Of a DNA stretch of 64,000 bases, positions 1 through 64,000 are shown piece after piece. Positions within the stretch are counted from its first letter, which is position 1. Each line of letters opens with the position of its first letter. A program made the position numbers and the translations under genes. Under the pieces are notes generated by a model that saw only the letters and a program-made list of their open reading frames with translations, did not search any database and was not told where the DNA came from. Source of the stretch: Myxococcales bacterium (lineage in GTDB: Bacteria > Myxococcota > B64-G9); assembly GCA_012798435.1 (NCBI GenBank), contig JAAZNF010000107.1, positions 1-64,000 of the forward strand. The letters are read 5' to 3'.

Positions 1-54
1 GATGCAGCCCGCCGCGATGCAGACGCCGATGGCCAGAACGAGGTATCTACGCAT
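1..54 (-). CDS. N-terminus of a lipoprotein, cut by the window edge
   Basis: Only the first 18 codons are inside the window. They read MRRYLVLAIGVCIAAGCI, a short charged n-region, a hydrophobic core and a lipobox (AAGC) whose cysteine would be lipidated. A purine-rich GGAGG-type ribosome binding site lies just upstream of the ATG at 54. The gene starts 33 bases past the pilQ stop on the same strand and is probably the next gene of the pilus operon. Function cannot be told from this fragment. Confidence 0.6.
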   Translation of the reverse strand, partial: MRRYLVLAIGVCIAAGCI

Positions 55-87
55 GGCTCCGTCCTCCATGAGCAATCTCGGCGGTCA

Positions 88-2910
88 CTACTTCTGAGTG
101 ACCGTCGACTGCAGCCGGTTGACGATGCGCGGGGTGATGAAGATGAGCAGTTCGGTGCGATCGTCGTTGTACTTGGTATTGCGGAAGAAGAATCCCAGGA
201 TGGGGATCCGCGACAGGACAGGCACTCCGATGAAGGTGTCGGAGGTTTTTCGGGTGTAGATGCCGCCGATGACGGTGGTGTCCCCGTCCCGCACCATGAC
301 CTGGGTCTCGGCCTCCTTCTTCAGGATGGTGGGATCGCCCTTGGCGCCGGTGCGCGAGAAGTCGGGCTCGTTCTTGGTGACCTTGATGGCCATCAGGATG
401 CTGCCTTCCTGGGTGATGTGGGGAGTGACCTCGAGCTCCAGCTTGGCCTCGACGAAGATGGTGTTGACGCCGGCGGCCGACGTCACGCTGATGGGGATGG
501 ACACGCCCTGCCCGATCTTGGCCTTGTGGTTGTCCAGGGTGGCGATCTTGGGGGCGCTGATGATCTTGACCTCGCCCTTGTTCTCGGCCGCGGTGAGCCG
601 GAGGTTCAGGGCGGCCGAGCCGCCCGCCGAGCCGAACACGAAACCGATGGCGCCGCCGGACCCGGCGCCCACCGCCGCCGGCAGGTTCACGGCGAACCGG
701 CCCGGGTTGGCGGTTCCCGAGAGATCGGTGTTGGTGGTGGAGTCGTCCGCGCCGCCGCGGATGCGCATGTCGCTGGGGAAGGGCAGGCCGGTGGGATTGC
801 CATGGGCCGCGTCGAAACGGAGATCCGGTCCCCACTGGATGCCCACTTCGCGCAGGTAGAAAGCGTTGGCCTCCACGATGCGCGCCTCGATCAAGACCTG
901 GGGGGTCTCGGTGTCGAGGCTCCGCACCAGGCCCTCGGCCTTGACCAGGTTCTCGAGGACATCCTTGATGATCAGCACGTTGGTGCGGGCATCCACGGTG
1001 ACCTCACCGCGATCGCTGAGCACGCCCTTGACCTGCTTCTCGATGTCGCCGGCCTGCGCGTAATTGATCGAGATGATGCGCACCCGCAACGGCTCCAGGG
1101 GTTTCATCTTCTCCTGGATCTCGGCGGCGTCCTTCTGCTCCTTGATGAGGTCGTCCTGCTTGGCGATGCGGATGATGTTGCCGTGCCGCACCTTGCCCAG
1201 GTGCTTGGTCTTGAGGATGATGTCCAGGGCCTGATCCCAGGGCACGTTGCGCAGGGTGATGGTGACCTTGCCGGACACGTCGTCAGAGGTGATGATGTTG
1301 AGCTTGGCCACCTCGGAGATCATGCGCAGCACGTTGTGGATGTCGGCATCCTTGAAGTCCATGGAGATGCGCCGGCCGGTGTACTTGGCCTTCTTGGCGG
1401 GCGCTTCGCCACCCCCGCCCCCCGCCTCCGCGGCGGGATCGCGAACGCTGTAGCCCGCCACCTCGTCGGGCGCGTAGACGTACTCGGAGGGCTCGGCTTC
1501 GCCTTCCCGGGGCGCGTCCGCCGCGGCGGTCACGCTCGCGATCTCGAACACCCAGTGCAGGGAGCCCTCGCGCCGCTCCAGACGGCTGGTGAGCACACCG
1601 TTGGTGGCGGCCACGATCTTGACCTTGCCCTCGGCCGGCACCCGGTAGGCGCTCACCGACCGCAGCGGGGTGCCGAACTCGGAGACGTCCAGGGTGCGTT
1701 CCAGCGTGACCGGCAGGGTGCAGCTCGGGATCTCGAGCACCACCGAGCGGTCATCCGTGTGAACGATCTGCGGTTGGGCATCGCCTTTCACGTCCAGGAT
1801 CACCCGCGCCTCGTTCCCTTCCTGCTGGAAGGTCAGATCCCGCAGGCTCCCCAGCGGCGCCGTGGCGCTCTCCGGGGGCTTCGCTACCGGGGCAGGCGGC
1901 GGTGGGGCGGGCGGCGGCGGAGTGGCCGGCGTCGGGGCGGGCGCCTTGGGCGCCTCGGCCAGACGAGCCGGCTCCGAGGCGGCCACCTTCGGCGCGGGAG
2001 CGGCCTCGGTCTTTGGGAAGGCGATGCGCAGGCCCTGGCGGGTCTTCTCCACCGTGAAGGGTCTCGACTTGCCGCCCGTGAAGTCCAACACCACGCGCAC
2101 CTTGTCGGGGTGCCGCGCCAGCCGTGCCCGGTTGACGGCCGAGGCCGCCAGTGAGCTCTCGCTGACCTTGTTCTTCATGGTTCCGCCGTAGATGTCCACC
2201 ACCAGGCGATCGGGCCCGAACACCTCCAGGATCTCGTAGGCCTTGACATCGCCGCGGGTGATCACCGCCACGGAGTTCTTCTGCGCCTCCACCCGCTGCA
2301 CCGTCACGTTGCCGGCCTTGGCGCGATCGCCGACGGACTCCACCACCCGGAAATCCGAGGGCGTTGGGGGCGGAGGTGACACCGCGTTCTGGGGAGCGGA
2401 GGCCGGCGGCTCGCTGGCCACGGGTGCGGCAGGCGTCACCGCCGCGGCCGGCGCCGGGGTCGCAGCGGGAGCCGCCCCGGCGAGTCGGTCGGCGCCTGGC
2501 CCAGCGATGGTGATGACGATGTTCGTACCGTCGGCGCGGGCGTCGAAGCGCGCTCCCGGCTTGAGCCCGATCGAGACCCGGGAGACCCGGTTCCCCGCCT
2601 GGGTGAACTCCGAGGCGGAGATCTCACCGATACGGGGATCGTCCACCGCGCGGGTCTTCTCGATGCCCGAAATCCGGGTGGCCGGCAGGTCGACGACCAG
2701 CCGGTCGGGCTGGATCAGCTTGAACACATTGAAGGTGGGCACCTCGCGCCCTGCCAGGGTCACCCGGGTTTCTTGCTCCCCGGATTGCACCGTGACACCG
2801 GTGATGATGTTTCCCGCCTTCTCCGGCTCGCCCGCTGGGCTCACGGACAGCGGGGCCAGGCAGAGAGCCAGGACCAGCAACGGGATGGTTTCGGGTTTAC
2901 GCGCTGCCAT
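88..2910 (-). CDS. pilQ: Type IV pilus secretin PilQ
   Basis: Outer-membrane gated channel through which the pilus fibre leaves the cell. The 940-residue product has a signal peptide, then three AMIN-type peptidoglycan-binding domains (roughly residues 35-130, 200-300 and 353-455) separated by Pro/Ala-rich linkers. A secretin short domain (about 505-580) begins near the RRISMDFKDADIHNVL stretch, followed by an N1-type domain and the C-terminal secretin barrel. The secretin signature VPVLSRIPILGFFFRN and a final ELLIFITPRIV are clear. Two AMIN domains are more usual, so the third makes the periplasmic part long. It is the last certain gene of an operon with pilM, N, O and P upstream, and 47 bases separate it from pilP. 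Confidence 0.97.
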   Translation of the reverse strand: MAARKPETIPLLVLALCLAPLSVSPAGEPEKAGNIITGVTVQSGEQETRVTLAGREVPTFNVFKLIQPDRLVVDLPATRISGIEKTRAVDDPRIGEISASEFTQAGNRVSRVSIGLKPGARFDARADGTNIVITIAGPGADRLAGAAPAATPAPAAAVTPAAPVASEPPASAPQNAVSPPPPTPSDFRVVESVGDRAKAGNVTVQRVEAQKNSVAVITRGDVKAYEILEVFGPDRLVVDIYGGTMKNKVSESSLAASAVNRARLARHPDKVRVVLDFTGGKSRPFTVEKTRQGLRIAFPKTEAAPAPKVAASEPARLAEAPKAPAPTPATPPPPAPPPPAPVAKPPESATAPLGSLRDLTFQQEGNEARVILDVKGDAQPQIVHTDDRSVVLEIPSCTLPVTLERTLDVSEFGTPLRSVSAYRVPAEGKVKIVAATNGVLTSRLERREGSLHWVFEIASVTAAADAPREGEAEPSEYVYAPDEVAGYSVRDPAAEAGGGGGEAPAKKAKYTGRRISMDFKDADIHNVLRMISEVAKLNIITSDDVSGKVTITLRNVPWDQALDIILKTKHLGKVRHGNIIRIAKQDDLIKEQKDAAEIQEKMKPLEPLRVRIISINYAQAGDIEKQVKGVLSDRGEVTVDARTNVLIIKDVLENLVKAEGLVRSLDTETPQVLIEARIVEANAFYLREVGIQWGPDLRFDAAHGNPTGLPFPSDMRIRGGADDSTTNTDLSGTANPGRFAVNLPAAVGAGSGGAIGFVFGSAGGSAALNLRLTAAENKGEVKIISAPKIATLDNHKAKIGQGVSIPISVTSAAGVNTIFVEAKLELEVTPHITQEGSILMAIKVTKNEPDFSRTGAKGDPTILKKEAETQVMVRDGDTTVIGGIYTRKTSDTFIGVPVLSRIPILGFFFRNTKYNDDRTELLIFITPRIVNRLQSTVTQK

Positions 2911-2957
2911 GGATCTTCTCCTTCACCAGGTACCCGGTCGCTCCGGGGGCGCCCACG

Positions 2958-3545
2958 TTAGTCCTGCTTCTCCTCGGCCTTCTTGAGGAAGATACTGATG
3001 TAGTTGGTCACCGGCCGCTGGTTGTAGTCCCGATAATCCTCCGCGATCACCACCTCGTCCGGCTTGATGCGGAACACCCGCCCGGCGTTCTTGCCGATGC
3101 GAGTGCCGATGCGGATCACCCAACCCTTGCCGGTGGGATCCTCCACCATGGCGCTCGGCTGCGCCATGCCGGAGATGATGGCCACCAGCTTGAGCTGGTC
3201 CAGCTCGAACTTGCACAGCGGACAGGTCGCGCTCAATTCTGAGGTCTTCGCCTTCTCCGGCGTGAGCGTCTTGTACTGCGAGCGGAAGGGGTCACGCTTT
3301 CCGACCGGAGTGTAGATGTAGGTGACGACCGGCGTGCTCTCCTCGGGCAGATCCAGATCCAGCTTGAGTTGGGAGGCGTCCACCGTCGGCGCGGGGCCGG
3401 CGGGCGCAGCGCCCGGCATCAGCCCCGGGCCCGGGGGAGGCGCCGAACCGCCGCAGGCCCATAGCCCGGCACACAGCAAGCCTGCCCAGATCAGACGATC
3501 CGCGCCGCAACCGACGGGCTTGAAAAATGCACGCATTGAAGTCAC
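2958..3545 (-). CDS. pilP: Type IV pilus inner-membrane lipoprotein PilP
   Basis: PilP links the PilN-PilO alignment complex to PilQ. The 195-residue protein begins with an unusually long lipoprotein signal whose lipobox is LWAC near residue 31. A Pro/Gly-rich unstructured arm follows, then the C-terminal beta domain with the family pattern DPFRSQY and LDQLKLVAIISG. A CPLC pair sits directly before the beta domain; I do not recall such a pair as a family constant. The start at 3545 has a GGAAGG ribosome site about 10 bases upstream; an ATG three codons later is possible. The gene sits between pilO and pilQ. Confidence 0.93.
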   Translation of the reverse strand: MTSMRAFFKPVGCGADRLIWAGLLCAGLWACGGSAPPPGPGLMPGAAPAGPAPTVDASQLKLDLDLPEESTPVVTYIYTPVGKRDPFRSQYKTLTPEKAKTSELSATCPLCKFELDQLKLVAIISGMAQPSAMVEDPTGKGWVIRIGTRIGKNAGRVFRIKPDEVVIAEDYRDYNQRPVTNYISIFLKKAEEKQD

Positions 3546-3563
3546 GGCAAAACCTTCCTTTGG

Positions 3564-4193
3564 CTATCGTGCCGGTGGCGGCGTCACGGCCGCCGGGGTT
3601 GCCGGGGCCGCCGCGCCCGCCGCCGCCTGCGCCACGGTTCGAAACGTCTTGGCCAGACAGGAGGCCTTCAGGATCACCTTGCCGTTCCTGATCTTCGGCT
3701 CGGACATGGAGATATCGGTCACATTGATGATGCGGTCCTCCTTGGAGATCTTGTCGAAGAAGGTGGCGATCTCGCTGTAGTTCCCCTCGATGTCCATCTT
3801 CACCGGGATCTCCGCGTAGAAGGCCTGGGCCACCTCGGGCTGGGGCACGAACTGGATGATGCGCATGTCGGACTTCTCGGAGAGCTCGTTGAGGGTCTTG
3901 AGGAGCTGATCCATGTTGGCATCCTCGGGGAGGTTCTTCTTCTTCTCCTCGAGCCGTTGCTGCAAATACTCCACCTTCTTCCGGAACTTGGAGATGTTGT
4001 TGGCGATCTCCATCTTCTCCTGGAGTTCCTCCTCGAGCTTGCGGTTGCGCGCGTCCAGGGCCTTGAGCTTGTCCACCAGCTCCTGGTGGACGATGAAGTA
4101 GTACCCCACGCCCATCATGACGAGCACCACGGCCAGCAGGGCGACCTTCTGCACCGTCGGCGTCTTCTGGATCAGGCTGTAAAACTTGTCCAT
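3564..4193 (-). CDS. pilO: Type IV pilus alignment protein PilO
   Basis: Bitopic inner-membrane protein that pairs with PilN to align the motor with the secretin. The 209 residues show a short cytoplasmic N-terminus, one membrane segment (about residues 17-35), a charged coiled coil (about 38-95) and a ferredoxin-like periplasmic domain containing the typical IEGNYSEIATFFDKIS pattern near residue 140. The C-terminus ends in an Ala/Pro tail. It lies 25 bases after pilN and 18 before pilP on the same strand. Confidence 0.95.
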   Translation of the reverse strand: MDKFYSLIQKTPTVQKVALLAVVLVMMGVGYYFIVHQELVDKLKALDARNRKLEEELQEKMEIANNISKFRKKVEYLQQRLEEKKKNLPEDANMDQLLKTLNELSEKSDMRIIQFVPQPEVAQAFYAEIPVKMDIEGNYSEIATFFDKISKEDRIINVTDISMSEPKIRNGKVILKASCLAKTFRTVAQAAAGAAAPATPAAVTPPPAR

Positions 4194-4218
4194 GTTCGCC
4201 TCGCTCCTTGCCGGCCCG

Positions 4219-4911
4219 TCACATCGAGTAGCTGACGTTCATGGTCAACTTGAACTGCACGAACGTCTGGTGGTAGGTGGCGTCGTCCACCGACTTGGTC
4301 TCAACAAGCTGGATGTTGCTGAAGAAGCGGTGCTGGGTCTTGGTCGGCGCCGCCTCGGGTGCCGGGGCGGCAGGCGCCGCCACCGCGCCCGCGGCCGGTG
4401 CCGGAGCGACGGCCGTTGCCGGCGCCACGCCCGGAACCGGCGCGGCGGCCGTTGGTGCCGATTCCTCCATGGGAGTGGCCAGCACGGTCATGAAGCGCCC
4501 GACTTCCTTCAGGCTCAACGCCTCGCCCTCCACGGTCACCCGGCCGCCCTTCTCATCCCACTTGAGCAGCCACACTTTCTCGGGGATGATCTGGCTCAGG
4601 TGGTCCAGCACCTTGACCGGCCCAACCTTGCCGCGGACCAGATCGTCGATGATCTTGAGCTTCTGCTTCAGCGTCTCTTCCAGCCCCTTGAACCGCTCCA
4701 CCTCGCCGATAGCCCGCGTGTACTGCTCGATCTGCTGCGCAAGCTCCGTCCCGCGCTTGGTGGCGTCATCGATCTTGCCGTTCATGGCGGAGTTCCACAT
4801 GAACAGGCCCACGATGGCCCCGACCAGCAGGACCGCGCCCAGGATGAGTTGCTGCTTGACGTACTCGCGTTTGCGGGCTGCCTTGATGGGGAGTAGGTTG
4901 ATCTTGATCAT
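4219..4911 (-). CDS. pilN: Type IV pilus alignment protein PilN
   Basis: Partner of PilM and PilO. The N-terminus MIKINLLPIKAARKREY carries the conserved INLLP peptide that docks into PilM in the cytoplasm, followed by one membrane helix (about residues 22-40), a coiled coil and a periplasmic ferredoxin-like domain. Between residues about 150 and 195 there is a low-complexity Ala/Pro insertion that splits the periplasmic domain, so the protein (230 residues) is longer than the usual 180-200. It starts 9 bases after the pilM stop, which suggests coupled translation. Confidence 0.95.
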   Translation of the reverse strand: MIKINLLPIKAARKREYVKQQLILGAVLLVGAIVGLFMWNSAMNGKIDDATKRGTELAQQIEQYTRAIGEVERFKGLEETLKQKLKIIDDLVRGKVGPVKVLDHLSQIIPEKVWLLKWDEKGGRVTVEGEALSLKEVGRFMTVLATPMEESAPTAAAPVPGVAPATAVAPAPAAGAVAAPAAPAPEAAPTKTQHRFFSNIQLVETKSVDDATYHQTFVQFKLTMNVSYSM

Positions 4912-4920
4912 GGCCGGCCC

Positions 4921-5985
4921 TCACTTGTCGTCGGCGGTGCGGATGCCCAGCCCCACCGCCACCGCGGCCGAGGGTCCCACGTCACGGATGAACTCGGGGT
5001 CGAAGCGCTTGGGATCGAACTCGACGTTCTTGAAGGGGTTGAGGATCTCCACCGGCACCCCGACCTTGTTCTCGATCACCTTGTACAGCGAGGGCAGCTT
5101 GCTGGTGCCGCCGGAGAGGTAGATGTGCGAGACGTGGCTGTCGGCGGCGGTGGCCGCGTAGAAGTCCAGCGAGCGCTGGATCTCGCCGGCCAGGTTCTCC
5201 GACACCGACAGGATGACCCGCTCCACCTCTTGCGGCACCACCGACTCGGCGTCCTGGGTGGCGCCGCCGCCCAGCTTCAGGGCCTCGGCCTCCTCGTAGC
5301 TCACGTTGAGCTGCTTCTGGATCTCTTCGGTGAACTGGTTGCCCCCCATGGAGATGTCTCGAGTGAAGGCGGTGATGCCGCGGTTGAGCACGTTGATGTT
5401 GATGACCGCGGCGCCGATGTTCACCAGCACCACGGTCTCGTTCTGGGGAAGCTCGTAGTTGACCTCGAAGGCGTTCTCCACGCAGAAGGCGGCCACGTCC
5501 ACCAGCACCGGCGTGAGCCCGGCCTCCTGCACCACCGCCAGGTAGTCGTTGATCATGTCCTTCTTGGCCGCCACCAGCAGCACGTCCATCTGCCCCTGCT
5601 CGCTGGGCTCGGGGGTGAGCACCTGCACGTCGATGTTCACGTCGTTGATGTCGAAGGGGATGTACTGCTCGGCCTCCCACTGGATGGACTCCTCCAGCTC
5701 CTCCTCGGTCATGGCCGGCAGGGTGATCTTCTTGATGATCACCGAGTGCCCGGAGATGGCGATGCCGGCCTCCTTGTTCTTGATGCGCTGGGACTGGAGG
5801 AGCTGGCGGATGCTGCTCACGATCACCGTGGAGTTCATCATGGCGCCGTCCACGATGGCCTCGGGCGGCAGCGGCGCCATGGCGAAGTTCTGCAGCGAGT
5901 AGCCGCGCTTGCTCTCCTTCAGTTGCACCAGCTTGATGGCGCTCGTGCCGATGTCCAGCCCCAGTACGGGTTTGGCCTTGGGCAT
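4921..5985 (-). CDS. pilM: Actin-like pilus assembly ATPase PilM
   Basis: Cytoplasmic FtsA-like protein that binds the PilN N-terminus and couples it to the PilB/PilT/PilC side. The 354 residues start with the phosphate-1 loop GLDIGTSAIKLVQL. The later nucleotide-binding elements are also seen, including VVLVNIGAAVININV near residue 185 and the adenosine loop IYLSGGTSKLPSL near residue 290. Length is normal for the family. It is the second gene of the operon, 9 bases after a small Xre-type regulator gene. Confidence 0.96.
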   Translation of the reverse strand: MPKAKPVLGLDIGTSAIKLVQLKESKRGYSLQNFAMAPLPPEAIVDGAMMNSTVIVSSIRQLLQSQRIKNKEAGIAISGHSVIIKKITLPAMTEEELEESIQWEAEQYIPFDINDVNIDVQVLTPEPSEQGQMDVLLVAAKKDMINDYLAVVQEAGLTPVLVDVAAFCVENAFEVNYELPQNETVVLVNIGAAVININVLNRGITAFTRDISMGGNQFTEEIQKQLNVSYEEAEALKLGGGATQDAESVVPQEVERVILSVSENLAGEIQRSLDFYAATAADSHVSHIYLSGGTSKLPSLYKVIENKVGVPVEILNPFKNVEFDPKRFDPEFIRDVGPSAAVAVGLGIRTADDK

Positions 5986-5994
5986 GGGATACCC

Positions 5995-6288
5995 CTACTC
6001 CTCGGATTCGGGTTTCGGGCCCGCGAACACCTTGTCCTTGTCGGTGAGCTTCAGCCCCAGCGCCAGGATGATCTTGCGCTTGGTGTCCACCCGGCAGTCG
6101 TAGCCGGACTCGATGCGATCGATGGTCAGCGCCGAGAGCCCCGCCTTGCGGGCCAGCTCGGCCTTGCTCATGAGTAACGCCTCGCGGATCTTGCGCACGT
6201 TGTTGCGCGCGCCGTCGCGGCTGCGGGCCTCGCTCTCGCCTTCGGTGACTTCCTCGCGGGTGACATCGATCTGTTTTGCCTTTTTCAT
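5995..6288 (-). CDS. Small Xre-family helix-turn-helix regulator heading the pilM-Q operon
   Basis: A 97-residue protein with a single Xre/Cro-type DNA-binding domain (about residues 32-85): NNVRKIREALLMSKAELARK followed by AGLSALTIDRIESGY and a third helix region. The tails are highly charged and show no ligand domain. I chose the ATG at 6288 because a GGAG site lies about 11 bases upstream; an in-frame TTG at 6315 would place that site inside the gene. The gene is first in the pilMNOPQ operon, which suggests autoregulation or control of machine dosage, but no target operator was identified. Confidence 0.85.
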   Translation of the reverse strand: MKKAKQIDVTREEVTEGESEARSRDGARNNVRKIREALLMSKAELARKAGLSALTIDRIESGYDCRVDTKRKIILALGLKLTDKDKVFAGPKPESEE

Positions 6289-6348
6289 GCGGGTTCGTTC
6301 TCCTGTTCGCGCCAAATACCGAGACGTAGACAGCCGGCGAACAGCCCA

Positions 6349-6377
6349 AGTATCCGCCGCGCCCCCGGCCTTGTCAA
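6349..6377 (-). promoter_or_regulatory. Sigma-70 promoter of the xre-pilMNOPQ operon
   Basis: On the minus strand the -35 TTGACA (6372-6377) is perfect, the spacer is 17 bases and the -10 is GATACT (6349-6354). Upstream, 6380-6425 is strongly AT-rich (TTATAATTAAATATAATTAG) in a GC-rich genome and resembles an UP element. Transcription would start near 6342, giving a leader of about 54 bases before the regulator ATG. No GG-N10-GC sigma-54 pattern was seen here. Confidence 0.7.
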
Positions 6378-6448
6378 GAAAAATTATGTTTCAATTAGTT
6401 ATAATTAAATATAATTAGATCTAATCCAATGCCCATCCGAGCGGTCGC

Positions 6449-6928
6449 TCACTTGCCCTTCCTCTTCTTGCGTTCCTCCTCGATGCGCTTTTTCGCAAGC
6501 TCGGCCTCGTCGACGGGCACATAGTTGGGATCGGGCGGGGGGCAGCAACGCAGCTCCGGCACCATCTCCTGGACCTTGCGGTACGTGATCAGCGCCCTCT
6601 TCGTGGCCTCGGGAAACGACTTGAGGTGCGGTGCGGAAAGCTCCTCCTGCGTGGGCGGCTCGATGCGCAGCATCTGGATGGCCACGCCGGGCGCGAGCTT
6701 CTTGTCCGCCAGTTGCTCGGTGAGCGGCCGCTTGTCGGCCGGGTCGACCACCTGCGGGTTCAAGATCGGCACCGCGGCCAGTTGCGGCGTGGGCGGATGC
6801 TCGATCACGACCGGCGGCGGTGGCGACACGGCAGCATCCGGCGCCTCGGGGGCCTTCTTCTTGGAACACCCGCCGACGAGCGCCAGCATCAATATCGCCA
6901 AAAGACCGACATGAATGGAGCGGCTCAT
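6449..6928 (-). CDS. Small lipoprotein of unknown function between pilY1 and the pilM operon
   Basis: A 159-residue protein with a lipoprotein signal MSRSIHVGLLAILMLALVGG followed by the lipidated Cys, then a Pro-rich linker. A mixed helical region of about 70 residues contains CCPPPDPNYVP, and the C-terminus is very basic (KKRIEEERKKRKGK). A GAGG site precedes the ATG. No family is recognised. It lies on the same strand between the tip-protein gene pilY1 and the alignment operon, so a role as a pilotin or pilus accessory lipoprotein is possible, but that is inference from position only. Confidence 0.8.
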   Translation of the reverse strand: MSRSIHVGLLAILMLALVGGCSKKKAPEAPDAAVSPPPPVVIEHPPTPQLAAVPILNPQVVDPADKRPLTEQLADKKLAPGVAIQMLRIEPPTQEELSAPHLKSFPEATKRALITYRKVQEMVPELRCCPPPDPNYVPVDEAELAKKRIEEERKKRKGK

Positions 6929-7231
6929 GCGACACCTCGCAACACAAAATCAACAAGCCAATACCCACACCAAGCCGAACACAGCCTACCGAAGCATACA
7001 CTCACATATAAATCTCGCAACAGGAAGAGCGCCTACCGGAAGCGACCTCTCGCCGGAACCCCTGATTGCGCGCGAATGCGCTGGCTCTTTCGGCCCCGCG
7101 TTCGGGCCACAAAGCAGCACACGAGTCTCGCTTGCCCACCGCAGGATCTCTCGGCCACTCGGCCGGCCCCGGAGGAAAGCGACAACGCACAACAGCTCCT
7201 TGCCACAACCAAAGATTCCGGTCTCCGATCC
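6929..7231. other. Intergenic stretch between pilY1 and the small lipoprotein gene
   Basis: About 300 bases without a convincing gene. It holds one copy of a 30-base repeat (7078-7107) and an AT-richer part (6940-7020) that could carry the promoter of the lipoprotein gene on the minus strand, although no clear -35/-10 pair was found. No intrinsic terminator with a U-run follows the pilY1 stop. Confidence 0.5.
7078..7107. repeat. 30-base dispersed repeat, copy 1 (downstream of pilY1)
   Basis: This segment matches 11587-11616 at 29 of 30 positions in the same orientation. It begins GCGCTGGCTCTTTCGGCCCC. On either strand it can form a GGCCC/GGGCC hairpin. Unlike copy 2 it lacks the right-hand arm that would extend the hairpin. 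Confidence 0.75.
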
Positions 7232-10200
7232 TTACAATACCTGGGTCCAGTGGATGACGTTGCTCACCGGCGTGATCGGCGCCACTCCGGGGAGCTTGGT
7301 GACCACGCCGGCCTGCTGCACCACCACCTCCGGCCCGGTCGAGGTCCAACGCATGGTGGGCGCGGAGGGCGTCCCGGTGGAACCCATGTTGATGGCCGGC
7401 ATGACGTCGTCGAGGAGATCCTCGTACTTCTGCACGTACACCTTGCCGGCGCCCTTGCTGCACGCCGAGGCAGAGGGGGTGAAGGTGGTATAGTACACGG
7501 TGTCGTTGGCCACCAGCGGCTGGCCAAACAGACGCTCCGAGTCCGCGAAGTCGGCCTTCACCGAGCGCGGCGTGCCCTTGGGCTTCGGCACGTACACCCC
7601 CAGGCCACCGTCGAACTGCACGTCCTCTTCGACGAGGTACATGTAGTCTTTCTGGCCGGGGACGAGATCGAGGTTGTCGAGCTGGCCGGTGCCCACGTAC
7701 AGCAGTAGGTGGCGGGCGCGGTTGAGGGCCAGCGCCGGGGCCACCATGACCGGCCGGCGCGGCATGGCAGCGAACCCCGCCGGCACCATCTGGGCGGCGT
7801 CGGTGGGATCGAACCACAGGTCTTTCTTCCAGTCCTTGGCCGGGTCGGTGGTGTAGGCCTGGACCTTCTGGCCCTCCGGCTTGGTGGCGTCGTACTCGGC
7901 GATGTTGGTGTTGATGCGCCAGACCTCGCCCTCGGAGGTGGCCACGAACACCCGCGACAGGTACTCGCCGAGCGTGGTGTCGTAGGCCACCGGTTGCGCC
8001 GCCACCGACTTGAGTCTAAAGTTGCGTGCGATCTCCACCTCCAATTGGGAGTTGGCCGAGCCGCCGCAGCCATTGGTCTTCACAAACAACTTGATGGCAC
8101 CGTCGCTGTACTCGGTGTAGGTGTAGTGGCAGGGCCCGGGCACGCTCATGTTGACGCACTTGGTGTTGGGTGCCGGGCCGCCGTTGTGGCAGCAGTTCTG
8201 CTGGTACTTGATGCCGCCGGTGTTGGTCACGACGTCGCAGAAGGCCGGGTCGATGAGCCCCGGCGGCGGGGTGATCTGCTCGCCCACGTTGCGCTGTTCG
8301 CGGCAGTTCCAGCCGGTGCCGGCCGCCCAGTCGAAGTCGCCGCTATCGAACTCGACGCCCAGGCCCCAGTGGTTCCAGGGGGTACCGATGGGCTGGGAGT
8401 AGTAGTCGTCGATCCAGGTGGCGAGCTGGGAGAGGTCCTGGTTGGTGAAGTAGAACTTGCGCAGCAGCTCGCCGTTCTCGGCGTCGATGAAGTGCAGCGA
8501 GGAGCCGGAGACGGTGGCCTCCATGAGGTCGATGCACGAGGAGAGGTTCTGTATGGAGAATTTGGGAACGTAGCCGCCGGGCACCACCACCACCGACTTC
8601 GAGAAGAGCTTGTCGTCGGCCTTGTTCTTGAGCCATACCTGGCCGATGAGCGGCGGGGCCCAGGTCTGGGCCGGCGAGGGCGAGCAGTGCCGGGCCGAGG
8701 CGTAGTAATCGGGCAGGGTGCTACCGGTGGTGCGGTACTCCCACAAGAAGCCGGGTTCCTCGGGATCGGTCACGTCCAGGGCGTAGTAAGCGTCGCCGCC
8801 CACGCGCAAACCACCCACCAGCATGGTGCGGTAGCTCCCTTTGACGTCCTGGTTGAGCGCGTCCTTGAGGCAGGTGTTGGATGTCAACGGGTCGCCGTCC
8901 GGGGTGCAGATGTTCGAGAAGTACACGTCGCGCACCACCGGGGTGCTGTCCACGAAGTGCTGGTGCCCGGGCCAGCGGATTTTCTGGATCGAGCCCAGGA
9001 TGCGCGGCGGAATGAAGCCCCACAGCTCCTGGAGCGGGGAGAGGCCGGAAGCCGCCGGCGCGTCGCCCACGATGCCGTGCAGCATGCCGTCGTTGGCGGC
9101 CACGTACAGCATGGTGGGCCGGTCCTTGTACTCGGTGTAGTAGTTGTTGTAGCGGAAGTCCGGAGCGAATGGCGACGGCGTCCCCACCAGCGCCGGTGAG
9201 GCGTGGAACACGTCGCCGAGCTGCGATCCGAGCGCCATCTTGAGCGGGGTCTGGCCGGGCGTGCCGGCCACGCCGCGCACGTAGTTCTTGATGGTGGCCT
9301 CGAGCGCGGGCAGGCCCAGGCCCTCGGTGTCGAGCAGGCACATGGGAGAAGGATCGGCCAGCGGGGTCGCGGCGATGAAGTCCACCAGGCCATCGGCGGG
9401 GGTCTTGCGCGGGAGCTGGTAGGTGGCCGCCCCCGGTGGGAAGAAGTTCTTGCTGCGCGGGTCCGAGGCCACGGTGATGATCTTGCGGCTGTTCGAGGCC
9501 GGCAGGTACACCGTGTCCGCGCCGCCGAAGACGATCCAGGGCGGGGCCAGGGCCTTGATGTTGATGAGCTCCTGCACGCCGTCGCTGTTGGTGTCGGCGT
9601 ACTCGTTGCGCTGGATGTAGCCGGTCCAGGTGATGCCGGTGATGCCCATCTCGAACCAGGCGGAGAACTGGTAGGACTTGCCGAAAGCGATGGACGAGGG
9701 GGCCGTCGCCGAGTCGGTGCGGCTCACCGAGCCGGAAAGGATCGAGTCCAGGATGAGGGCGAAGGCGATCTTGAGCTGCGTGCCGTTGGAGGCAATCATG
9801 CCGTCGACGAGGCCCGGGGTGCCCGAGGGCAGCGTCCAGGTGGCCCGCGGCAGGCACTGGCCGGCGCGGGCGATGCGGTTCATGTTCCAGGGCGTGCCGC
9901 CACCGAAGGCCACCACGAACACCGGGATGCCGAGGTCGCAGGCCAGGTGCTCGGCCTCCACCGCCTCGTTGCCGTAGGCGCTACAGTTGCTGTTGTCCAT
10001 CACGGTGCCCTCGTCGGCCAGGAGGTTCCCGCCGCAGCTCGGACAGCACTCGTCGCCGTCGGTCATGAGCAGCACGAACTGGGGCCGGCAGTTGCCGCCG
10101 TACTTCTTGCCCATGGGATCGTGGTACACCGGCGAGACCTCGTCCTCCCAGTTCTCGAAGTAGTGCCGGGCGTCGTGGAGCGAGGCCGCCAGCGGGGTGC

Positions 10201-10789
10201 AGTTGTAGGTCCTGATGGTACACATCTCGTTCTGAACCTTGACGTTGTTCGCCGGCAGGTCACCGGGGTTCGTCGGATCCACCAGATCCGTGAGGCAACC
10301 GCGGTTGCTGCCGCAGCGGTCGGTGTTGGTGTTGGCCCCGCGCCGGCCCTTGAGCCCGCGACCCCACCAATTCTTGGACGGCCTGGCGGCGTCGTGTCCG
10401 TAGGCGTTCGGGTTGTGGGCGCCCCAGTAGGTGCACAGGTCCTCGTCGTACGTCCCTAGACCGAAGCGGACGTAGTCCCTGTAGAGGTCCAGGATGCCGT
10501 CCTCGAAGTGCGGGAGACAGGTGCCGGTGGGATTGTTCCAGATCTGGCAGAAGGGGTCGAGCGTCCCGGTGAACACCTCGATGGCCGCGGTGATGCGCGT
10601 GCGGGCGCAGCCAAATCCCGCGCCGCAGCCGCCGATGCCGACGCACGAGGCCATGGAGCCCGAGTCATCGAAGATGACGAACACGTCCGGGTTGGTGATG
10701 AGCGGGTCGTCGCCCGAGGGCTGGGCCAGGGCCATCCCACCAAATCCCCACAGCGCCGCCAGGGTCGCCATCCACAAGAACCGCTTCAT
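7232..10789 (-). CDS. pilY1: Pilus tip adhesin/assembly protein PilY1
   Basis: A 1185-residue secreted protein that caps the pilus tip with the minor pilins and promotes fibre assembly. It has a signal peptide ending near ALAQ (residue 23) and a von Willebrand A-like domain with the MIDAS motif DDSGSM at 41-46 and MTDGDE near 243. An EF-hand-like loop DTNSDGVQE lies near 399-407, and the C-terminal half is the PilY1 beta-propeller with its hallmarks YVAANDGMLHGI and GGDAYYALDVTDP. The N-terminal part is cysteine-rich (for example CCPSC near 248), suggesting disulfides. It is the last gene of the fimT-pilV-pilW-pilX-pilY1 operon, 33 bases after pilX. Confidence 0.96.
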   Translation of the reverse strand: MKRFLWMATLAALWGFGGMALAQPSGDDPLITNPDVFVIFDDSGSMASCVGIGGCGAGFGCARTRITAAIEVFTGTLDPFCQIWNNPTGTCLPHFEDGILDLYRDYVRFGLGTYDEDLCTYWGAHNPNAYGHDAARPSKNWWGRGLKGRRGANTNTDRCGSNRGCLTDLVDPTNPGDLPANNVKVQNEMCTIRTYNCTPLAASLHDARHYFENWEDEVSPVYHDPMGKKYGGNCRPQFVLLMTDGDECCPSCGGNLLADEGTVMDNSNCSAYGNEAVEAEHLACDLGIPVFVVAFGGGTPWNMNRIARAGQCLPRATWTLPSGTPGLVDGMIASNGTQLKIAFALILDSILSGSVSRTDSATAPSSIAFGKSYQFSAWFEMGITGITWTGYIQRNEYADTNSDGVQELINIKALAPPWIVFGGADTVYLPASNSRKIITVASDPRSKNFFPPGAATYQLPRKTPADGLVDFIAATPLADPSPMCLLDTEGLGLPALEATIKNYVRGVAGTPGQTPLKMALGSQLGDVFHASPALVGTPSPFAPDFRYNNYYTEYKDRPTMLYVAANDGMLHGIVGDAPAASGLSPLQELWGFIPPRILGSIQKIRWPGHQHFVDSTPVVRDVYFSNICTPDGDPLTSNTCLKDALNQDVKGSYRTMLVGGLRVGGDAYYALDVTDPEEPGFLWEYRTTGSTLPDYYASARHCSPSPAQTWAPPLIGQVWLKNKADDKLFSKSVVVVPGGYVPKFSIQNLSSCIDLMEATVSGSSLHFIDAENGELLRKFYFTNQDLSQLATWIDDYYSQPIGTPWNHWGLGVEFDSGDFDWAAGTGWNCREQRNVGEQITPPPGLIDPAFCDVVTNTGGIKYQQNCCHNGGPAPNTKCVNMSVPGPCHYTYTEYSDGAIKLFVKTNGCGGSANSQLEVEIARNFRLKSVAAQPVAYDTTLGEYLSRVFVATSEGEVWRINTNIAEYDATKPEGQKVQAYTTDPAKDWKKDLWFDPTDAAQMVPAGFAAMPRRPVMVAPALALNRARHLLLYVGTGQLDNLDLVPGQKDYMYLVEEDVQFDGGLGVYVPKPKGTPRSVKADFADSERLFGQPLVANDTVYYTTFTPSASACSKGAGKVYVQKYEDLLDDVMPAINMGSTGTPSAPTMRWTSTGPEVVVQQAGVVTKLPGVAPITPVSNVIHWTQVL

Positions 10790-10822
10790 GATCTCCTCCT
10801 GATTCGGAAGAATTCGTTTTCC

Positions 10823-11524
10823 TTACTGAACCATGCAGCGCACCGGGCCGCCGACGATGCGCCCCACGAACCGCACCACCAGCGAGCGGCTCTGTTGCAG
10901 GTTGAGGGTGGTGCTGACCGGCTCGGCCAGGTCCGAGGGCATGGCCGCCGTGGCCGTGAGATCGAACATCTCGTGGCAGATGTCCTTGGTGACGTCGAAA
11001 CCGGCCATCCCCTTGACCTCCGGCGGAGCCCACACCGCCCGCACCTGGAAGGCCATGGCCAGGGTACGGAAGGCGAGCTGGTTGAGCAGCGGGTCGCCCA
11101 CGTTGAAGCGGGGCAGCGCCCCGACGGTCACCGGCGTCGCGCCGCCAGTGTCATCAATCTGCGAGCACAACACCGCCGCGGCGTTGGCGGTCGTACCGAC
11201 CAGGAGATACTGGGCGCAGATGTTGTTGCGGTAATTCGCCATGTTGAAGAGGGACTCCTGCAGCCGCGCGTCCGACAAGAGCTCCATGGTGCGGTTGATG
11301 GCCTCCTCGGCGGAGGTGAGGCCCTGCACGGTGCGGGCCATGTTGCCGGACATGTTGAGCTCGGCGGTGGTCTGGCGCACCGACATGATCCCCACCGCGG
11401 AGAGCGCCAGCAGGATCAGCACCGAAAGCAACAGGGCATTGCCCGCCCGGCCCCGCGTCAGCGCCCACACCCGGCTTCTTTGTCCGGTGACCGCTCGTGT
11501 CCGGTTTTTTGTTCGCCTCGTCAT
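10823..11524 (-). CDS. pilX: Minor pilin PilX
   Basis: A 233-residue protein with the PilX N-terminal pattern: a basic leader of about 28 residues ending in GRAG, a hydrophobic helix ALLLSVLILLALSAVGIMSV, then RQTTAELNMSGN and a helix with NRTMELLSDARLQESLFN. As is usual for PilX, the leader-cleavage region lacks the FTLIEL sequence of the other pilins. It would join FimT, PilV and PilW in the priming complex under PilY1. The upstream gap to pilW (169 bases) contains a 30-base repeat and a hairpin. Confidence 0.88.
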   Translation of the reverse strand: MTRRTKNRTRAVTGQRSRVWALTRGRAGNALLLSVLILLALSAVGIMSVRQTTAELNMSGNMARTVQGLTSAEEAINRTMELLSDARLQESLFNMANYRNNICAQYLLVGTTANAAAVLCSQIDDTGGATPVTVGALPRFNVGDPLLNQLAFRTLAMAFQVRAVWAPPEVKGMAGFDVTKDICHEMFDLTATAAMPSDLAEPVSTTLNLQQSRSLVVRFVGRIVGGPVRCMVQ

Positions 11525-11586
11525 GCACCGCTCCTTCCGTCGAACACCACGTCTTCCTTGCCGCCGCTCAAATCACGCGACTTTCC

Positions 11587-11628
11587 GCGCTGGCTCTTTC
11601 GGCCCCGCGCTCGGGCGCGCGAAAGAGC
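11587..11628. repeat. 30-base dispersed repeat copy 2 with a long hairpin
   Basis: Positions 11587-11616 match 7078-7107 except for one base. Here the element continues so that GCTCTTTCG (11593-11601) pairs with CGAAAGAGC (11620-11628), and an inner GCCC/GGGC pair forms, giving a stem-loop between the pilW stop and the pilX start. There is no U-run, so a simple intrinsic terminator is unlikely. An RNA-stability or attenuation element, or the trace of a mobile repeat, is possible. Confidence 0.7.
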
Positions 11629-11693
11629 GTCGCCATGGTTTGATCTTTGGCGAGATCTGTCGTCATGGTTTGGCTGCTCCTTCCGTTCCGGCC

Positions 11694-13007
11694 CTACATC
11701 ATCGAGCGATCCACCACCAGGTTCTTGAGCTGGATCAGGGTGGACTCGGTGCGTACCCGAGCCAGGCCGTTGGTGGGATCGCCGTCCAGGTCGAAACCGA
11801 AGTTCTGGGCATCGTTCGCCCCATATCCCTGGATGATGAAGCTGGGATCCTCGGTCACCGTCCGGGCCCGCAGCGTGACCAGGATCGCGCGCGCCCGGAC
11901 GGGGGTCATGTTGGCGGCGGTCGCCGCTTGCGGCGGCTGGGCCGGATCGTTGGGGTCGATGCTCGAGGCGGGCCGCGGGCCGCAGTAGGTCGCCGGCGGG
12001 TTGGGCTCGGGGTACACCTCGACTCGGAACCCGTCCCACTGGGTGCCGGTGACCGGGAGCAGGAACTCCACCAGATCCCGGACCTCGGGAATTCCGCAGA
12101 CATTCTGGGTACGCCGCAGCGCCATTCCGCGCACCCCAGGAGGAAGCCCGGCGGGCACCGCCTGGTATTCCAGCGAGGTGATGGGGTTCACCCACTTTCC
12201 CCGATCACCTTTGGTGGACACGCCGAAGGCCTCGTGGTCGCGGTTGATGGTAGGGTTGAGCTGGAAGGAGAAGGTCGCCGCCACCGGAGCTTGCACGTTG
12301 AAGAACCCGTACACCCCGCTGCCCCGGTTGATGCGGAAGAGCTGTCCGTTGCAGAACACGCGGTTGAACTGCTGGGCGTTGAAGGCGGCCTGCTCGGCCG
12401 GGATGGTCGAGTAGAAACCGAAGGGCATGGCGTCCCGGTCCCCGCCGCAGTTCAGCACCGGCTCGAAGGGCATGCCGTTGCGGCACATGACCGTCGCCTG
12501 GCTGGCGGGGTTTCCCTGGAGGTCGACCAGGAACTCGCGCGAACTGACCAGGTTGCCAGACAGGGAGAGCTTTCGGGTGCCGTTGTCCCAGGCGATGGCC
12601 GGCGGCGGCGTGGGCCCGCCCCCGAACTGGCCCGGATACTTGCACTGCTCCAGCGTCATGTCGGCCGGGGCCATGAACGCCGCCTGGATAAGGTCGTCGG
12701 AGATGGCCTTCATGGCCAGGCGCAGGTTGGCCTGGATGTCGGAAAGCTCCCGCGACCAGCCGGCGGATTTCTGGATGGCGGCCGACATCCCGACCAGCGT
12801 GGCCATCAGCATCCCGCCCACCACCAGGGCCACCATGAGCTCGATGAGGGTGAAGCCCCCGCGGCTTCCGCCCGCCACCCGAGCGTGCGCCCGCCGACGC
12901 TGGCTGTGCAGGCCCCGCGGACGGTCGCGTAGCACACCTGCTGCGTGCACGCCACAGCCCAAGATCCTATGGCCAATGGCAACCGCTCGTCTTCGAAACA
13001 TGATCAT
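11694..13007 (-). CDS. pilW: Minor pilin PilW with an extended leader
   Basis: A 437-residue pilin-like protein. The type IV pilin signature [20 protein letters not shown] starts only about 47 residues after the ATG, far beyond a usual 6-30 residue leader, and the leader is Arg/His/Gly-rich. The start at 13007 (or 13001, two codons on) is supported by a GAGGGAG site; a GTG at 12878 would give a normal short leader but has no visible ribosome site. The globular domain contains NLRLAMKAISDDLIQAAF and CGGDRDAMPFGFY. It starts 11 bases after the pilV stop. Confidence 0.85.
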   Translation of the reverse strand: MIMFRRRAVAIGHRILGCGVHAAGVLRDRPRGLHSQRRRAHARVAGGSRGGFTLIELMVALVVGGMLMATLVGMSAAIQKSAGWSRELSDIQANLRLAMKAISDDLIQAAFMAPADMTLEQCKYPGQFGGGPTPPPAIAWDNGTRKLSLSGNLVSSREFLVDLQGNPASQATVMCRNGMPFEPVLNCGGDRDAMPFGFYSTIPAEQAAFNAQQFNRVFCNGQLFRINRGSGVYGFFNVQAPVAATFSFQLNPTINRDHEAFGVSTKGDRGKWVNPITSLEYQAVPAGLPPGVRGMALRRTQNVCGIPEVRDLVEFLLPVTGTQWDGFRVEVYPEPNPPATYCGPRPASSIDPNDPAQPPQAATAANMTPVRARAILVTLRARTVTEDPSFIIQGYGANDAQNFGFDLDGDPTNGLARVRTESTLIQLKNLVVDRSMM

Positions 13008-13018
13008 GGCTCCCTCGC

Positions 13019-13702
13019 TCAGCGCTGCCGGCGCAGCGTCACCGTGGTGGACACCATGTGGCGTTTCCAGAACATGTCCGCGACGGTCCAGCCGACATTC
13101 CAGTCGTAGTCCTGGTGGCCGAACGTCCGGTTGTCCCACGAGACGTAGATGATGACCTTGATGATGTCGTCGTCCACAACCGCGTCGTCGGGCCGTGGGC
13201 AGTCGCGGTAGGCCACGTAGTGGACGCGGTAGATGGCACCCATCCCGGTGAGGTTGGGGAAGTTCGTCACCGGGTTGCCCAATCGGTTCACCGGCGTGGC
13301 CTGGGCCAGGGGCTGGCCAGCGGCGATGTCTTGCGCCCGGAAGCGCAGCAAGGAGCGGAGGTTGGTGGCGGTGTTCAATGGCGACTGGCAGGTCGGCAGG
13401 TTGTCGGTCAGGATGTCGGGGAATATGGCGTTGAAGGCCGTGCTGCCGGTCCACCGCAGCGCTCGGGTGCGCAGCTCGTCGGCCACGGCCTGGGCGAGCA
13501 TGGTGGCTCCAGTGCGCTCCTCGGCATAGGTCGAGTTGCGCATGCTTACGAGCTGGAGCTGGATCACCGGGAACAGCCCGACGCCCACGATGACGATGGC
13601 GATCATGAGCTCGACCAGCGTGTACCCGCAGCGCGCGGCCCGTGCTTTGCACGGCCATACGAGGTTTCTGCCTTCTCGGTTCCGGTTCGCAGTTTTCGCC
13701 AT
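13019..13702 (-). CDS. pilV: Minor pilin PilV
   Basis: A 227-residue prepilin. A basic leader of about 26 residues (MAKTANRNREGRN...) precedes the processing site ARCG/YTLVELMIAIVIVGVGLF with Glu at mature position 5, matching the PilV pattern (YTLVE rather than FTLIE). The rest is a predicted globular domain with NTATNLRSLLRFRAQDI and YVAYRDCPRPDDAV. It lies 24 bases downstream of fimT and just upstream of pilW, and belongs to the tip-complex operon. Confidence 0.9.
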   Translation of the reverse strand: MAKTANRNREGRNLVWPCKARAARCGYTLVELMIAIVIVGVGLFPVIQLQLVSMRNSTYAEERTGATMLAQAVADELRTRALRWTGSTAFNAIFPDILTDNLPTCQSPLNTATNLRSLLRFRAQDIAAGQPLAQATPVNRLGNPVTNFPNLTGMGAIYRVHYVAYRDCPRPDDAVVDDDIIKVIIYVSWDNRTFGHQDYDWNVGWTVADMFWKRHMVSTTVTLRRQR

Positions 13703-13726
13703 GGCAACCTCCCGGCCGATCTGCGC

Positions 13727-14377
13727 CTACAGGTTCTCGCCGTAGCGAACGGCTCCGCCCGCGGTGACGGTCACGAAGCGAGGTACCCCCATAATACCTA
13801 CGTTGCTGTAGGCGTTGATCCGGAACACGACGTAGGACCCGAAGTACGAAGGCGTCCCGGGGAGGAGGTACAGCGGCGACATCTCGCCGGTGGACTCGAA
13901 GGCGAACTCGACGGTGCCGGCGTTGCTGGTCTGGAACACGGCTTCCGTGTTGTCGTGACGCTCCACCTGGTCGATCCCCGCGTCGTCACCGACCAGCGAA
14001 ACCCGTGGCGCGCCCAGGATGTTGTGCATCGAGGCGCACCCCACGCAGTGGACCGACACCGGCCGCCACGTCCCCAGCGCCTGGCTGCACCGGCCCGCCT
14101 GGTCGGCCGACTCCACGACCACCGCCCCGCCGAACCCTCCCATCCGCTCGGCGTTGGAGAGGTGCACTGTCACCCGGTGGCAGCGTCCGGTGGCGGCGGC
14201 CAGCGAGCGCGCGTTGACCACCGCCTGGGTGATGAAGCCCGCGGCCTCGCGCTGCCGGTTTCGCTGCAAAGTGACCCGGAACGACGGGGTCACCAGGGCG
14301 GCCGAGATGGCGATGACCGAGACGACGACCATGAGCTCGATCAGGGTGAATCCGGACCTGGACTTGTTTCCTCGCAT
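13727..14377 (-). CDS. fimT: FimT/GspH-like minor pilin
   Basis: A 216-residue GspH/FimT-type pilin with the short leader MRGNKSRSG, then [20 protein letters not shown] and the family pattern REAAGFITQAVVNARSLAAA. The ATG at 14377 is chosen because it has a GGAGGG site 5-6 bases upstream and gives a normal leader. It is the first gene of the minor pilin operon and lies 38 bases downstream of a good sigma-54 promoter. In other species this protein initiates the tip complex and in some contributes to DNA binding. Confidence 0.9.
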   Translation of the reverse strand: MRGNKSRSGFTLIELMVVVSVIAISAALVTPSFRVTLQRNRQREAAGFITQAVVNARSLAAATGRCHRVTVHLSNAERMGGFGGAVVVESADQAGRCSQALGTWRPVSVHCVGCASMHNILGAPRVSLVGDDAGIDQVERHDNTEAVFQTSNAGTVEFAFESTGEMSPLYLLPGTPSYFGSYVVFRINAYSNVGIMGVPRFVTVTAGGAVRYGENL

Positions 14378-14414
14378 GGAACCCTCCACGCATACCAGCG
14401 GCCCGAAGGAGTTT

Positions 14415-14430
14415 TGCAATTCGCGGGCCA
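14415..14430 (-). promoter_or_regulatory. Sigma-54 promoter of the fimT-pilVWX-pilY1 operon
   Basis: On the minus strand the sequence TGGCCCGCGAATTGCA has the invariant GG (-24) and GC (-12) separated by exactly 10 bases, and differs from the TGGCAC-N5-TTGCA consensus at one of the scored positions (A to C). The predicted start of transcription is near 14404, about 27 bases before the fimT ATG. The region immediately upstream (14440-14530) is AT-rich and would hold activator sites; the NtrC-type regulator gene ends at 14534. Confidence 0.75.
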
Positions 14431-14533
14431 CCCGTCTCTTCGTGCAACTATCTGATTTATTTATAAAACTAATATCCTATATACTTCCCGGCCAGAGATC
14501 CCACCCTGAAAAAATTGCGCACTGGCGAAAAGA

Positions 14534-15910
<1,377 letters not shown>

Positions 15911-15932
15911 GGCTCTCCCTTCTAGCGGAGCC

Positions 15933-15960
15933 ATTGTACCGTCTGCCCCAGGTCTGTCAA
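15933..15960 (-). promoter_or_regulatory. Internal sigma-70 promoter in front of the second PilR-like gene
   Basis: The minus strand carries TTGACA (15955-15960), a 16-base spacer and TACAAT (15933-15938), a five-of-six -10. Predicted start near 15926 leaves a 16-base leader with the AAGGGAG ribosome site. It overlaps only the junction after the sensor kinase gene (stop at 15965), so the regulator could be made independently of the kinase. Confidence 0.65.
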
Positions 15961-15964
15961 AGAA

Positions 15965-17560
15965 TCAGGGCGCCGGCAAGTAGAAGGCGGCCTGGGTGCC
16001 GACTCCCGGCCGGGACCAGATCCAGATCTCACCGCCCATGGCGGTGACGCTGGCGTGGCAGATGGCCAGGCCCAGCCCGGTGCCTTGCCCGGCCTCCTTG
16101 GTGGTGAAGAACGGATCGAACACGCTGGCGATGTGCTCGGGCGCGATGCCCGCCCCGTCGTCCACCACCGAGAACACCACCGCCCGCTTGCCCGGCGCAA
16201 GCCCGGCCCCGTCGCGCGGCAAGCGCAGCGCGTGCAGCTCCCCCAGGCCGAAGAACGCCGGCTCCCGCCCGTCCTCGCCCCAGGCCAGCGCACCGTCCTC
16301 GCGCCGCTCCACCGCCGCCACCCGCAGCCACAGGTGCCCGCCGGGAGAGAGGGCGTCCAGCGCGTTGAACATCAGGTTGACGAGCACCTGGCGCGTCAGG
16401 TCGAAGTCCGCCAGCACCGGCGGCAAGGCCTGCGGGGCCTCGAGCGTGAGCGAGATCTGCTTCATCTTCTTCTGGGAGGCGAGCAGGCCCCGGGCGTCCT
16501 GCACGATCTCGAGCGGAGCGCACGGCCGAAGCTCGCGTTTGCCGGGGCGGGAGTACGCCAACAGATCGCGGATGATCCCGTCCACCCGGCGCAGCTCGCG
16601 CTCCATCCGCGCCAAGATATCGATCCGCTCCGGCGCGGGGAGGTCTGGATCGCGCAGCAGGCCGACGAAGCCCAAGAGTGCCGACAACGGGTTCCCCACC
16701 TCGTGCGCCAACCCGGCCGCCAGCCTTCCGACCGAGGCCAGCTTTTCGGAGCGGATCATGGCTTGCTCGGCCTGTTTCAGCTCCCGGTTGAGGCGGGTGA
16801 GCTCCTGGATGTGCTGCTTCTTCTTCTCCGAGTCCTCGAGGATCCGGCCGATCATGCGGTTGAGCGAGAGCGACAGGCGCGAAAGCTCGCTCCCGCCCCA
16901 CTCGCCCGGGAGCGGCCCGAGATCGCCCTCCGAGAGCCGGTCCACCGCGCGCAGCAGCCGCTGCAGCGGCCGCACCGTGACGCGGTAGAGGAACATCCAC
17001 CCCAGCAGGCCCAGCACCAGCACCAGCAGGCCCGCGTACGTCGCCATGAAGCGGGCGGTGCGCGCGGCCTCCTGGTAACAGTAGTCCAGAGAGAAGCTGG
17101 CCCGCAGCGTAAGACCCGTGCGCGGCAGCGTCGCGTCGAGGGACAGGATGCGCCGGCCGTCGCGGTCCCACACCGTCACGTCCGAGCCGGCGCTGGCCAC
17201 CCGCCTGCCGAACGCCTCCCACAGCGGCGCGGCGCCCACCTCGGGATCGGTGGTCTGGAGCAGCCGGCCGTCCCTCTCCAGCAGCGAGAGCCCCAGCAGC
17301 AGGCCGTGGAAACCGCGGTAGTCCTCGGTCCACTCGGCCAGGGCCTCGCATCTCCGTTCCGCGAGCAGGCGCGGGCAGGCGCCCTCCAGCCGCTGCGCCG
17401 CCTCGGAGAGCCAGGCGCGGTGCAGCCGCGCGTTCTCCAGGACCAGGGCGTGCCGGTTGAGCGAGGCGGCGGCGTAGCCGAACAGCAGGGCGAAGGCCCC
17501 CAAAACGATGAACAGGTAGAAGGCCAGCAGCGGCTTCAGCCCTACGCCCGGCCCCCGCAT
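15965..17560 (-). CDS. Membrane sensor histidine kinase paired with the second PilR-like regulator
   Basis: 531 residues: a first membrane helix near residues 10-30, a periplasmic sensor region of about 140 residues, a second helix (FMATYAGLLVLVLGLLGWMF), a HAMP region, then a HisKA helix with the phospho-acceptor His in LAAGLAHEVGNPLSALLGFV and an HATPase domain (N box around LVNLMFNALDAL, G boxes VVDDGAGI and GTGLGLAICHA). This two-helix layout differs from the six-helix PilS encoded at 26887-28554. It starts 3 bases after the pilD stop and precedes its response regulator. Confidence 0.92.
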   Translation of the reverse strand: MRGPGVGLKPLLAFYLFIVLGAFALLFGYAAASLNRHALVLENARLHRAWLSEAAQRLEGACPRLLAERRCEALAEWTEDYRGFHGLLLGLSLLERDGRLLQTTDPEVGAAPLWEAFGRRVASAGSDVTVWDRDGRRILSLDATLPRTGLTLRASFSLDYCYQEAARTARFMATYAGLLVLVLGLLGWMFLYRVTVRPLQRLLRAVDRLSEGDLGPLPGEWGGSELSRLSLSLNRMIGRILEDSEKKKQHIQELTRLNRELKQAEQAMIRSEKLASVGRLAAGLAHEVGNPLSALLGFVGLLRDPDLPAPERIDILARMERELRRVDGIIRDLLAYSRPGKRELRPCAPLEIVQDARGLLASQKKMKQISLTLEAPQALPPVLADFDLTRQVLVNLMFNALDALSPGGHLWLRVAAVERREDGALAWGEDGREPAFFGLGELHALRLPRDGAGLAPGKRAVVFSVVDDGAGIAPEHIASVFDPFFTTKEAGQGTGLGLAICHASVTAMGGEIWIWSRPGVGTQAAFYLPAP

Positions 17561-17563
17561 GGC

Positions 17564-18424
17564 TCACACCTGGCCGCCCGAAAGCAGGCGGAAGAAGGCG
17601 GCCCCGAAGAAGAGGTACTCCACCGCCGCGAGCGAAAGAAACGGCCCGAAGGGGATGGCCGCGCCAAAGAAGCCGACCTTCTCGGGCGGGCCATCGGGCC
17701 CGGGCTCGGGGGCCGGCGGCTCTTCCTCCTCGTCCTCTTCGGGGAGCGGTGGCTTGAGCTCGACGCCGGCGAGCCACATGACGAGCGCGACCAGTACTCC
17801 CTGCACCGAGGCGAAGAGCGCGATGAAGAGCAGCGAACGCCAGCCCAGGAAGGCGCCCATCATGGCCAGCAGCTTCACGTCCCCCATCCCCATCCCCTCG
17901 CGGCCCCGGAGGAGCGAATATCCCCAGGACAGGAGAAACAGCAGCCCACCGCCGAGGAGGATGCCGAGCAGGGATTCCTTCCAGAACCCGGGCCACAAGA
18001 AGGAGCAGGCGAAGCCCACCAGGATCCCCGGCAGGCTGATCTCGTTGGGGATGATGCGATGATCGACGTCGATGAAGGTGATGGCGAGCAGGGCGAGCAC
18101 GAACGGGCCGTATACATATAGATAGGCGCCCAGGCCGAAGTGGAGGTAGAGCAGGACGAGCAAGAGTCCGGCGGCAAACTCGACCAGCGGGTAGCGCCAG
18201 GAGATGGGGGCCTTGCAGCCACGGCATTTCCGGCCCAGGACGAAGAAGCTCGCGATCGGGATGTTGTCGTACCAGCGGATGAGCGCCCCGCAAGCCGGGC
18301 ACCGCGAACGGGGAGCGACGATGGACTCGTCGCGCGGGAGGCGCCAGATCACCACGTTGAGAAAACTGCCGAGGAGCGACCCCAGCACAAACAGCCCGAC
18401 TCCGATGGCGATCTCGACGCCCAA
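17564..18424 (-). CDS. pilD: Prepilin peptidase / N-methyltransferase PilD
   Basis: Inner-membrane aspartyl protease that cleaves all the prepilins of this locus and methylates their new N-termini. 286 residues with the cytoplasmic zinc-binding pairs CPAC and CRGC (about residues 42-69), the first catalytic Asp in ITFIDVDHRIIPNE and the second in GMGMGDVKLLAMMGAFLGW. A strongly acidic Pro-rich loop (EEDEEEEPPAPEPG) is inserted between two late membrane helices. The TTG at 18424 is chosen as start: GGAGG lies 7 bases upstream, whereas the longer frame upstream has no hydrophobic or conserved sequence. Confidence 0.93.
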   Translation of the reverse strand: MGVEIAIGVGLFVLGSLLGSFLNVVIWRLPRDESIVAPRSRCPACGALIRWYDNIPIASFFVLGRKCRGCKAPISWRYPLVEFAAGLLLVLLYLHFGLGAYLYVYGPFVLALLAITFIDVDHRIIPNEISLPGILVGFACSFLWPGFWKESLLGILLGGGLLFLLSWGYSLLRGREGMGMGDVKLLAMMGAFLGWRSLLFIALFASVQGVLVALVMWLAGVELKPPLPEEDEEEEPPAPEPGPDGPPEKVGFFGAAIPFGPFLSLAAVEYLFFGAAFFRLLSGGQV

Positions 18425-18613
18425 ACCAAGACCTCCGGTGTGCGGCCGGCCGCCCGGCGCACTCAATCTACCACCACAAAAAAACGAAAACCAAGTTTTT
18501 ACGCGACCGATTTTTGTATGCCGAAAGTACCCAAAATTGTCACCGGGAGCGGTTTTCAGCGAAGTTGATCTGCCCATGACTCGAAATTTCAGATAGTTGC
18601 GCGACGCGAGCCA

Positions 18614-18629
18614 GGGCACGATATTTGCT
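18614..18629 (+). promoter_or_regulatory. Sigma-54 promoter of the major pilin gene
   Basis: The sequence GGGCACGATATTTGCT matches TGGCACG-N4-TTGCT except for the first base, with GG and GC exactly 10 bases apart. Transcription would start near 18640, leaving a leader of about 115 bases. Control of pilA by sigma-54 and PilR is established in Pseudomonas and Myxococcus, which supports the call. Confidence 0.8.
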
Positions 18630-18647
18630 AGTCAGAAAGCCCGGAAC

Positions 18648-18662
18648 ATTGGCCCTGCCAAT
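18648..18662 (+). other. Perfect small hairpin near the start of the pilA leader
   Basis: ATTGGC-CCT-GCCAAT gives a 6-base-pair stem with a 3-base loop only about 8 bases after the predicted transcription start. A 5'-end hairpin of this kind can protect an abundant mRNA from decay. That role is inferred; the inverted repeat itself is seen. Confidence 0.5.
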
Positions 18663-18754
18663 TATCGCCGGGCAAGGAGGCCGGCGAAAAAGCTTGAGAT
18701 ACGGGTCGATTCGTGGTACAAGGCCCACAACTTTTCACAGGAGGAGGAAAAGGA

Positions 18755-19369
18755 ATGATTCTCAAACTGCGTCGTAAGCTGAATGCGAAGGGCTTCACCC
18801 TGATCGAGCTGATGATCGTCGTGGCCATCATCGGCATCCTGGCGGCCGTGGCCATCCCGGCGTTCATCAACTACATCCGCAAGTCGAAGGCCTCGGAAAT
18901 CAACGAAAACCTCGACAAGTGCTACAAGTCCGGCGTGGACTACTACGACAAGCCGCGCACCCTGGCCGATGGCACGGTCCGCTCCTCGGTGCTGCCGGCG
19001 AGCTTCGCCCAGGTCATCCCCACCGGCAAGGGCGGCTGCGCTGGCGCCAACCTGGACGGCGCCTCGGCCTACCCGGCCTACACGGACCTCACCAACTACC
19101 AGAACTTCAACTGGGTGATCCGTGACGCCATCTACTCCTGCTACCAGTACACCACCACCCACGGCAACGCGGCGCTGGGCGCGGCGGCCATCGCCATCGC
19201 GGCGAACGGCATCGGCGTGTTCACCTGCGAGGCCTGGTCCGACCTCGACAACGACGACACCGTGGCTCACTGGACGAAGGGCGCCGCCTGGACCGGGAAC
19301 GTGGGCGGTGGCGCGGCCACGTTCCAGGCCGGCGCGGTGTGGCACGACAACGGCACCGGCGACTGGTAG
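18755..19369 (+). CDS. pilA: Major type IV pilin PilA, first tandem copy
   Basis: 204-residue prepilin with a short leader [13 protein letters not shown], processing site before [20 protein letters not shown], and a mature pilin of about 190 residues. The ATG at 18755 follows a strong GGAGGAGG site. The globular domain has four cysteines (CYKSG, GGCAGAN, SCYQYT, FTCEAW) that could form two disulfides, and ends in WHDNGTGDW. It is read from a sigma-54 promoter and closed by a strong intrinsic terminator, as expected for a highly expressed single-gene unit. Confidence 0.96.
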
Positions 19370-19404
19370 CATCCTCGAGCTTCGAGGGTTGGGACGTGCA
19401 TCGA

Positions 19405-19439
19405 GACCCGCGCCATGCGTCGGCGCGGGTCTTTTTTTT
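19405..19439 (+). terminator. Strong intrinsic terminator between the two pilin genes
   Basis: GACCCGCGCC (19405-19414) pairs perfectly with GGCGCGGGTC (19422-19431) around a 7-base loop and is followed by eight T residues. Only 25 bases separate the T-run from the next pilin ATG, too few for a separate promoter, so downstream genes appear to depend on read-through or processing. Confidence 0.93.
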
Positions 19440-19464
19440 CTAGCTGCACGGATCGGGAGTCACC

Positions 19465-20076
19465 ATGCTGAACCGTCTTCGTCACTCGAGTCGCCGGGGA
19501 TTTACGCTGATCGAGCTGATGGTCGTCGTGGCCGTCATCGGCATCCTGGCGGCCGTGGCCATCCCCGCCTTCATCACCTACATCCGCAAGACCAAGGCCT
19601 CCGAGGTCAACGAGAACCTGGACCTCTGCTACAAGGCCGGCGTCGACTACTTCGACAAGCCGCGCTCGATCAACGACGGCACGGTCCACTCCTCGTTGCT
19701 CCCCGCGAGCTTCGCCCAGGTCATTCCGACCGGCAAGGGTGGCTGCGGCGGCGCCAACCTGGACGGCGCCTCGGCCTACCCGGCCTACACGGATCTGCAG
19801 AACTACCAGAACTTCAACTGGGTGATCCGCGACGCCATCTACTGCTGCTACCAGTACACCTCCACCCACGGCAACGTGCCCTTGGGCAACGCGGCCATCC
19901 CCATCGCCGCCAACGGCATCGGGGCCTTCACCTGCGAGGCCTGGTCCGACGTGGACAACGACGAGGTGGAGGCCCACTGGACCAAAGGCGCGGCCTGGAC
20001 CGGGACCGGCGCAGGCGGGGCGGGGGCGTTCCAGGCCGGCTCGGTCTGGCACGACACGGCGTCCGGGGACTGGTAG
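19465..20076 (+). CDS. Type IV pilin, second tandem copy
   Basis: 203-residue prepilin closely related to the preceding gene: leader [12 protein letters not shown], then [20 protein letters not shown] and the same blocks ([33 protein letters not shown], ending WHDTASGDW). By eye about four residues in five agree. It has an extra adjacent cysteine (CCYQYT instead of SCYQYT). A GGGAG site precedes the ATG. Expression seems to rely on read-through of the terminator at 19405-19439. It could be a minor variant pilin or a reserve copy. Confidence 0.93.
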
Positions 20077-20107
20077 CCGACTCGCCTTTCGGATATTCTC
20101 TGCGCCG

Positions 20108-20898
20108 ATGACCTGGCGGACCTTTCACGCGCGCTACCTCGCGCTCGCGGTCCCCGCGCTCGCGAGCGTGCTTTTCCTTCGCGCCGCGACCGATCGCCTC
20201 CCCGAGGACTCCGCCGCGCGCCAGAAGGAAGTGATGATGGTCCCGCCGGGCGAGGTGCTGCGGCAGCTCGACCTCGGCCACCACTCGCTCATGGCGGATC
20301 TCCTGTTCATACGCGCCAATCTGTACTACGGCCAGCACATCCTGAGCGACGAGGAGTTCCCCTGGCTCGAGCACCTGATCGAGGTGATGCTCAGGCTGGA
20401 TCCCGACTTCAAGAAAGCCTACCTGTGGGCCGCCATGGTGACCACCTTCAACAAGCGCCAGATCGTCCAGCTCGACGAGGAGGCCTACCGGCGCGCCAAC
20501 CGTCTGCTGGCCCGGGGCATGGAGCGCTTTCCCGACGACCACCGGTTTCCGCTGCGCATCGCCTTCAACCTGTACTACGACCTGGGCCAGATGGACGAGG
20601 CCATGCCCTTCTTCGAGCGCGCGGCCGCCCTTCCCGACGCCCCGCGCTGGATCCGCGAGAAGCTCATCGACCTCTACGCCAAGCGGGGCGACCTGGGCAT
20701 GGCCGAGCGCGTGCTGCGCCAGTTGGTGGCCGAGGCCGACGACCCGGTGCTGGCCCAGGGGTTGAAGGACCGCCTCATGCTGCTCACCCGGAAGGCCTCC
20801 GACCTCGAGGAGGTGCGTCGCACCGAGCGTCTGGTGAGAGACTGGGAAGAGAGCCTTTACTACGTGCCGTTTCCGCTGTATCTCACCATCCGGGAGCC

Positions 20899-20902
<4 letters not shown>
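20108..20902 (+). CDS. pilG: Membrane-anchored TPR protein in the PilG position
   Basis: 264 residues with one N-terminal membrane helix (YLALAVPALASVLFL) and a helical-repeat region (for example YRRANRLLARGMERFPDD and FFERAAALPDAPRWIREKLI) typical of TPR folds. The stop overlaps the start of the ABC ATPase gene (ATGA), so it is translationally coupled to it. In Myxococcus, pilG, pilH and pilI follow pilA and encode an accessory protein and an ABC transporter needed for pilus export or assembly; the symbol here rests on that gene order, not on recognised sequence identity. Confidence 0.72.
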
Positions 20903-21842
<940 letters not shown>

Positions 21843-21846
<4 letters not shown>

Positions 21847-22610
21847 GCCGCATCCTCACGGTGGCGGCCTCCACCTTCCGCGAGTCGATCCGCAACCGCA
21901 CCATCCTGGCCATCGGCCTGCTGGCCCTGGCCTTCGTGGCCTCGGCGTTGCTGCTCGCCGAGCTGGCCCTGGATCAGCGTTTCCGGGTGATCATGGACTG
22001 GGGCACCCTGTGCGTCAGCGCCTTCGGGGTGGGGCTGGCCATCCTGCTCGGCGTCAACCAGGTGCACAAGGAGGTCCGCCGCAAGACCCTGTACGTGGTG
22101 CTCTCGCGACCCATCGCGCGCTGGCAGTACGTGGTGGGAAAGTACCTGGGCCTGGCGCTCACCTTGCTGTGCGAGGCGGGCGCGCTCTCTGTGGCGCTCG
22201 TCTCGCTCCTCGTCCTCGACGGCCACGCCGTGCCGGCCTCGCTGGGGTATGCGCTGCTCATGGCATTCTTCGAGATGCTGCTGGTGGCGGCCTTCGCGGT
22301 GTTCTTCGCCTCGTTCTCCTCGCCGTATCTCAGCGGCCTCTTCGCCCTGGGGACGTTCGTGATCGGCCGCTCGCTCCCCACCCTGCACCAGCTCATCGAG
22401 CGCGTCGAGTGGCCGGCGCTGAAGGCGTCGCTCAAGGCGGGTCTGGCCGTGCTCCCGGACCTGTCCCGCTTCAACCTGAGCACCCAGGCGGTCCACCATC
22501 TCCCGATCCCGCCCGAGGCGGTGTGGCTGCCGCTGCTCTACGGCAGCGCCTACCTTTTGCTGCTGCTCACGCTCTCGGCCTGGATCTTCTCCCGGCGCGA
22601 TCTCACCTGA
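21843..22610 (+). CDS. pilI: ABC transporter permease, PilI-like
   Basis: 255-residue integral membrane protein of the ABC-2 permease kind with about six hydrophobic segments. It starts with MSRILTVAASTFRESIRNRT, a charged coupling segment followed by the first membrane helix, and carries the characteristic KTLYVVLSRPIARWQYVVGKY loop found in NosY-like permeases. Its ATG overlaps the stop of the ATPase gene. With the ATPase it should form a complete transporter; the substrate is unknown. Confidence 0.87.
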
Positions 22611-22772
22611 GGAGTTGCGGCAGTTTCCTCCTCTCGGCTCGCGAGGAAATCACCCGACACCACCCCTGTCCGCTGCACCGCGCGGCACGCCCACACACTG
22701 GCTGAACCCGGCCACATGCGAATGGAAGCGCGGAGAACATCTGGCCAGGGGGTCACACCCCCTTGAACCCGG

Positions 22773-23468
22773 TCACCAGGTGGCCGCGGCGGGGGTGTTG
22801 TCGGGGTCGGGGAAGCGGAAGGTCTTCATGTTGTAGGAATTGCCGCGGATGAAGACGAAGTTCCCGTCTCCATCAGTGTCGGCTTGCGCCTGGACCGCGA
22901 CCCAGGGCCGGACCGGCGGCGAGGGCGCCGGCGCTCCCAGCTCGGTGTTCCAGGCGATGCCGTAGGTGTTACCGCCCCCGGCCACTCCGTTCAGGGCCGC
23001 GTGGTTGTTGGGGTGCAGCCACTGGCTGCCGTTGCCGACCACGGAGAACACCTGATACTGGAAATATAGCGGCCCCTCGGGCCGCCACCCCAGCGCGTTC
23101 CAGCCCGCGGCTCCCGCGGCCACTGGCGGACAGACGGCGTCCGGATTGGCGGGCCAGTTGATGGTGAGGCCGTTGCGGGCCGCGCCCCCCGCGAAGCCCA
23201 CCGGCGGCGCGCCGTTGGGCGGGCACAGGACCAGGTCGGGCGTGAACGTCTGGTTGCGCGCGAAGAATGCCTGCTCGGCGGCGATGATCCCCTGGATGTT
23301 GGAGACGGCCTCCGAGAGGCGCGCGCGCAGGAGGTACCCGCGGACCACGGGGATGGCGATCGCGGCCAGGATACCCACGATGGCCATGACGATGACCAGC
23401 TCGGTCATGGTCGCGCCGGCCCTGCCGGAGGAAACTCTTGCCGGGAAGTGAGATAGAAGCTTTTTCAT
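22773..23468 (-). CDS. Pilin-like protein with a GAG/ATMTEL processing site
   Basis: 231 residues: leader MKKLLSHFPARVSSGRAG, then ATMTELVIVMAIVGILAAIAIP with Glu at mature position 5, so it can be cut by PilD although the usual Phe+1 is Ala. The first 35 mature residues follow pilin rules (LRARLSEAVSNIQGIIAAEQ), the C-terminal part is Gly/Pro/Asn-rich and ends without a conserved motif. It is the second gene of a two-gene operon under a sigma-54 promoter, 24 bases after its partner. It may be a minor pilin or a pseudopilin. Confidence 0.85.
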   Translation of the reverse strand: MKKLLSHFPARVSSGRAGATMTELVIVMAIVGILAAIAIPVVRGYLLRARLSEAVSNIQGIIAAEQAFFARNQTFTPDLVLCPPNGAPPVGFAGGAARNGLTINWPANPDAVCPPVAAGAAGWNALGWRPEGPLYFQYQVFSVVGNGSQWLHPNNHAALNGVAGGGNTYGIAWNTELGAPAPSPPVRPWVAVQAQADTDGDGNFVFIRGNSYNMKTFRFPDPDNTPAAATW

Positions 23469-23492
23469 ATCTTGCTCCGCGACCCCTCCGGG

Positions 23493-24056
23493 TCAATAGA
23501 CCTCGTCGTTGATCGCGCCGCCCAGGTGCTTGATGACGTTCTTGTTGAAGTTGGTGACCACGAACTCGGCGTACTGGCCGTTGCGGTCGACGTCGCCGCA
23601 AGCCTGGATCGAGTACCAGGGTCGGACCCCGGCCACCGCCGGGTTGCCCGGCGCGCCGGCGAAAGCGGCGATCGGCGTGGGCGAAGCGGCCTGGTAGGCG
23701 GTGGTGATGCTGTAGGTATAGAAGGTGGGCCCGTCCGGCCAGAAGCCGAGCTGGGTCCACTTGGGGGTTTCGGGCGCGCCGTCCCATTTCTGGGAGGCGC
23801 TGGGCCAGGGGTTGGTGTTGCAGGCGATGGGCGTCCAGGCGATGTCGTTCGTGTAGCGCTTGAACTCGGCGAAGAACGCCTCCTGCTTCTCCCGGATCCC
23901 CAGCATCACCGAGGCGCACTCCGAGGCCTTGGCGCGCAGTGTGTAGGTCCGGTACACCGGGATGGCGACCGCCGCCAGGATGGCGATGATGGCCACCACG
24001 ATGATGAGCTCGAGGAGGGTGAAACCGGAACTTCCCTTCGACTGGAATCGGTTCAT
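23493..24056 (-). CDS. Pilin-like protein, PilE type
   Basis: 187-residue prepilin: leader [11 protein letters not shown], then [20 protein letters not shown], followed by [20 protein letters not shown]. The pattern [20 protein letters not shown] is like PilE/PilA pseudopilins that pass through a periplasmic stage. The ATG at 24056 has a GGAGGAAG site; longer readings upstream would not give a leader. It heads an operon with another pilin-like gene and lies 47 bases after a predicted sigma-54 start site. Confidence 0.88.
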
Positions 24057-24113
24057 GTCTTCCTCCGGGACAGAGACGCAGCCCGCTCGGCATACGAATT
24101 CCGGCAGAATATC

Positions 24114-24129
24114 TGCACGAACCATGCCG
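24114..24129 (-). promoter_or_regulatory. Predicted sigma-54 promoter of the two pilin-like genes
   Basis: The minus strand reads CGGCATGGTTCGTGCA, with GG and GC 10 bases apart. It departs from TGGCACG-N4-TTGCA at four positions, so it is weaker than those before pilA and fimT. Predicted start near 24103, about 47 bases before the ATG. Confidence 0.5.
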
Positions 24130-24296
24130 TGACAAACTCCTTCCTGTACATGGTCGAGGTCTTTCGATTCGGATAAATAGTACTTGAAATCCAAAACCTT
24201 ACAGGACTCGCCCGGACGGCGGGCGAACAATGGCATCGTTCGTCTCATTCGTTCGGTTCCCGGCGGTCGGAAAACTTTTCATATCTCGAAAGGTTT

Positions 24297-25526
24297 TCAT
24301 GGTCGCACAGATGGGCTCGGGCAAGACTCGCAGGGAGTCTCCTGGAGCGGTCCCTCGTCGGACCATCCGAACTGCGCCGCCTCCTGGTACTGGCTTCTGC
24401 GAGCGCAGACGAAGTCGATGACGTCCTCGAGCTCTTCGAGCGCCCGGCCTCGCCGCGCCTCGGGCAGCGCCGGATACACCAGAGAAAACATGCGCATCGC
24501 CTCGCGCGCGAGCTCGTCCTCGTTCCACACCTTGTCAAGCATCGCCTCGATCCTCTGCTCCAGCCGGGCCCGCAGCGCATCCTCCCGCACCAGCCGCCAG
24601 GGCAGCATGGCGCCCACGATGACATGGGGAAGCCGCTGGTCGCTCATGAAGAACGGGAAGCCGTCGTCGAGGCCCCAGGGAATGAGCACCATCCGCCCCT
24701 GGCGGTCGAAGGCCACGAAGAAGTTGTTGGCGTTGCCGGAGTAGCCATCCTGGTGCAGCAGCAAGCTCTCCAGCGCCCAGTGATCCAGGTAGGCGTCGAG
24801 GTCCAAAAGCGACGCGAGCGAGTCGGCCGTCAGGCTCCCGGCCTTCTCCAGAACCTCGGCGAGCGCGGCCAAGCGCCCTTTCACGTCATCATCGCACCCC
24901 GACTTGCACAAAAACGCGCCGAGCCAGGCACGCCGGAAATCCGAGATGGTGCCCCGCACCAGCGCCCCCTCCGCCAGATCCGGGTAGCGCCGCAAGAAGC
25001 GCCGGTCGACGGTCTCGACGTGAACGTACGGCCCGAGGTCGAGGTCGTTCACCCGCAGCCGGACGAACGAACAGCGTGGGGCCGGCAGCCCGGCAGCCGC
25101 GAACAGGCGCAGGGAGAGGCACTGGCGCACCAGGGCGGGATCGGCCTTGGCGTTGCTCAGGGAGATGCGCCGCAGCCCCCGGAACAGCCGGCCCTTGCCG
25201 AACCGGCGCAGGTCGATCTTCAGCGCCGGCCGTTCGCTGTCCACCGAGTCCACCAGGCCCCGCTTGCGGACGCCGACCCGCTCGAAGATCTCGCCGTCGA
25301 TCTCGAGACGGGCGGGAAAGACCGTGAAAGGATGGCGCGCCGGTTTCGCCAGGCAGTCGCCGCAGTAGACGCTGGCCGGGGGACGCGGCTGCCGGCGCAA
25401 ATCGTCCCAGTCCGCCGGCGCCATCCACAAGCGCACCTCCATCAACCGGTCCGCCGGAAAGGCGTCCTGCGCCGAAAGCGCCGGGGAGAGAAGCATCAGC
25501 GCCAAGACGCAACACGAAACGGCCAT
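24297..25526 (-). CDS. CotH-family protein, secreted
   Basis: 409 residues with a signal peptide (MAVSCCVLALMLLSPALSAQ) and the CotH kinase-like fold. The family blocks are seen: VGVRKRGLVDSVDSERPALK in the first third, then LDLDAYLDHWALESLLLHQD and MVLIPWGLDDGFPFF containing the putative metal-binding acidic residues. CotH proteins are atypical protein kinases first known from Bacillus spore coat and occur as secreted proteins in many bacteria. The ATG is 5 bases after the pilR stop, so it is probably part of the pilB-T-C-S-R operon; a link with pili is inferred from that. Confidence 0.78.
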   Translation of the reverse strand: MAVSCCVLALMLLSPALSAQDAFPADRLMEVRLWMAPADWDDLRRQPRPPASVYCGDCLAKPARHPFTVFPARLEIDGEIFERVGVRKRGLVDSVDSERPALKIDLRRFGKGRLFRGLRRISLSNAKADPALVRQCLSLRLFAAAGLPAPRCSFVRLRVNDLDLGPYVHVETVDRRFLRRYPDLAEGALVRGTISDFRRAWLGAFLCKSGCDDDVKGRLAALAEVLEKAGSLTADSLASLLDLDAYLDHWALESLLLHQDGYSGNANNFFVAFDRQGRMVLIPWGLDDGFPFFMSDQRLPHVIVGAMLPWRLVREDALRARLEQRIEAMLDKVWNEDELAREAMRMFSLVYPALPEARRGRALEELEDVIDFVCARRSQYQEAAQFGWSDEGPLQETPCESCPSPSVRP

Positions 25527-25531
25527 CGGAT

Positions 25532-26886
<1,355 letters not shown>

Positions 26887-26890
<4 letters not shown>

Positions 26891-28554
26891 GACCCGGCTC
26901 CCAGAAACGTCACGCGAAAACGGCTGCCGCGGGCCTGGCCGGGGAGGTAGGCCACCCGGCCCCCGTGGGCCTCGGCGATACGGCTGACGATGGCCAGCCC
27001 CAGCCCGCTCCCCTTCTCCTTGGTGGTGAAGAAGGGATCGAAGATCCGCTGGCGAACCTCGGGGGGCACGCCGGGCCCGTCGTCGCGCACCTCGAGCACC
27101 ACCCACTCTCCCTCGGAAAGGAGCTCGATCTCCACACGACCCGTCCCGTCCACGGCCTCGGCGGCGTTCTGCAAGAGGTTCCACAACACCTGGCGAAACT
27201 GATCGGGGTCCACCCGCGCCCGGAACGTGCCGGGTTGGATGCGGATGTCCGGCGCGTTCTCGTCCAGGCGGGCGCGAAAGGCCTCCACCGTCTCGGCCAC
27301 GATCGGGCCCAGCTCCGCCTCGCCCAAGCCCGGGGGCCGCGGCCGGGCGAAGGTCAGAAAATCGCTGACCAGCGAGCTCAGGCGCTCGATCTCGCGACGA
27401 GCGATTTTGAGCAGCTTGCGCTCGGCTCCGTCCAGGCGCTCGGATTGATCCAGCATCTGGATCGAGCCGCTGATGGAGCCCAAGGGGTTGCGGATCTCGT
27501 GGGCCACCGCCGCGGCCATCTCGCCCAGGGCGGCCATCTGCTCGGCCCGCTTGGCCGCCGCCTCCATGGCGCGGAGCTCGGTCAGGTCCTGCATGTGCAC
27601 CAGAAAGCCCGCCTCCCGCCCGTCCGGCTGGGAGAGCGGGGACAGGGTGAGCCCCACCGGGATCTCGCGCTCGTCCGAGAAGCGCCGGTGCCGCACCTCG
27701 GTCCGCACGGCCCCGGCCCGGCCGCGCGGGGTGCCGCCAGCCTCATCGGCCAGAACGGTGCCAAGCGCCGGGAGGATCTCCGTCACCGGCCGCCCCAGCG
27801 CCTGGCCGGCTGTGACCCCCAGGATGTGCTCGGCCACGGGATTGAGCAGGGAGACGCGATGATCGCGGTCCAGCGCGACCAGCCCGCTCTTCAGCGAGCG
27901 GACGATGTCCTGGTGCAGGGCCTGGACCCGCTCCAGGCTGTCCTCGGTGCGGCGCAGCTCCCTTCCCGTGCGCCGGAGCTGCTCGCCCAGCATGCCCGCC
28001 AGCAGGGCCACGCCCAGGAACACCGAGAAGTTCAGGATGAGGAGGTACGCCACGCGCAGCCCGGCCGGAGGAACGCCGCCCAGCCGGAGCACGCCCTGGT
28101 TCTCGAGCACGAACAGCGCCGCCAGCATGAGGCAGCACAGCCCCGCCACCCAGAACACCCCGCGCCGGCCCAGGAAGAACGTGGCGCTGATCACCGGCAG
28201 GGCATACAAAAAGGTGAGCGGGCTCTCCACGCCGCCGGTGATGGTCACCAGGACGCTGGCCAGCAGCACATCGAACAGGATCTGCACCTGGGCGTGGAGG
28301 CCGACCTGCGCCAGCGGCCGGCGCAACCGCCAAGTGTAGGCGGCGGTGAAGATCACCACCGCTGCGGCCAGCCCCCCAAGCGCTCCGAGGCCCCGGCGCT
28401 CCGGCAGGCCGCCACCCGGCGCGTCCACCAGCCATACCGCCATGAGCAACAGAGCGAAGATTCCGGCCCGCACCAGGACCAGCAGCTGCAACCGGCGCCG
28501 CCCCTCCCGATCGTCGCGCCCGCTCTCTGGCTGCCTCTGGGCCGCTTCGTCCAA
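26887..28554 (-). CDS. pilS: Sensor histidine kinase PilS
   Basis: 555 residues with the classical PilS layout: six hydrophobic membrane segments in the first 200 residues (for example LYALPVISATFFLGRRGVFW), a PAS domain (RSLKSGLVALDRDHRVSLLN), a HisKA helix with the active His (GEMAAAVAHEIRNPLGSISG) and an HATPase domain (LLQNAAEAVDGT, DDGPGVPPEV, GSGLGLAIVSRIAEAHGG). In Pseudomonas the membrane part of PilS senses the amount of PilA. It sits 7 bases after pilC and overlaps pilR. Confidence 0.95.
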
Positions 28555-28561
28555 GGACCGC

Positions 28562-29779
28562 CTACCCCTGGACCACGCTGGCCAGGTTGAAGATGGGCAG
28601 GTACATGGCGATGAGGAAGTACCCTACCATGCCGCCGAGCAGCACCAGCATGAACGGCTCCATCAGCGAGGTGAGCGCGTCCACCGCCACGTCCACCTCC
28701 TCGTCGTAGAAATCGGCGATCTTGCTGAGCATCTGGTCGAGCGCGCCGGTGCTCTCGCCGACGGCGATCATCTGGATCACCATTCCCGGGAACACCCCCG
28801 TCTCCCCCAGGGGCTCGGCCATGGTCTTGCCCTCGGAGATCTTCTCGCGGGTGAAGTAGATGGCCTCCTCCACCACCCGGTTGCCGGCCGACTTGGCCAC
28901 GATGTCCATGGCGTCCAGGATGGGCACGCCCGAGGACACCATGGTGCCCATGGTGCGGGTGAACTTGGCCACCGCCACCTTGCGCAGCAGGGGCCCGAAG
29001 AGCGGCAGCTTGAGGATTCCCTTGTCCCACAGGTAGCGGCCCTTGGGCCACTTCTTGAAGTAGTGCACGCCGGTGGGCACGCCCACCACGACGATGAGCA
29101 CCAGCCACCAGTTGTGGATCATCCAGTCGGACAGGTCGATGAGGTTCTGGGTGGTGGCCGGGATGGCGGCCCGCGCCCCGAAGTCCTCGAACATCTTCTT
29201 GAACACCGGGATGACGTAGTACAGCAGCACGCCCAGCACCAGGATGGCCACGAGCACGATGCAGATGGGGTACACCATGGCGCCCTTGACCTTCTTCTTC
29301 AGCTTCATGTTCTTCTCGATGTAGATCGCCAACCGCTGAAGAATGGTGTCCAGGATGCCGCCCACCTCGCCCGCCGCCACCAGGTTCACGTACAGCTCGT
29401 CGAACACCTTGGGGTGTTTCTTGAGCGCGTCGGCGAAGGTCGAGCCGGCCTCCACCTGCTCCTTGACCGAGGCGAGCACCTTCTTGAGGGCCATGTTCTC
29501 CGCCTGGGTCGACAGGATCTCCAGGCACTGCACCAGCGGCAGCCCGGCGTCGATCATGGTCGAGAACTGGCGGGTGAACACCACCAGGTCCTTCGACGAC
29601 ACCCCGCCGATGCCCGGGAGCTTCGGCAGCCGGATCACGATGGCCTTGCGCGCCACCTTGGAGGGAACGATGCCCTGGGCCTTGAGTTTCTGGTTGACCT
29701 CGTCGGCGTCTTTGGCGTCCATCACGCCGTTGCGGACTTCACCGGCCTTGGTCTTGCCTTCCCAGACGAACGAGGCCAT
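28562..29779 (-). CDS. pilC: Type IV pilus platform protein PilC
   Basis: 405-residue inner-membrane platform of the pilus motor. Two copies of the T2SSF domain are seen (about residues 70-190 and 275-395), each with ELYVNLVAAGEVGGILDTIL- or MIQMIAVGESTGALDQML-like sequence. Three membrane helices are present, including VLVAILVLGVLLYYVIPVF. Length is normal. It follows pilT and precedes pilS in the same operon. Confidence 0.96.
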   Translation of the reverse strand: MASFVWEGKTKAGEVRNGVMDAKDADEVNQKLKAQGIVPSKVARKAIVIRLPKLPGIGGVSSKDLVVFTRQFSTMIDAGLPLVQCLEILSTQAENMALKKVLASVKEQVEAGSTFADALKKHPKVFDELYVNLVAAGEVGGILDTILQRLAIYIEKNMKLKKKVKGAMVYPICIVLVAILVLGVLLYYVIPVFKKMFEDFGARAAIPATTQNLIDLSDWMIHNWWLVLIVVVGVPTGVHYFKKWPKGRYLWDKGILKLPLFGPLLRKVAVAKFTRTMGTMVSSGVPILDAMDIVAKSAGNRVVEEAIYFTREKISEGKTMAEPLGETGVFPGMVIQMIAVGESTGALDQMLSKIADFYDEEVDVAVDALTSLMEPFMLVLLGGMVGYFLIAMYLPIFNLASVVQG

Positions 29780-29812
29780 GCCTGCCTCCTGTTCCGGTTA
29801 GCTCAGCCGCCC

Positions 29813-30946
<1,134 letters not shown>

Positions 30947-30967
30947 CGGAAGGCTCTCCTCCCTGGG

Positions 30968-32668
<1,701 letters not shown>

Positions 32669-32797
32669 GGAACCTCTCCTCCCCTCGGCCCCGCTCCGAG
32701 TAACCTCGCGGCGCGGGAGCGAAGGGAGCATTTCCGGCCATCCTCACCGCAGGCGCGGAGGAGCGCCGGAGTGGATATCCCCCCGTCTGGAGAAGGG

Positions 32798-32827
32798 ATT
32801 ATCGCCGCGCCAGATCGGGTATGTCAA
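32798..32827 (-). promoter_or_regulatory. Sigma-70 promoter of the pilB-T-C-S-R operon
   Basis: Minus-strand TTGACA (32822-32827), 18-base spacer, GATAAT (32798-32803, five of six). Predicted start near 32791, giving a leader of about 120 bases before pilB. It begins right after the ribF stop at 32834. Confidence 0.7.
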
Positions 32828-32833
32828 GTTATC

Positions 32834-33820
32834 TTATTCGGATGGCGAAAGCTCGATCCCGTCTCGCGGATCGAGCATTACGGGCTGTGGGTGGTCGGCG
32901 AACCAGGCGCGCGCCCGCTCCACGTCCCGCCCGATCTGGGAGATGAGGGCTTTCACGTTCCCGAACACCTGCTCCGGCCGCAGGCGCTCCCAGAAGGCCA
33001 GCGCCACCGACCGACCCACCCAGTCGCCGGAAGCGCCGAGGAGGTGCGCCTCCACCCGGAGCTTCCCTGGCCCGAAGGTCGGGCTGGTACCGACGTTGGC
33101 GACCGCCGACAGCGCCGGCCGGCGGGAGTCGTCCCACACCGAGCACACGTACACTCCCGGGGCGGGCAACAGCTCGGCCGAGGTGGCGATGTTCAGGGTC
33201 GGGAAGCCGATCTTCCGGCCGCGGCCGAACCCCGTGACGACCGGCCCCTCGATGGCGTAGGGCCGGCCCAGCAGAAGTTGGGCGCCGCCGACGTTGCCCT
33301 GGAGCAAAAACGAGCGCACCGCGGTCGAGGACACGCCGATGCCCTCCACCGCCAGGCGGGGCACGATCTCCACCGAGAGCCCCGCCCGGGCGCCCAGCCG
33401 GTTCAGGTCCTCGGCTCGGCCCGCGCGATCGCGACCGAAGGTGAAGTCGTCGCCCACCACCACCCACCCCGCCCCCAGGTGCTCGCGCAGGACGGACGAG
33501 ACGAAGGCGGCGGCCTCCATGGCGGCGAATTCCTTGCCGAAGGCTTGTTGCAACACCCGATCGGCGCCCAGGGCGTAGAGCGCGCGCACCTTCCGCCGCG
33601 GCGGCATGAGCAAGGGAGGGCTGAGATCCGGAGCCAGCGCCCGCGCCGGATGCGGCTCGAAGGTCAGCACGCACAGTTCACCGCCCACGCTGCGAGCGAG
33701 GTCCCGGGCCCGACCGACCAGGAACTGGTGCCCCCGGTGCAGCCCGTCGAAGGAGCCGATGGTGACCACCCGGGGGCTCGACGGTTTCGGAAACATCCGA
33801 TAGTCCGAGAAGAACTCCAT
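32834..33820 (-). CDS. ribF: Bifunctional riboflavin kinase / FAD synthetase RibF
   Basis: Makes FMN from riboflavin and ATP, then FAD. The 328 residues have an N-terminal nucleotidyltransferase domain with GSFDGLHRGHQFL and GDDFTFGRDRAG, and a C-terminal riboflavin kinase barrel with GRGRKIGFPTLNI and ANVGTSPTFGP. The start is uncertain: ATG at 33820 is chosen, but ATGs at 33847 and 33796 are also possible and none has a strong ribosome site. It is divergent from ruvX. Confidence 0.93.
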   Translation of the reverse strand: MEFFSDYRMFPKPSSPRVVTIGSFDGLHRGHQFLVGRARDLARSVGGELCVLTFEPHPARALAPDLSPPLLMPPRRKVRALYALGADRVLQQAFGKEFAAMEAAAFVSSVLREHLGAGWVVVGDDFTFGRDRAGRAEDLNRLGARAGLSVEIVPRLAVEGIGVSSTAVRSFLLQGNVGGAQLLLGRPYAIEGPVVTGFGRGRKIGFPTLNIATSAELLPAPGVYVCSVWDDSRRPALSAVANVGTSPTFGPGKLRVEAHLLGASGDWVGRSVALAFWERLRPEQVFGNVKALISQIGRDVERARAWFADHPQPVMLDPRDGIELSPSE

Positions 33821-33889
33821 GTCGCGTGCGCCTAGCACGAGCGGCATTCGTTGGCAAGCCGGCCGGTGGTCGAGGGCATCCGGTCCGTC

Positions 33890-33918
33890 TTGGCAAGGCG
33901 ACGCGCCGGCCCTATAAT
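33890..33918 (+). promoter_or_regulatory. Sigma-70 promoter of ruvX, almost at the start codon
   Basis: TTGGCA (33890-33895), 17-base spacer, perfect TATAAT (33913-33918). Transcription would start at about 33925, one or two bases before the ruvX ATG at 33927, so the message may be leaderless. No ribosome binding site is present before this ATG, which fits. Confidence 0.7.
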
Positions 33919-33926
33919 GCCGCCCC

Positions 33927-34370
33927 ATGCGTCTGCTGGGCCTCGACCTGGGAACGGTCCGCATCGGCGTCGCGGTGTGCGACGAGCTGGGCCTCACCGT
34001 CCGGCCGTTGTCGTTCATCGCGCGCCACGGCGGCCGGCGCGACCTTCTGGCCGTCGAGCGGCTGGTGCGCGAACAGGAGGCCGGCGGCGTGGTGCTGGGC
34101 CTGCCGCTGAACATGGACGGCAGCGAGGGCCCGGCGGCGCAAAGGGCCCGGCGCTTCGCGCTGTCGCTGCAGGCCCACCTCGCGCCCCTGGAGGTTCCGG
34201 TCCACCTGTGGGACGAGCGGCTCTCCACCTGGGAGGCCGAGGGCATCCTGCGCCAGGAGGGGGTCCGGCCTTCCCGGCGCAGGCAGAAGGTGGACGCGCT
34301 CGCGGCGGCGCTGATCCTGGAGAGCTACCTGGCCGCGCAGACAGCGCAAGCACGGGAGACAGCCAGATGA
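33927..34370 (+). CDS. ruvX: RuvX/YqgF Holliday junction resolvase-like protein
   Basis: 147-residue RNase H-fold protein with GLDLGTVRIGVAVCDELGL near the N-terminus, VVLGLPLNMDGSEGP in the middle, and WDERLSTWEAEGIL plus a final VDALAAALILESYL; the acidic residues of these blocks (Asp7, Glu/Asp in DERL, Asp in VDA) form the active site. It acts in 16S rRNA 5'-end maturation and/or recombination in other bacteria. The stop overlaps the mltG ATG. Confidence 0.92.
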   Translation: MRLLGLDLGTVRIGVAVCDELGLTVRPLSFIARHGGRRDLLAVERLVREQEAGGVVLGLPLNMDGSEGPAAQRARRFALSLQAHLAPLEVPVHLWDERLSTWEAEGILRQEGVRPSRRRQKVDALAAALILESYLAAQTAQARETAR

Positions 34371-35395
34371 AAAAGAAGGTCCTCATCGCCCTCGGCACCC
34401 TGGCGCTGCTTCTTGTGCTGGTGGCGCTCGGGCTCTACCTGTGGGCCAAGAACTACGCTTCCACGCCGGCCCTCGGCTCCGGCGCCACCGTGGCGGTGGA
34501 CATCCCGGCGGGCTCGGGGCCGCGCCGGGTGGCCGCGCTGCTCGCCGAGAAGAAGGTCATCGACGATCCGGACAGCTTCTACTACTACCTGCGCTTCTTC
34601 CGGCGCGAGGCCGGGAACCTCAAGTCCGGAGAGCTCGCCTTCCGCGACAACATGACGCCCGACGAGGTGATCCAGGTGCTGCTCGACGGCACGCCGATCA
34701 CCCACCGCATCACCGTCCCCGAGGGGCTGCGCCTGGACGAAGTGGCCAAGGTGTTCGCCGACGCGGAGCTGGCCGACGCGCAGGCCTTCGAGCAGCACGC
34801 CCGGGACAAGGAGTTCTGCGCCTCGCTAGGGGTGCCCGCCCCCTCGCTGGAAGGGTTCCTGTTGCCGGAGACCTACGCCTTCCGCAAGCACACCCCGGTG
34901 GACGAGATCCTCAAGACCATGCTGGCCGAGAACCGCAAGGTGTTCACACCCGAGGTGCGCCAACGGGCGAAGGAGATGGGCCTTTCCGAGCTCGAGGTGC
35001 TGACGCTGGCCTCCATCGTGGAGAAGGAGACCGGCGACGCCCGCGAGCGGCCGCTCATCGCCGCGGTGTTCCACAACCGGCTGAAACAGGGCTGGAAGCT
35101 CCAGACCGATCCTTCGGTCATCTACGCCAAGATCCTGGCCACCGGCAAGGTCGAGACCACCATCTACCGCTCCGACCTGGAGCGCGACCACCCGTACAAC
35201 ACCTACCGCTATCCGGGGCTTCCGCCGGGTCCGATCTGCAACCCCGGCGCGGCCGCCATCCGGGCGGTGCTATGGCCGGACCAGACCGAGTACATGTTCT
35301 TCGTGTCGAAGAACAACGGCACCCACGAGTTCTGCAAGGATCTCGCCTGCCACAACCGGGCGGTGAATCTCTACCAGCGCAAGGGGCAGCCATAG
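34367..35395 (+). CDS. mltG: Endolytic murein transglycosylase MltG
   Basis: 342-residue inner-membrane enzyme (YceG family) that cuts nascent glycan strands. One N-terminal membrane helix (VLIALGTLALLLVLVALGLYLW), a LysM-like region with ITHRITVPEGLRLDEVA, and the catalytic domain with the Glu in LTLASIVEKETGDARERPLI, then LQTDPSVIYA and YNTYRYPGLPPGPICNPG. It begins with ATG overlapping the ruvX stop, a common gene pairing. Confidence 0.95.
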   Translation: MKKKVLIALGTLALLLVLVALGLYLWAKNYASTPALGSGATVAVDIPAGSGPRRVAALLAEKKVIDDPDSFYYYLRFFRREAGNLKSGELAFRDNMTPDEVIQVLLDGTPITHRITVPEGLRLDEVAKVFADAELADAQAFEQHARDKEFCASLGVPAPSLEGFLLPETYAFRKHTPVDEILKTMLAENRKVFTPEVRQRAKEMGLSELEVLTLASIVEKETGDARERPLIAAVFHNRLKQGWKLQTDPSVIYAKILATGKVETTIYRSDLERDHPYNTYRYPGLPPGPICNPGAAAIRAVLWPDQTEYMFFVSKNNGTHEFCKDLACHNRAVNLYQRKGQP

Positions 35396-35397
35396 GC

Positions 35398-36183
35398 ATG
35401 CCAGCCATCGAGATCCGCGACCTCGCCAAGAGCTTCCCGGCGGCGCGCCCGCTCACCCAGGTCTTGCGGCGGCCCTTCGCACGGACGAGGCGCGAGGCGC
35501 TGCGCGGCGTGTCGCTCTCGGTTGCATCGGGGGACCGGGTGGGCTTGCTCGGGCCCAACGGCGCCGGCAAGACCACCTTGTTGCGCATCCTGGCGGCGAC
35601 GCTCTCGCCCGATCGCGGTTGGGTACGCGTGCTGGGGCTCGATCCGGCACGCGCCGAGCGCCGCATTCGCGAGCGGCTCGGGTTCGTCCTCGGCGATGAG
35701 CGGAGCTTCTTCCACCGGCTCTCGGCTCGCGAGAACCTCAGGTTCTTCGCCGCCTTGTACGGACTATGGGGCCGACGGGCGAAAGAGAGAATCCACGAGG
35801 TGGCCGCCCTCGTCGAGATAGGGCCCGAGCTGGACCGGCCGTTTCGCGAGCTCTCGACGGGCATGCGGCAACGCCTTGCGCTCGGCCGGGCCTTCCTGGC
35901 CGATCCGGAGGTCATCCTGGCCGACGAACCAACGCGCGGGCTCGATCCGGTATCCGCCAAGAACGTCCGGGCGCTGCTTTCACGACTGTCCTCCCAGGCC
36001 GGGAAAACCGTCTTGCTCTCCACTCACAACCTCGAGGAAGCACGCGATTTCTGTAGCCGGATCGTGGTGTTGTCCTCCGGAAGCATAGTGGCCAACGGGA
36101 CCGCCGACGAGATCATGCCCAGGGCCATGCAACTACTTGAAAAAAAAGAAGAAGCATTGGGGACAGGCCCCGTGGTTCCGTGA
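35398..36183 (+). CDS. ABC transporter ATPase of an ABC-2 type exporter
   Basis: 261 residues: Walker A GPNGAGKTTLLRIL near residue 57, signature LSTGMRQRLALGRAFL, Walker B VILADEPTRGLDP and switch His in LSTHNLEEARDF. It starts 2 bases after the mltG stop and its own stop overlaps the permease start. The 3' end has a run of eight A residues (36140-36147) and a small GGGG/CCCC hairpin (see separate entry). Function resembles NatA/CcmA-like exporters; substrate unknown. Confidence 0.9.
   Translation: MPAIEIRDLAKSFPAARPLTQVLRRPFARTRREALRGVSLSVASGDRVGLLGPNGAGKTTLLRILAATLSPDRGWVRVLGLDPARAERRIRERLGFVLGDERSFFHRLSARENLRFFAALYGLWGRRAKERIHEVAALVEIGPELDRPFRELSTGMRQRLALGRAFLADPEVILADEPTRGLDPVSAKNVRALLSRLSSQAGKTVLLSTHNLEEARDFCSRIVVLSSGSIVANGTADEIMPRAMQLLEKKEEALGTGPVVP
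36140..36171 (+). other. A-run plus hairpin at the ATPase/permease junction, possible frameshift signal
   Basis: In the ATPase frame the codons read GAA AAA AAA GAA, i.e. an A-AAA-AAA slippery heptamer at 36141-36147. After 11 bases comes GGGG-ACAGG-CCCC (36159-36171). The -1 frame is open from the slip point straight into the permease gene, so slippage would fuse the two proteins. The hairpin is short (4 base pairs), so transcriptional slippage on the A-run is equally possible. Confidence 0.35.
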
Positions 36184-37016
36184 TCGCGCGAAAGCAACAA
36201 GTGACTGAAATAATTGTAAAAATTTTCGCTTTTCTCAGAAAGGACCTCCTCACCGACGCGAGCTACCGGCTGGCCTTCTTCGCCCAGCTGGTTTTCGTAT
36301 TCATGCTCACCGGAGCGTTCTACTTCTTCGCCCGGATGTTCGCGGGGATCACCATCCCCTCGCTGGAGCCATACGGTGGGGATTACTTCCCCTTCGTTCT
36401 GGTCGGGCTCGCCTTCTCCAGTTACCTGGGCGTCGCCATCGGAAGCTTCGCCGAAACCATCCGCTCTGCCCAGGTGCTGGGGACGCTGGAGGCGCTGTTG
36501 GTCACGCCCACTCCGGCGAGCCAGCTCATCGTCTTCTCGTCGGCTTATGCTTTCCTGGCCACCACGCTGCGGGTCCTCCTGGTGCTGCTCGTGGGTACGC
36601 TCTTTTTCGGCGTCGAGTTCTCGCACGCCAACTGGGCCGGCGCGCTGCTCGTGCTGGCGCTCACGGTCGTGAGTTTCTCGTTCCTCGGCATCTTCTCGGC
36701 GGCGGTCGTGCTGGTGTTCAAGCGGGCCGATCCCAGCGCCTGGCTCGTCCAGGGACTGAGCTATCTCTTGGGGGGAGTGTACTATCCAGTGTCGGTGCTG
36801 CCGGATTGGGCGAGGACGGTCGCCGACGTCCTGCCCATCACGCACTCGCTGGAGGCCATGCGGAAGCTACTCATTCTGGGAGAGAGCCTCTCCGATGTCT
36901 CTCGCTCCATACTGGCGCTCGTCGTCTTCTCCGCCGTGGCCGGGCCGTTGTCCCTGGTGGCGTTCTCACTGGCGATCCGACGGGTGAAGCGGGACGGAAC
37001 GTTGTCTCACTTCTGA
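36180..37016 (+). CDS. ABC-2 type transporter permease
   Basis: 278 residues with six hydrophobic segments, for example LVFVFMLTGAFYFFARMFAG and LVLALTVVSFSFLGIFSAAV, and the ABC-2 motif LLGGVYYPVSVLPDWARTVADVLPITHSLEAMR (positions about 195-227) near the C-terminus. It starts with GTG at 36180 overlapping the ATPase stop. The 3' end overlaps that of a convergent ferredoxin-domain gene by 10 bases. Confidence 0.88.
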   Translation: MIARKQQVTEIIVKIFAFLRKDLLTDASYRLAFFAQLVFVFMLTGAFYFFARMFAGITIPSLEPYGGDYFPFVLVGLAFSSYLGVAIGSFAETIRSAQVLGTLEALLVTPTPASQLIVFSSAYAFLATTLRVLLVLLVGTLFFGVEFSHANWAGALLVLALTVVSFSFLGIFSAAVVLVFKRADPSAWLVQGLSYLLGGVYYPVSVLPDWARTVADVLPITHSLEAMRKLLILGESLSDVSRSILALVVFSAVAGPLSLVAFSLAIRRVKRDGTLSHF

Positions 37017-37747
37017 GACAACCCGGCGGCGGGCAGATCCTCGACACGGCCGTCGCGCGACACGATCAGCTCGCGAAGCGGTATGTCTCGGCCCGAGGCA
37101 GCGATCGCCTCCCGGGCGATCCGCCGGAACCCCGAGCAGCAGGGCACCTCCATCACCGCGACGGTCACGGAGCGGACGTTCCCCCCGACGAGAATGCCAG
37201 CCAGCCGGTCTCGGGCGGAGTCGAGATCATCAAACTTGGGACAGCCGATCAACACGGCCTTTTCCGATAGCAGGCCGGGGTTGAACGCCGCCTTGGCGAC
37301 GGGAACGCAGTCCGCTGTGAGAACCAGATCCGCGCCGTTCAAAAACGGGGCCGTGGGCGGCACCAGACGGAGCTTCACCGGCCAGTGCGAGAGCGCGGAA
37401 GCGCCCACGTCGCGAGTGCCACTCTCCGCGAGCGGCACCGGCGCACGCACCTGGACCTGCGCGGACGGACAGCCCGAGAACGGTCGCGCTTCGATCCTGA
37501 TCGGAGGACTCTCTCGGGCGCGGCGCACCGCCTCGTGGTCGAACGCCTCGGCCGGCCTCTCCTCGATGGAGATGGCTCCCCGCGGACATTCTCCCAGGCA
37601 GGCGCCGAGCCCGTCGCACAGGTTTTCGGCGAGAAGGCGTGCTTTCCCGTCCACGATACGGATGGCGCCCTCGGCGCAGGCGGGCACGCACTGGCCGCAA
37701 CCGTCGCAAAGCTCCTCATCGATCTTCACCACTTTACGCATGTTCAC
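37007..37747 (-). CDS. Ferredoxin-domain protein with a degenerate second cluster site
   Basis: 246 residues. The N-terminal part has two cluster motifs: CDGCGQCVPACAEGAI is complete, while CDGLGACLGECPRGAI has Leu where the second Cys is expected. The rest (from about residue 95) has conserved-looking cysteines in VLTADCVPVA, VLIGCPKFDD and MEVPCCSGFRR. Proteins of this make-up, of unknown function, are common in anaerobes. The GTG at 37747 has GGAG 6 bases upstream; an ATG lies two codons later. A near-consensus sigma-54 promoter lies just upstream. Confidence 0.85.
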   Translation of the reverse strand: MNMRKVVKIDEELCDGCGQCVPACAEGAIRIVDGKARLLAENLCDGLGACLGECPRGAISIEERPAEAFDHEAVRRARESPPIRIEARPFSGCPSAQVQVRAPVPLAESGTRDVGASALSHWPVKLRLVPPTAPFLNGADLVLTADCVPVAKAAFNPGLLSEKAVLIGCPKFDDLDSARDRLAGILVGGNVRSVTVAVMEVPCCSGFRRIAREAIAASGRDIPLRELIVSRDGRVEDLPAAGLSQK

Positions 37748-37782
37748 GGTCGGCTCCTTGCCATGGGTCCGTCAACGGAAGA

Positions 37783-37798
37783 AGCAACAGTTGTGCCA
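37783..37798 (-). promoter_or_regulatory. Near-consensus sigma-54 promoter of the ferredoxin-domain gene
   Basis: The minus strand reads TGGCACAACTGTTGCT, an exact match to TGGCAC-N5-TTGCT with the GG and GC 10 bases apart. Predicted start near 37772, 25 bases before the start codon, leaving room for the ribosome site. This is the best sigma-54 match in the window. Confidence 0.8.
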
Positions 37799-38071
37799 CG
37801 TTGCAACGTAGATGAAAGAAAAAGCCACGACAAAGAATGTGCGAAAATCCTGTGAAATCCTGGGTGCCACCCACCCCGGACACCCCGGACAATCCCCGGA
37901 CGATTCCTCCCTCAAGCAAAATATATATAAATAACAACAACTTAAATGAATAATCGAATCCGGGCAGCAGTATCATGAAAAACAATACCGCCGCAGGCCG
38001 CCGTTCTCTGCATGCTCCCCAGTCCGGCCATGTGTATCATTGATACATATCGATACACACAGAGACACAAG
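37799..38071. other. Regulatory intergenic region upstream of the ferredoxin-domain gene
   Basis: No gene is supported here. It contains three 9-base units of CCCCGGAC(A/G) (37874-37891 as an exact tandem pair, and 37894-37902), an AT-rich tract (37918-37960) and a set of TGTATC/GATACA repeats (38033-38057). The size and content fit an upstream activator region for the sigma-54 promoter at 37783-37798. Confidence 0.5.
38033..38057. promoter_or_regulatory. Palindromic operator-like cluster TGTATCA-T-TGATACA
   Basis: A perfect 7-base inverted repeat with a 1-base spacer (38033-38047) is followed by TATCGATA (38048-38055) and a further GATACA (38052-38057). The subsegment TTGATACATATCGA (38040-38053) also differs by one base from the FNR consensus TTGAT-N4-ATCAA. 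It lies about 260-285 bases upstream of the predicted sigma-54 start at 37772, within the range used by enhancer-binding proteins. Confidence 0.5.
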
Positions 38072-39418
38072 CTAGAGCTTCAACCCTTCGTGCGCCGCCA
38101 GCAGGAGCGGATCATCCACCGGAGACAGTGCCGGCGTGTACCCGGCGTCCAGCGACTCGAGGTCTGAAAGCGCCCACCCGGCGGTGAGCGCTGCGGCCAG
38201 CACGTCCAGGCGCCGGGCGACGCCCTCGGCACCGCACAGCCATCCCCCGAGGATCCTCTTGCTGGCATCATCGAACACCAGCCGGACGAAGATCTCGCTT
38301 CCGCCCGGAACGCCCCGCCCCCGCGTGCGGTGCCGGACGGCGACGACCTTGGGACGAAGCCCCCGCGAAGCGGCCTGCCCTTCGTCGATGCCCACCGCGC
38401 CGACTTCGAGGCCGCCGACCTTCATGAGGGCCGTTCCGACCACTCCCCCGAAGACGGCGCTGCCGCCGCACGCGTTCTCGCCGGCCAGGCGCCCCTGGCG
38501 GCGGGCGGTGGTTCCCCGCGGCGCGAACACCCCACGCCCGAGCAGGCGGTGATGACTCTCGGCGCAGTCACCCGCAGCGAACACGCCGGCGAGAGAGGTC
38601 TCCAGCCGCTCGTTCACGGCGATCGCCCCTGTGTCGCCCAGCCGGATCCCGGAGCGGCGCGCCAGCTCCGTCTCGGGTTCGAACCCCACCGCCACCATCC
38701 CCAGGTCCGCATCCAGGCGCCCTGCGGTCGTCTCGACCTGCCGCAGACGCTCCCCGGCACCGAGCGCCACCACCTCGGCGCCCAGCCTGACATCGACCCC
38801 CGATCTGCGGACCTCCTCGGCAACGGTGACGGTCACCTCGGGCGGGGCACCGGGAGGCATGGCCGTACCGCGGACGACCATGGTCACCGCAAGACCGCGC
38901 GCGGAAAGCGCCTCGGCCACCCCGATACCGATGTGCCCCCCGCCCACGACGAGCGCCCGGCGGCAGGCACGTTCCATGAGCGCGCGCTTGAGCCGGCGGC
39001 CGTCCTCCAGGGTGCGCAGGAAGAAGAGCCCTTCCGGCCGGTGGGCGGCCCAGCCCGGGCACCGCGCGCGAGAACCGGTGGCGATCACCAGGCTGTCGAA
39101 GGGGATGGCATGCTCAGATCCGGCACAGGCCACCCGGACCTCCCGCCGCCGGCCGTCGACCTCCAGCGCCTCATGAAAGAGCCGGATGTCCAGGCCTCGC
39201 TCGGCGGCCAGGCGCGACGGAGAGTACCCCACCAAGTCATCGAGAGAGCGCTCGGGATCGCGAAGGTTGAGCGTAAGGCCGCAGGCTCCGTACGAGATGT
39301 CGCCGCCGCGCTCCAGCACCACCACGCGGGCAGCGGGATCCCGCTTGCGCGCCCGGCTGGCCGCGGCCAACCCCGCCGCCACGCCGCCCACGATCACGAT
39401 CTGACGCGCCGAGATCAT
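38072..39418 (-). CDS. FAD-dependent pyridine nucleotide-disulfide oxidoreductase (NADH oxidase / CoA-disulfide reductase type)
   Basis: 448 residues: FAD-binding IVIVGGVAAGLAAASRARKR at the N-terminus, the single redox cysteine in GGDISYGACGLTLNL (the family's SFxxCG position), a second dinucleotide fold RRALVVGGGHIGIGVAEALS for NAD(P)H, FAD-binding GVFAAGDCAE, and a C-terminal dimerisation domain. The usual CGLPYY reads CGLTLN here. The ATG at 39418 overlaps the thiL stop by 4 bases, placing it as the fourth gene in the TPP-riboswitch operon. Reaction (NADH to water, or disulfide reduction) cannot be fixed from sequence alone. Confidence 0.88.
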   Translation of the reverse strand: MISARQIVIVGGVAAGLAAASRARKRDPAARVVVLERGGDISYGACGLTLNLRDPERSLDDLVGYSPSRLAAERGLDIRLFHEALEVDGRRREVRVACAGSEHAIPFDSLVIATGSRARCPGWAAHRPEGLFFLRTLEDGRRLKRALMERACRRALVVGGGHIGIGVAEALSARGLAVTMVVRGTAMPPGAPPEVTVTVAEEVRRSGVDVRLGAEVVALGAGERLRQVETTAGRLDADLGMVAVGFEPETELARRSGIRLGDTGAIAVNERLETSLAGVFAAGDCAESHHRLLGRGVFAPRGTTARRQGRLAGENACGGSAVFGGVVGTALMKVGGLEVGAVGIDEGQAASRGLRPKVVAVRHRTRGRGVPGGSEIFVRLVFDDASKRILGGWLCGAEGVARRLDVLAAALTAGWALSDLESLDAGYTPALSPVDDPLLLAAHEGLKL

Positions 39419-40455
39419 CCCTTGGGTCTTTCCTCCCGCAACCCTTCGCGGAAGGCATCGTACCCCCGCGGCGCCACCGGCCGCAACCCGCCGCTCCCGC
39501 GCAGCCACAGCCCTTGTTCCCGTCGCACCCGTCCGATCTCGCGCACCTCGATGGCGAGGCGCTCCCGGCAGAGGCGGCGGCAGCGCTCGGCGTTCTCCGG
39601 GGGGACACAGAACAGCAAGGCGTAATCCTCCCCACCCGCGAGCGCGAGGTCGAGCGCGTTCGCGCCCGTGGCCAAGGCGAACGCCACGAGCGGCGCGGAG
39701 AGCGGCACGGCGGATTCGTCGATCTCGGCGCCCACATGGCTCTCCTCGCAGATGTGCCAGAGGTCCTGTAGCAACCCGTCGCTCACGTCGATGGCGGCGC
39801 GGGAGAGGTCCTCCTCGGCAAGCAGGCGACCGAGCTCGAGCTGGGGCTCGGGCTCGAGGTGAGCCCGGCGCAGCATCTTTTGTACCTCAGCAGAGAGGCC
39901 GGGCGGATCGTCGAGGACCACTCGCAACCCGGCCGCGCTGTCGCCCGTCGGGCGGCCGAGGAAGATCACGTTTCCCTCACGCGCGCCGCCCCGCCGCAGC
40001 AAGCGCCGTTGATCGCCCTCGCCGATCACGGTCAGGCTCAGGCACAGATCCGTCCGCGCGATCACCGTGTCGCCGCCCACCAGGTCGGCGCCGTACCGGC
40101 GGGCGCAAGCGAACAACCCCCGCTTCAGCTCTTCGAGAAACACATCGGGAAGGTTCGGCGTGAGCCCGATGGCCAGGAGCCAGGAAACCGGGCGGCCCCC
40201 CATGGCCGCGATGTCGGAGAGGTTGACCGCCAGGGCCTTCCATCCGAGCTGGAAGGGAGTGAGCGTCCCGAGCCGAAAGTGGACCCGGTCGATCAGCATG
40301 TCGGTGGTGAGCAACAGGCAGCGCTCGTCGGACAACCGGAGCACTGCGCAGTCATCGCCGATGCCGGTCTCGACCATGGGGTGCGCCGGGCAGATGCCGC
40401 GGCGCAAACCCTCGATGAAGCCGAACTCGGAAAAGCGCTCAGGGGTTCGGTCCAC
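39415..40455 (-). CDS. thiL: Thiamine-monophosphate kinase ThiL
   Basis: Phosphorylates thiamine phosphate to the coenzyme TPP. 346 residues of the PurM/AIRS fold with GIGDDCAVLRLSDERCLLLT, VNLSDIAAMGGRPVSWLLAI, GGDTVIARTDLCLSLTVIGE and the later AIDVSDGLLQDL. The GTG at 40455 is chosen since GGAGG lies 5 bases upstream. It overlaps the thiE 3' end by 17 bases and the next gene by 4. Confidence 0.94.
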   Translation of the reverse strand: MDRTPERFSEFGFIEGLRRGICPAHPMVETGIGDDCAVLRLSDERCLLLTTDMLIDRVHFRLGTLTPFQLGWKALAVNLSDIAAMGGRPVSWLLAIGLTPNLPDVFLEELKRGLFACARRYGADLVGGDTVIARTDLCLSLTVIGEGDQRRLLRRGGAREGNVIFLGRPTGDSAAGLRVVLDDPPGLSAEVQKMLRRAHLEPEPQLELGRLLAEEDLSRAAIDVSDGLLQDLWHICEESHVGAEIDESAVPLSAPLVAFALATGANALDLALAGGEDYALLFCVPPENAERCRRLCRERLAIEVREIGRVRREQGLWLRGSGGLRPVAPRGYDAFREGLREERPKG

Positions 40456-41092
40456 GTCGCCTCCTTCCCTCCCGCACCGCCTGGAGAAGCCCGCGGCAGG
40501 CGGCCGCCGGGTCGGGCGCGGCCATGACGGCCGAGACCACGGCCACGCCGTCGGCGCCGGCGGCGACCACCTCGGCGGCGTTGGTCGCGTTGATTCCACC
40601 GATGGCCACTAGCGGCAGGTGGCTTGCGTCCCGCAAGGCCCGCACGCCAGCGAGGCCGAGAGGCCCCGGCAGATCGGTCTTGGTGGCGGTCGGAAACACC
40701 AGGTTGGCCGCGATGTAGTCGGCTCCGTCTCGTTCGGCCCGGCGCGCCTCCTCGGGTGTCCGCACCGAAACGCCGATGATGGCGTCCGGCCCCAACCTCT
40801 GGCGGGCCCGGGCGGGAGGGGCATCGCCCTGGCCCAGGTGAACCCCATCGGCACCGGCGGCGGCGGCCACCTCCACCCGATCGTTGACGAGCAGGTACGC
40901 CCCGTGCTCGCGGCACAGCGCCCGCAGCGCGCGCGCCTGCACGATGAGTTCCGCGTCCGAAGCCTGCTTGTCGCGAAGCTGCACCAGGCGCACCCCGGCG
41001 CGCAGGGCCAGGCGGCAGACCTCGATGACGCCGCGCTCTCCGGCCAGCGCCGCATCGGTCACGAGGTACAGCGCCAGCAGATCGCCGGTCAT
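40439..41092 (-). CDS. thiE: Thiamine-phosphate synthase ThiE
   Basis: Joins hydroxymethylpyrimidine diphosphate with thiazole phosphate. 217-residue TIM barrel with RLVQLRDKQASDAELIVQAR, the LLVNDRVEVAAAAGADGVHL block, GVSVRTPEEARRAERDGADY and VAIGGINATNAAEVVAAGAD. The ATG at 41092 overlaps the thiM stop (ATGA). A short basic tail RRRRGPNP ends the protein inside the thiL start. Confidence 0.95.
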   Translation of the reverse strand: MTGDLLALYLVTDAALAGERGVIEVCRLALRAGVRLVQLRDKQASDAELIVQARALRALCREHGAYLLVNDRVEVAAAAGADGVHLGQGDAPPARARQRLGPDAIIGVSVRTPEEARRAERDGADYIAANLVFPTATKTDLPGPLGLAGVRALRDASHLPLVAIGGINATNAAEVVAAGADGVAVVSAVMAAPDPAAACRGLLQAVREGRRRRGPNP

Positions 41093-41898
41093 GCCGGGTC
41101 CACCTTGAGGCCGGCCGCGAGGGCACGCTCGTCCATGCCCGCGAGCGCGTCGAGCAGGTGGGGCACGAAGGTCCCCGGCCCGGCGGCGCGCCCAGCCGCG
41201 ATCTCGCCCGCCAGCCCGAACACCGCCAGCGCGCAGGCGGTGGCCTCGGCGGGATGCATCGGGTCCACCGCCAGGAAGGCCGCCACCGCGGTGGTGGCGG
41301 CGCAACCGGTGCCGGTCACCCGGGCCATCAGCGGATGACCGTTGCGCACCCGGAACAGGCGCTGCCCGTCGCTGACCACGTCCACCGCCCCGGTGACGGC
41401 CACGGTGAGGCGAAAGTCGCGGGCCATGGCCCGTACCCGGTCCTCGTCGATCCCGCCCGCCTCGAGCGAGTCTACGCCGCGCACCCGGCCGCTGGCGCCG
41501 GCCAGCGACAGCACCTCGCCGGCGTTGCCGCGCAGCACCGAGAGCCGCACCGCGTCCAGGATGGCCCGGCAGGCGTCGGTGCGAAGCTTGGTGGCCCCGG
41601 CGCCCACCGGGTCCAGCACCACCGGGATGCCCAGTGCGTTGGCGCGCTTTCCCGCGCAGATCATGCTGTCCACCTGCTCCTCGTCGAGGGTGCCGATGTT
41701 TAGCAGCAGAGCGCCCGCGGCCGAGACCATCTGCTCGACCTCGGCCCGGGCCGGGGCCATGACCGGCGCGGCGCCGAGGCACAGGGTCACGTTGGCGGTG
41801 AAGTTCTGCACCACCGCGTTGGTGATGTGGTGGATCATGGGCCGCTTCTGCCGGAGCAGGGCGAGCCGCTCCGCGCACCGCTTGGCGAAATCGCTCAT
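41089..41898 (-). CDS. thiM: Hydroxyethylthiazole kinase ThiM
   Basis: Salvage kinase for the thiazole moiety of thiamine. 269 residues with MIHHITNAVVQNFTANVTLC, VLDPVGAGATKLR, VLRGNAGEVLSLAG and the catalytic region VTGTGCAATTAVAAF with its essential Cys. No thiC, thiD, thiG or thiS gene lies nearby, so this operon looks like salvage and coupling rather than full synthesis. First gene downstream of the TPP riboswitch. Confidence 0.95.
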   Translation of the reverse strand: MSDFAKRCAERLALLRQKRPMIHHITNAVVQNFTANVTLCLGAAPVMAPARAEVEQMVSAAGALLLNIGTLDEEQVDSMICAGKRANALGIPVVLDPVGAGATKLRTDACRAILDAVRLSVLRGNAGEVLSLAGASGRVRGVDSLEAGGIDEDRVRAMARDFRLTVAVTGAVDVVSDGQRLFRVRNGHPLMARVTGTGCAATTAVAAFLAVDPMHPAEATACALAVFGLAGEIAAGRAAGPGTFVPHLLDALAGMDERALAAGLKVDPA

Positions 41899-41943
41899 GG
41901 CAACTCTCCTTGGATGGACGACGGGCGAAGGAAGGGCTCGGCC

Positions 41944-42030
41944 GTCACGGATTTCCTTACGCCGGCATCATCCGGATCAAGTTCGTGGGGTGTGTTCTCA
42001 GGCCCGCGCGGGCCACCCCCAACCCGTGAC
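41944..42030 (-). ncRNA. TPP riboswitch (THI element)
   Basis: On the minus strand the closing stem pairs GTCACGG (42030-42024) with CCGTGAC (41950-41944). Between them are the THI-box signatures: CCTGAGA followed by ACACACCCC, GAACTTGATCCGGATGATGC and CGGCGTAAGGAAAT. It lies in the leader of thiM, 45 bases before the ATG, so control is likely at translation or early termination in response to thiamine pyrophosphate. Confidence 0.95.
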
Positions 42031-42036
42031 CCGTCC

Positions 42037-42065
42037 TGTCTACCTGCGGGGATGAATCAAGTCAA
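42037..42065 (-). promoter_or_regulatory. Sigma-70 promoter of the thiM operon
   Basis: Minus-strand TTGACT (42060-42065), 17-base spacer, TAGACA (42037-42042). The predicted start near 42030 coincides with the first base of the riboswitch closing stem, which supports both calls. The -35 overlaps the last codons of the maoC-like gene. Confidence 0.7.
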
Positions 42066-42464
42066 GCGCGGCAGCAGCACCTCGGCCTCGCCCTCGAGCA
42101 CCAGCCGCTCGCCGCAACGGGCCTGCGTGAGAAAGCGCGCCCGGCCCTTGGGCAGAAGCTCGACGAGCTCCACCGACACCGTCACCTCGTCACCCACGAA
42201 CACCGGCGCCAAGAAGCGCAGGGTCTGGGAGAGGTACACCGTCCCCGGGCCGGGGAACTCCATCCCCAGGATCCCCGAGAACAGGCTGCCGGTGAGCATG
42301 CCATGGGCCACCGGCCGGCCGAACCGCGTCTTGGCGGCGAAGGCCGGGTCGAGGTGGACCGGGTTGTGGTCGTCGGCGAGGTCGGCGAACGCCCGCACGT
42401 CCTCGGGCCCGATGCGCCGGGCGCGCTGGTGTTTCTGTCCGACCGAAAACTGCGTCTGGCTCAT
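42057..42464 (-). CDS. MaoC-family (R)-specific enoyl-CoA hydratase-like protein
   Basis: 135-residue single hot-dog protein with the hydratase-2 motif: catalytic Asp and His in ADDHNPVHLDPAFAAKTRFG followed by RPVAHGMLTGSLFSGIL. Such stand-alone enzymes (PhaJ-like) hydrate trans-2-enoyl-CoA and feed beta-oxidation intermediates to other pathways. Its 3' end overlaps the promoter of the thiM operon. The neighbour upstream is a TPR protein, with 25 bases between. Confidence 0.9.
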   Translation of the reverse strand: MSQTQFSVGQKHQRARRIGPEDVRAFADLADDHNPVHLDPAFAAKTRFGRPVAHGMLTGSLFSGILGMEFPGPGTVYLSQTLRFLAPVFVGDEVTVSVELVELLPKGRARFLTQARCGERLVLEGEAEVLLPRLT

Positions 42465-42489
42465 GGTGGCCCCGCTCTCCTTACGAGGT

Positions 42490-43260
42490 TCAGTTCTTCG
42501 ACTTGGGCAGCGGCCGCAGGTTGCGCCGGCCGGGGCTCGGCTCCAGGCGCTCGGCCTTCTGCAGCGCCGCGCGGGCCTTGTCGGGAAGGCCGGCCCGCTG
42601 GTAGAAACGGGCGAGCTCGAAGAGCGGCCGGGCGTTCTTCGGCTCGAACTCGGCGAGCTTTCGAAGCTGCTCCTCGGCCCGCTCCAGCTGCCCGGACTGC
42701 TCGTACAGCACCGCCAGGTCGCGGATGGCCCCGGCGTGGCCCGGCCGGGTCTGCAGCACGTACTCGTACTGGCGGATGCCCTCCTCCTGGCGGCCCTCCT
42801 CCACGTACAGAGCGGCCAGCCGGTAGCGCGCGTCTACCAGAGAAGGCCGAAGCTGGAGCGCGCGCACGAACTCCAGGAGCGCCTCGGCGCGTTTTCCCGA
42901 TTCTTGCAGGTACACTCCGTACAGGTAATGGGCGCGGGGGATCTCGGCCCCCAACCGCACCGCCTCGGAGAGCGCGCGCCCGATGGCCTCGCGATCGTTG
43001 TCGGTCATCATGTGGGCCACCGCGATCTCGATGTAGGGCAGCGCCCAGTTCGGCGAGAGCTTGCGGGCGGCCTCGAAGCGCGAGAGCGCCTCCGCGAAGT
43101 TGCCTTCCTGGGACAGGGCCACCCCGTCCCGGAAGAGCTGGAGCGCCCCGGCGGCGGTCCGGTCGGCGGCGATCTCATCGCGCGGGTCGTTGGCCGGGAG
43201 AGCAGGCCTCCCCCACCCCGAAAGAAGAATCGCGACCAGGCTGGAAATGACCCGCTGCAT
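42490..43260 (-). CDS. Periplasmic TPR-repeat protein
   Basis: 256 residues with a signal-like N-terminus (MQRVISSLVAILLSGWG) and about six TPR units from residue 45 on, e.g. LFRDGVALSQEGNFAEALSR, HYLYGVYLQESGKRAEALLE, ARYRLAALYVEEGRQEEGIR and LAVLYEQSGQLERAEEQLRK. The ATG at 43260 is preferred over one 12 codons earlier because it gives a normal signal peptide. It is a scaffold of unknown partner. Confidence 0.88.
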   Translation of the reverse strand: MQRVISSLVAILLSGWGRPALPANDPRDEIAADRTAAGALQLFRDGVALSQEGNFAEALSRFEAARKLSPNWALPYIEIAVAHMMTDNDREAIGRALSEAVRLGAEIPRAHYLYGVYLQESGKRAEALLEFVRALQLRPSLVDARYRLAALYVEEGRQEEGIRQYEYVLQTRPGHAGAIRDLAVLYEQSGQLERAEEQLRKLAEFEPKNARPLFELARFYQRAGLPDKARAALQKAERLEPSPGRRNLRPLPKSKN

Positions 43261-43306
43261 GGTGAAATCTCTAGCAAACGCGGCGGGCTCGGACAAGAGT
43301 TTTCCC

Positions 43307-43335
43307 TTGACACCCGAGGGGACGGGTGTTAGCCA
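43307..43335 (+). promoter_or_regulatory. Promoter with an embedded palindrome before the TSP3 lipoprotein gene
   Basis: TTGACA (43307-43312) is followed after 17 bases by TAGCCA (43330-43335), a weak -10. A perfect inverted repeat ACACCCG-AGGGGA-CGGGTGT (43310-43329) covers the end of the -35 and the spacer, where a repressor would block polymerase. The lipoprotein GTG is 70 bases downstream; the TPR gene is divergent. Confidence 0.45.
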
Positions 43336-43405
43336 CGAACCTGCACTTGTGTCCGCTCCGGGCGCCTGGCGCAGCCGGAGGGGTCTTCATCCTTTGGAGG
43401 CCGAC

Positions 43406-44431
43406 GTGAACCGAACCTTTGCACTGTGGCTCCTCTTGGGCGTCCTGGCCGCTTCTTTCGCTGCCGGCTGCAAGAACCCCTGCGAGGACAAGCTGGCCGA
43501 CCTGCGCGCCCAGGTGGACCGGTTCGTCAAGGACAAGGACCCCTTGACCGAGGGGGAGCAGACCTGCTCCACCACCGTGGGGGCCACGGACTACGACGAG
43601 ATCTGCGACCTGGCCGAGCGCGCGGTGGAGTCGAGCCGCTGGCCGTTCTTCGATTGCTCCACCTGCGACGCGCTGGAGATCTCGCTGTGCGGCTGCTTCG
43701 GCCCGAACGTGTGGGTGATCGAGACCGTGAACGGAACCGCGGTGCTGCGCTACCCGGCGGCGTTGTACTGCCTGGCCAACTACTACCGCATGCGCACCTA
43801 CGGCGAATGCGACGAGACCTCTCCATTCTACAAGGTGGATCCGAACACCAAGGCCGAGTCGTGTTACGACGCCCAGGGCAACCGGGTCGAGGCCAAGCCG
43901 AAAGAACCCCTCATCAAGCAGCCCACCCTGCTGCTCACCAACACCTGCGACTCCCAGCTCGACATCTTCGTGTGCTCGGCCTTCGACGCCGACTTCGACG
44001 GCATCCCCGACCAGTACGATGGCACCCAGGCAGGCCAGTCCGTCAAGACCCGGGAACCCCCGCAGTGCCTGCACGGACCGCCAGGAGCGGTCGCCTGGGA
44101 CGCCTGGTTCAGCGGCAAGGCGCCCAGCCTGTTTGACGGCGGAGTCATGTACGTGGCCATCGACGGCACGGGCTCTCCAACCGCGGCGGACGGCGACGGC
44201 GACGAGGTGTCGGACTCCTGCGACAACTGCCCGCAGCATCCCAACGGCTTCGAGTGCGAGAAGGTCATCGACGGCCAGACCCCCCTGGCCAAGCACTGCG
44301 ACGTCAACGGCGACAGTGTGGTCTCCCCCGCAGAGATCGCCCTGGGCGCGCAGAAGGACCGCGACGACGACGGCCTCGGCGACGCCTGCGACTCCTGCCC
44401 GGACGACCCTGCCAACCTGTGCACCCCCTAG
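43406..44431 (+). CDS. Lipoprotein with thrombospondin type 3 calcium-binding repeats
   Basis: 341 residues. The GTG at 43406 has GGAGG 6 bases upstream and starts a lipoprotein signal with lipobox SFAAGC. The mature part is cysteine-rich; the second half has Asp-rich TSP3-like repeats: DADFDGIPDQYDGTQ, DGDGDEVSDSCDNCPQHPNG and KDRDDDGLGDACDSCPDDPA, which bind calcium in this family, and DVNGDSVVSPAEI like a dockerin/EF loop. Such lipoproteins are frequent in Myxococcota. The mutS2 start is only 13 bases downstream. Confidence 0.88.
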   Translation: MNRTFALWLLLGVLAASFAAGCKNPCEDKLADLRAQVDRFVKDKDPLTEGEQTCSTTVGATDYDEICDLAERAVESSRWPFFDCSTCDALEISLCGCFGPNVWVIETVNGTAVLRYPAALYCLANYYRMRTYGECDETSPFYKVDPNTKAESCYDAQGNRVEAKPKEPLIKQPTLLLTNTCDSQLDIFVCSAFDADFDGIPDQYDGTQAGQSVKTREPPQCLHGPPGAVAWDAWFSGKAPSLFDGGVMYVAIDGTGSPTAADGDGDEVSDSCDNCPQHPNGFECEKVIDGQTPLAKHCDVNGDSVVSPAEIALGAQKDRDDDGLGDACDSCPDDPANLCTP

Positions 44432-44444
44432 CTCCCCCGGGAGC

Positions 44445-46832
44445 ATGGCGTTCGATCCTGCGACCCTCGCGTCCCTCGGCTTCGAGGAGGTGCGGCGCCG
44501 GCTGGCCGCGCTGTGCCTGACCCCGGGCGGCGCGGCCGAGGCGCGCCACCTCGCGCCGCGAACGGACACCAGCGAGATCCGGCGTGATCAGCAATGCCTG
44601 AAGGAGGCGCTGGCCCTCGAACGCCAGGGGCTGGCCCTGCCCATAGAACCCGTCGAGGAGATCGGCGCCGACCTGGAACGGGCCGAGAAGGGCGGCGTGC
44701 TCACCCCCGCCGCGGTGCTGCGGGTGGCGCGGGCCATGGCGGTGACCTCGCGGGTACGGCGCTTCCTCCTCTCCGGGGGCGGCCGCGGAGAGGCGCTCGC
44801 GTCCATCGCCCGCCAGGCGAGCGACCTGATGGGCCCCGGTGAGGACCTGGCGCAGGCCTTCGACGCCCAGGGATTGCTTCGGGACTCGGCCAGCCCCCAG
44901 CTGTTCGCCCTGCGCGACCAGGCTCGCCGGATTGCCGAGCGCATCCGCGGCCGGCTGGAGGCGTTGGTCAACGGGCGTCTGGCCGGCTCGCTGATGGAGC
45001 CCATCGTCACCCTGCGCCAGGAGCGCTTCGTGCTGCCGGTGCGTTCCGAGGCGCGCGCGGCGGTCCCGGGCATCGTGCATGACGTCTCCGGCAGCGGGGC
45101 CACCCTGTTCATCGAACCCGCCGAGATGGTGGAGGACGGCAACCGCCTGACCATCGCCCGCGCGGCGGCGCTCGACGAAGAGGCACGCATCCTGGCCGAA
45201 TACTCGCGCGAGATCGCCGAGCGCGCACCGGCGCTGCGCGCCAGCCTGGAGGCGCTGGCGCGGCTCGATGTGCTGCGCGCCAAGGCCATCCTGGCCGCCC
45301 GCTGGGACGGCGTCCTGCCCGAGCTGGGCGCGGAGACGTTCGAGCTCTTGGCCGCGCGGCATCCGCTCATGGCGCTGGACGGACCGGCGCCGGTGGCCAA
45401 CGACATCCGCCTGCCGCGGCACGCCCGGGGGCTGCTCATCACCGGGCCCAACGCCGGGGGCAAGACGGTCACGCTCAAGACGGCGGGGTTGTGCGCGCTG
45501 CTGGCCCAGGCCGGGTTCGCCATCCCGGCCGCCGACGGTTCCCGCCTGCCGGTGTTTCGCGAGCTGGCGGCGGTCATCGGCGACGAACAGGACCTGGGCC
45601 GCGGGCTGTCCACCTTCTCTTCCCACCTGGAACGCCTGCGCGACATCCTGGCGCGCGCGGACCCGGACACCCTCGCGCTCGTCGACGAGATCGCCGCCGA
45701 CACCGAGCCGCGCCACGGCGCCGCCCTGGCCCGCGCGGTGTGCGAGGCGCTGGCCGAGCGGGGCGCCTGGTCGTTCGTCACCACCCACTTCGAGGAGCTC
45801 AAGGCCCTGCCCGCCGAGGACGCGCGCTTCGCCAACGCCAGCGTCGGCTTCGACGTGGAACACCTGGCGCCGACGTTCGTGCTGCACCCCGACGTGCCCG
45901 GCCGCAGCTTGACCCTGCCCATCGCCCGGCGCCACGGCTTGCCGGAGGAGATCGTGCGGCGCGCCGAGTCCCTGCTGGCGCAGGAGGAGCACCGCCTGGA
46001 CGGGCTGCTGGCATCGCTGGAGAGCGAACGCCTTGCGCTTCAGCAGGCACGGGACGGGCTGCACGGCGCGCGCCAGGAGATCGAGCGCGAGCGGCAGCGG
46101 CTCTCCGACGAGCGCGGGGAGTTCGAGTCGCGGCTTCGGCAGCGGGTGGAGCAAGAACGCCACCAGGCGCTCGACGAGATCCGGCGGGCCCGCCGGGAGG
46201 CGGCGGCGTTGCTCGAGGAGCTGCGCCGCACGCCATCGGTGGCGCGGGCCTCGCAGGCCGGCGCCCGCCTCAAGGACCTGGAGTCATCGCTCTCGCCGCC
46301 CGCCTCTCCCGCCGCGGAGCCCGCCCAGGACGGCGACGGGCCGGGGGACTTCCAGCCGGGCGACCGGGTGACGGTGCTCCCCCTGGGCCGGACGGGCGAG
46401 GTCACCGCGGTCGATCGGCGCACCGGCATGCTCAGCGTCCAGCTGGGCTCGATGGGGATGCGGGTGCCGTTCGAGCAGGCCCGGCGCGAGCCTGCCGCCG
46501 CGGCCCGGCCGGGCAAGCAGCCCGGGGCAGGCAGGCCCGCCCCTTCGTCTCCCGCCCCTGCCGATGGGGCGCCCGACCCCCTGCGCCACGCGGACAACAC
46601 CCTGGATCTGCGCGGCCTGCGCGTCGACGAGGCGCTGGCCGCGGTGGAGGCTTTCCTCGACCGGCTGTACGGCGCGGGCGAGGCGGCGGCCTTCCTGCTC
46701 CACGGCCACGGAACCGGGGCGCTCAAATCCGCGGTGCGAAACTACCTGCGCCGCTCGCCCTACGCGAAAAGGCATGAGCCGGCCCCCATCGACCAGGGGG
46801 GCGACGGCGTCACCGTGGTGCGCTTGCGCTGA
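44445..46832 (+). CDS. mutS2: MutS2 / Smr-domain ATPase
   Basis: 795 residues: MutS-like core with Walker A TGPNAGGKTVTLKTAGL near residue 330, Walker B region LALVDEIAADTEPRHGAALA, a long coiled coil (about 540-640) and a C-terminal Smr nuclease domain NTLDLRGLRVDEALAAVEAF with HGHGTGALKSAVRNYL. The Walker B motif has DTEP where DEL-GTDP is usual in Firmicutes; Mg-binding Asp-Glu is kept. MutS2 acts in recombination suppression or in rescuing collided ribosomes. It is co-directional with the TSP3 lipoprotein gene. Confidence 0.94.
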   Translation: MAFDPATLASLGFEEVRRRLAALCLTPGGAAEARHLAPRTDTSEIRRDQQCLKEALALERQGLALPIEPVEEIGADLERAEKGGVLTPAAVLRVARAMAVTSRVRRFLLSGGGRGEALASIARQASDLMGPGEDLAQAFDAQGLLRDSASPQLFALRDQARRIAERIRGRLEALVNGRLAGSLMEPIVTLRQERFVLPVRSEARAAVPGIVHDVSGSGATLFIEPAEMVEDGNRLTIARAAALDEEARILAEYSREIAERAPALRASLEALARLDVLRAKAILAARWDGVLPELGAETFELLAARHPLMALDGPAPVANDIRLPRHARGLLITGPNAGGKTVTLKTAGLCALLAQAGFAIPAADGSRLPVFRELAAVIGDEQDLGRGLSTFSSHLERLRDILARADPDTLALVDEIAADTEPRHGAALARAVCEALAERGAWSFVTTHFEELKALPAEDARFANASVGFDVEHLAPTFVLHPDVPGRSLTLPIARRHGLPEEIVRRAESLLAQEEHRLDGLLASLESERLALQQARDGLHGARQEIERERQRLSDERGEFESRLRQRVEQERHQALDEIRRARREAAALLEELRRTPSVARASQAGARLKDLESSLSPPASPAAEPAQDGDGPGDFQPGDRVTVLPLGRTGEVTAVDRRTGMLSVQLGSMGMRVPFEQARREPAAAARPGKQPGAGRPAPSSPAPADGAPDPLRHADNTLDLRGLRVDEALAAVEAFLDRLYGAGEAAAFLLHGHGTGALKSAVRNYLRRSPYAKRHEPAPIDQGGDGVTVVRLR

Positions 46833-46844
46833 GGGGGGTCGGGA

Positions 46845-47054
46845 CTACTCGGCCTTCACGATGCACTCGGGGACGGGGCACTCGTTCTTGCACTGGGGGC
46901 CGCCCTCGTCCTTGCACTCGGTGCACTTCTTGGCGTCGATGGCGTAGTAGATGTCGCCGTTCGAATCGGTGAGCTCGGAGATGGCCTCGCGCGGGCACAC
47001 CATGACGCACGCTCCGCACTTGAGGCACTCTTCCACGACGATCTTCATGGCCAT
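46845..47054 (-). CDS. Small 2[4Fe-4S] ferredoxin
   Basis: 69 residues with CLKCGACVMVCPREAI and a second site CTECKDEGGPQCKNECPVPECI, the long-loop second motif of Allochromatium-type ferredoxins. ATG at 47054 has GGAG 8 bases upstream. It has its own strong promoter (47129-47158) and no partner gene next to it, so it is a general electron carrier. Confidence 0.93.
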   Translation of the reverse strand: MAMKIVVEECLKCGACVMVCPREAISELTDSNGDIYYAIDAKKCTECKDEGGPQCKNECPVPECIVKAE

Positions 47055-47128
47055 GAGGTTTCTCCTTCGCGGGCCGGAGAGGCTCCGGCGGGTTGGGTGT
47101 CGCGGCCGTCTCGCCGCGGTACCGGGCC

Positions 47129-47158
47129 TGTATACGCAAAGCGGCCTTTCGCTGTCAA
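47129..47158 (-). promoter_or_regulatory. Sigma-70 promoter of the ferredoxin gene
   Basis: Minus-strand TTGACA (47153-47158), 18-base spacer, TATACA (47129-47134, five of six). Predicted start near 47122, leader about 68 bases. Confidence 0.72.
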
Positions 47159-47207
47159 ACGATTTCTACGGCGTCGGGAAAGAGGGAGAGCCGGATGAGC
47201 AAGATGC

Positions 47208-47258
47208 TTGCCAATGCGCCGCATTCGCGCATAACGTAGGGTCGGGGTAGACCCCGAC
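47208..47258 (+). promoter_or_regulatory. Candidate promoter and 5' hairpin of the kinase gene
   Basis: TTGCCA (47208-47213), 16-base spacer, CATAAC (47230-47235). The predicted start near 47242 falls at the beginning of a perfect GTCGGGG-TAGA-CCCCGAC hairpin (47241-47258). The kinase GTG lies at 47304. Confidence 0.4.
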
Positions 47259-47303
47259 GCCGGCCTCGGCCGTCGGGACGGGTGGAGGGAGCGGAGTTTC
47301 CCG

Positions 47304-49400
47304 GTGGGAGAGATCTTCGGAAAATACTCACTGGAGCGCAAGCTCGCCGTCGGCGGGATGGCCGAGATCTTCCTGGCCACCTACGTGGGGCCCGAGGGCT
47401 TCAAGAAGAGCGTGGCCATCAAACGCATCCTGCCCAACCTCACCGAGGACCCCGACTTCGTGACCATGTTCCTGGACGAGGCCCGCCTGGCGGCGCGCTT
47501 CTCCCACCCCAACATCGTGCAGATCTTCGAGCTGGGCCAGGTCAAGGGCACCTACTTCGTGGCCATGGAGTACGTGCACGGCCTCTCCACCTCCCGCATC
47601 CTCAAGGAGTGCCTCAAGAAGAACACCCACCTCCCCTTCGAGTACGCGGCCAAGATCGTCTCCTTCGCCTGCGAGGGGCTGGAGTACGCCCACTCCTTCA
47701 CCGACGCCGACGGCACCCCGCTCAACCTGATCCACCGCGACGTCAGCCCGCAGAACCTCATGCTCACCTACGACGGGGTGGTGAAGGTCCTGGACTTCGG
47801 CATCGCCAAGGCGGCCCGCAACCTGTACCAGACCCGCACCTCCACCCTGAAGGGCAAGGCCGCCTACATGTCCCCGGAGCAGATCAGCCTCAAACACGGG
47901 CTCGACCGGCGCTCGGACATCTTCGCGCTGGGCATCGTGCTGTACGAGTTCCTCACCGGGCAGCGGCCCTTCAACGGGGAGACCGAGCTCGAGATCATGC
48001 TGTCCATCGTGCAGCAGGAGCCGGCCCACCCCCAGATCCTCGAACCGGACATCCCCGACGACCTGTGCGCCATCCTGCTCAAGGCCCTGGCCAAGGATCG
48101 AGAGAAACGCTACCAGACCTGCCGCGAGCTCCGCTCCGATCTCGAGCAGTTCCTCATCAACCGCAAGATCCTGGTGGACGGCTACACCCTGGGCGCCTTC
48201 CTGCGCGAGCTGGCCCCCCCGGGCGATCAGGGAGTGGGGTATTCGCTGCCGACGCCCTCGCGGCCGGAGATGGCCAAGCCCGGCGAGGCCGGCGGCTCCA
48301 AGCCCAAAGCGGCCCGCAGCGGCCGCACGCCGCCCCGCGCCCCCTCCGCCAAGGGCGAGGACGCGCCCACCGTGCTCACCCCGTCCGAGATGTTCCGGCT
48401 CTCCCAGAACATCCAGCAGTCCGAGACGGCGAGCGCGGCCGCCGTCACCAGCCCGGTGCCGCCGCCCCCTCCCCGGCGGAGCGGCAGCAAGACCGGCCAG
48501 CGCGCCCCGGCCATCCCGGCGCGCCGCGGCGGCCGGCAGAACCTGGTGCTGGCGGCCTCCATCCTGGGCCTGTTCGTGCTGATCGGCGTGGGCGGGGCCT
48601 ACCTGCTCTTCGGGCCACCACCCGAGGGTCCTGCCCGCCCCGGCCTCTCCGATGCGGGGCCTGCATCGCTCCCGCCGACCGAGCCGGCACTCCCGGCGGA
48701 CGCCGGAGCGGTGGTCGCCGAGCCCGACGAAGGCCCCCTGGCGCCAAAGACGCCCGATGCCGGAGCCGAAAGCCCCGCCGATCCCGGTCCCGCCCTGCCG
48801 GCCGACCCCGGCCGTCCCGACGCCGGCCCCCGGCGCAACACAACGGCCGAGGAAGAACGCCGGCAGCGGCGCGAGGAGGAGCGCCGCCGCCGCGAGGAGG
48901 AGAAGCGCAAGGCCGAGGAGGAGCGGCGCCGCAAGGAGGAGGAGGAGCGCCGGCTGGCCATGAGCCAGGGGGGCTTTCTGAAGATCGACTCCCGCCCCTG
49001 GACCGAGGTCACCATCGACGGGGTGAGCTACGGCCAGACCCCGTTGGGCATGGCCGCGGACGAGAAGGGCATCCCGCTCGGCGCCGGCCCGCACAAGCTC
49101 GAGCTTTCCAACAAGCGCTTCGGCATCGAGTTCCGCCAGACGGTCCAGGTCCTGCCCGGCAAGAGCCAGACCGTGAGCAAGGTCTTCGGGCAGGGAACGC
49201 TGAAGCTCTTCGTGCTGCCCTACGGTGACGTGTACGTGAACGGCCAGATGGTGGGCAGCACGCCGCTGGAGAACCCCCTCCAGCTCTACGAGGGCGTCCA
49301 CACCGTGCGGGTGTTCTGCAAGCAGACCGGCAAGGAGGAGACCCGCAAGGTGAATATCGTGGCGGGCCAGGCCCTCACCCTCAACATCGACCTGCGCTGA
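47304..49400 (+). CDS. Membrane Ser/Thr protein kinase with C-terminal PEGA domains
   Basis: 698 residues. N-terminal Hanks-type kinase (about 8-280): glycine loop LAVGGMAEIFLA, Lys in SVAIKRI, catalytic HRDVSPQNLML, DFG in VLDFGIAKA and APE-like YMSPEQ. A Pro-rich juxtamembrane region leads to one membrane helix (NLVLAASILGLFVLIGVGGAYLLF, about 410-433), then a Pro/Ala/Asp linker, a charged coiled coil (EEERRQRREEERRRREEEKR) and two PEGA domains (GGFLKIDSRPWTEVTIDG and GTLKLFVLPYGDVYVNG). The GTG start has no strong ribosome site, so it could begin slightly later. Kinases of this build are numerous in Myxococcota. Confidence 0.93.
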   Translation: MGEIFGKYSLERKLAVGGMAEIFLATYVGPEGFKKSVAIKRILPNLTEDPDFVTMFLDEARLAARFSHPNIVQIFELGQVKGTYFVAMEYVHGLSTSRILKECLKKNTHLPFEYAAKIVSFACEGLEYAHSFTDADGTPLNLIHRDVSPQNLMLTYDGVVKVLDFGIAKAARNLYQTRTSTLKGKAAYMSPEQISLKHGLDRRSDIFALGIVLYEFLTGQRPFNGETELEIMLSIVQQEPAHPQILEPDIPDDLCAILLKALAKDREKRYQTCRELRSDLEQFLINRKILVDGYTLGAFLRELAPPGDQGVGYSLPTPSRPEMAKPGEAGGSKPKAARSGRTPPRAPSAKGEDAPTVLTPSEMFRLSQNIQQSETASAAAVTSPVPPPPPRRSGSKTGQRAPAIPARRGGRQNLVLAASILGLFVLIGVGGAYLLFGPPPEGPARPGLSDAGPASLPPTEPALPADAGAVVAEPDEGPLAPKTPDAGAESPADPGPALPADPGRPDAGPRRNTTAEEERRQRREEERRRREEEKRKAEEERRRKEEEERRLAMSQGGFLKIDSRPWTEVTIDGVSYGQTPLGMAADEKGIPLGAGPHKLELSNKRFGIEFRQTVQVLPGKSQTVSKVFGQGTLKLFVLPYGDVYVNGQMVGSTPLENPLQLYEGVHTVRVFCKQTGKEETRKVNIVAGQALTLNIDLR

Positions 49401-49559
49401 CCGTTTTCGGCTCGATGCGCGAAGAGATCCCCGGGTGGGGCCAAGGCGCGTACCGACACCCGCCCTGGAAGGTGCGACCTTGAGCGAAGACTGACGGGAT
49501 TCGACCGGGACCGGGAAGGCCGAGGACGGGGGCCCCGGGCAGGACGGGAACCGCAGGAG

Positions 49560-51212
49560 TCAGACCTTTCGCCTCTTCGTCCCACGCCGCACGGCAATCG
49601 CCAGAAGCGCCCCGAGTGCGAGGAGAACGGCCATGCCGCCAAAGTTCACATCCAGATGGCATCCACAGCCACCAATGACACCAGCCTTGTCGTCCGTCGA
49701 GCCACTGTCGCTGACGTCGGTTTCGCTTCCGCCTCCGGCGTCTTCTCCTCCAGGATAGGAACCATCATCCCCTGCTCCATCGTCTCCGCCCAGGTTGGTA
49801 TCGGTGCCGGCATCCACTCCGGCATCGACACCATCCGCTCCGTCCCAGGTCGTGCCCCCGTCTCCGGGATCGACGGAGCCGAGCTCCTTGACCTCGGCCG
49901 CCAGCTGCCAGCCGGGATTTTCGCCCTCACCGGCATAGGCGCCACGGAAGATCCATCCGCCCTTGCTGGTGCCGTTGAAATCCTTGTCGTAATCCGTGTC
50001 GCCAGCGAACTGGGCGAGCGGGAGCGCCGAGCCCTGGCAGCGTCCCGAAAGCGGATAGAAGTCCATCGCGCCGAGGAGGAGCGATGGCGAGACGACGTAG
50101 CTGCCGGCGTTGGCGACCGCGTCGGTCATGTTGTCGCTCGAATTCGCGATGGGGCCCGTGATCGGCGTGTCCGCAAAGATGAGGTTGCCGACCACCGCAT
50201 CCCCCTGCGTCGCCGTGCTGCCGAAGCCGACACCCACACCGGCCCCGAAGATGGTGTTGTTGTAGACGGTCGCGAGCTTGAGCGGCAGGTCGTGGTTCTG
50301 GAGGCGAATGGCGGTGCCGGTCACATCGACAAAGATGTTGTCGTGGATCGACACGCGCCCCGACGCCTGCAGCAGAGACTCGCGCGGGTTGTGGAAGAAG
50401 AGGTTGCCGTAGATCTCGTAGCGGTCGTTGGACCCCGGCCCGCTGTCCGGAAATCCTCCGACCAACAAATTGGGTCTGTCACCGCTGGGACTGGGCCGGT
50501 CGGTCTTGATGAAGACGTTGTGCCGGATGACGGTCGTCGTCGGCGCGGTGGGCATGCCCGGAACGTCGGGGCGCGGTTGCTGCCACTTGATCTCCATGTT
50601 GTAGCCGATGGTGTCCTGCACCAGGTTGTGCTCGATGAGACCGCCGATGAACGGTGACGTGCCGTCGCTGTTCCCCAGATACAGGCCGGTGCCGGCGCCG
50701 GCGATGCGGTTGCGGCGGATGACCCAGCCCCAGGTGGGCGTCTTGGTCGAGATGGCCACGGTCTGCTGTCCCGCATCGTGGCGCAGAAACGTACACCCCT
50801 CGACGGTGACGTGGTGCACCAGGTTCCCCGTGCCGCCCTTGGCGCTGACGCCGAAGGCGCCGTCGACGCCCCGGCCGTCGATGGTCAAGTTGCGCAAGAC
50901 GACGTAGCTCGAGTCGACGATTTCTACGGTATTGCAGCAGGGACCGGGATCGGCCTGGATCACGGCAGGCGGGCCCGCGTCGGGCCCCGTGATGGTGATC
51001 CATTCTGTCGGGCTGCCGTTGCGCCCGTCGATGACGAAGTGGTCATAGGTGCCGGCGTTCAGGTGGAGCGTGTCGCCCGGAACGAGGCCGCCCAGTTGCG
51101 ATTGCAGCGTCGCGGGATCCGCGGTCTTGTCGGCGCCGGCCGCCGGCGAAGGGTGCAACAGGGCGAGAACACCCACCCGGCACAAGAAGCCAGAAAGGCG
51201 CGCCGCGCGCAT
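49560..51212 (-). CDS. Secreted parallel beta-helix protein with a MYXO-CTERM-like tail
   Basis: 550 residues: signal peptide, then a right-handed beta-helix (pectate-lyase-like, about residues 50-400) with repeated Asn/Gly-rich turns such as YVVLRNLTIDGRGVDG and FSIHDN-like HDNIFVDVTGTAIRLQNHD. A Gly/Asp-rich linker follows, and the C-terminus has GGCGC, a membrane segment (FGGMAVLLALGALLAIAV) and RRGTKRRKV, the tripartite form of MYXO-CTERM sorting signals cut by myxosortase. It may bind or cleave an extracellular polysaccharide; active-site residues were not identified. It lies 36 bases after rho. Confidence 0.85.
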   Translation of the reverse strand: MRAARLSGFLCRVGVLALLHPSPAAGADKTADPATLQSQLGGLVPGDTLHLNAGTYDHFVIDGRNGSPTEWITITGPDAGPPAVIQADPGPCCNTVEIVDSSYVVLRNLTIDGRGVDGAFGVSAKGGTGNLVHHVTVEGCTFLRHDAGQQTVAISTKTPTWGWVIRRNRIAGAGTGLYLGNSDGTSPFIGGLIEHNLVQDTIGYNMEIKWQQPRPDVPGMPTAPTTTVIRHNVFIKTDRPSPSGDRPNLLVGGFPDSGPGSNDRYEIYGNLFFHNPRESLLQASGRVSIHDNIFVDVTGTAIRLQNHDLPLKLATVYNNTIFGAGVGVGFGSTATQGDAVVGNLIFADTPITGPIANSSDNMTDAVANAGSYVVSPSLLLGAMDFYPLSGRCQGSALPLAQFAGDTDYDKDFNGTSKGGWIFRGAYAGEGENPGWQLAAEVKELGSVDPGDGGTTWDGADGVDAGVDAGTDTNLGGDDGAGDDGSYPGGEDAGGGSETDVSDSGSTDDKAGVIGGCGCHLDVNFGGMAVLLALGALLAIAVRRGTKRRKV

Positions 51213-51248
51213 TTTCAGTCCCGACGACGCGCCGGTCGAGGCGCGCGC

Positions 51249-52496
51249 CTACTGGTTCATGGACTCCAGGAATTCCTTGTTGCTCTGGGTGCGGCTGATC
51301 TTGGAGAGCAGGAACTCCATGGAGTCGATGACGTTGAGCGGGTGCAGCAGCTGGCGCAGGATCCACACCCGTTGCAGGGTCATGGGATCCATGAGGAGCT
51401 CCTCCTTGCGGGTGGAGGAGGCGTTGATGTCCAGACAGGGGAAGATGCGCTTCTCCATGAGCTTGCGGTCCAGGCGCATCTCGGAGTTGCCGGTGCCCTT
51501 GAACTCCTCGAAGATCACCTCGTCCATGCGCGAGCCGGTGTCCACCAGCGCGGTGCCCACGATGGTGAGCGAGCCGCCGCCCTCGATGGCCCGGGCGGCG
51601 CCGAAGAAGCGCTTGGGCTTGTGCAGGGCGTTCGAGTCCACGCCGCCGGAGAGGATCTTGCCCGAGGGCGGCACCACCGCGTTGTAGGCGCGCGCCAGGC
51701 GGGTGATGGAGTCGAGCAATATGACCACGTCCTTGCCGTGCTCGACCATACGCTTGGCCTTCTCGATCACCATCTCGGCCACCTGCACGTGGCGCTGCGC
51801 CGGCTCGTCGAAGGTCGAGCTGATGACCTCGCCCTTCACCGAGCGTTCCATGTCGGTGACTTCCTCCGGGCGTTCGTCGATGAGCAGGACGATGAGCTCC
51901 ACTTCCTTGTGGTTGTGGGCCAGGGCGTGGGCGATGTCCTGGAGCAGCACCGTCTTTCCGGCCCGCGGCGGGCTGACGATCAGGCAGCGCTGCCCCTTGC
52001 CGATGGGGCACAAGAGGTCGATGATGCGGGTGGAGAAGTTCTTGGGCTCGTACTCCAGCAAGAACTTCTTGTGCGGATACAGCGGGGTCAGGTTATCGAA
52101 GAGGATCTTGTCCTTGGCGGCGTCGGGATCCTCGCGGTTGAGCATCTCCACCTTGAGCAGGGCGAAGTAGCGCTCGCCCTCCTTGGGCGGCCGCACCTGG
52201 CCGGCGATGGTGTCGCCGGTGCGCAGGTTGAAACGGCGGATCTGCGAGGGGGAGACGTAGATGTCGTCCGGGCCGGGTAGGTAGTTGTAGTCCGGCGAGC
52301 GCAAGAAACCGAAGCCGTCGGGCAGGATCTCCAGCACGCCCTCGCCGTAGATGTTGCCGTCCTTCTCGGCCTGGGCCTGCAGGATGGCGAAGATCATCTC
52401 GGACTTGCGCAGCCCGCCGCCGCCCTGGACGTTGAGCTCCTTGGCCAGCTTGTTGAGCTCGCTGATCTTCATGTTCTTCAGTTCGTTGAGGTTCAT
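51249..52496 (-). CDS. rho: Transcription termination factor Rho
   Basis: 415-residue hexameric RNA helicase. N-terminal Rho-N helix ([18 protein letters not shown]), RNA-binding OSB fold with [20 protein letters not shown], and the ATPase core: Walker [28 protein letters not shown], Walker [18 protein letters not shown]-loop [13 protein letters not shown]. All hallmark residues are present. It has its own promoter about 190 bases upstream. Confidence 0.98.
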
Positions 52497-52688
52497 GCGT
52501 TCTCCTTCTCCTGGAGGAGGGGGCGCCCGGCGCCGGCGGCGCGCGGGGCCTGGGGGTGGGGATGGGTTCCGTCTCCGATCATTATCGCGTTCGGCGCCAC
52601 GTACGCGCCCTGTCTGCGGATTCCGATTGGGGTGGGAGCAACGGCGTCCCGACCGTCATTCAAGTTGCCGATCCTGAAACGTGCGCCA

Positions 52689-52717
52689 TGCCTACCTTAG
52701 GAAAAACCCCTTGTCAA
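52689..52717 (-). promoter_or_regulatory. Candidate promoter of rho
   Basis: Minus-strand TTGACA (52712-52717) is perfect; the -10 TAGGCA (52689-52694) after 17 bases is weak. It would produce a leader of about 185 bases, consistent with the long autoregulated leader of rho in other bacteria. The intervening 52497-52682 holds no supported gene. Confidence 0.5.
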
Positions 52718-52728
52718 GGACAAACGAA

Positions 52729-53676
52729 TCACAAGAACTCCCGCATCACCCGGTTGAAACGCTCCGGCTCCTCGATCATCGGCAAGTGCCCCGACTCCTC
52801 GAACACGGAAAGGCGCGCGCCCGGGATGGCCTGCTCGAGGCGCCGGCCCATGGAGAGCAGCACCAGCGGGTCGTGCCGGCCCCATACCAGCAGGGTCGGG
52901 GCCCGGATGGCGGCGAAGTCCTCCGCGGGATGCAGCCCCCCGTCCAGGATGACCCGGCAGATGCGCGCCTTGGCCGGGCGGTGCTTCCAGAACTCCTCCT
53001 CCAGCACCTGCTGGAGGGCGAAATTGGGGATGAACGGCGGATGGTGGTACACCCGCTCCAGGAACCTGCGCAGCTCGTAGATATCGGCCGGGATGAGCAC
53101 GCGGGTGAGGTCCGTCACCCCGCCGAAGTTGCGCGCGATCTCGGCCCGCTCGGCCGGCGTCGGCGCCAGGCCCGCGGCGTCCACCAGGATGAGCCGCACC
53201 ACCTTTTCCGGGTGGCGCAGCGCAAGCTCCAGGGCCACCAGCCCGCCGAAGGAGACGCCCACCACCGCGGCGTGCGGCACGCCGAGGGTATCGAGCAGCT
53301 CCGCCAGCGCGTCGGCCTGCTCGGGGGCGCCGCTCACTCCGGCCGGATCGCGCGGCACGCTCTCGCCGAACCAGAACAGGTCCACCGCGATCACCCGATG
53401 GCCGGGCGAGAGCGCGGGCACCTGGCGCTTCCAGGTTTCCAGCGCGCCCACCCCGAAGCCGTGGACGAGCAGCACCGCCGGCCCCTCGCCTCCGGCGAAG
53501 ACGCGCATGCGGCCCGCCGCAAGCTCCACCATGGCTGGTTGGATGCCGTGGTCTCGAAAGTCCTCGAGCGCCATCTCGCGGCTGAGCCGCACCACGTTGC
53601 ACGAGGCGGCGAAAAACAAGAACAGACCTGCGACGGCTGTCGCGGCCAGACGTCGCGCCGGAAAGGATTTGCGCAT
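52729..53676 (-). CDS. Lipid-anchored alpha/beta hydrolase
   Basis: 315 residues with a lipoprotein signal (lipobox FAASC), then an alpha/beta-hydrolase fold: oxyanion HGFGVGALETW, nucleophile Ser in VVGVSFGGLVALELAL, acid Asp in LLVWGRHDPLVLLSMGRRLE and catalytic His in ESGHLPMIEEPERF. All three triad residues are present. Substrate unknown; an esterase or lipase acting at the membrane is likely. The gene stands alone; a TTGACA at 53706-53711 with a poor -10 may be its promoter. Confidence 0.9.
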   Translation of the reverse strand: MRKSFPARRLAATAVAGLFLFFAASCNVVRLSREMALEDFRDHGIQPAMVELAAGRMRVFAGGEGPAVLLVHGFGVGALETWKRQVPALSPGHRVIAVDLFWFGESVPRDPAGVSGAPEQADALAELLDTLGVPHAAVVGVSFGGLVALELALRHPEKVVRLILVDAAGLAPTPAERAEIARNFGGVTDLTRVLIPADIYELRRFLERVYHHPPFIPNFALQQVLEEEFWKHRPAKARICRVILDGGLHPAEDFAAIRAPTLLVWGRHDPLVLLSMGRRLEQAIPGARLSVFEESGHLPMIEEPERFNRVMREFL

Positions 53677-53791
53677 GGGTCGAGATTCCTCTGTCGGAGC
53701 CGGGCTGTCAACCGTCGGTTTTCTGACCGTACCTCATGAATACTACAATTCGATTGAGCCATTGTGGAACTTTCCGTGGCGCGGCGCGCAA

Positions 53792-53848
53792 GGCGGGTCC
53801 TCCATGCAGCGGAGCCGGCTCGGCGGCGAGCAGTTAGGAGGACCCGCC
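53792..53848. repeat. 12-base perfect inverted repeat with a structured loop
   Basis: GGCGGGTCCTCC (53792-53803) pairs with GGAGGACCCGCC (53837-53848) across a 33-base loop that itself contains AGCCGGCT and other short complements. No U-run follows on either strand, so it is not a classic intrinsic terminator. It lies between two divergent genes, with nothing coding seen in 53677-53952. It could be a repetitive extragenic element or a small RNA. Confidence 0.6.
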
Positions 53849-53952
53849 GTCAAGCAGCCGAGCCATAGAGGATAATGTCTGGAAAAAAGCGCGGTGCGGT
53901 CAGGTCGGGTTCGCATTGACTTGGGCCGCCGGCAACGGATAGGGTCTGGCCC

Positions 53953-55290
53953 ATGCGAAAATCGTCTTGTGTTCCATTCCTCCGGGTCGCCGCCCTGTGC
54001 GTGGTCCTCCTCCCGGCGCTCCCTCGGCAAGCCGCGGCCCACCGTTGCGAGCTGTGGGCCTGGCACAAGGACGGGCATTCCGCCGCGCTGTTTTGCAGCG
54101 AGGCCTGCCGCGATTGCCCGGGGCGGGAGGAGATCCTCATCCTCGGGCGCATGGCCCAGGGCAAGCCGGCCATCGTGTGGCAGGCCGGGGACGCCGCCGA
54201 GACGCCGGATGCGGCGGCGCGCGAGCAGCTCCTCCAGCGCTCGGCCGAGTGGCTGCGAAGCATTGGATTCGATGTCGCCAAGGAACTGCCGCTTTTTACC
54301 GGCGGGCACCCGGCGCCGCAGGGCACCTTTCCCGGCCCGGCCTGGAAGAGCGTGACGCTGGTCGGCCCCCCCGAGCCGCTGCCTGCGAGACAAGGACAGG
54401 ATCCGGCAGGAAGATGCGAAGAAGGAGTCCCCGGGCCGGGGAGCCACGCCGCCATCCCGCTACCCGAGGGCGCAAGCCAGCCACCCGGCCTGTTGCAGAT
54501 CACGGCGCTCGACTGCGCGAGGAACGAGAACCGGGAAAACGCGCTCGCCATCCGGGCGGACTTCATTCCCTTCGGCGAGGCGGCGGCGATCTGGCTGGGG
54601 CAGCTCTCGTGGCTGTGGGACACCGGGCACGTCTCGGCCGAGATCGAGGTCGCCGTGTCGCCCCAGGGCCGCGCGCTCCTCTTGCGCCGTACTGCAGACT
54701 CGGCGGGCCGCTCACGCGAGCTTTTTTTCCCCCTGTGGCTACCGGGATCGGGCCGGGAACCGCCGCCCAGGGCGAAAGACCTCTACCCCGGCGCCTACGC
54801 GGGCACCTTCGGCGAGAACGTCGTCGAGTACCTGGCCATGCCGCGGGTGCTGGCGGGGGCCTTCCTGGGCAGCATCGGCGGCGGCGGCGACTCCTATGGC
54901 TGGACATCCTTCCACTTCTCCATCCTGGAGTACCTCACTTTCGGCGAGCCGCGCCACTGGCTCGATCTGGGCGTGGGCGGGGCGCTGTTCTCCTACCAGC
55001 GCTCCTCGCGCGGGACGGGCTGGTCGATCCTGGGCTTCGGCCCGGCGCTCAAGGTGGGAAGGTTGCTCGTCGAGGGGCGGGTGGAGGCCCTGTCCTTCAA
55101 GGAGGGAGAGTGGCGGCCCGGCCTGCGCGCACGCGTGGTCCTCCCCCTGGCCACGCCACGCGAGGTCGGCATGTGGGGCATCTTCATCCCCAGTCCCATG
55201 ATCGGCTACGACGTATGGTACCGCTCCGACCTCAGCCACGACGAGACGCACTTCTGGTGGGGCGTGACCTGGCTGGGGAACTACTTTTAG
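53953..55290 (+). CDS. Secreted/envelope protein of unknown function
   Basis: 445 residues with a signal peptide (MRKSSCVPFLRVAALCVVLLP...AAA). The first third has a Cys-containing region HRCELWAWHKDGHSAALFCS followed by CRDCPGREEILILGR; the C-terminal third is rich in Gly and aromatic residues in alternating pattern (VGGALFSYQRSSRGTGWSIL, ending HFWWGVTWLGNYF), suggesting beta-strands and perhaps an outer-membrane barrel end. No family is recognised. A TTGACT at 53916-53921 with TAGGGT 18 bases later would put the start of transcription at the ATG. Confidence 0.75.
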   Translation: MRKSSCVPFLRVAALCVVLLPALPRQAAAHRCELWAWHKDGHSAALFCSEACRDCPGREEILILGRMAQGKPAIVWQAGDAAETPDAAAREQLLQRSAEWLRSIGFDVAKELPLFTGGHPAPQGTFPGPAWKSVTLVGPPEPLPARQGQDPAGRCEEGVPGPGSHAAIPLPEGASQPPGLLQITALDCARNENRENALAIRADFIPFGEAAAIWLGQLSWLWDTGHVSAEIEVAVSPQGRALLLRRTADSAGRSRELFFPLWLPGSGREPPPRAKDLYPGAYAGTFGENVVEYLAMPRVLAGAFLGSIGGGGDSYGWTSFHFSILEYLTFGEPRHWLDLGVGGALFSYQRSSRGTGWSILGFGPALKVGRLLVEGRVEALSFKEGEWRPGLRARVVLPLATPREVGMWGIFIPSPMIGYDVWYRSDLSHDETHFWWGVTWLGNYF

Positions 55291-55299
55291 AAGGAGCTG

Positions 55300-55452
55300 G
55301 TGAATTTCATCGGGCGTCTGGCCGCAAAGCCCCACGGCGCCGGCGCGGCCAGAGGAGAACTTTGCAAGCTGGCGCGCGAAGGCGAGGCCCGCGGAACCAT
55401 CGCCTTCGTGCGGTGGGTGACGGCCGAGGCCGCGGAAACCGAGAGGGCGTGA
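55300..55452 (+). CDS. Possible 50-residue small protein
   Basis: A GTG-started frame of 51 codons beginning VNFIGRLAAKPHGAGAARGE and ending TAEAAETERA. It has an AAGGAG ribosome site 3 bases upstream, starts 9 bases after the previous stop and ends 1 base before the permease ATG, so it fits an operon exactly. Third codon positions are mostly G or C as in real genes here. No homologue is known to me; chance is not excluded. Confidence 0.4.
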   Translation: MNFIGRLAAKPHGAGAARGELCKLAREGEARGTIAFVRWVTAEAAETERA

Positions 55453-55453
55453 C

Positions 55454-56803
55454 ATGCGAGAATGGATCGAGCGGATCTTCCAGCTCACCGCGCGCGGCAC
55501 CAGCCTGCGCGCCGAGGCGCGCGGCGGCGTGGTGACCTTCCTCACCATGAGCTACATCATCTTCGTCCAGCCGATGGTGCTGCAGGCGGCGGGGATGGAC
55601 TTCGGGGCGGTGATGGTGGCCACCTGCCTGGCCTCGGCCTTCGCCACCCTGGTCATGGCCTTCGGGGCCAACTACCCGGTGGCCCTGGCCCCGTGCATGG
55701 GCGAAAACTTCTTCTTCGTCAGCGTGTGCGCCGGCGCGGTGACCGGCGCCCCCGTGCCCTGGCCGGCGGCGCTGGCGGCGGTGCTGGCCTCCGGCGTGCT
55801 GTTTCTACTGCTCTCGGCCTTCCGCTTCCGCGAGGCCATCCTGGAGAAGCTGCCGCTCTCGCTGAAACACGCCATCCCCGCCGGCATCGGCCTGTTCATC
55901 GCCTTCATCGGGCTGCAGCAGGGCGGCCTGGTGCGGGCCGCGCCGGGTTCGATGGTGGGCCTGGGGGATCTGGGCTCGGGCCCGGCGCTGCTCACGCTGG
56001 GCGGGCTGGTCTTCACCGGCGTTCTGCTTTCGCTGCGGATCCCGGGGGCCTTCCTGTGGGGCCTGCTGGCCTCCACCGCGGCCGCGCTGCCGTTGGGGCT
56101 CGCCGAATGGCACGGCCTCTTCAGCGCCCCGCCCAGCCTGGCGCCGGTGCTCTTCAAGCTGGACCTGGCGAGCCTTCTGGACGCGGCCATGATCCCGGTG
56201 GTGGTGATCTTCTTGTTCATGGTCCTCTTCGACACCGTGGGCACCCTGGTGGGCGTGGGACAGCAGGCGGGCCTGATGAAGGACGGCCAGCTCGAGCGGG
56301 CCGGGCGGGCGCTGTTCTCCGACGCCGCGGGCACCACCGCGGGCGCGCTGCTCGGCACCTCCACCGTGTCGGCCTACATCGAGAGCGCGGCCGGCGTGGC
56401 GGCGGGGGCGCGCACCGGGCTGGCCTCGGTGGTCACCGCGGCGCTCTTCTTGCTGGCCATGTTCTGCTTTCCGCTCGTGCAGATGGTGGGCGGCGGGGTG
56501 GTCATCGGCGGCGTCCCCTACCACCCCATCACCGCGCCGGTGCTCATCCTGGTCGGCTCCATGATGGTGCGCATGATCGCGCACATCGGCTGGGAGGAGC
56601 CGTCCGAGGCCATCCCGGCCTTCCTGGTGATCGCCGGCATCCCGCTCACCTACTCCATCGCCGACGGGCTGGCCCTCGGTTTCGTGGCCTACCCGCTCCT
56701 CAAACTCCTCTCCGGCAAGGGGCGGCAGGTGCCGGGGCTGGTGTACCTCATGGCGGCCCTGCTGTGCGGCGTGTTCGTGATGAAGGCGCTGCTTCGGGCC
56801 TGA
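55454..56803 (+). CDS. NCS2-family purine permease, AzgA type
   Basis: 449 residues with 12-14 membrane helices. AzgA-specific stretches are clear: VTFLTMSYIIFVQPMVLQAA at the N-terminus, PVALAPCMGENFFFV, PAGIGLFIAFIGLQQGGLV, MVLFDTVGTLVGVGQQAGLM and LLGTSTVSAYIESAAGVAAG. Transports hypoxanthine, guanine or adenine with protons. ATG at 55454. No purine-metabolism gene lies next to it. Confidence 0.92.
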   Translation: MREWIERIFQLTARGTSLRAEARGGVVTFLTMSYIIFVQPMVLQAAGMDFGAVMVATCLASAFATLVMAFGANYPVALAPCMGENFFFVSVCAGAVTGAPVPWPAALAAVLASGVLFLLLSAFRFREAILEKLPLSLKHAIPAGIGLFIAFIGLQQGGLVRAAPGSMVGLGDLGSGPALLTLGGLVFTGVLLSLRIPGAFLWGLLASTAAALPLGLAEWHGLFSAPPSLAPVLFKLDLASLLDAAMIPVVVIFLFMVLFDTVGTLVGVGQQAGLMKDGQLERAGRALFSDAAGTTAGALLGTSTVSAYIESAAGVAAGARTGLASVVTAALFLLAMFCFPLVQMVGGGVVIGGVPYHPITAPVLILVGSMMVRMIAHIGWEEPSEAIPAFLVIAGIPLTYSIADGLALGFVAYPLLKLLSGKGRQVPGLVYLMAALLCGVFVMKALLRA

Positions 56804-56866
56804 GACGCCTCGGAACCACGAGCCAAGATTGCGGACGGCCGCGGCCGATGGTATAGGAGGCGCGGC

Positions 56867-57685
56867 ATGTGGCTTTTCAACCCACTGCAGCTGAAGGACT
56901 TCGTGACCCTGGGCAACGTCCTGGGCGGCATCGGCTCGATGATCGCCTCGCTCGAGGGCAGCATCGACTGGGCCTGCTACCTCATGCTCATCGCCTGGGT
57001 GTTCGACTCGCTGGACGGCCCGGTGGCCCGCGCCACGGGCGGCGGCAACCGCTTCGGCGAGGTGTTCGACAACGTGGCCGACCTGGTGGCCTACTCGCTG
57101 GCGCCGGGGATGCTGCTCTTTCTGGTGTTCCGCCTGCCGTTCGAGGCCGGGGGCGCCGGCTGGCCTGCGTGGGCCGCGGGGCTGCTGGCGGCCTTCCCCA
57201 TCTTCGTGGGTTGCGTGCGCTTCTCGCGCAACGACGTCATGGAGCTCACCTTCCCCGAGTTCCACCTGGGCCTGCCGCGCACCGTGTACGCGCTCTACCT
57301 GGGGACCCTGTTCTGCAGCCATCTCTACCGCGGGCCGTGGATGAGCGATCCCCAGTCCACGGCCAACGCCTGGCTCTTCGGCGCGGGCGCCGTGTTCGTG
57401 ACCGCGGTGAGCGCGCTGACGCTGACGGTTCGCCCCTATCACGCCAAGCCCAAGAAGCCCACCTTCATGGTGCTCTTCTCGACGGTGTGGTTCATCGCCA
57501 CCTCGGCGTTGAGCTTCGTGGCGGCGGCCATCTTGTCCATGCCGCGGCTGGTGTTCGACGTGTTCGCGGTGAACTTCACCCTGTACACCTGGTTCGGCTG
57601 GAGCATCATCCCCCGCGCCACCCGCGCCGACATCCGCGCCTACTGCCGCCGCATGGGCGAGCGCTGGAAGGCCGAGATGGGTTGA
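56867..57685 (+). CDS. CDP-alcohol phosphatidyltransferase (PssA-like)
   Basis: 272-residue membrane enzyme with the complete CDP-OH-P motif: D(x2)DG(x2)AR in VFDSLDGPVARATGGG and G(x3)D(x3)D in GEVFDNVADLVAY. The N-terminal NPLQLKDFVTLGNVLGGIGS and the length fit the type II phosphatidylserine synthase branch, but phosphatidyl transfer to another alcohol is possible. AGGAGG ribosome site before the ATG. The next gene is a paralogue lacking the motif, starting 3 bases later. Confidence 0.85.
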   Translation: MWLFNPLQLKDFVTLGNVLGGIGSMIASLEGSIDWACYLMLIAWVFDSLDGPVARATGGGNRFGEVFDNVADLVAYSLAPGMLLFLVFRLPFEAGGAGWPAWAAGLLAAFPIFVGCVRFSRNDVMELTFPEFHLGLPRTVYALYLGTLFCSHLYRGPWMSDPQSTANAWLFGAGAVFVTAVSALTLTVRPYHAKPKKPTFMVLFSTVWFIATSALSFVAAAILSMPRLVFDVFAVNFTLYTWFGWSIIPRATRADIRAYCRRMGERWKAEMG

Positions 57686-57688
57686 GCC

Positions 57689-58495
57689 ATGACCATCCAG
57701 CCGCTGAAAACCCGCGACCTCCTGGCGCTCTCCGTGCTGGCGGGCGGCATCGTCTCCGTGGCGGCCGCGGCCGAGGGCCTGCGCTCGCTGGCCGCGCTGG
57801 CGGTGCTCGCCGCCGCCCTGCTCGACGTGTCGCTCGCCCCGCGGCTCGCGGCCGGGGCGCGCTGGAGCCGCTTCAACAAGGTGTTGCTCGACATCTGCCG
57901 TCAGGTGCCGTTTGGTCTCGCGCCGTCCTTCGCGGTGTACCTCGCCTTCCGCGCGGGAGCGGACGCGGGAGGGCCCGGCTGGGGCATCGCCCCCGCCGCC
58001 ATCCTGGCCTCGCTCCCCTGCGCCCTGGGCTGCGTGCGTTTCACCCGGGATGACATCCTGGTGCCACGCCTTGCTGGCGTGCGGTTCGGGCCGTCCCAGG
58101 CGATGGTGGCCCTGGCCATGATGGGGCTCGTCCACTCGCACCTCTTCGCGGGCCGGCCCTTCATCGATGCGCGCGCCCCGTACGCCCCGTTTGTCTTCGC
58201 CGCCGGGGCGCTGCTGCTCCTCTGGCTGTCGCTGCAAAACCTCTCGCTGGCCCCGGGGCCCGAGCGGGCCGGGCGGCGCGCCTGGGACTTTGCCGGTCTG
58301 CTCGTCGTGGCCGCGGCGGCGGGGGGCTTCTCGGAAGACGCGGCGGCGGCGGCGGACGTGCTCGCGGCCGGTCTAACGCTGGCCCTCCCCATGCGAAGCT
58401 TCCTGCTTCCGCCGGACACCCGCCGCGCCGCCCGCGAGGCCAGCGAACGCTTCCGCAAAGAGTGGCGCGAGCAGCAGGGGCCGAAGTCCGCCTGA
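57689..58495 (+). CDS. Catalytically dead paralogue of the adjacent phosphatidyltransferase
   Basis: 268-residue membrane protein that aligns along its length with its neighbour: LDVSLAPRLAAGARWSRFNK corresponds to FDSLDGPVARATGGGNRFGE, and LGCVRFTRDDILVPRLAGVR to VGCVRFSRNDVMELTFPEFH. Three of the four catalytic Asp residues (positions 2, 3 and 4 of the motif) and the DG-AR core are lost. Membrane segments are kept. The gene starts 3 bases after the active one, so the two proteins probably form a heterodimer with a regulatory subunit; this is inference. Confidence 0.75.
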   Translation: MTIQPLKTRDLLALSVLAGGIVSVAAAAEGLRSLAALAVLAAALLDVSLAPRLAAGARWSRFNKVLLDICRQVPFGLAPSFAVYLAFRAGADAGGPGWGIAPAAILASLPCALGCVRFTRDDILVPRLAGVRFGPSQAMVALAMMGLVHSHLFAGRPFIDARAPYAPFVFAAGALLLLWLSLQNLSLAPGPERAGRRAWDFAGLLVVAAAAGGFSEDAAAAADVLAAGLTLALPMRSFLLPPDTRRAAREASERFRKEWREQQGPKSA

Positions 58496-58549
58496 TCTAT
58501 TGGTTGTCCCCGGCTCGCCACGTCGGGCCCGGCGGAGGACTTTCCGACT

Positions 58550-60103
58550 CTACGAACGGCTTTCTTCCTGGGGCGGCCGCAGCGCCTTCTTGATGATCTT
58601 CCCGGTGGAGTTCAGCGGCAGCGCGTCGCGGATCTCGACCGCGGCGGGCACCTTGTAGTCGGCGATGCGCTCCGCGAGGTAGGCCCGAAGCTCTTCCGGC
58701 AGAGCGGTCTTTCCCGGCCGGAGCACCACGAAGGCCCGCCCGACCTCTCCCATCACCGGGTCGGGGACCCCCACCACCGCGCACAGCTGCACCGCCGGGT
58801 GGGTGGCCAGCACGTCCTCGATCTCCTTGGGGTACACGTTCACCCCGCCGCGGATGTACATGTCGTCGAGCCGGCCCAGGATCTCGAGGTAGCCGTCGGG
58901 CAGGCGGCGCGCCAGGTCCCGGGTGTAGAAGAAACCCTCGGCGTCGAAACAGGCCCGGGTGGCCTCGGGCTGGCCGAAGTAGCCCTTCATCATGGTGCGC
59001 GAGCGCACCGCCAGCTCGCCCACCTCCCCGTCGGGGAGCGGCCGGCGCTGGCGGTCCGCGATCTTGAGCTCGACATGCGGCGCGGCGCGGCCCACGGTGC
59101 GCTCCAGCCGGTCGGGCGGATCGCCGAACTGGGTCAGCGTGGCGATGCCCAGCTCGGTCATGCCGTACACGTTGAGCACGTCCAGGCCCCGCTCGCGCGC
59201 GGCGCGCACCAGCGCCGGCGGCAGCGGCGCGCCGAAGCTCACGAACACGCGCAGGCTGGAGGCGTCCACCTGTCCGCACAGGGGGCTGCGCAACATGAGC
59301 GTCAGGATGGTGGGCACGCCGCCGAACACGGTGCAGCGCTCTCGCTCGATGGCCCGCCAGCACTCGTCGGCGGAGAAATCGTCCAGCAGCACCACCCCGG
59401 CACCGGCCAGGATGGTCGAGAACACCGCCACCATGCCGCTGGTGTGGTACATGGGGACCACCGTGAGGCGCCGGTCTTCGGCGGTCATGCGAATGGCGGA
59501 GAGGTAGCTCTGGCAGTTGCGGATGAGATCGCCGTGTCCGAACATCACCCCCTTGGGCCGTCCGGTGGTGCCGCTGGTGTAGAGTAGAGCGAGGGTCTCG
59601 TCCTCGCTGCGCACAGACACCACCTGGACCAGCCGCTCCGGCTCCAGGCCGTCGGCAAGCGCCAAAAAATCGGCATAGCCGAGCTGCCCCGGTTGCGGCG
59701 TCCCCACCACGATGACCTTCTCCAGCGCCGGGAGCCGCTCGCGGATGCGCGCCAGCGTCTCCAGGTAGTCGCGCCCCTTGAAACGATCCACCAGCACCAG
59801 CACCCGGCTGCCCGAGTCCTCGAGCTGGTGGCGGATCTCCTCGGCTTGCAAGCGCAGGTTGAGCATCACCGCCACCCCGCCCGCCGCCATGGCCCCGAGG
59901 GCGGCGAAGCAGAACTGGGGCCAGTTGGGGAGCAGCAACGCCACCCGCTCCTGCGGTTGCACGCCGAGCCGCAGGAAGGCGCGGGCGGCGCGGCTCACCT
60001 CGCTCAGGTATTCCGGGTAGCCGATGCGCCGCTCGCCGAACACGATGGCCGGCCGCTCCGCAGAGGAGCGCGCGGCCCGGACGAGATGGTCGTACAGTCT
60101 CAT
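58550..60103 (-). CDS. Acyl-CoA synthetase / AMP-dependent ligase
   Basis: 517 residues of the ANL family: phosphate loop LALLYTSGTTGRPKGVMFGH near residue 175, LNVYGMTELG in the adenylate-binding A5 region, VGELAVRSRTMMKGYFGQPE, YTRDLARRLPDGYLEILGRLDD and the catalytic Lys in NSTGKIIKKALR near the end. Activates a fatty or aryl acid as AMP ester and then CoA thioester. It faces the phosphatidyltransferase pair; no other fatty-acid genes adjoin it. Confidence 0.92.
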   Translation of the reverse strand: MRLYDHLVRAARSSAERPAIVFGERRIGYPEYLSEVSRAARAFLRLGVQPQERVALLLPNWPQFCFAALGAMAAGGVAVMLNLRLQAEEIRHQLEDSGSRVLVLVDRFKGRDYLETLARIRERLPALEKVIVVGTPQPGQLGYADFLALADGLEPERLVQVVSVRSEDETLALLYTSGTTGRPKGVMFGHGDLIRNCQSYLSAIRMTAEDRRLTVVPMYHTSGMVAVFSTILAGAGVVLLDDFSADECWRAIERERCTVFGGVPTILTLMLRSPLCGQVDASSLRVFVSFGAPLPPALVRAARERGLDVLNVYGMTELGIATLTQFGDPPDRLERTVGRAAPHVELKIADRQRRPLPDGEVGELAVRSRTMMKGYFGQPEATRACFDAEGFFYTRDLARRLPDGYLEILGRLDDMYIRGGVNVYPKEIEDVLATHPAVQLCAVVGVPDPVMGEVGRAFVVLRPGKTALPEELRAYLAERIADYKVPAAVEIRDALPLNSTGKIIKKALRPPQEESRS

Positions 60104-60115
60104 GCGGGGCCTCGA

Positions 60116-61309
60116 CTAGGCTGTTTTTACATCGGGATCGCGATAGCGCTGCGCGATGTCTGCCACCTCGGACCGGATGTCGAGGAACGCGGATACGCAG
60201 CGCGGATCGAAATGGGTGCCCGCATCTTTTTGCAGGATCGAGAGCGCCTCGTCCATGCCCATGGCCCCCTTGTACACGCGCTTGCTGGACAGCGCATCGA
60301 ACACGTCGGCCACCGCCACGATGCGCCCGACCTCGGGGATATCCTCGCCCCGCAGGCGTCGCGGGTAGCCGGTGCCGTCCCATTTCTCGTGGTGGGTGAG
60401 CGCCACCACCTCCGAGAGCTTCAGGATCTCGGAGTCCGAGCCCGACAGGATGCGGGACCCGATCTCCGGGTGCTGCTGCATGACCTCCCGCTCTTCCGGG
60501 GTGAGCCGGCCGGGCTTCAGCAGGATGGCGTCGGGGATGCCGATCTTTCCCACGTCGTGCATGGGGGAGGCGTACAGCACCTGCTCCACCCGGCGCGCGT
60601 CGTAGCCCAGGCGGCGAGCCAGGGCGGCGGAGTAGTGGCTCATGCGCCGCACGTGCATGGCCGTGTCGTGATCGCGATACTCGGCGGCCACCGACAGGCG
60701 GTAGATGGTGTCCAGGTGCACGCGCTTGAGCTCCTGGGTGAGCTCGGCGTTGCGCACCGCCACCGCCGCCTGGGACGCCAGCGAGCGCACCAGGTCCTCG
60801 AAGCGCTCGTGGAAAGGGATGACCTGGCCGTGCTGTGTGGCGTTGATGAGCTGGAGCACGCCCAGCACCCGCTCTTCGGCATCCAGCATGGGCACGGCCA
60901 GCAGGGAGACGGTGCGGTAGTCGTTGCGGCGGTCGAAGTCGGGGTTGAAGCCGAAGGGAACGCCCGCGGGCAGCCGGTACACGTCGGCCAGGTTCAGGTT
61001 GCGCCGGGTGGAGGCCACGAAGCCGGCGATGCTCCGCTCGTTGATGGGCAGGGTGAACGAGGAGAACAGCGCCCGCTCCCCCGCCTCGCCCAGGCGCTGC
61101 CGCAGGGTGTCGTTCTGGGAGACCGCGAAGCGCAGCCGCTCGCCCTCGCGCAGGTACAGACTGCCGGCGTCGGCCGCGGTGAGGGCGCGGGCCTCCCGCA
61201 CGATCAGATCGAGCAGCTGATCCAGCTGGTGAACGCTGGTGAGTGCGATGCCGATGCGGTTGAGCTTGAGCACCTCGTCGCGCAGGCATTCCACTTCGCT
61301 TTGCGGCAT
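60116..61309 (-). CDS. GAF/HD-GYP cyclic di-GMP phosphodiesterase
   Basis: 397 residues: N-terminal GAF sensor (about 15-185, VREARALTAADAGSLYLREG), then an HD-GYP domain with SPMHDVGKIGIPDAILLKPG and HHEKWDGTGYPRRLRGEDIP, followed by VADVFDALSSKRVYK. All metal ligands of the family are visible, so it should hydrolyse c-di-GMP to pGpG/GMP. The pilB product in this window has an MshEN domain of the c-di-GMP-binding kind, which would give a route from this enzyme to pili. ATG at 61309 preferred over a GTG ten codons earlier. Confidence 0.93.
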   Translation of the reverse strand: MPQSEVECLRDEVLKLNRIGIALTSVHQLDQLLDLIVREARALTAADAGSLYLREGERLRFAVSQNDTLRQRLGEAGERALFSSFTLPINERSIAGFVASTRRNLNLADVYRLPAGVPFGFNPDFDRRNDYRTVSLLAVPMLDAEERVLGVLQLINATQHGQVIPFHERFEDLVRSLASQAAVAVRNAELTQELKRVHLDTIYRLSVAAEYRDHDTAMHVRRMSHYSAALARRLGYDARRVEQVLYASPMHDVGKIGIPDAILLKPGRLTPEEREVMQQHPEIGSRILSGSDSEILKLSEVVALTHHEKWDGTGYPRRLRGEDIPEVGRIVAVADVFDALSSKRVYKGAMGMDEALSILQKDAGTHFDPRCVSAFLDIRSEVADIAQRYRDPDVKTA

Positions 61310-61335
61310 GGCCACCTCGACGTCCGCCCATCCTA

Positions 61336-62241
61336 TCACAAACCCGCGGCGACGGGCCCGGGGTGGGTGATCTCGCGGCGCAGCAGGCGCAAGGAGCGGG
61401 ACAGTCCCCAGGCGTTGAGCCCGGCCGCCAGGGCGCGGGCCTCGACACGCGCCGCCTCCTCGGCCACGATGGGGCTGGGCTCGATGCGCAGGCTGCCGTC
61501 GTCGCTGGGCCGCTCCACCCGGGGCAGGGCGCGGATGCGGTCGCTGACCAAGATGGCCATCCGCCTCCCCTCCATACGCCGGGTCAGCTCAGACAACCCC
61601 TGACGGAAGGGCGGCGCCAGGCGGGCGCGCACCGCCGGGGGGGAGTGTTCGGGCTCGACCAGGGCCTGGAGCGAGCGCAACACCGGGTTCTGGATCTCGG
61701 GCGGGTCGGAGATCAGAAACGCCAGCACCGCCGCCGGCGCTCGCATGCGGGCGAAGCGCCGACCGGGCGGCGGGGCGTTCACCGCCAGGAAGTCATCCAG
61801 GTCCCGCGCCTCGGCGGCCTGCAGGTACCCGGTGGCGCGGCCCGGGGCATAGGCGTCGAAGCGCACCTGCACCGACTCTCCCTCCCCGAGGGTGCGGCGC
61901 AGCGCGGCGAAGTACTCCTCGCCATCGTCCACCGCGGCGATGTCGATGCGTAGCGGTTGGAGCAAGAGCTGCTCCACCTCACGCGCGCGGGCGCCATCCA
62001 GGCCCGGCAACAGCACCCGCAGGCCGCGCTGGCCCACGGCCTCGGCCGAGAATTCTCCCACGCCCTCCGAGCGCAACCGCTCGCGCACCGCCTCCAGCAT
62101 GGCCCGCTGGCTGCCGGCGCGGCCCTCGACCTCGAACAGCAACCCGGCACCGCCACCGCGGATGAACAGGGGGTCGGCCTCGGGCCGACAGGCGCCGAGC
62201 ATGACGGCGAGCAGCGCAGCGGCGACGCGGAGCATGGCCAT
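61336..62241 (-). CDS. Lipoprotein with SecD-type periplasmic domains
   Basis: 301 residues. ATG at 62241 (GGAGGG 6 bases upstream) starts a lipoprotein signal, lipobox LGAC. The mature part follows the SecD periplasmic domain: an RNRID-like block AMLEAVRERLRSEGVGEFSA-EAVGQRGLRVLLPGLD-GARAREVEQLL near residues 45-100, and later RRMAILVSDRIRALPRVERP with SPIVAEEAARVEARALAAGL, the region just before the SecD membrane bundle. The membrane helices are absent. Role unknown; a detached SecD accessory is one reading. Confidence 0.7.
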   Translation of the reverse strand: MAMLRVAAALLAVMLGACRPEADPLFIRGGGAGLLFEVEGRAGSQRAMLEAVRERLRSEGVGEFSAEAVGQRGLRVLLPGLDGARAREVEQLLLQPLRIDIAAVDDGEEYFAALRRTLGEGESVQVRFDAYAPGRATGYLQAAEARDLDDFLAVNAPPPGRRFARMRAPAAVLAFLISDPPEIQNPVLRSLQALVEPEHSPPAVRARLAPPFRQGLSELTRRMEGRRMAILVSDRIRALPRVERPSDDGSLRIEPSPIVAEEAARVEARALAAGLNAWGLSRSLRLLRREITHPGPVAAGL

Positions 62242-62257
62242 AAAACACCCTCCGGGT

Positions 62258-63511
62258 TTACGAGCCGGGTCTTCCGGCCCCACCCGCGAGGGTGAGGCGG
62301 AAGACCTTTTTCTTGCCCGCGCGCAGCAGCACCGGGCCGCGCGCGAAGTCCTGTTCGCTCAGGCGGCGCTCGATGGAGCCGACGCGCTCTTCTCCCAGCC
62401 AGGCCCCGCCCTGTTCCACCAGGCGCCGTGCCGCGCTCTTGGAGGCGCACAAACCGCTGTGGGCCAGCAGGTCCACCACCAGCATCCCGGCCGCGAGCTG
62501 CGCGGGATCGAGCGAGAGGCCCGGGATGTCGTCCGCGCCCGCCTCCGCGCCACCGAAGGCGCTGCGGGCAGCCCGTTGGGCGGAGGCGGCGGCCTCGTCC
62601 CCGTGGACGATGCGGGTGACCTCGGTGGCCAGCACCTCCTTGGCGTGGTTGAGGGCCTGCCCCCCCCCGCGGCACAACGAGCGCACCTCCGGCATGGGGA
62701 GGAAGGTGAAGAAACCCAGGAAGCGCTCGACGTCCCGATCGTCGCAGTTTCGGAAGTACTGGTAGAAGTCGTAGGGTGGGGTGCGGCGCGCGTCCAGCCA
62801 CACCGCCCCGCGCGCGGTCTTACCCATCTTCTCGCCGCTGGCGGTGGTGAGCAGCGGGAAGGTGATGCCGTAGGCCGGCTTGCCCTCCTCGCGCCGGATG
62901 AGATCGATGCCGGCCACGATGTTGCCCCACTGATCATCGCCGCCCATCTGCAGCATGCAACCTTCGCGACGGAACAGGGTGAGGAAGTCGTAGGCCTGCA
63001 ACAACTGATAGTTGAACTCCAAGAAGGACAGGCCCTTCTCCAGGCGGATCTTGGTGCTCTCGTGGGCGAGCATCTTGTTGACGCTGAAGTGCCGTCCGAT
63101 GCGACGCAAAAAGTCGATGTAGTTGAGCGGCAACAGCCACTCGGCGTTGTCCACCATGAGCGCGCGCGCGCCGTCCAGATCGATGAAGCGGGCGAACTGC
63201 CGGCGCAAGCCCTCGCCGTTCTGCCGAATCTCCTCGGGGGTGAGCATCTTGCGCATCTCGGTCTTGCCCGAGGGGTCCCCCACCATGGCCGTCCCGCCTC
63301 CCAGCACGGCGATGGGCCGGTGGCCGCAGCGCTGAAAGTGCGAAAGCGCCATGAGCGGCAGCAGCGACCCGGCGTGCAGCGAGTCGGCGGTGGGGTCGAA
63401 ACCGATGTAGGCAGTGACCGGCTGCCGCGACAGCAGACGCGGTAGTTCCTCCGGGTCGGTCGTCTGGGACACGAAATTACGCTCCGAGAGCACGGAAAAG
63501 ACGTTCTCCAT
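62258..63511 (-). CDS. tyrS: Tyrosyl-tRNA synthetase
   Basis: 417-residue class I synthetase: TAYIGFDPTADSLHAGSLLPL with the HIGH-type HAGS motif, GGDDQWGNIVAGIDLIRR for tyrosine recognition, and the KMSKS-type loop GEKMGKTARGAVW. A C-terminal S4 domain (from about residue 350, SGLCASKSAARRLVEQGGAW) binds the tRNA. ATG at 63511; six codons earlier a GTG-like start has no ribosome site. Confidence 0.96.
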   Translation of the reverse strand: MENVFSVLSERNFVSQTTDPEELPRLLSRQPVTAYIGFDPTADSLHAGSLLPLMALSHFQRCGHRPIAVLGGGTAMVGDPSGKTEMRKMLTPEEIRQNGEGLRRQFARFIDLDGARALMVDNAEWLLPLNYIDFLRRIGRHFSVNKMLAHESTKIRLEKGLSFLEFNYQLLQAYDFLTLFRREGCMLQMGGDDQWGNIVAGIDLIRREEGKPAYGITFPLLTTASGEKMGKTARGAVWLDARRTPPYDFYQYFRNCDDRDVERFLGFFTFLPMPEVRSLCRGGGQALNHAKEVLATEVTRIVHGDEAAASAQRAARSAFGGAEAGADDIPGLSLDPAQLAAGMLVVDLLAHSGLCASKSAARRLVEQGGAWLGEERVGSIERRLSEQDFARGPVLLRAGKKKVFRLTLAGGAGRPGS

Positions 63512-63519
63512 GGCCGCGC

Positions 63520-63548
63520 CTTGTACCATGCCGGGCCGGCTCGTTCAA
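63520..63548 (-). promoter_or_regulatory. Candidate promoter of tyrS
   Basis: Minus-strand TTGAAC (63543-63548), 17-base spacer, TACAAG (63520-63525). The predicted start near 63513 lies next to the ATG at 63511, again suggesting a leaderless or nearly leaderless mRNA. Confidence 0.4.
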
Positions 63549-63635
63549 ATCCCCGCGCCTCTTGACAGCCCGGCCGGCTCGGTAGACGCTCTCCACGCGC
63601 TGCGGCTCGGGGGCCCGCGCCGGTGGAAGGGATCC

Positions 63636-64000
63636 ATGGAGCGCTACATCGGAGAGCTGGCCGCGCTGGCCACCGCCGTGTGCTGGACCGCCACCGCCAT
63701 GTTCTTCGAGAGCGCCGGGCGCCGGGTGGGCTCGCTGCCGGTGAACGTGATCCGGCTGGGCCTGGCCTTCGTGTTCTTCTGCGTCTTCGGATTCGTAGCG
63801 CGCGGCCTGCCGCTCCCCAGCGATGCCACCCCGCACGCCTGGCTGTGGCTGTCGGCCTCGGGGGTGGTGGGGTTCACCCTGGGCGATCTGTGCCTGTTCC
63901 GCGCCTGGGTGCTGCTGGGCGCGCGGCTGGCCTCCCAGGTCATGGCGCTGGTGCCGGTGATCACCGCGCTCGGCGCGGTGGTGTTCTTGTCGGAGCGCCT
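63636..64000 (+). CDS. EamA-family (DMT superfamily) transporter, partial
   Basis: The first 121 codons are in the window; the gene runs off the right edge. It begins MERYIGELAALATAVCWTAT and shows hydrophobic segments (NVIRLGLAFVFFCVFGFVA, WLWLSASGVVGFTLGDLCLF) and the EamA sequence LVPVITALGAVVFLSER near the end of the first repeat. GGAAGG precedes the ATG. Drug/metabolite exporter of unknown substrate. Confidence 0.88.
   Translation, partial: MERYIGELAALATAVCWTATAMFFESAGRRVGSLPVNVIRLGLAFVFFCVFGFVARGLPLPSDATPHAWLWLSASGVVGFTLGDLCLFRAWVLLGARLASQVMALVPVITALGAVVFLSER

What the first reader, a model, noticed from the sequence alone, without database searches (positions are those of the whole stretch)
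56867..58495. Active phosphatidyltransferase beside a dead paralogue
The second protein aligns with the first along most of its length but has lost three of four catalytic Asp residues and the DG-AR core. The genes are 3 bases apart. Pairs of active and inactive CDP-alcohol phosphatidyltransferases are not a standard arrangement; since the family is dimeric, a regulatory pseudoenzyme is plausible.
Basis: partly seen in the sequence, partly recalled or inferred. Interest (0 to 1): 0.6.

Follow-up and report, generated by a model that had tools for sequence, protein, structure and literature searches.

The report
Dead twin of a lipid-making enzyme
One bacterium of the Myxococcota carries, directly behind a gene for a lipid-headgroup enzyme, a second intact gene for a diverged copy of that enzyme which has lost its catalytic centre but kept the part that pairs two copies together; it may act as a non-catalytic partner, but the pair was found in this one genome only.

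Summary
Window 56867-57685 (+) encodes an intact CDP-alcohol phosphatidyltransferase (CAP) of phosphatidylserine-synthase fold (P1). Three bases downstream and in the same frame, 57689-58495 encodes a full-length homologue (P2; 33% identity over 172 aa, E=1e-22). P2 keeps only one of the eight defining motif residues (D46) and lost Asp 2, 3 and 4, DG and AR.

P2 is not a decaying pseudogene. It is intact and has 91% GC at third codon positions; neutral drift to the same divergence left 0 of 300 simulated frames intact when indels were allowed. It folds in silico as MjPSS. Its loss is selective: helix 2 with the motif is 14% identical to the active orthologues (P1: 74%), whereas helix 4 is 53% (P1: 56%). 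Helix 4 is a dimer-interface helix carrying the anion-binding arginines (R101/R104 in MjPSS).

Best reading (inferred): a pseudoenzyme that heterodimerises with P1. No interaction was shown, and a fused-pair model was uninformative.

The pair was found in no other genome of its class (nine held) or phylum (195 searched); three genomes with P1 orthologues lack P2 beside them. Selection across species therefore cannot be tested. P1 is not the housekeeping PssA, and its product is unknown.

The parts
56867..57685 (+). P1: CDP-alcohol phosphatidyltransferase with intact motif DSLDGPVAR(x8)GEVFDNVAD; PSS-like, substrate unknown
   Evidence: (PF01066 49.2 bits, cut-off 22)
57005..57082 (+). P1 catalytic motif D47...D72 (all four Asp, DG, AR, G)
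57683..57691 (+). TGA-GCC-ATG: stop of P1, 3-base gap, start of P2, same frame; translational coupling likely (inferred)
57689..58495 (+). P2: full-length CAP-fold paralogue without catalytic motif (pseudoenzyme)
57824..57901 (+). P2 degenerate motif region (residues 46-71: D46 kept; L49, A50, L53, A54, N63, L67, R71 in place of D, G, A, R, G, D, D)
57965..58057 (+). P2 retained region (residues 93-123): GGPGW loop and helix 4 with R117 and R120, aligned to MjPSS R101/R104; helix 4 is as alike to active orthologues as P1's is

Best explanation
P2 arose by duplication within the P1 subfamily of phosphatidylserine-synthase-fold CDP-alcohol phosphatidyltransferases, lost its metal- and CDP-binding centre, and is kept as a non-catalytic partner. 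Shown: homology, loss of the motif, intact frame, coding-like base composition, and better retention of the helix-3/4 loop and helix 4 than of the rest. Inferred: P1 and P2 are translated together and form a heterodimer through helices 1, 3 and 4. In it P2 supplies the second-protomer elements (N-terminal amphipathic segment, anion-binding arginines) that such enzymes need, while only P1 turns over CDP-activated substrate. P2 would thereby stabilise P1, tune its activity, or make it half-sited.
For: Homology over the full length; motif lost. Neutral simulation to the same identity: 0/300 intact with indels, 0-9/300 with substitutions only; drift would also pull third-position GC to 0.65-0.82 against 0.914 observed. 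Predicted fold pLDDT 82.9, pTM 0.81; best PDB matches are the four MjPSS chains, TM 0.69-0.71 on target length. Helix-specific identity to active orthologues, P2 versus P1: motif helix 0.14 v 0.74, helix 4 0.53 v 0.56. Family-invariant residues kept 12/17 in residues 94-124 (P1 numbering) against 31/95 elsewhere, p=0.0055 for a window chosen afterwards; 0.043 after scanning all windows. In MjPSS, helices 1, 3, 4 and the other protomer's N-terminal helix make the dimer, R101/R104 lie in an anion network reaching that helix, R101E abolishes activity, and removing the N-terminal seven residues leaves about 8% (PMC8633023). Three-base spacing in the same frame.
Against: No P2 orthologue was found, so selection is judged from one sequence. 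The retention signal is modest after correction (p=0.043). P1 and P2 are paralogues, so the retained helix could reflect fold, or a P2 homodimer, rather than pairing with P1. The fused P1-P2 model had pLDDT of about 25-50 for the P2 half and says nothing on pairing. The P2 monomer model leans on an alignment of active homologues. P1 orthologues in three relatives have no P2 beside them, so it is not needed by the enzyme in general.
Confidence: 0.5

Rival explanations
1. P2 is a free-standing neofunctionalised membrane protein: it keeps the CAP fold and homodimer interface but works apart from P1, for example as a lipid- or anion-binding protein, or as partner of another CAP such as the paralogue on contig 108.
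For: End branch of 2.83 changes per site and odd composition; helix 4 would also be kept for a P2 homodimer; other CAP genes exist in the genome.
Against: Three-base linkage to P1 and best BLASTP hits within P1's own subfamily.
Confidence: 0.27
2. Recent duplicate under relaxed selection, on its way to loss, still open by luck in a GC-rich genome.
For: Present in one genome only; absent at the same place in relatives; long branch.
Against: Under neutral drift to this divergence the frame stays intact in 0/300 (with indels) or 0-9/300 runs, and codon-position GC would flatten, but it has not; loss is uneven along the protein.
Confidence: 0.14
3. P2 is still an enzyme with a changed centre and different chemistry.
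For: One motif Asp, a neighbouring Asp and both anion-site arginines remain.
Against: The equivalents of three of the four metal-binding Asp of MjPSS (D44, D62, D66) are gone, and mutating any of these strongly reduces or abolishes activity there (PMC8633023); no Pfam family is recognised.
Confidence: 0.06
4. Assembly or binning artefact.
For: The genome is in 129 contigs and P2 was found in no other genome searched.
Against: The pair lies inside a 79-kb contig with an unbroken frame, and the same GAF-HD neighbour (68% identity) stands beside the P1 orthologue in a relative.
Confidence: 0.02

Closest known systems
MjPSS, phosphatidylserine synthase of Methanocaldococcus jannaschii (7pow, 7b1k; PMC8633023)
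   Same: Best solved relative of P1 by sequence and of the P2 model by fold; eight-helix dimer, same beta elements, R101/R104 equivalents present in P1 and P2
   Different: P1 is under the pssA and archaetidylserine synthase cut-offs; P2 lacks the catalytic motif
CDP-alcohol phosphatidyltransferase family (PF01066)
   Same: P1 is a member above the cut-off; P2 shares descent and predicted fold
   Different: P2 has no Pfam match and lost the defining motif
Dead-paralogue partners such as trypanosome prozyme of AdoMet decarboxylase (PMC5201418, abstract read)
   Same: Active enzyme plus catalytically dead paralogue; P2 would work like this if the heterodimer holds
   Different: Different enzyme family; complex and activation shown experimentally there, not here

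Membership tests
CDP-alcohol phosphatidyltransferase (PF01066), P1 | Motif DxxDGxxAR(x8)GxxxDxxxD and Pfam cut-off | tested here: met
   Motif intact; 49.2 bits against 22
CDP-alcohol phosphatidyltransferase (PF01066), P2 | Same motif and Pfam cut-off | tested here: not met
   One of eight motif residues kept; no Pfam match up to E=1
CAP/PSS fold, P2 | PSS-type helical fold | tested here: met
   Model pLDDT 82.9, top PDB matches MjPSS; caveat: alignment made of active homologues
Bacterial phosphatidylserine synthase (TIGR00473), P1 | Equivalog cut-off 107 bits | tested here: not met
   66.1 bits; another gene on contig 28 scores 138.6
Archaetidylserine synthase (NF038087, TIGR04217), P1 | Cut-offs 240 and 200 bits | tested here: not met
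   79.2 and 69.9 bits
Pseudoenzyme, P2 | Homologue of an enzyme lacking essential catalytic residues | tested here: met
Pseudoenzyme, P2 | Gene maintained as a functional protein | tested here: inconclusive
   Intact frame, coding base composition and neutral simulation in favour; no orthologues for a selection test
Regulatory heterodimer with P1 | Physical association and effect on P1 activity | not testable with these tools
   Fused-pair model uninformative

The most novel reading that the evidence does not exclude
A CDP-alcohol phosphatidyltransferase that works as an obligate heterodimer of a catalytic and a dead subunit, giving a half-site membrane enzyme in which the dead subunit supplies the trans elements of the active site. 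I found no report of this for the family.
Probability: 0.25. Interest if true: 0.6.

Novelty: new variant of a known kind. Interest (0 to 1): 0.4.

Why it matters
The solved CDP-alcohol phosphatidyltransferases discussed in the MjPSS paper are homodimers, and that paper suggests that activity depends on dimerisation through residues shared across the interface. A natural active/dead pair would separate the two roles and let one ask directly what the second protomer contributes. The significance is limited by its occurrence in a single genome and by the unknown substrate of P1.

Tried and rejected
P2 orthologues: genome-contig scan with P2 (none) and viral scan with an alignment of the active family plus P2 (none); own class of nine genomes, 58 relatives and 195 genomes of the phylum: only P1-like active homologues. 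Profile search of 193 genomes of the phylum: the only adjacent pair among the listed matches is this one (the list is cut). Tree: P2 falls with the P1 subfamily (94/90) on a very long branch; P1+P2 as sisters not rejected (p-AU 0.28), so duplication before or after the split of the genera cannot be told. Fused P1-P2 structure as a stand-in for the heterodimer: uninformative. I considered that the relatives' long open frames around the CAP (514 and 464 aa) were fusions with a nucleotidyltransferase; the upstream parts did not resemble one and look like GC-rich read-through. A first Fisher test on motif residues alone was not significant (1/8 kept against 32/77, p=0.14): eight positions are too few. 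Literature: no paper holding both 'CDP-alcohol phosphatidyltransferase' and 'pseudoenzyme'; two wider searches gave nothing on this family.

Full report
Observation. Two same-strand ORFs lie at 56867-57685 (P1, 272 aa) and 57689-58495 (P2, 268 aa). P1 ends TGA, then GCC, then P2 starts ATG, in the same frame. P1 carries the full CDP-alcohol phosphatidyltransferase motif and passes the Pfam cut-off (49.2 against 22 bits). P2 has no Pfam match even at E=1 and only a weak NCBIfam match to archaetidylserine synthase (2e-5, far under cut-off). The two are homologous over their length: BLASTP 33% over 172 aa, 1e-22; genome search with P2 hits P1 over residues 4-264; P2 aligns end to end with the P1 orthologues of three relatives at 27-29%.

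Motif. In the ungapped register the eight defining residues D47, D50, G51, A54, R55, G64, D68, D72 of P1 are D, L, A, L, A, N, L, R in P2. In MjPSS these Asp residues bind the two metals, and any mutation of the motif residues significantly reduces or abolishes activity (PMC8633023). P2 is therefore very unlikely to do CAP chemistry. All 35 other homologues collected kept the motif.

Not decay. P2 has GC of 0.765/0.56/0.914 by codon position, like its neighbours. Starting from P1 and mutating neutrally to 31% identity, 0 of 300 frames stayed intact with indels at 5% of substitutions, and 0-9 of 300 with substitutions alone; third-position GC fell to 0.65-0.82. The simulation is simple (one ancestor, HKY-like, fixed equilibrium GC), but the margin is wide.

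What was kept. Identity of P2 to the three active orthologues, against identity of P1 to them, by predicted helix: motif helix 0.14 against 0.74; helix 3 region 0.30 against 0.61; loop GGxGW 0.62 against 0.90; helix 4 0.53 against 0.56; helices 7-8 about 0.2 against 0.43. Of residues invariant in the four active proteins, P2 keeps 12 of 17 in residues 94-124 and 31 of 95 elsewhere (p=0.0055 for this window; 0.043 after scanning all windows). This stretch includes R118 and R121 of P1 (R117 and R120 of P2), which a profile alignment places on MjPSS R101 and R104 (I infer a three-residue offset between the chain numbering and the paper's, from the fit of the named residues). In MjPSS helices 1, 3, 4 and the N-terminal horizontal helix of the other protomer form the dimer; R101 and R104 sit in an anion network reaching that helix; R101E abolishes activity and removing the N-terminal seven residues leaves about 8%. 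P2 has thus lost its own catalytic centre but kept the part that contacts a partner. That is the basis for the heterodimer proposal, which remains inference.

Fold. AlphaFold2 with 11 rows gives P2 pLDDT 82.9 and pTM 0.81, with strands between helices 4/5 and 6/7 as described for MjPSS. Foldseek's four significant PDB matches are all MjPSS chains (E 8e-5 to 6e-4, TM about 0.7 on the target). The alignment is dominated by active homologues, so the model tests compatibility rather than proving the fold. The P1-P2 fusion (TGA read as Trp) folded only in the P1 half.

Distribution. All nine genomes held for the class, 58 relatives and 195 genomes of the phylum contain no other P2, nor does the GTDB contig collection by peptide pattern. 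P1 orthologues (50-56% identity) occur in three other genera. In G003 the CAP gene runs tail to tail into a GAF-HD gene whose orthologue (68%) also lies near the pair in the window (60116-61339), so the place of P2 is empty there. In G005 the CAP gene is followed by a nucleotidyltransferase gene. In G007 only about 340 bases remain before the contig ends, and they hold an unrelated open frame. The tree puts P2 with the P1 subfamily on a branch of 2.83 changes per site; its exact origin is unresolved. Named relatives are Deltaproteobacteria/Myxococcales metagenome bins.

What P1 makes. It is not the housekeeping enzyme: the genome has a TIGR00473 PssA on contig 28 (138.6 bits) and a PgsA on contig 124. 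P1 is below the cut-offs for phosphatidylserine and archaetidylserine synthases. In G005 its orthologue stands between myo-inositol-1-phosphate synthase and a MobA-like nucleotidyltransferase, whose relative in the window's own genome matches the cytidylyltransferase part of the inositol-phosphate model; in G007 the inositol-phosphate synthase is on the same contig. An inositol-related acceptor or CDP-inositol donor is a lead only; in the window's own genome those genes lie on contig 91 beside another CAP.

Verdict. A real, unusual active/dead tandem pair; pseudoenzyme status well supported, partner role plausible and untested, single occurrence. Dead paralogues that partner active enzymes are known in other families (PMC5201418, abstract); I found none described for this one. 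The literature library is open-access only, so absence there is weak evidence.

Noticed in passing
L010:2209-4741 (G005 contig 289): P1 orthologue sits in an apparent operon between myo-inositol-1-phosphate synthase and a MobA-like nucleotidyltransferase; suggests an inositol-linked substrate for this CAP subfamily.
   Followed up: partly
L072:4614-9197 (own genome contig 91): Inositol-phosphate synthase, a PIP-synthase-like CAP and a cytidylyltransferase (62% to the one in G005) cluster together, with a different CAP in the place that the P1 orthologue takes in G005.
   Followed up: partly
L101 (G005 contig 260, 7584-8915): Two CAP genes of different subfamilies, both with intact motifs, lie convergently next to each other.
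   Followed up: no
window 55454-56803: Xanthine/uracil-type permease gene 63 bases upstream of P1 on the same strand; possible shared transcript.
   Followed up: no
window 53953-55290: 445-aa ORF with coding-like composition and no Pfam match.
   Followed up: no
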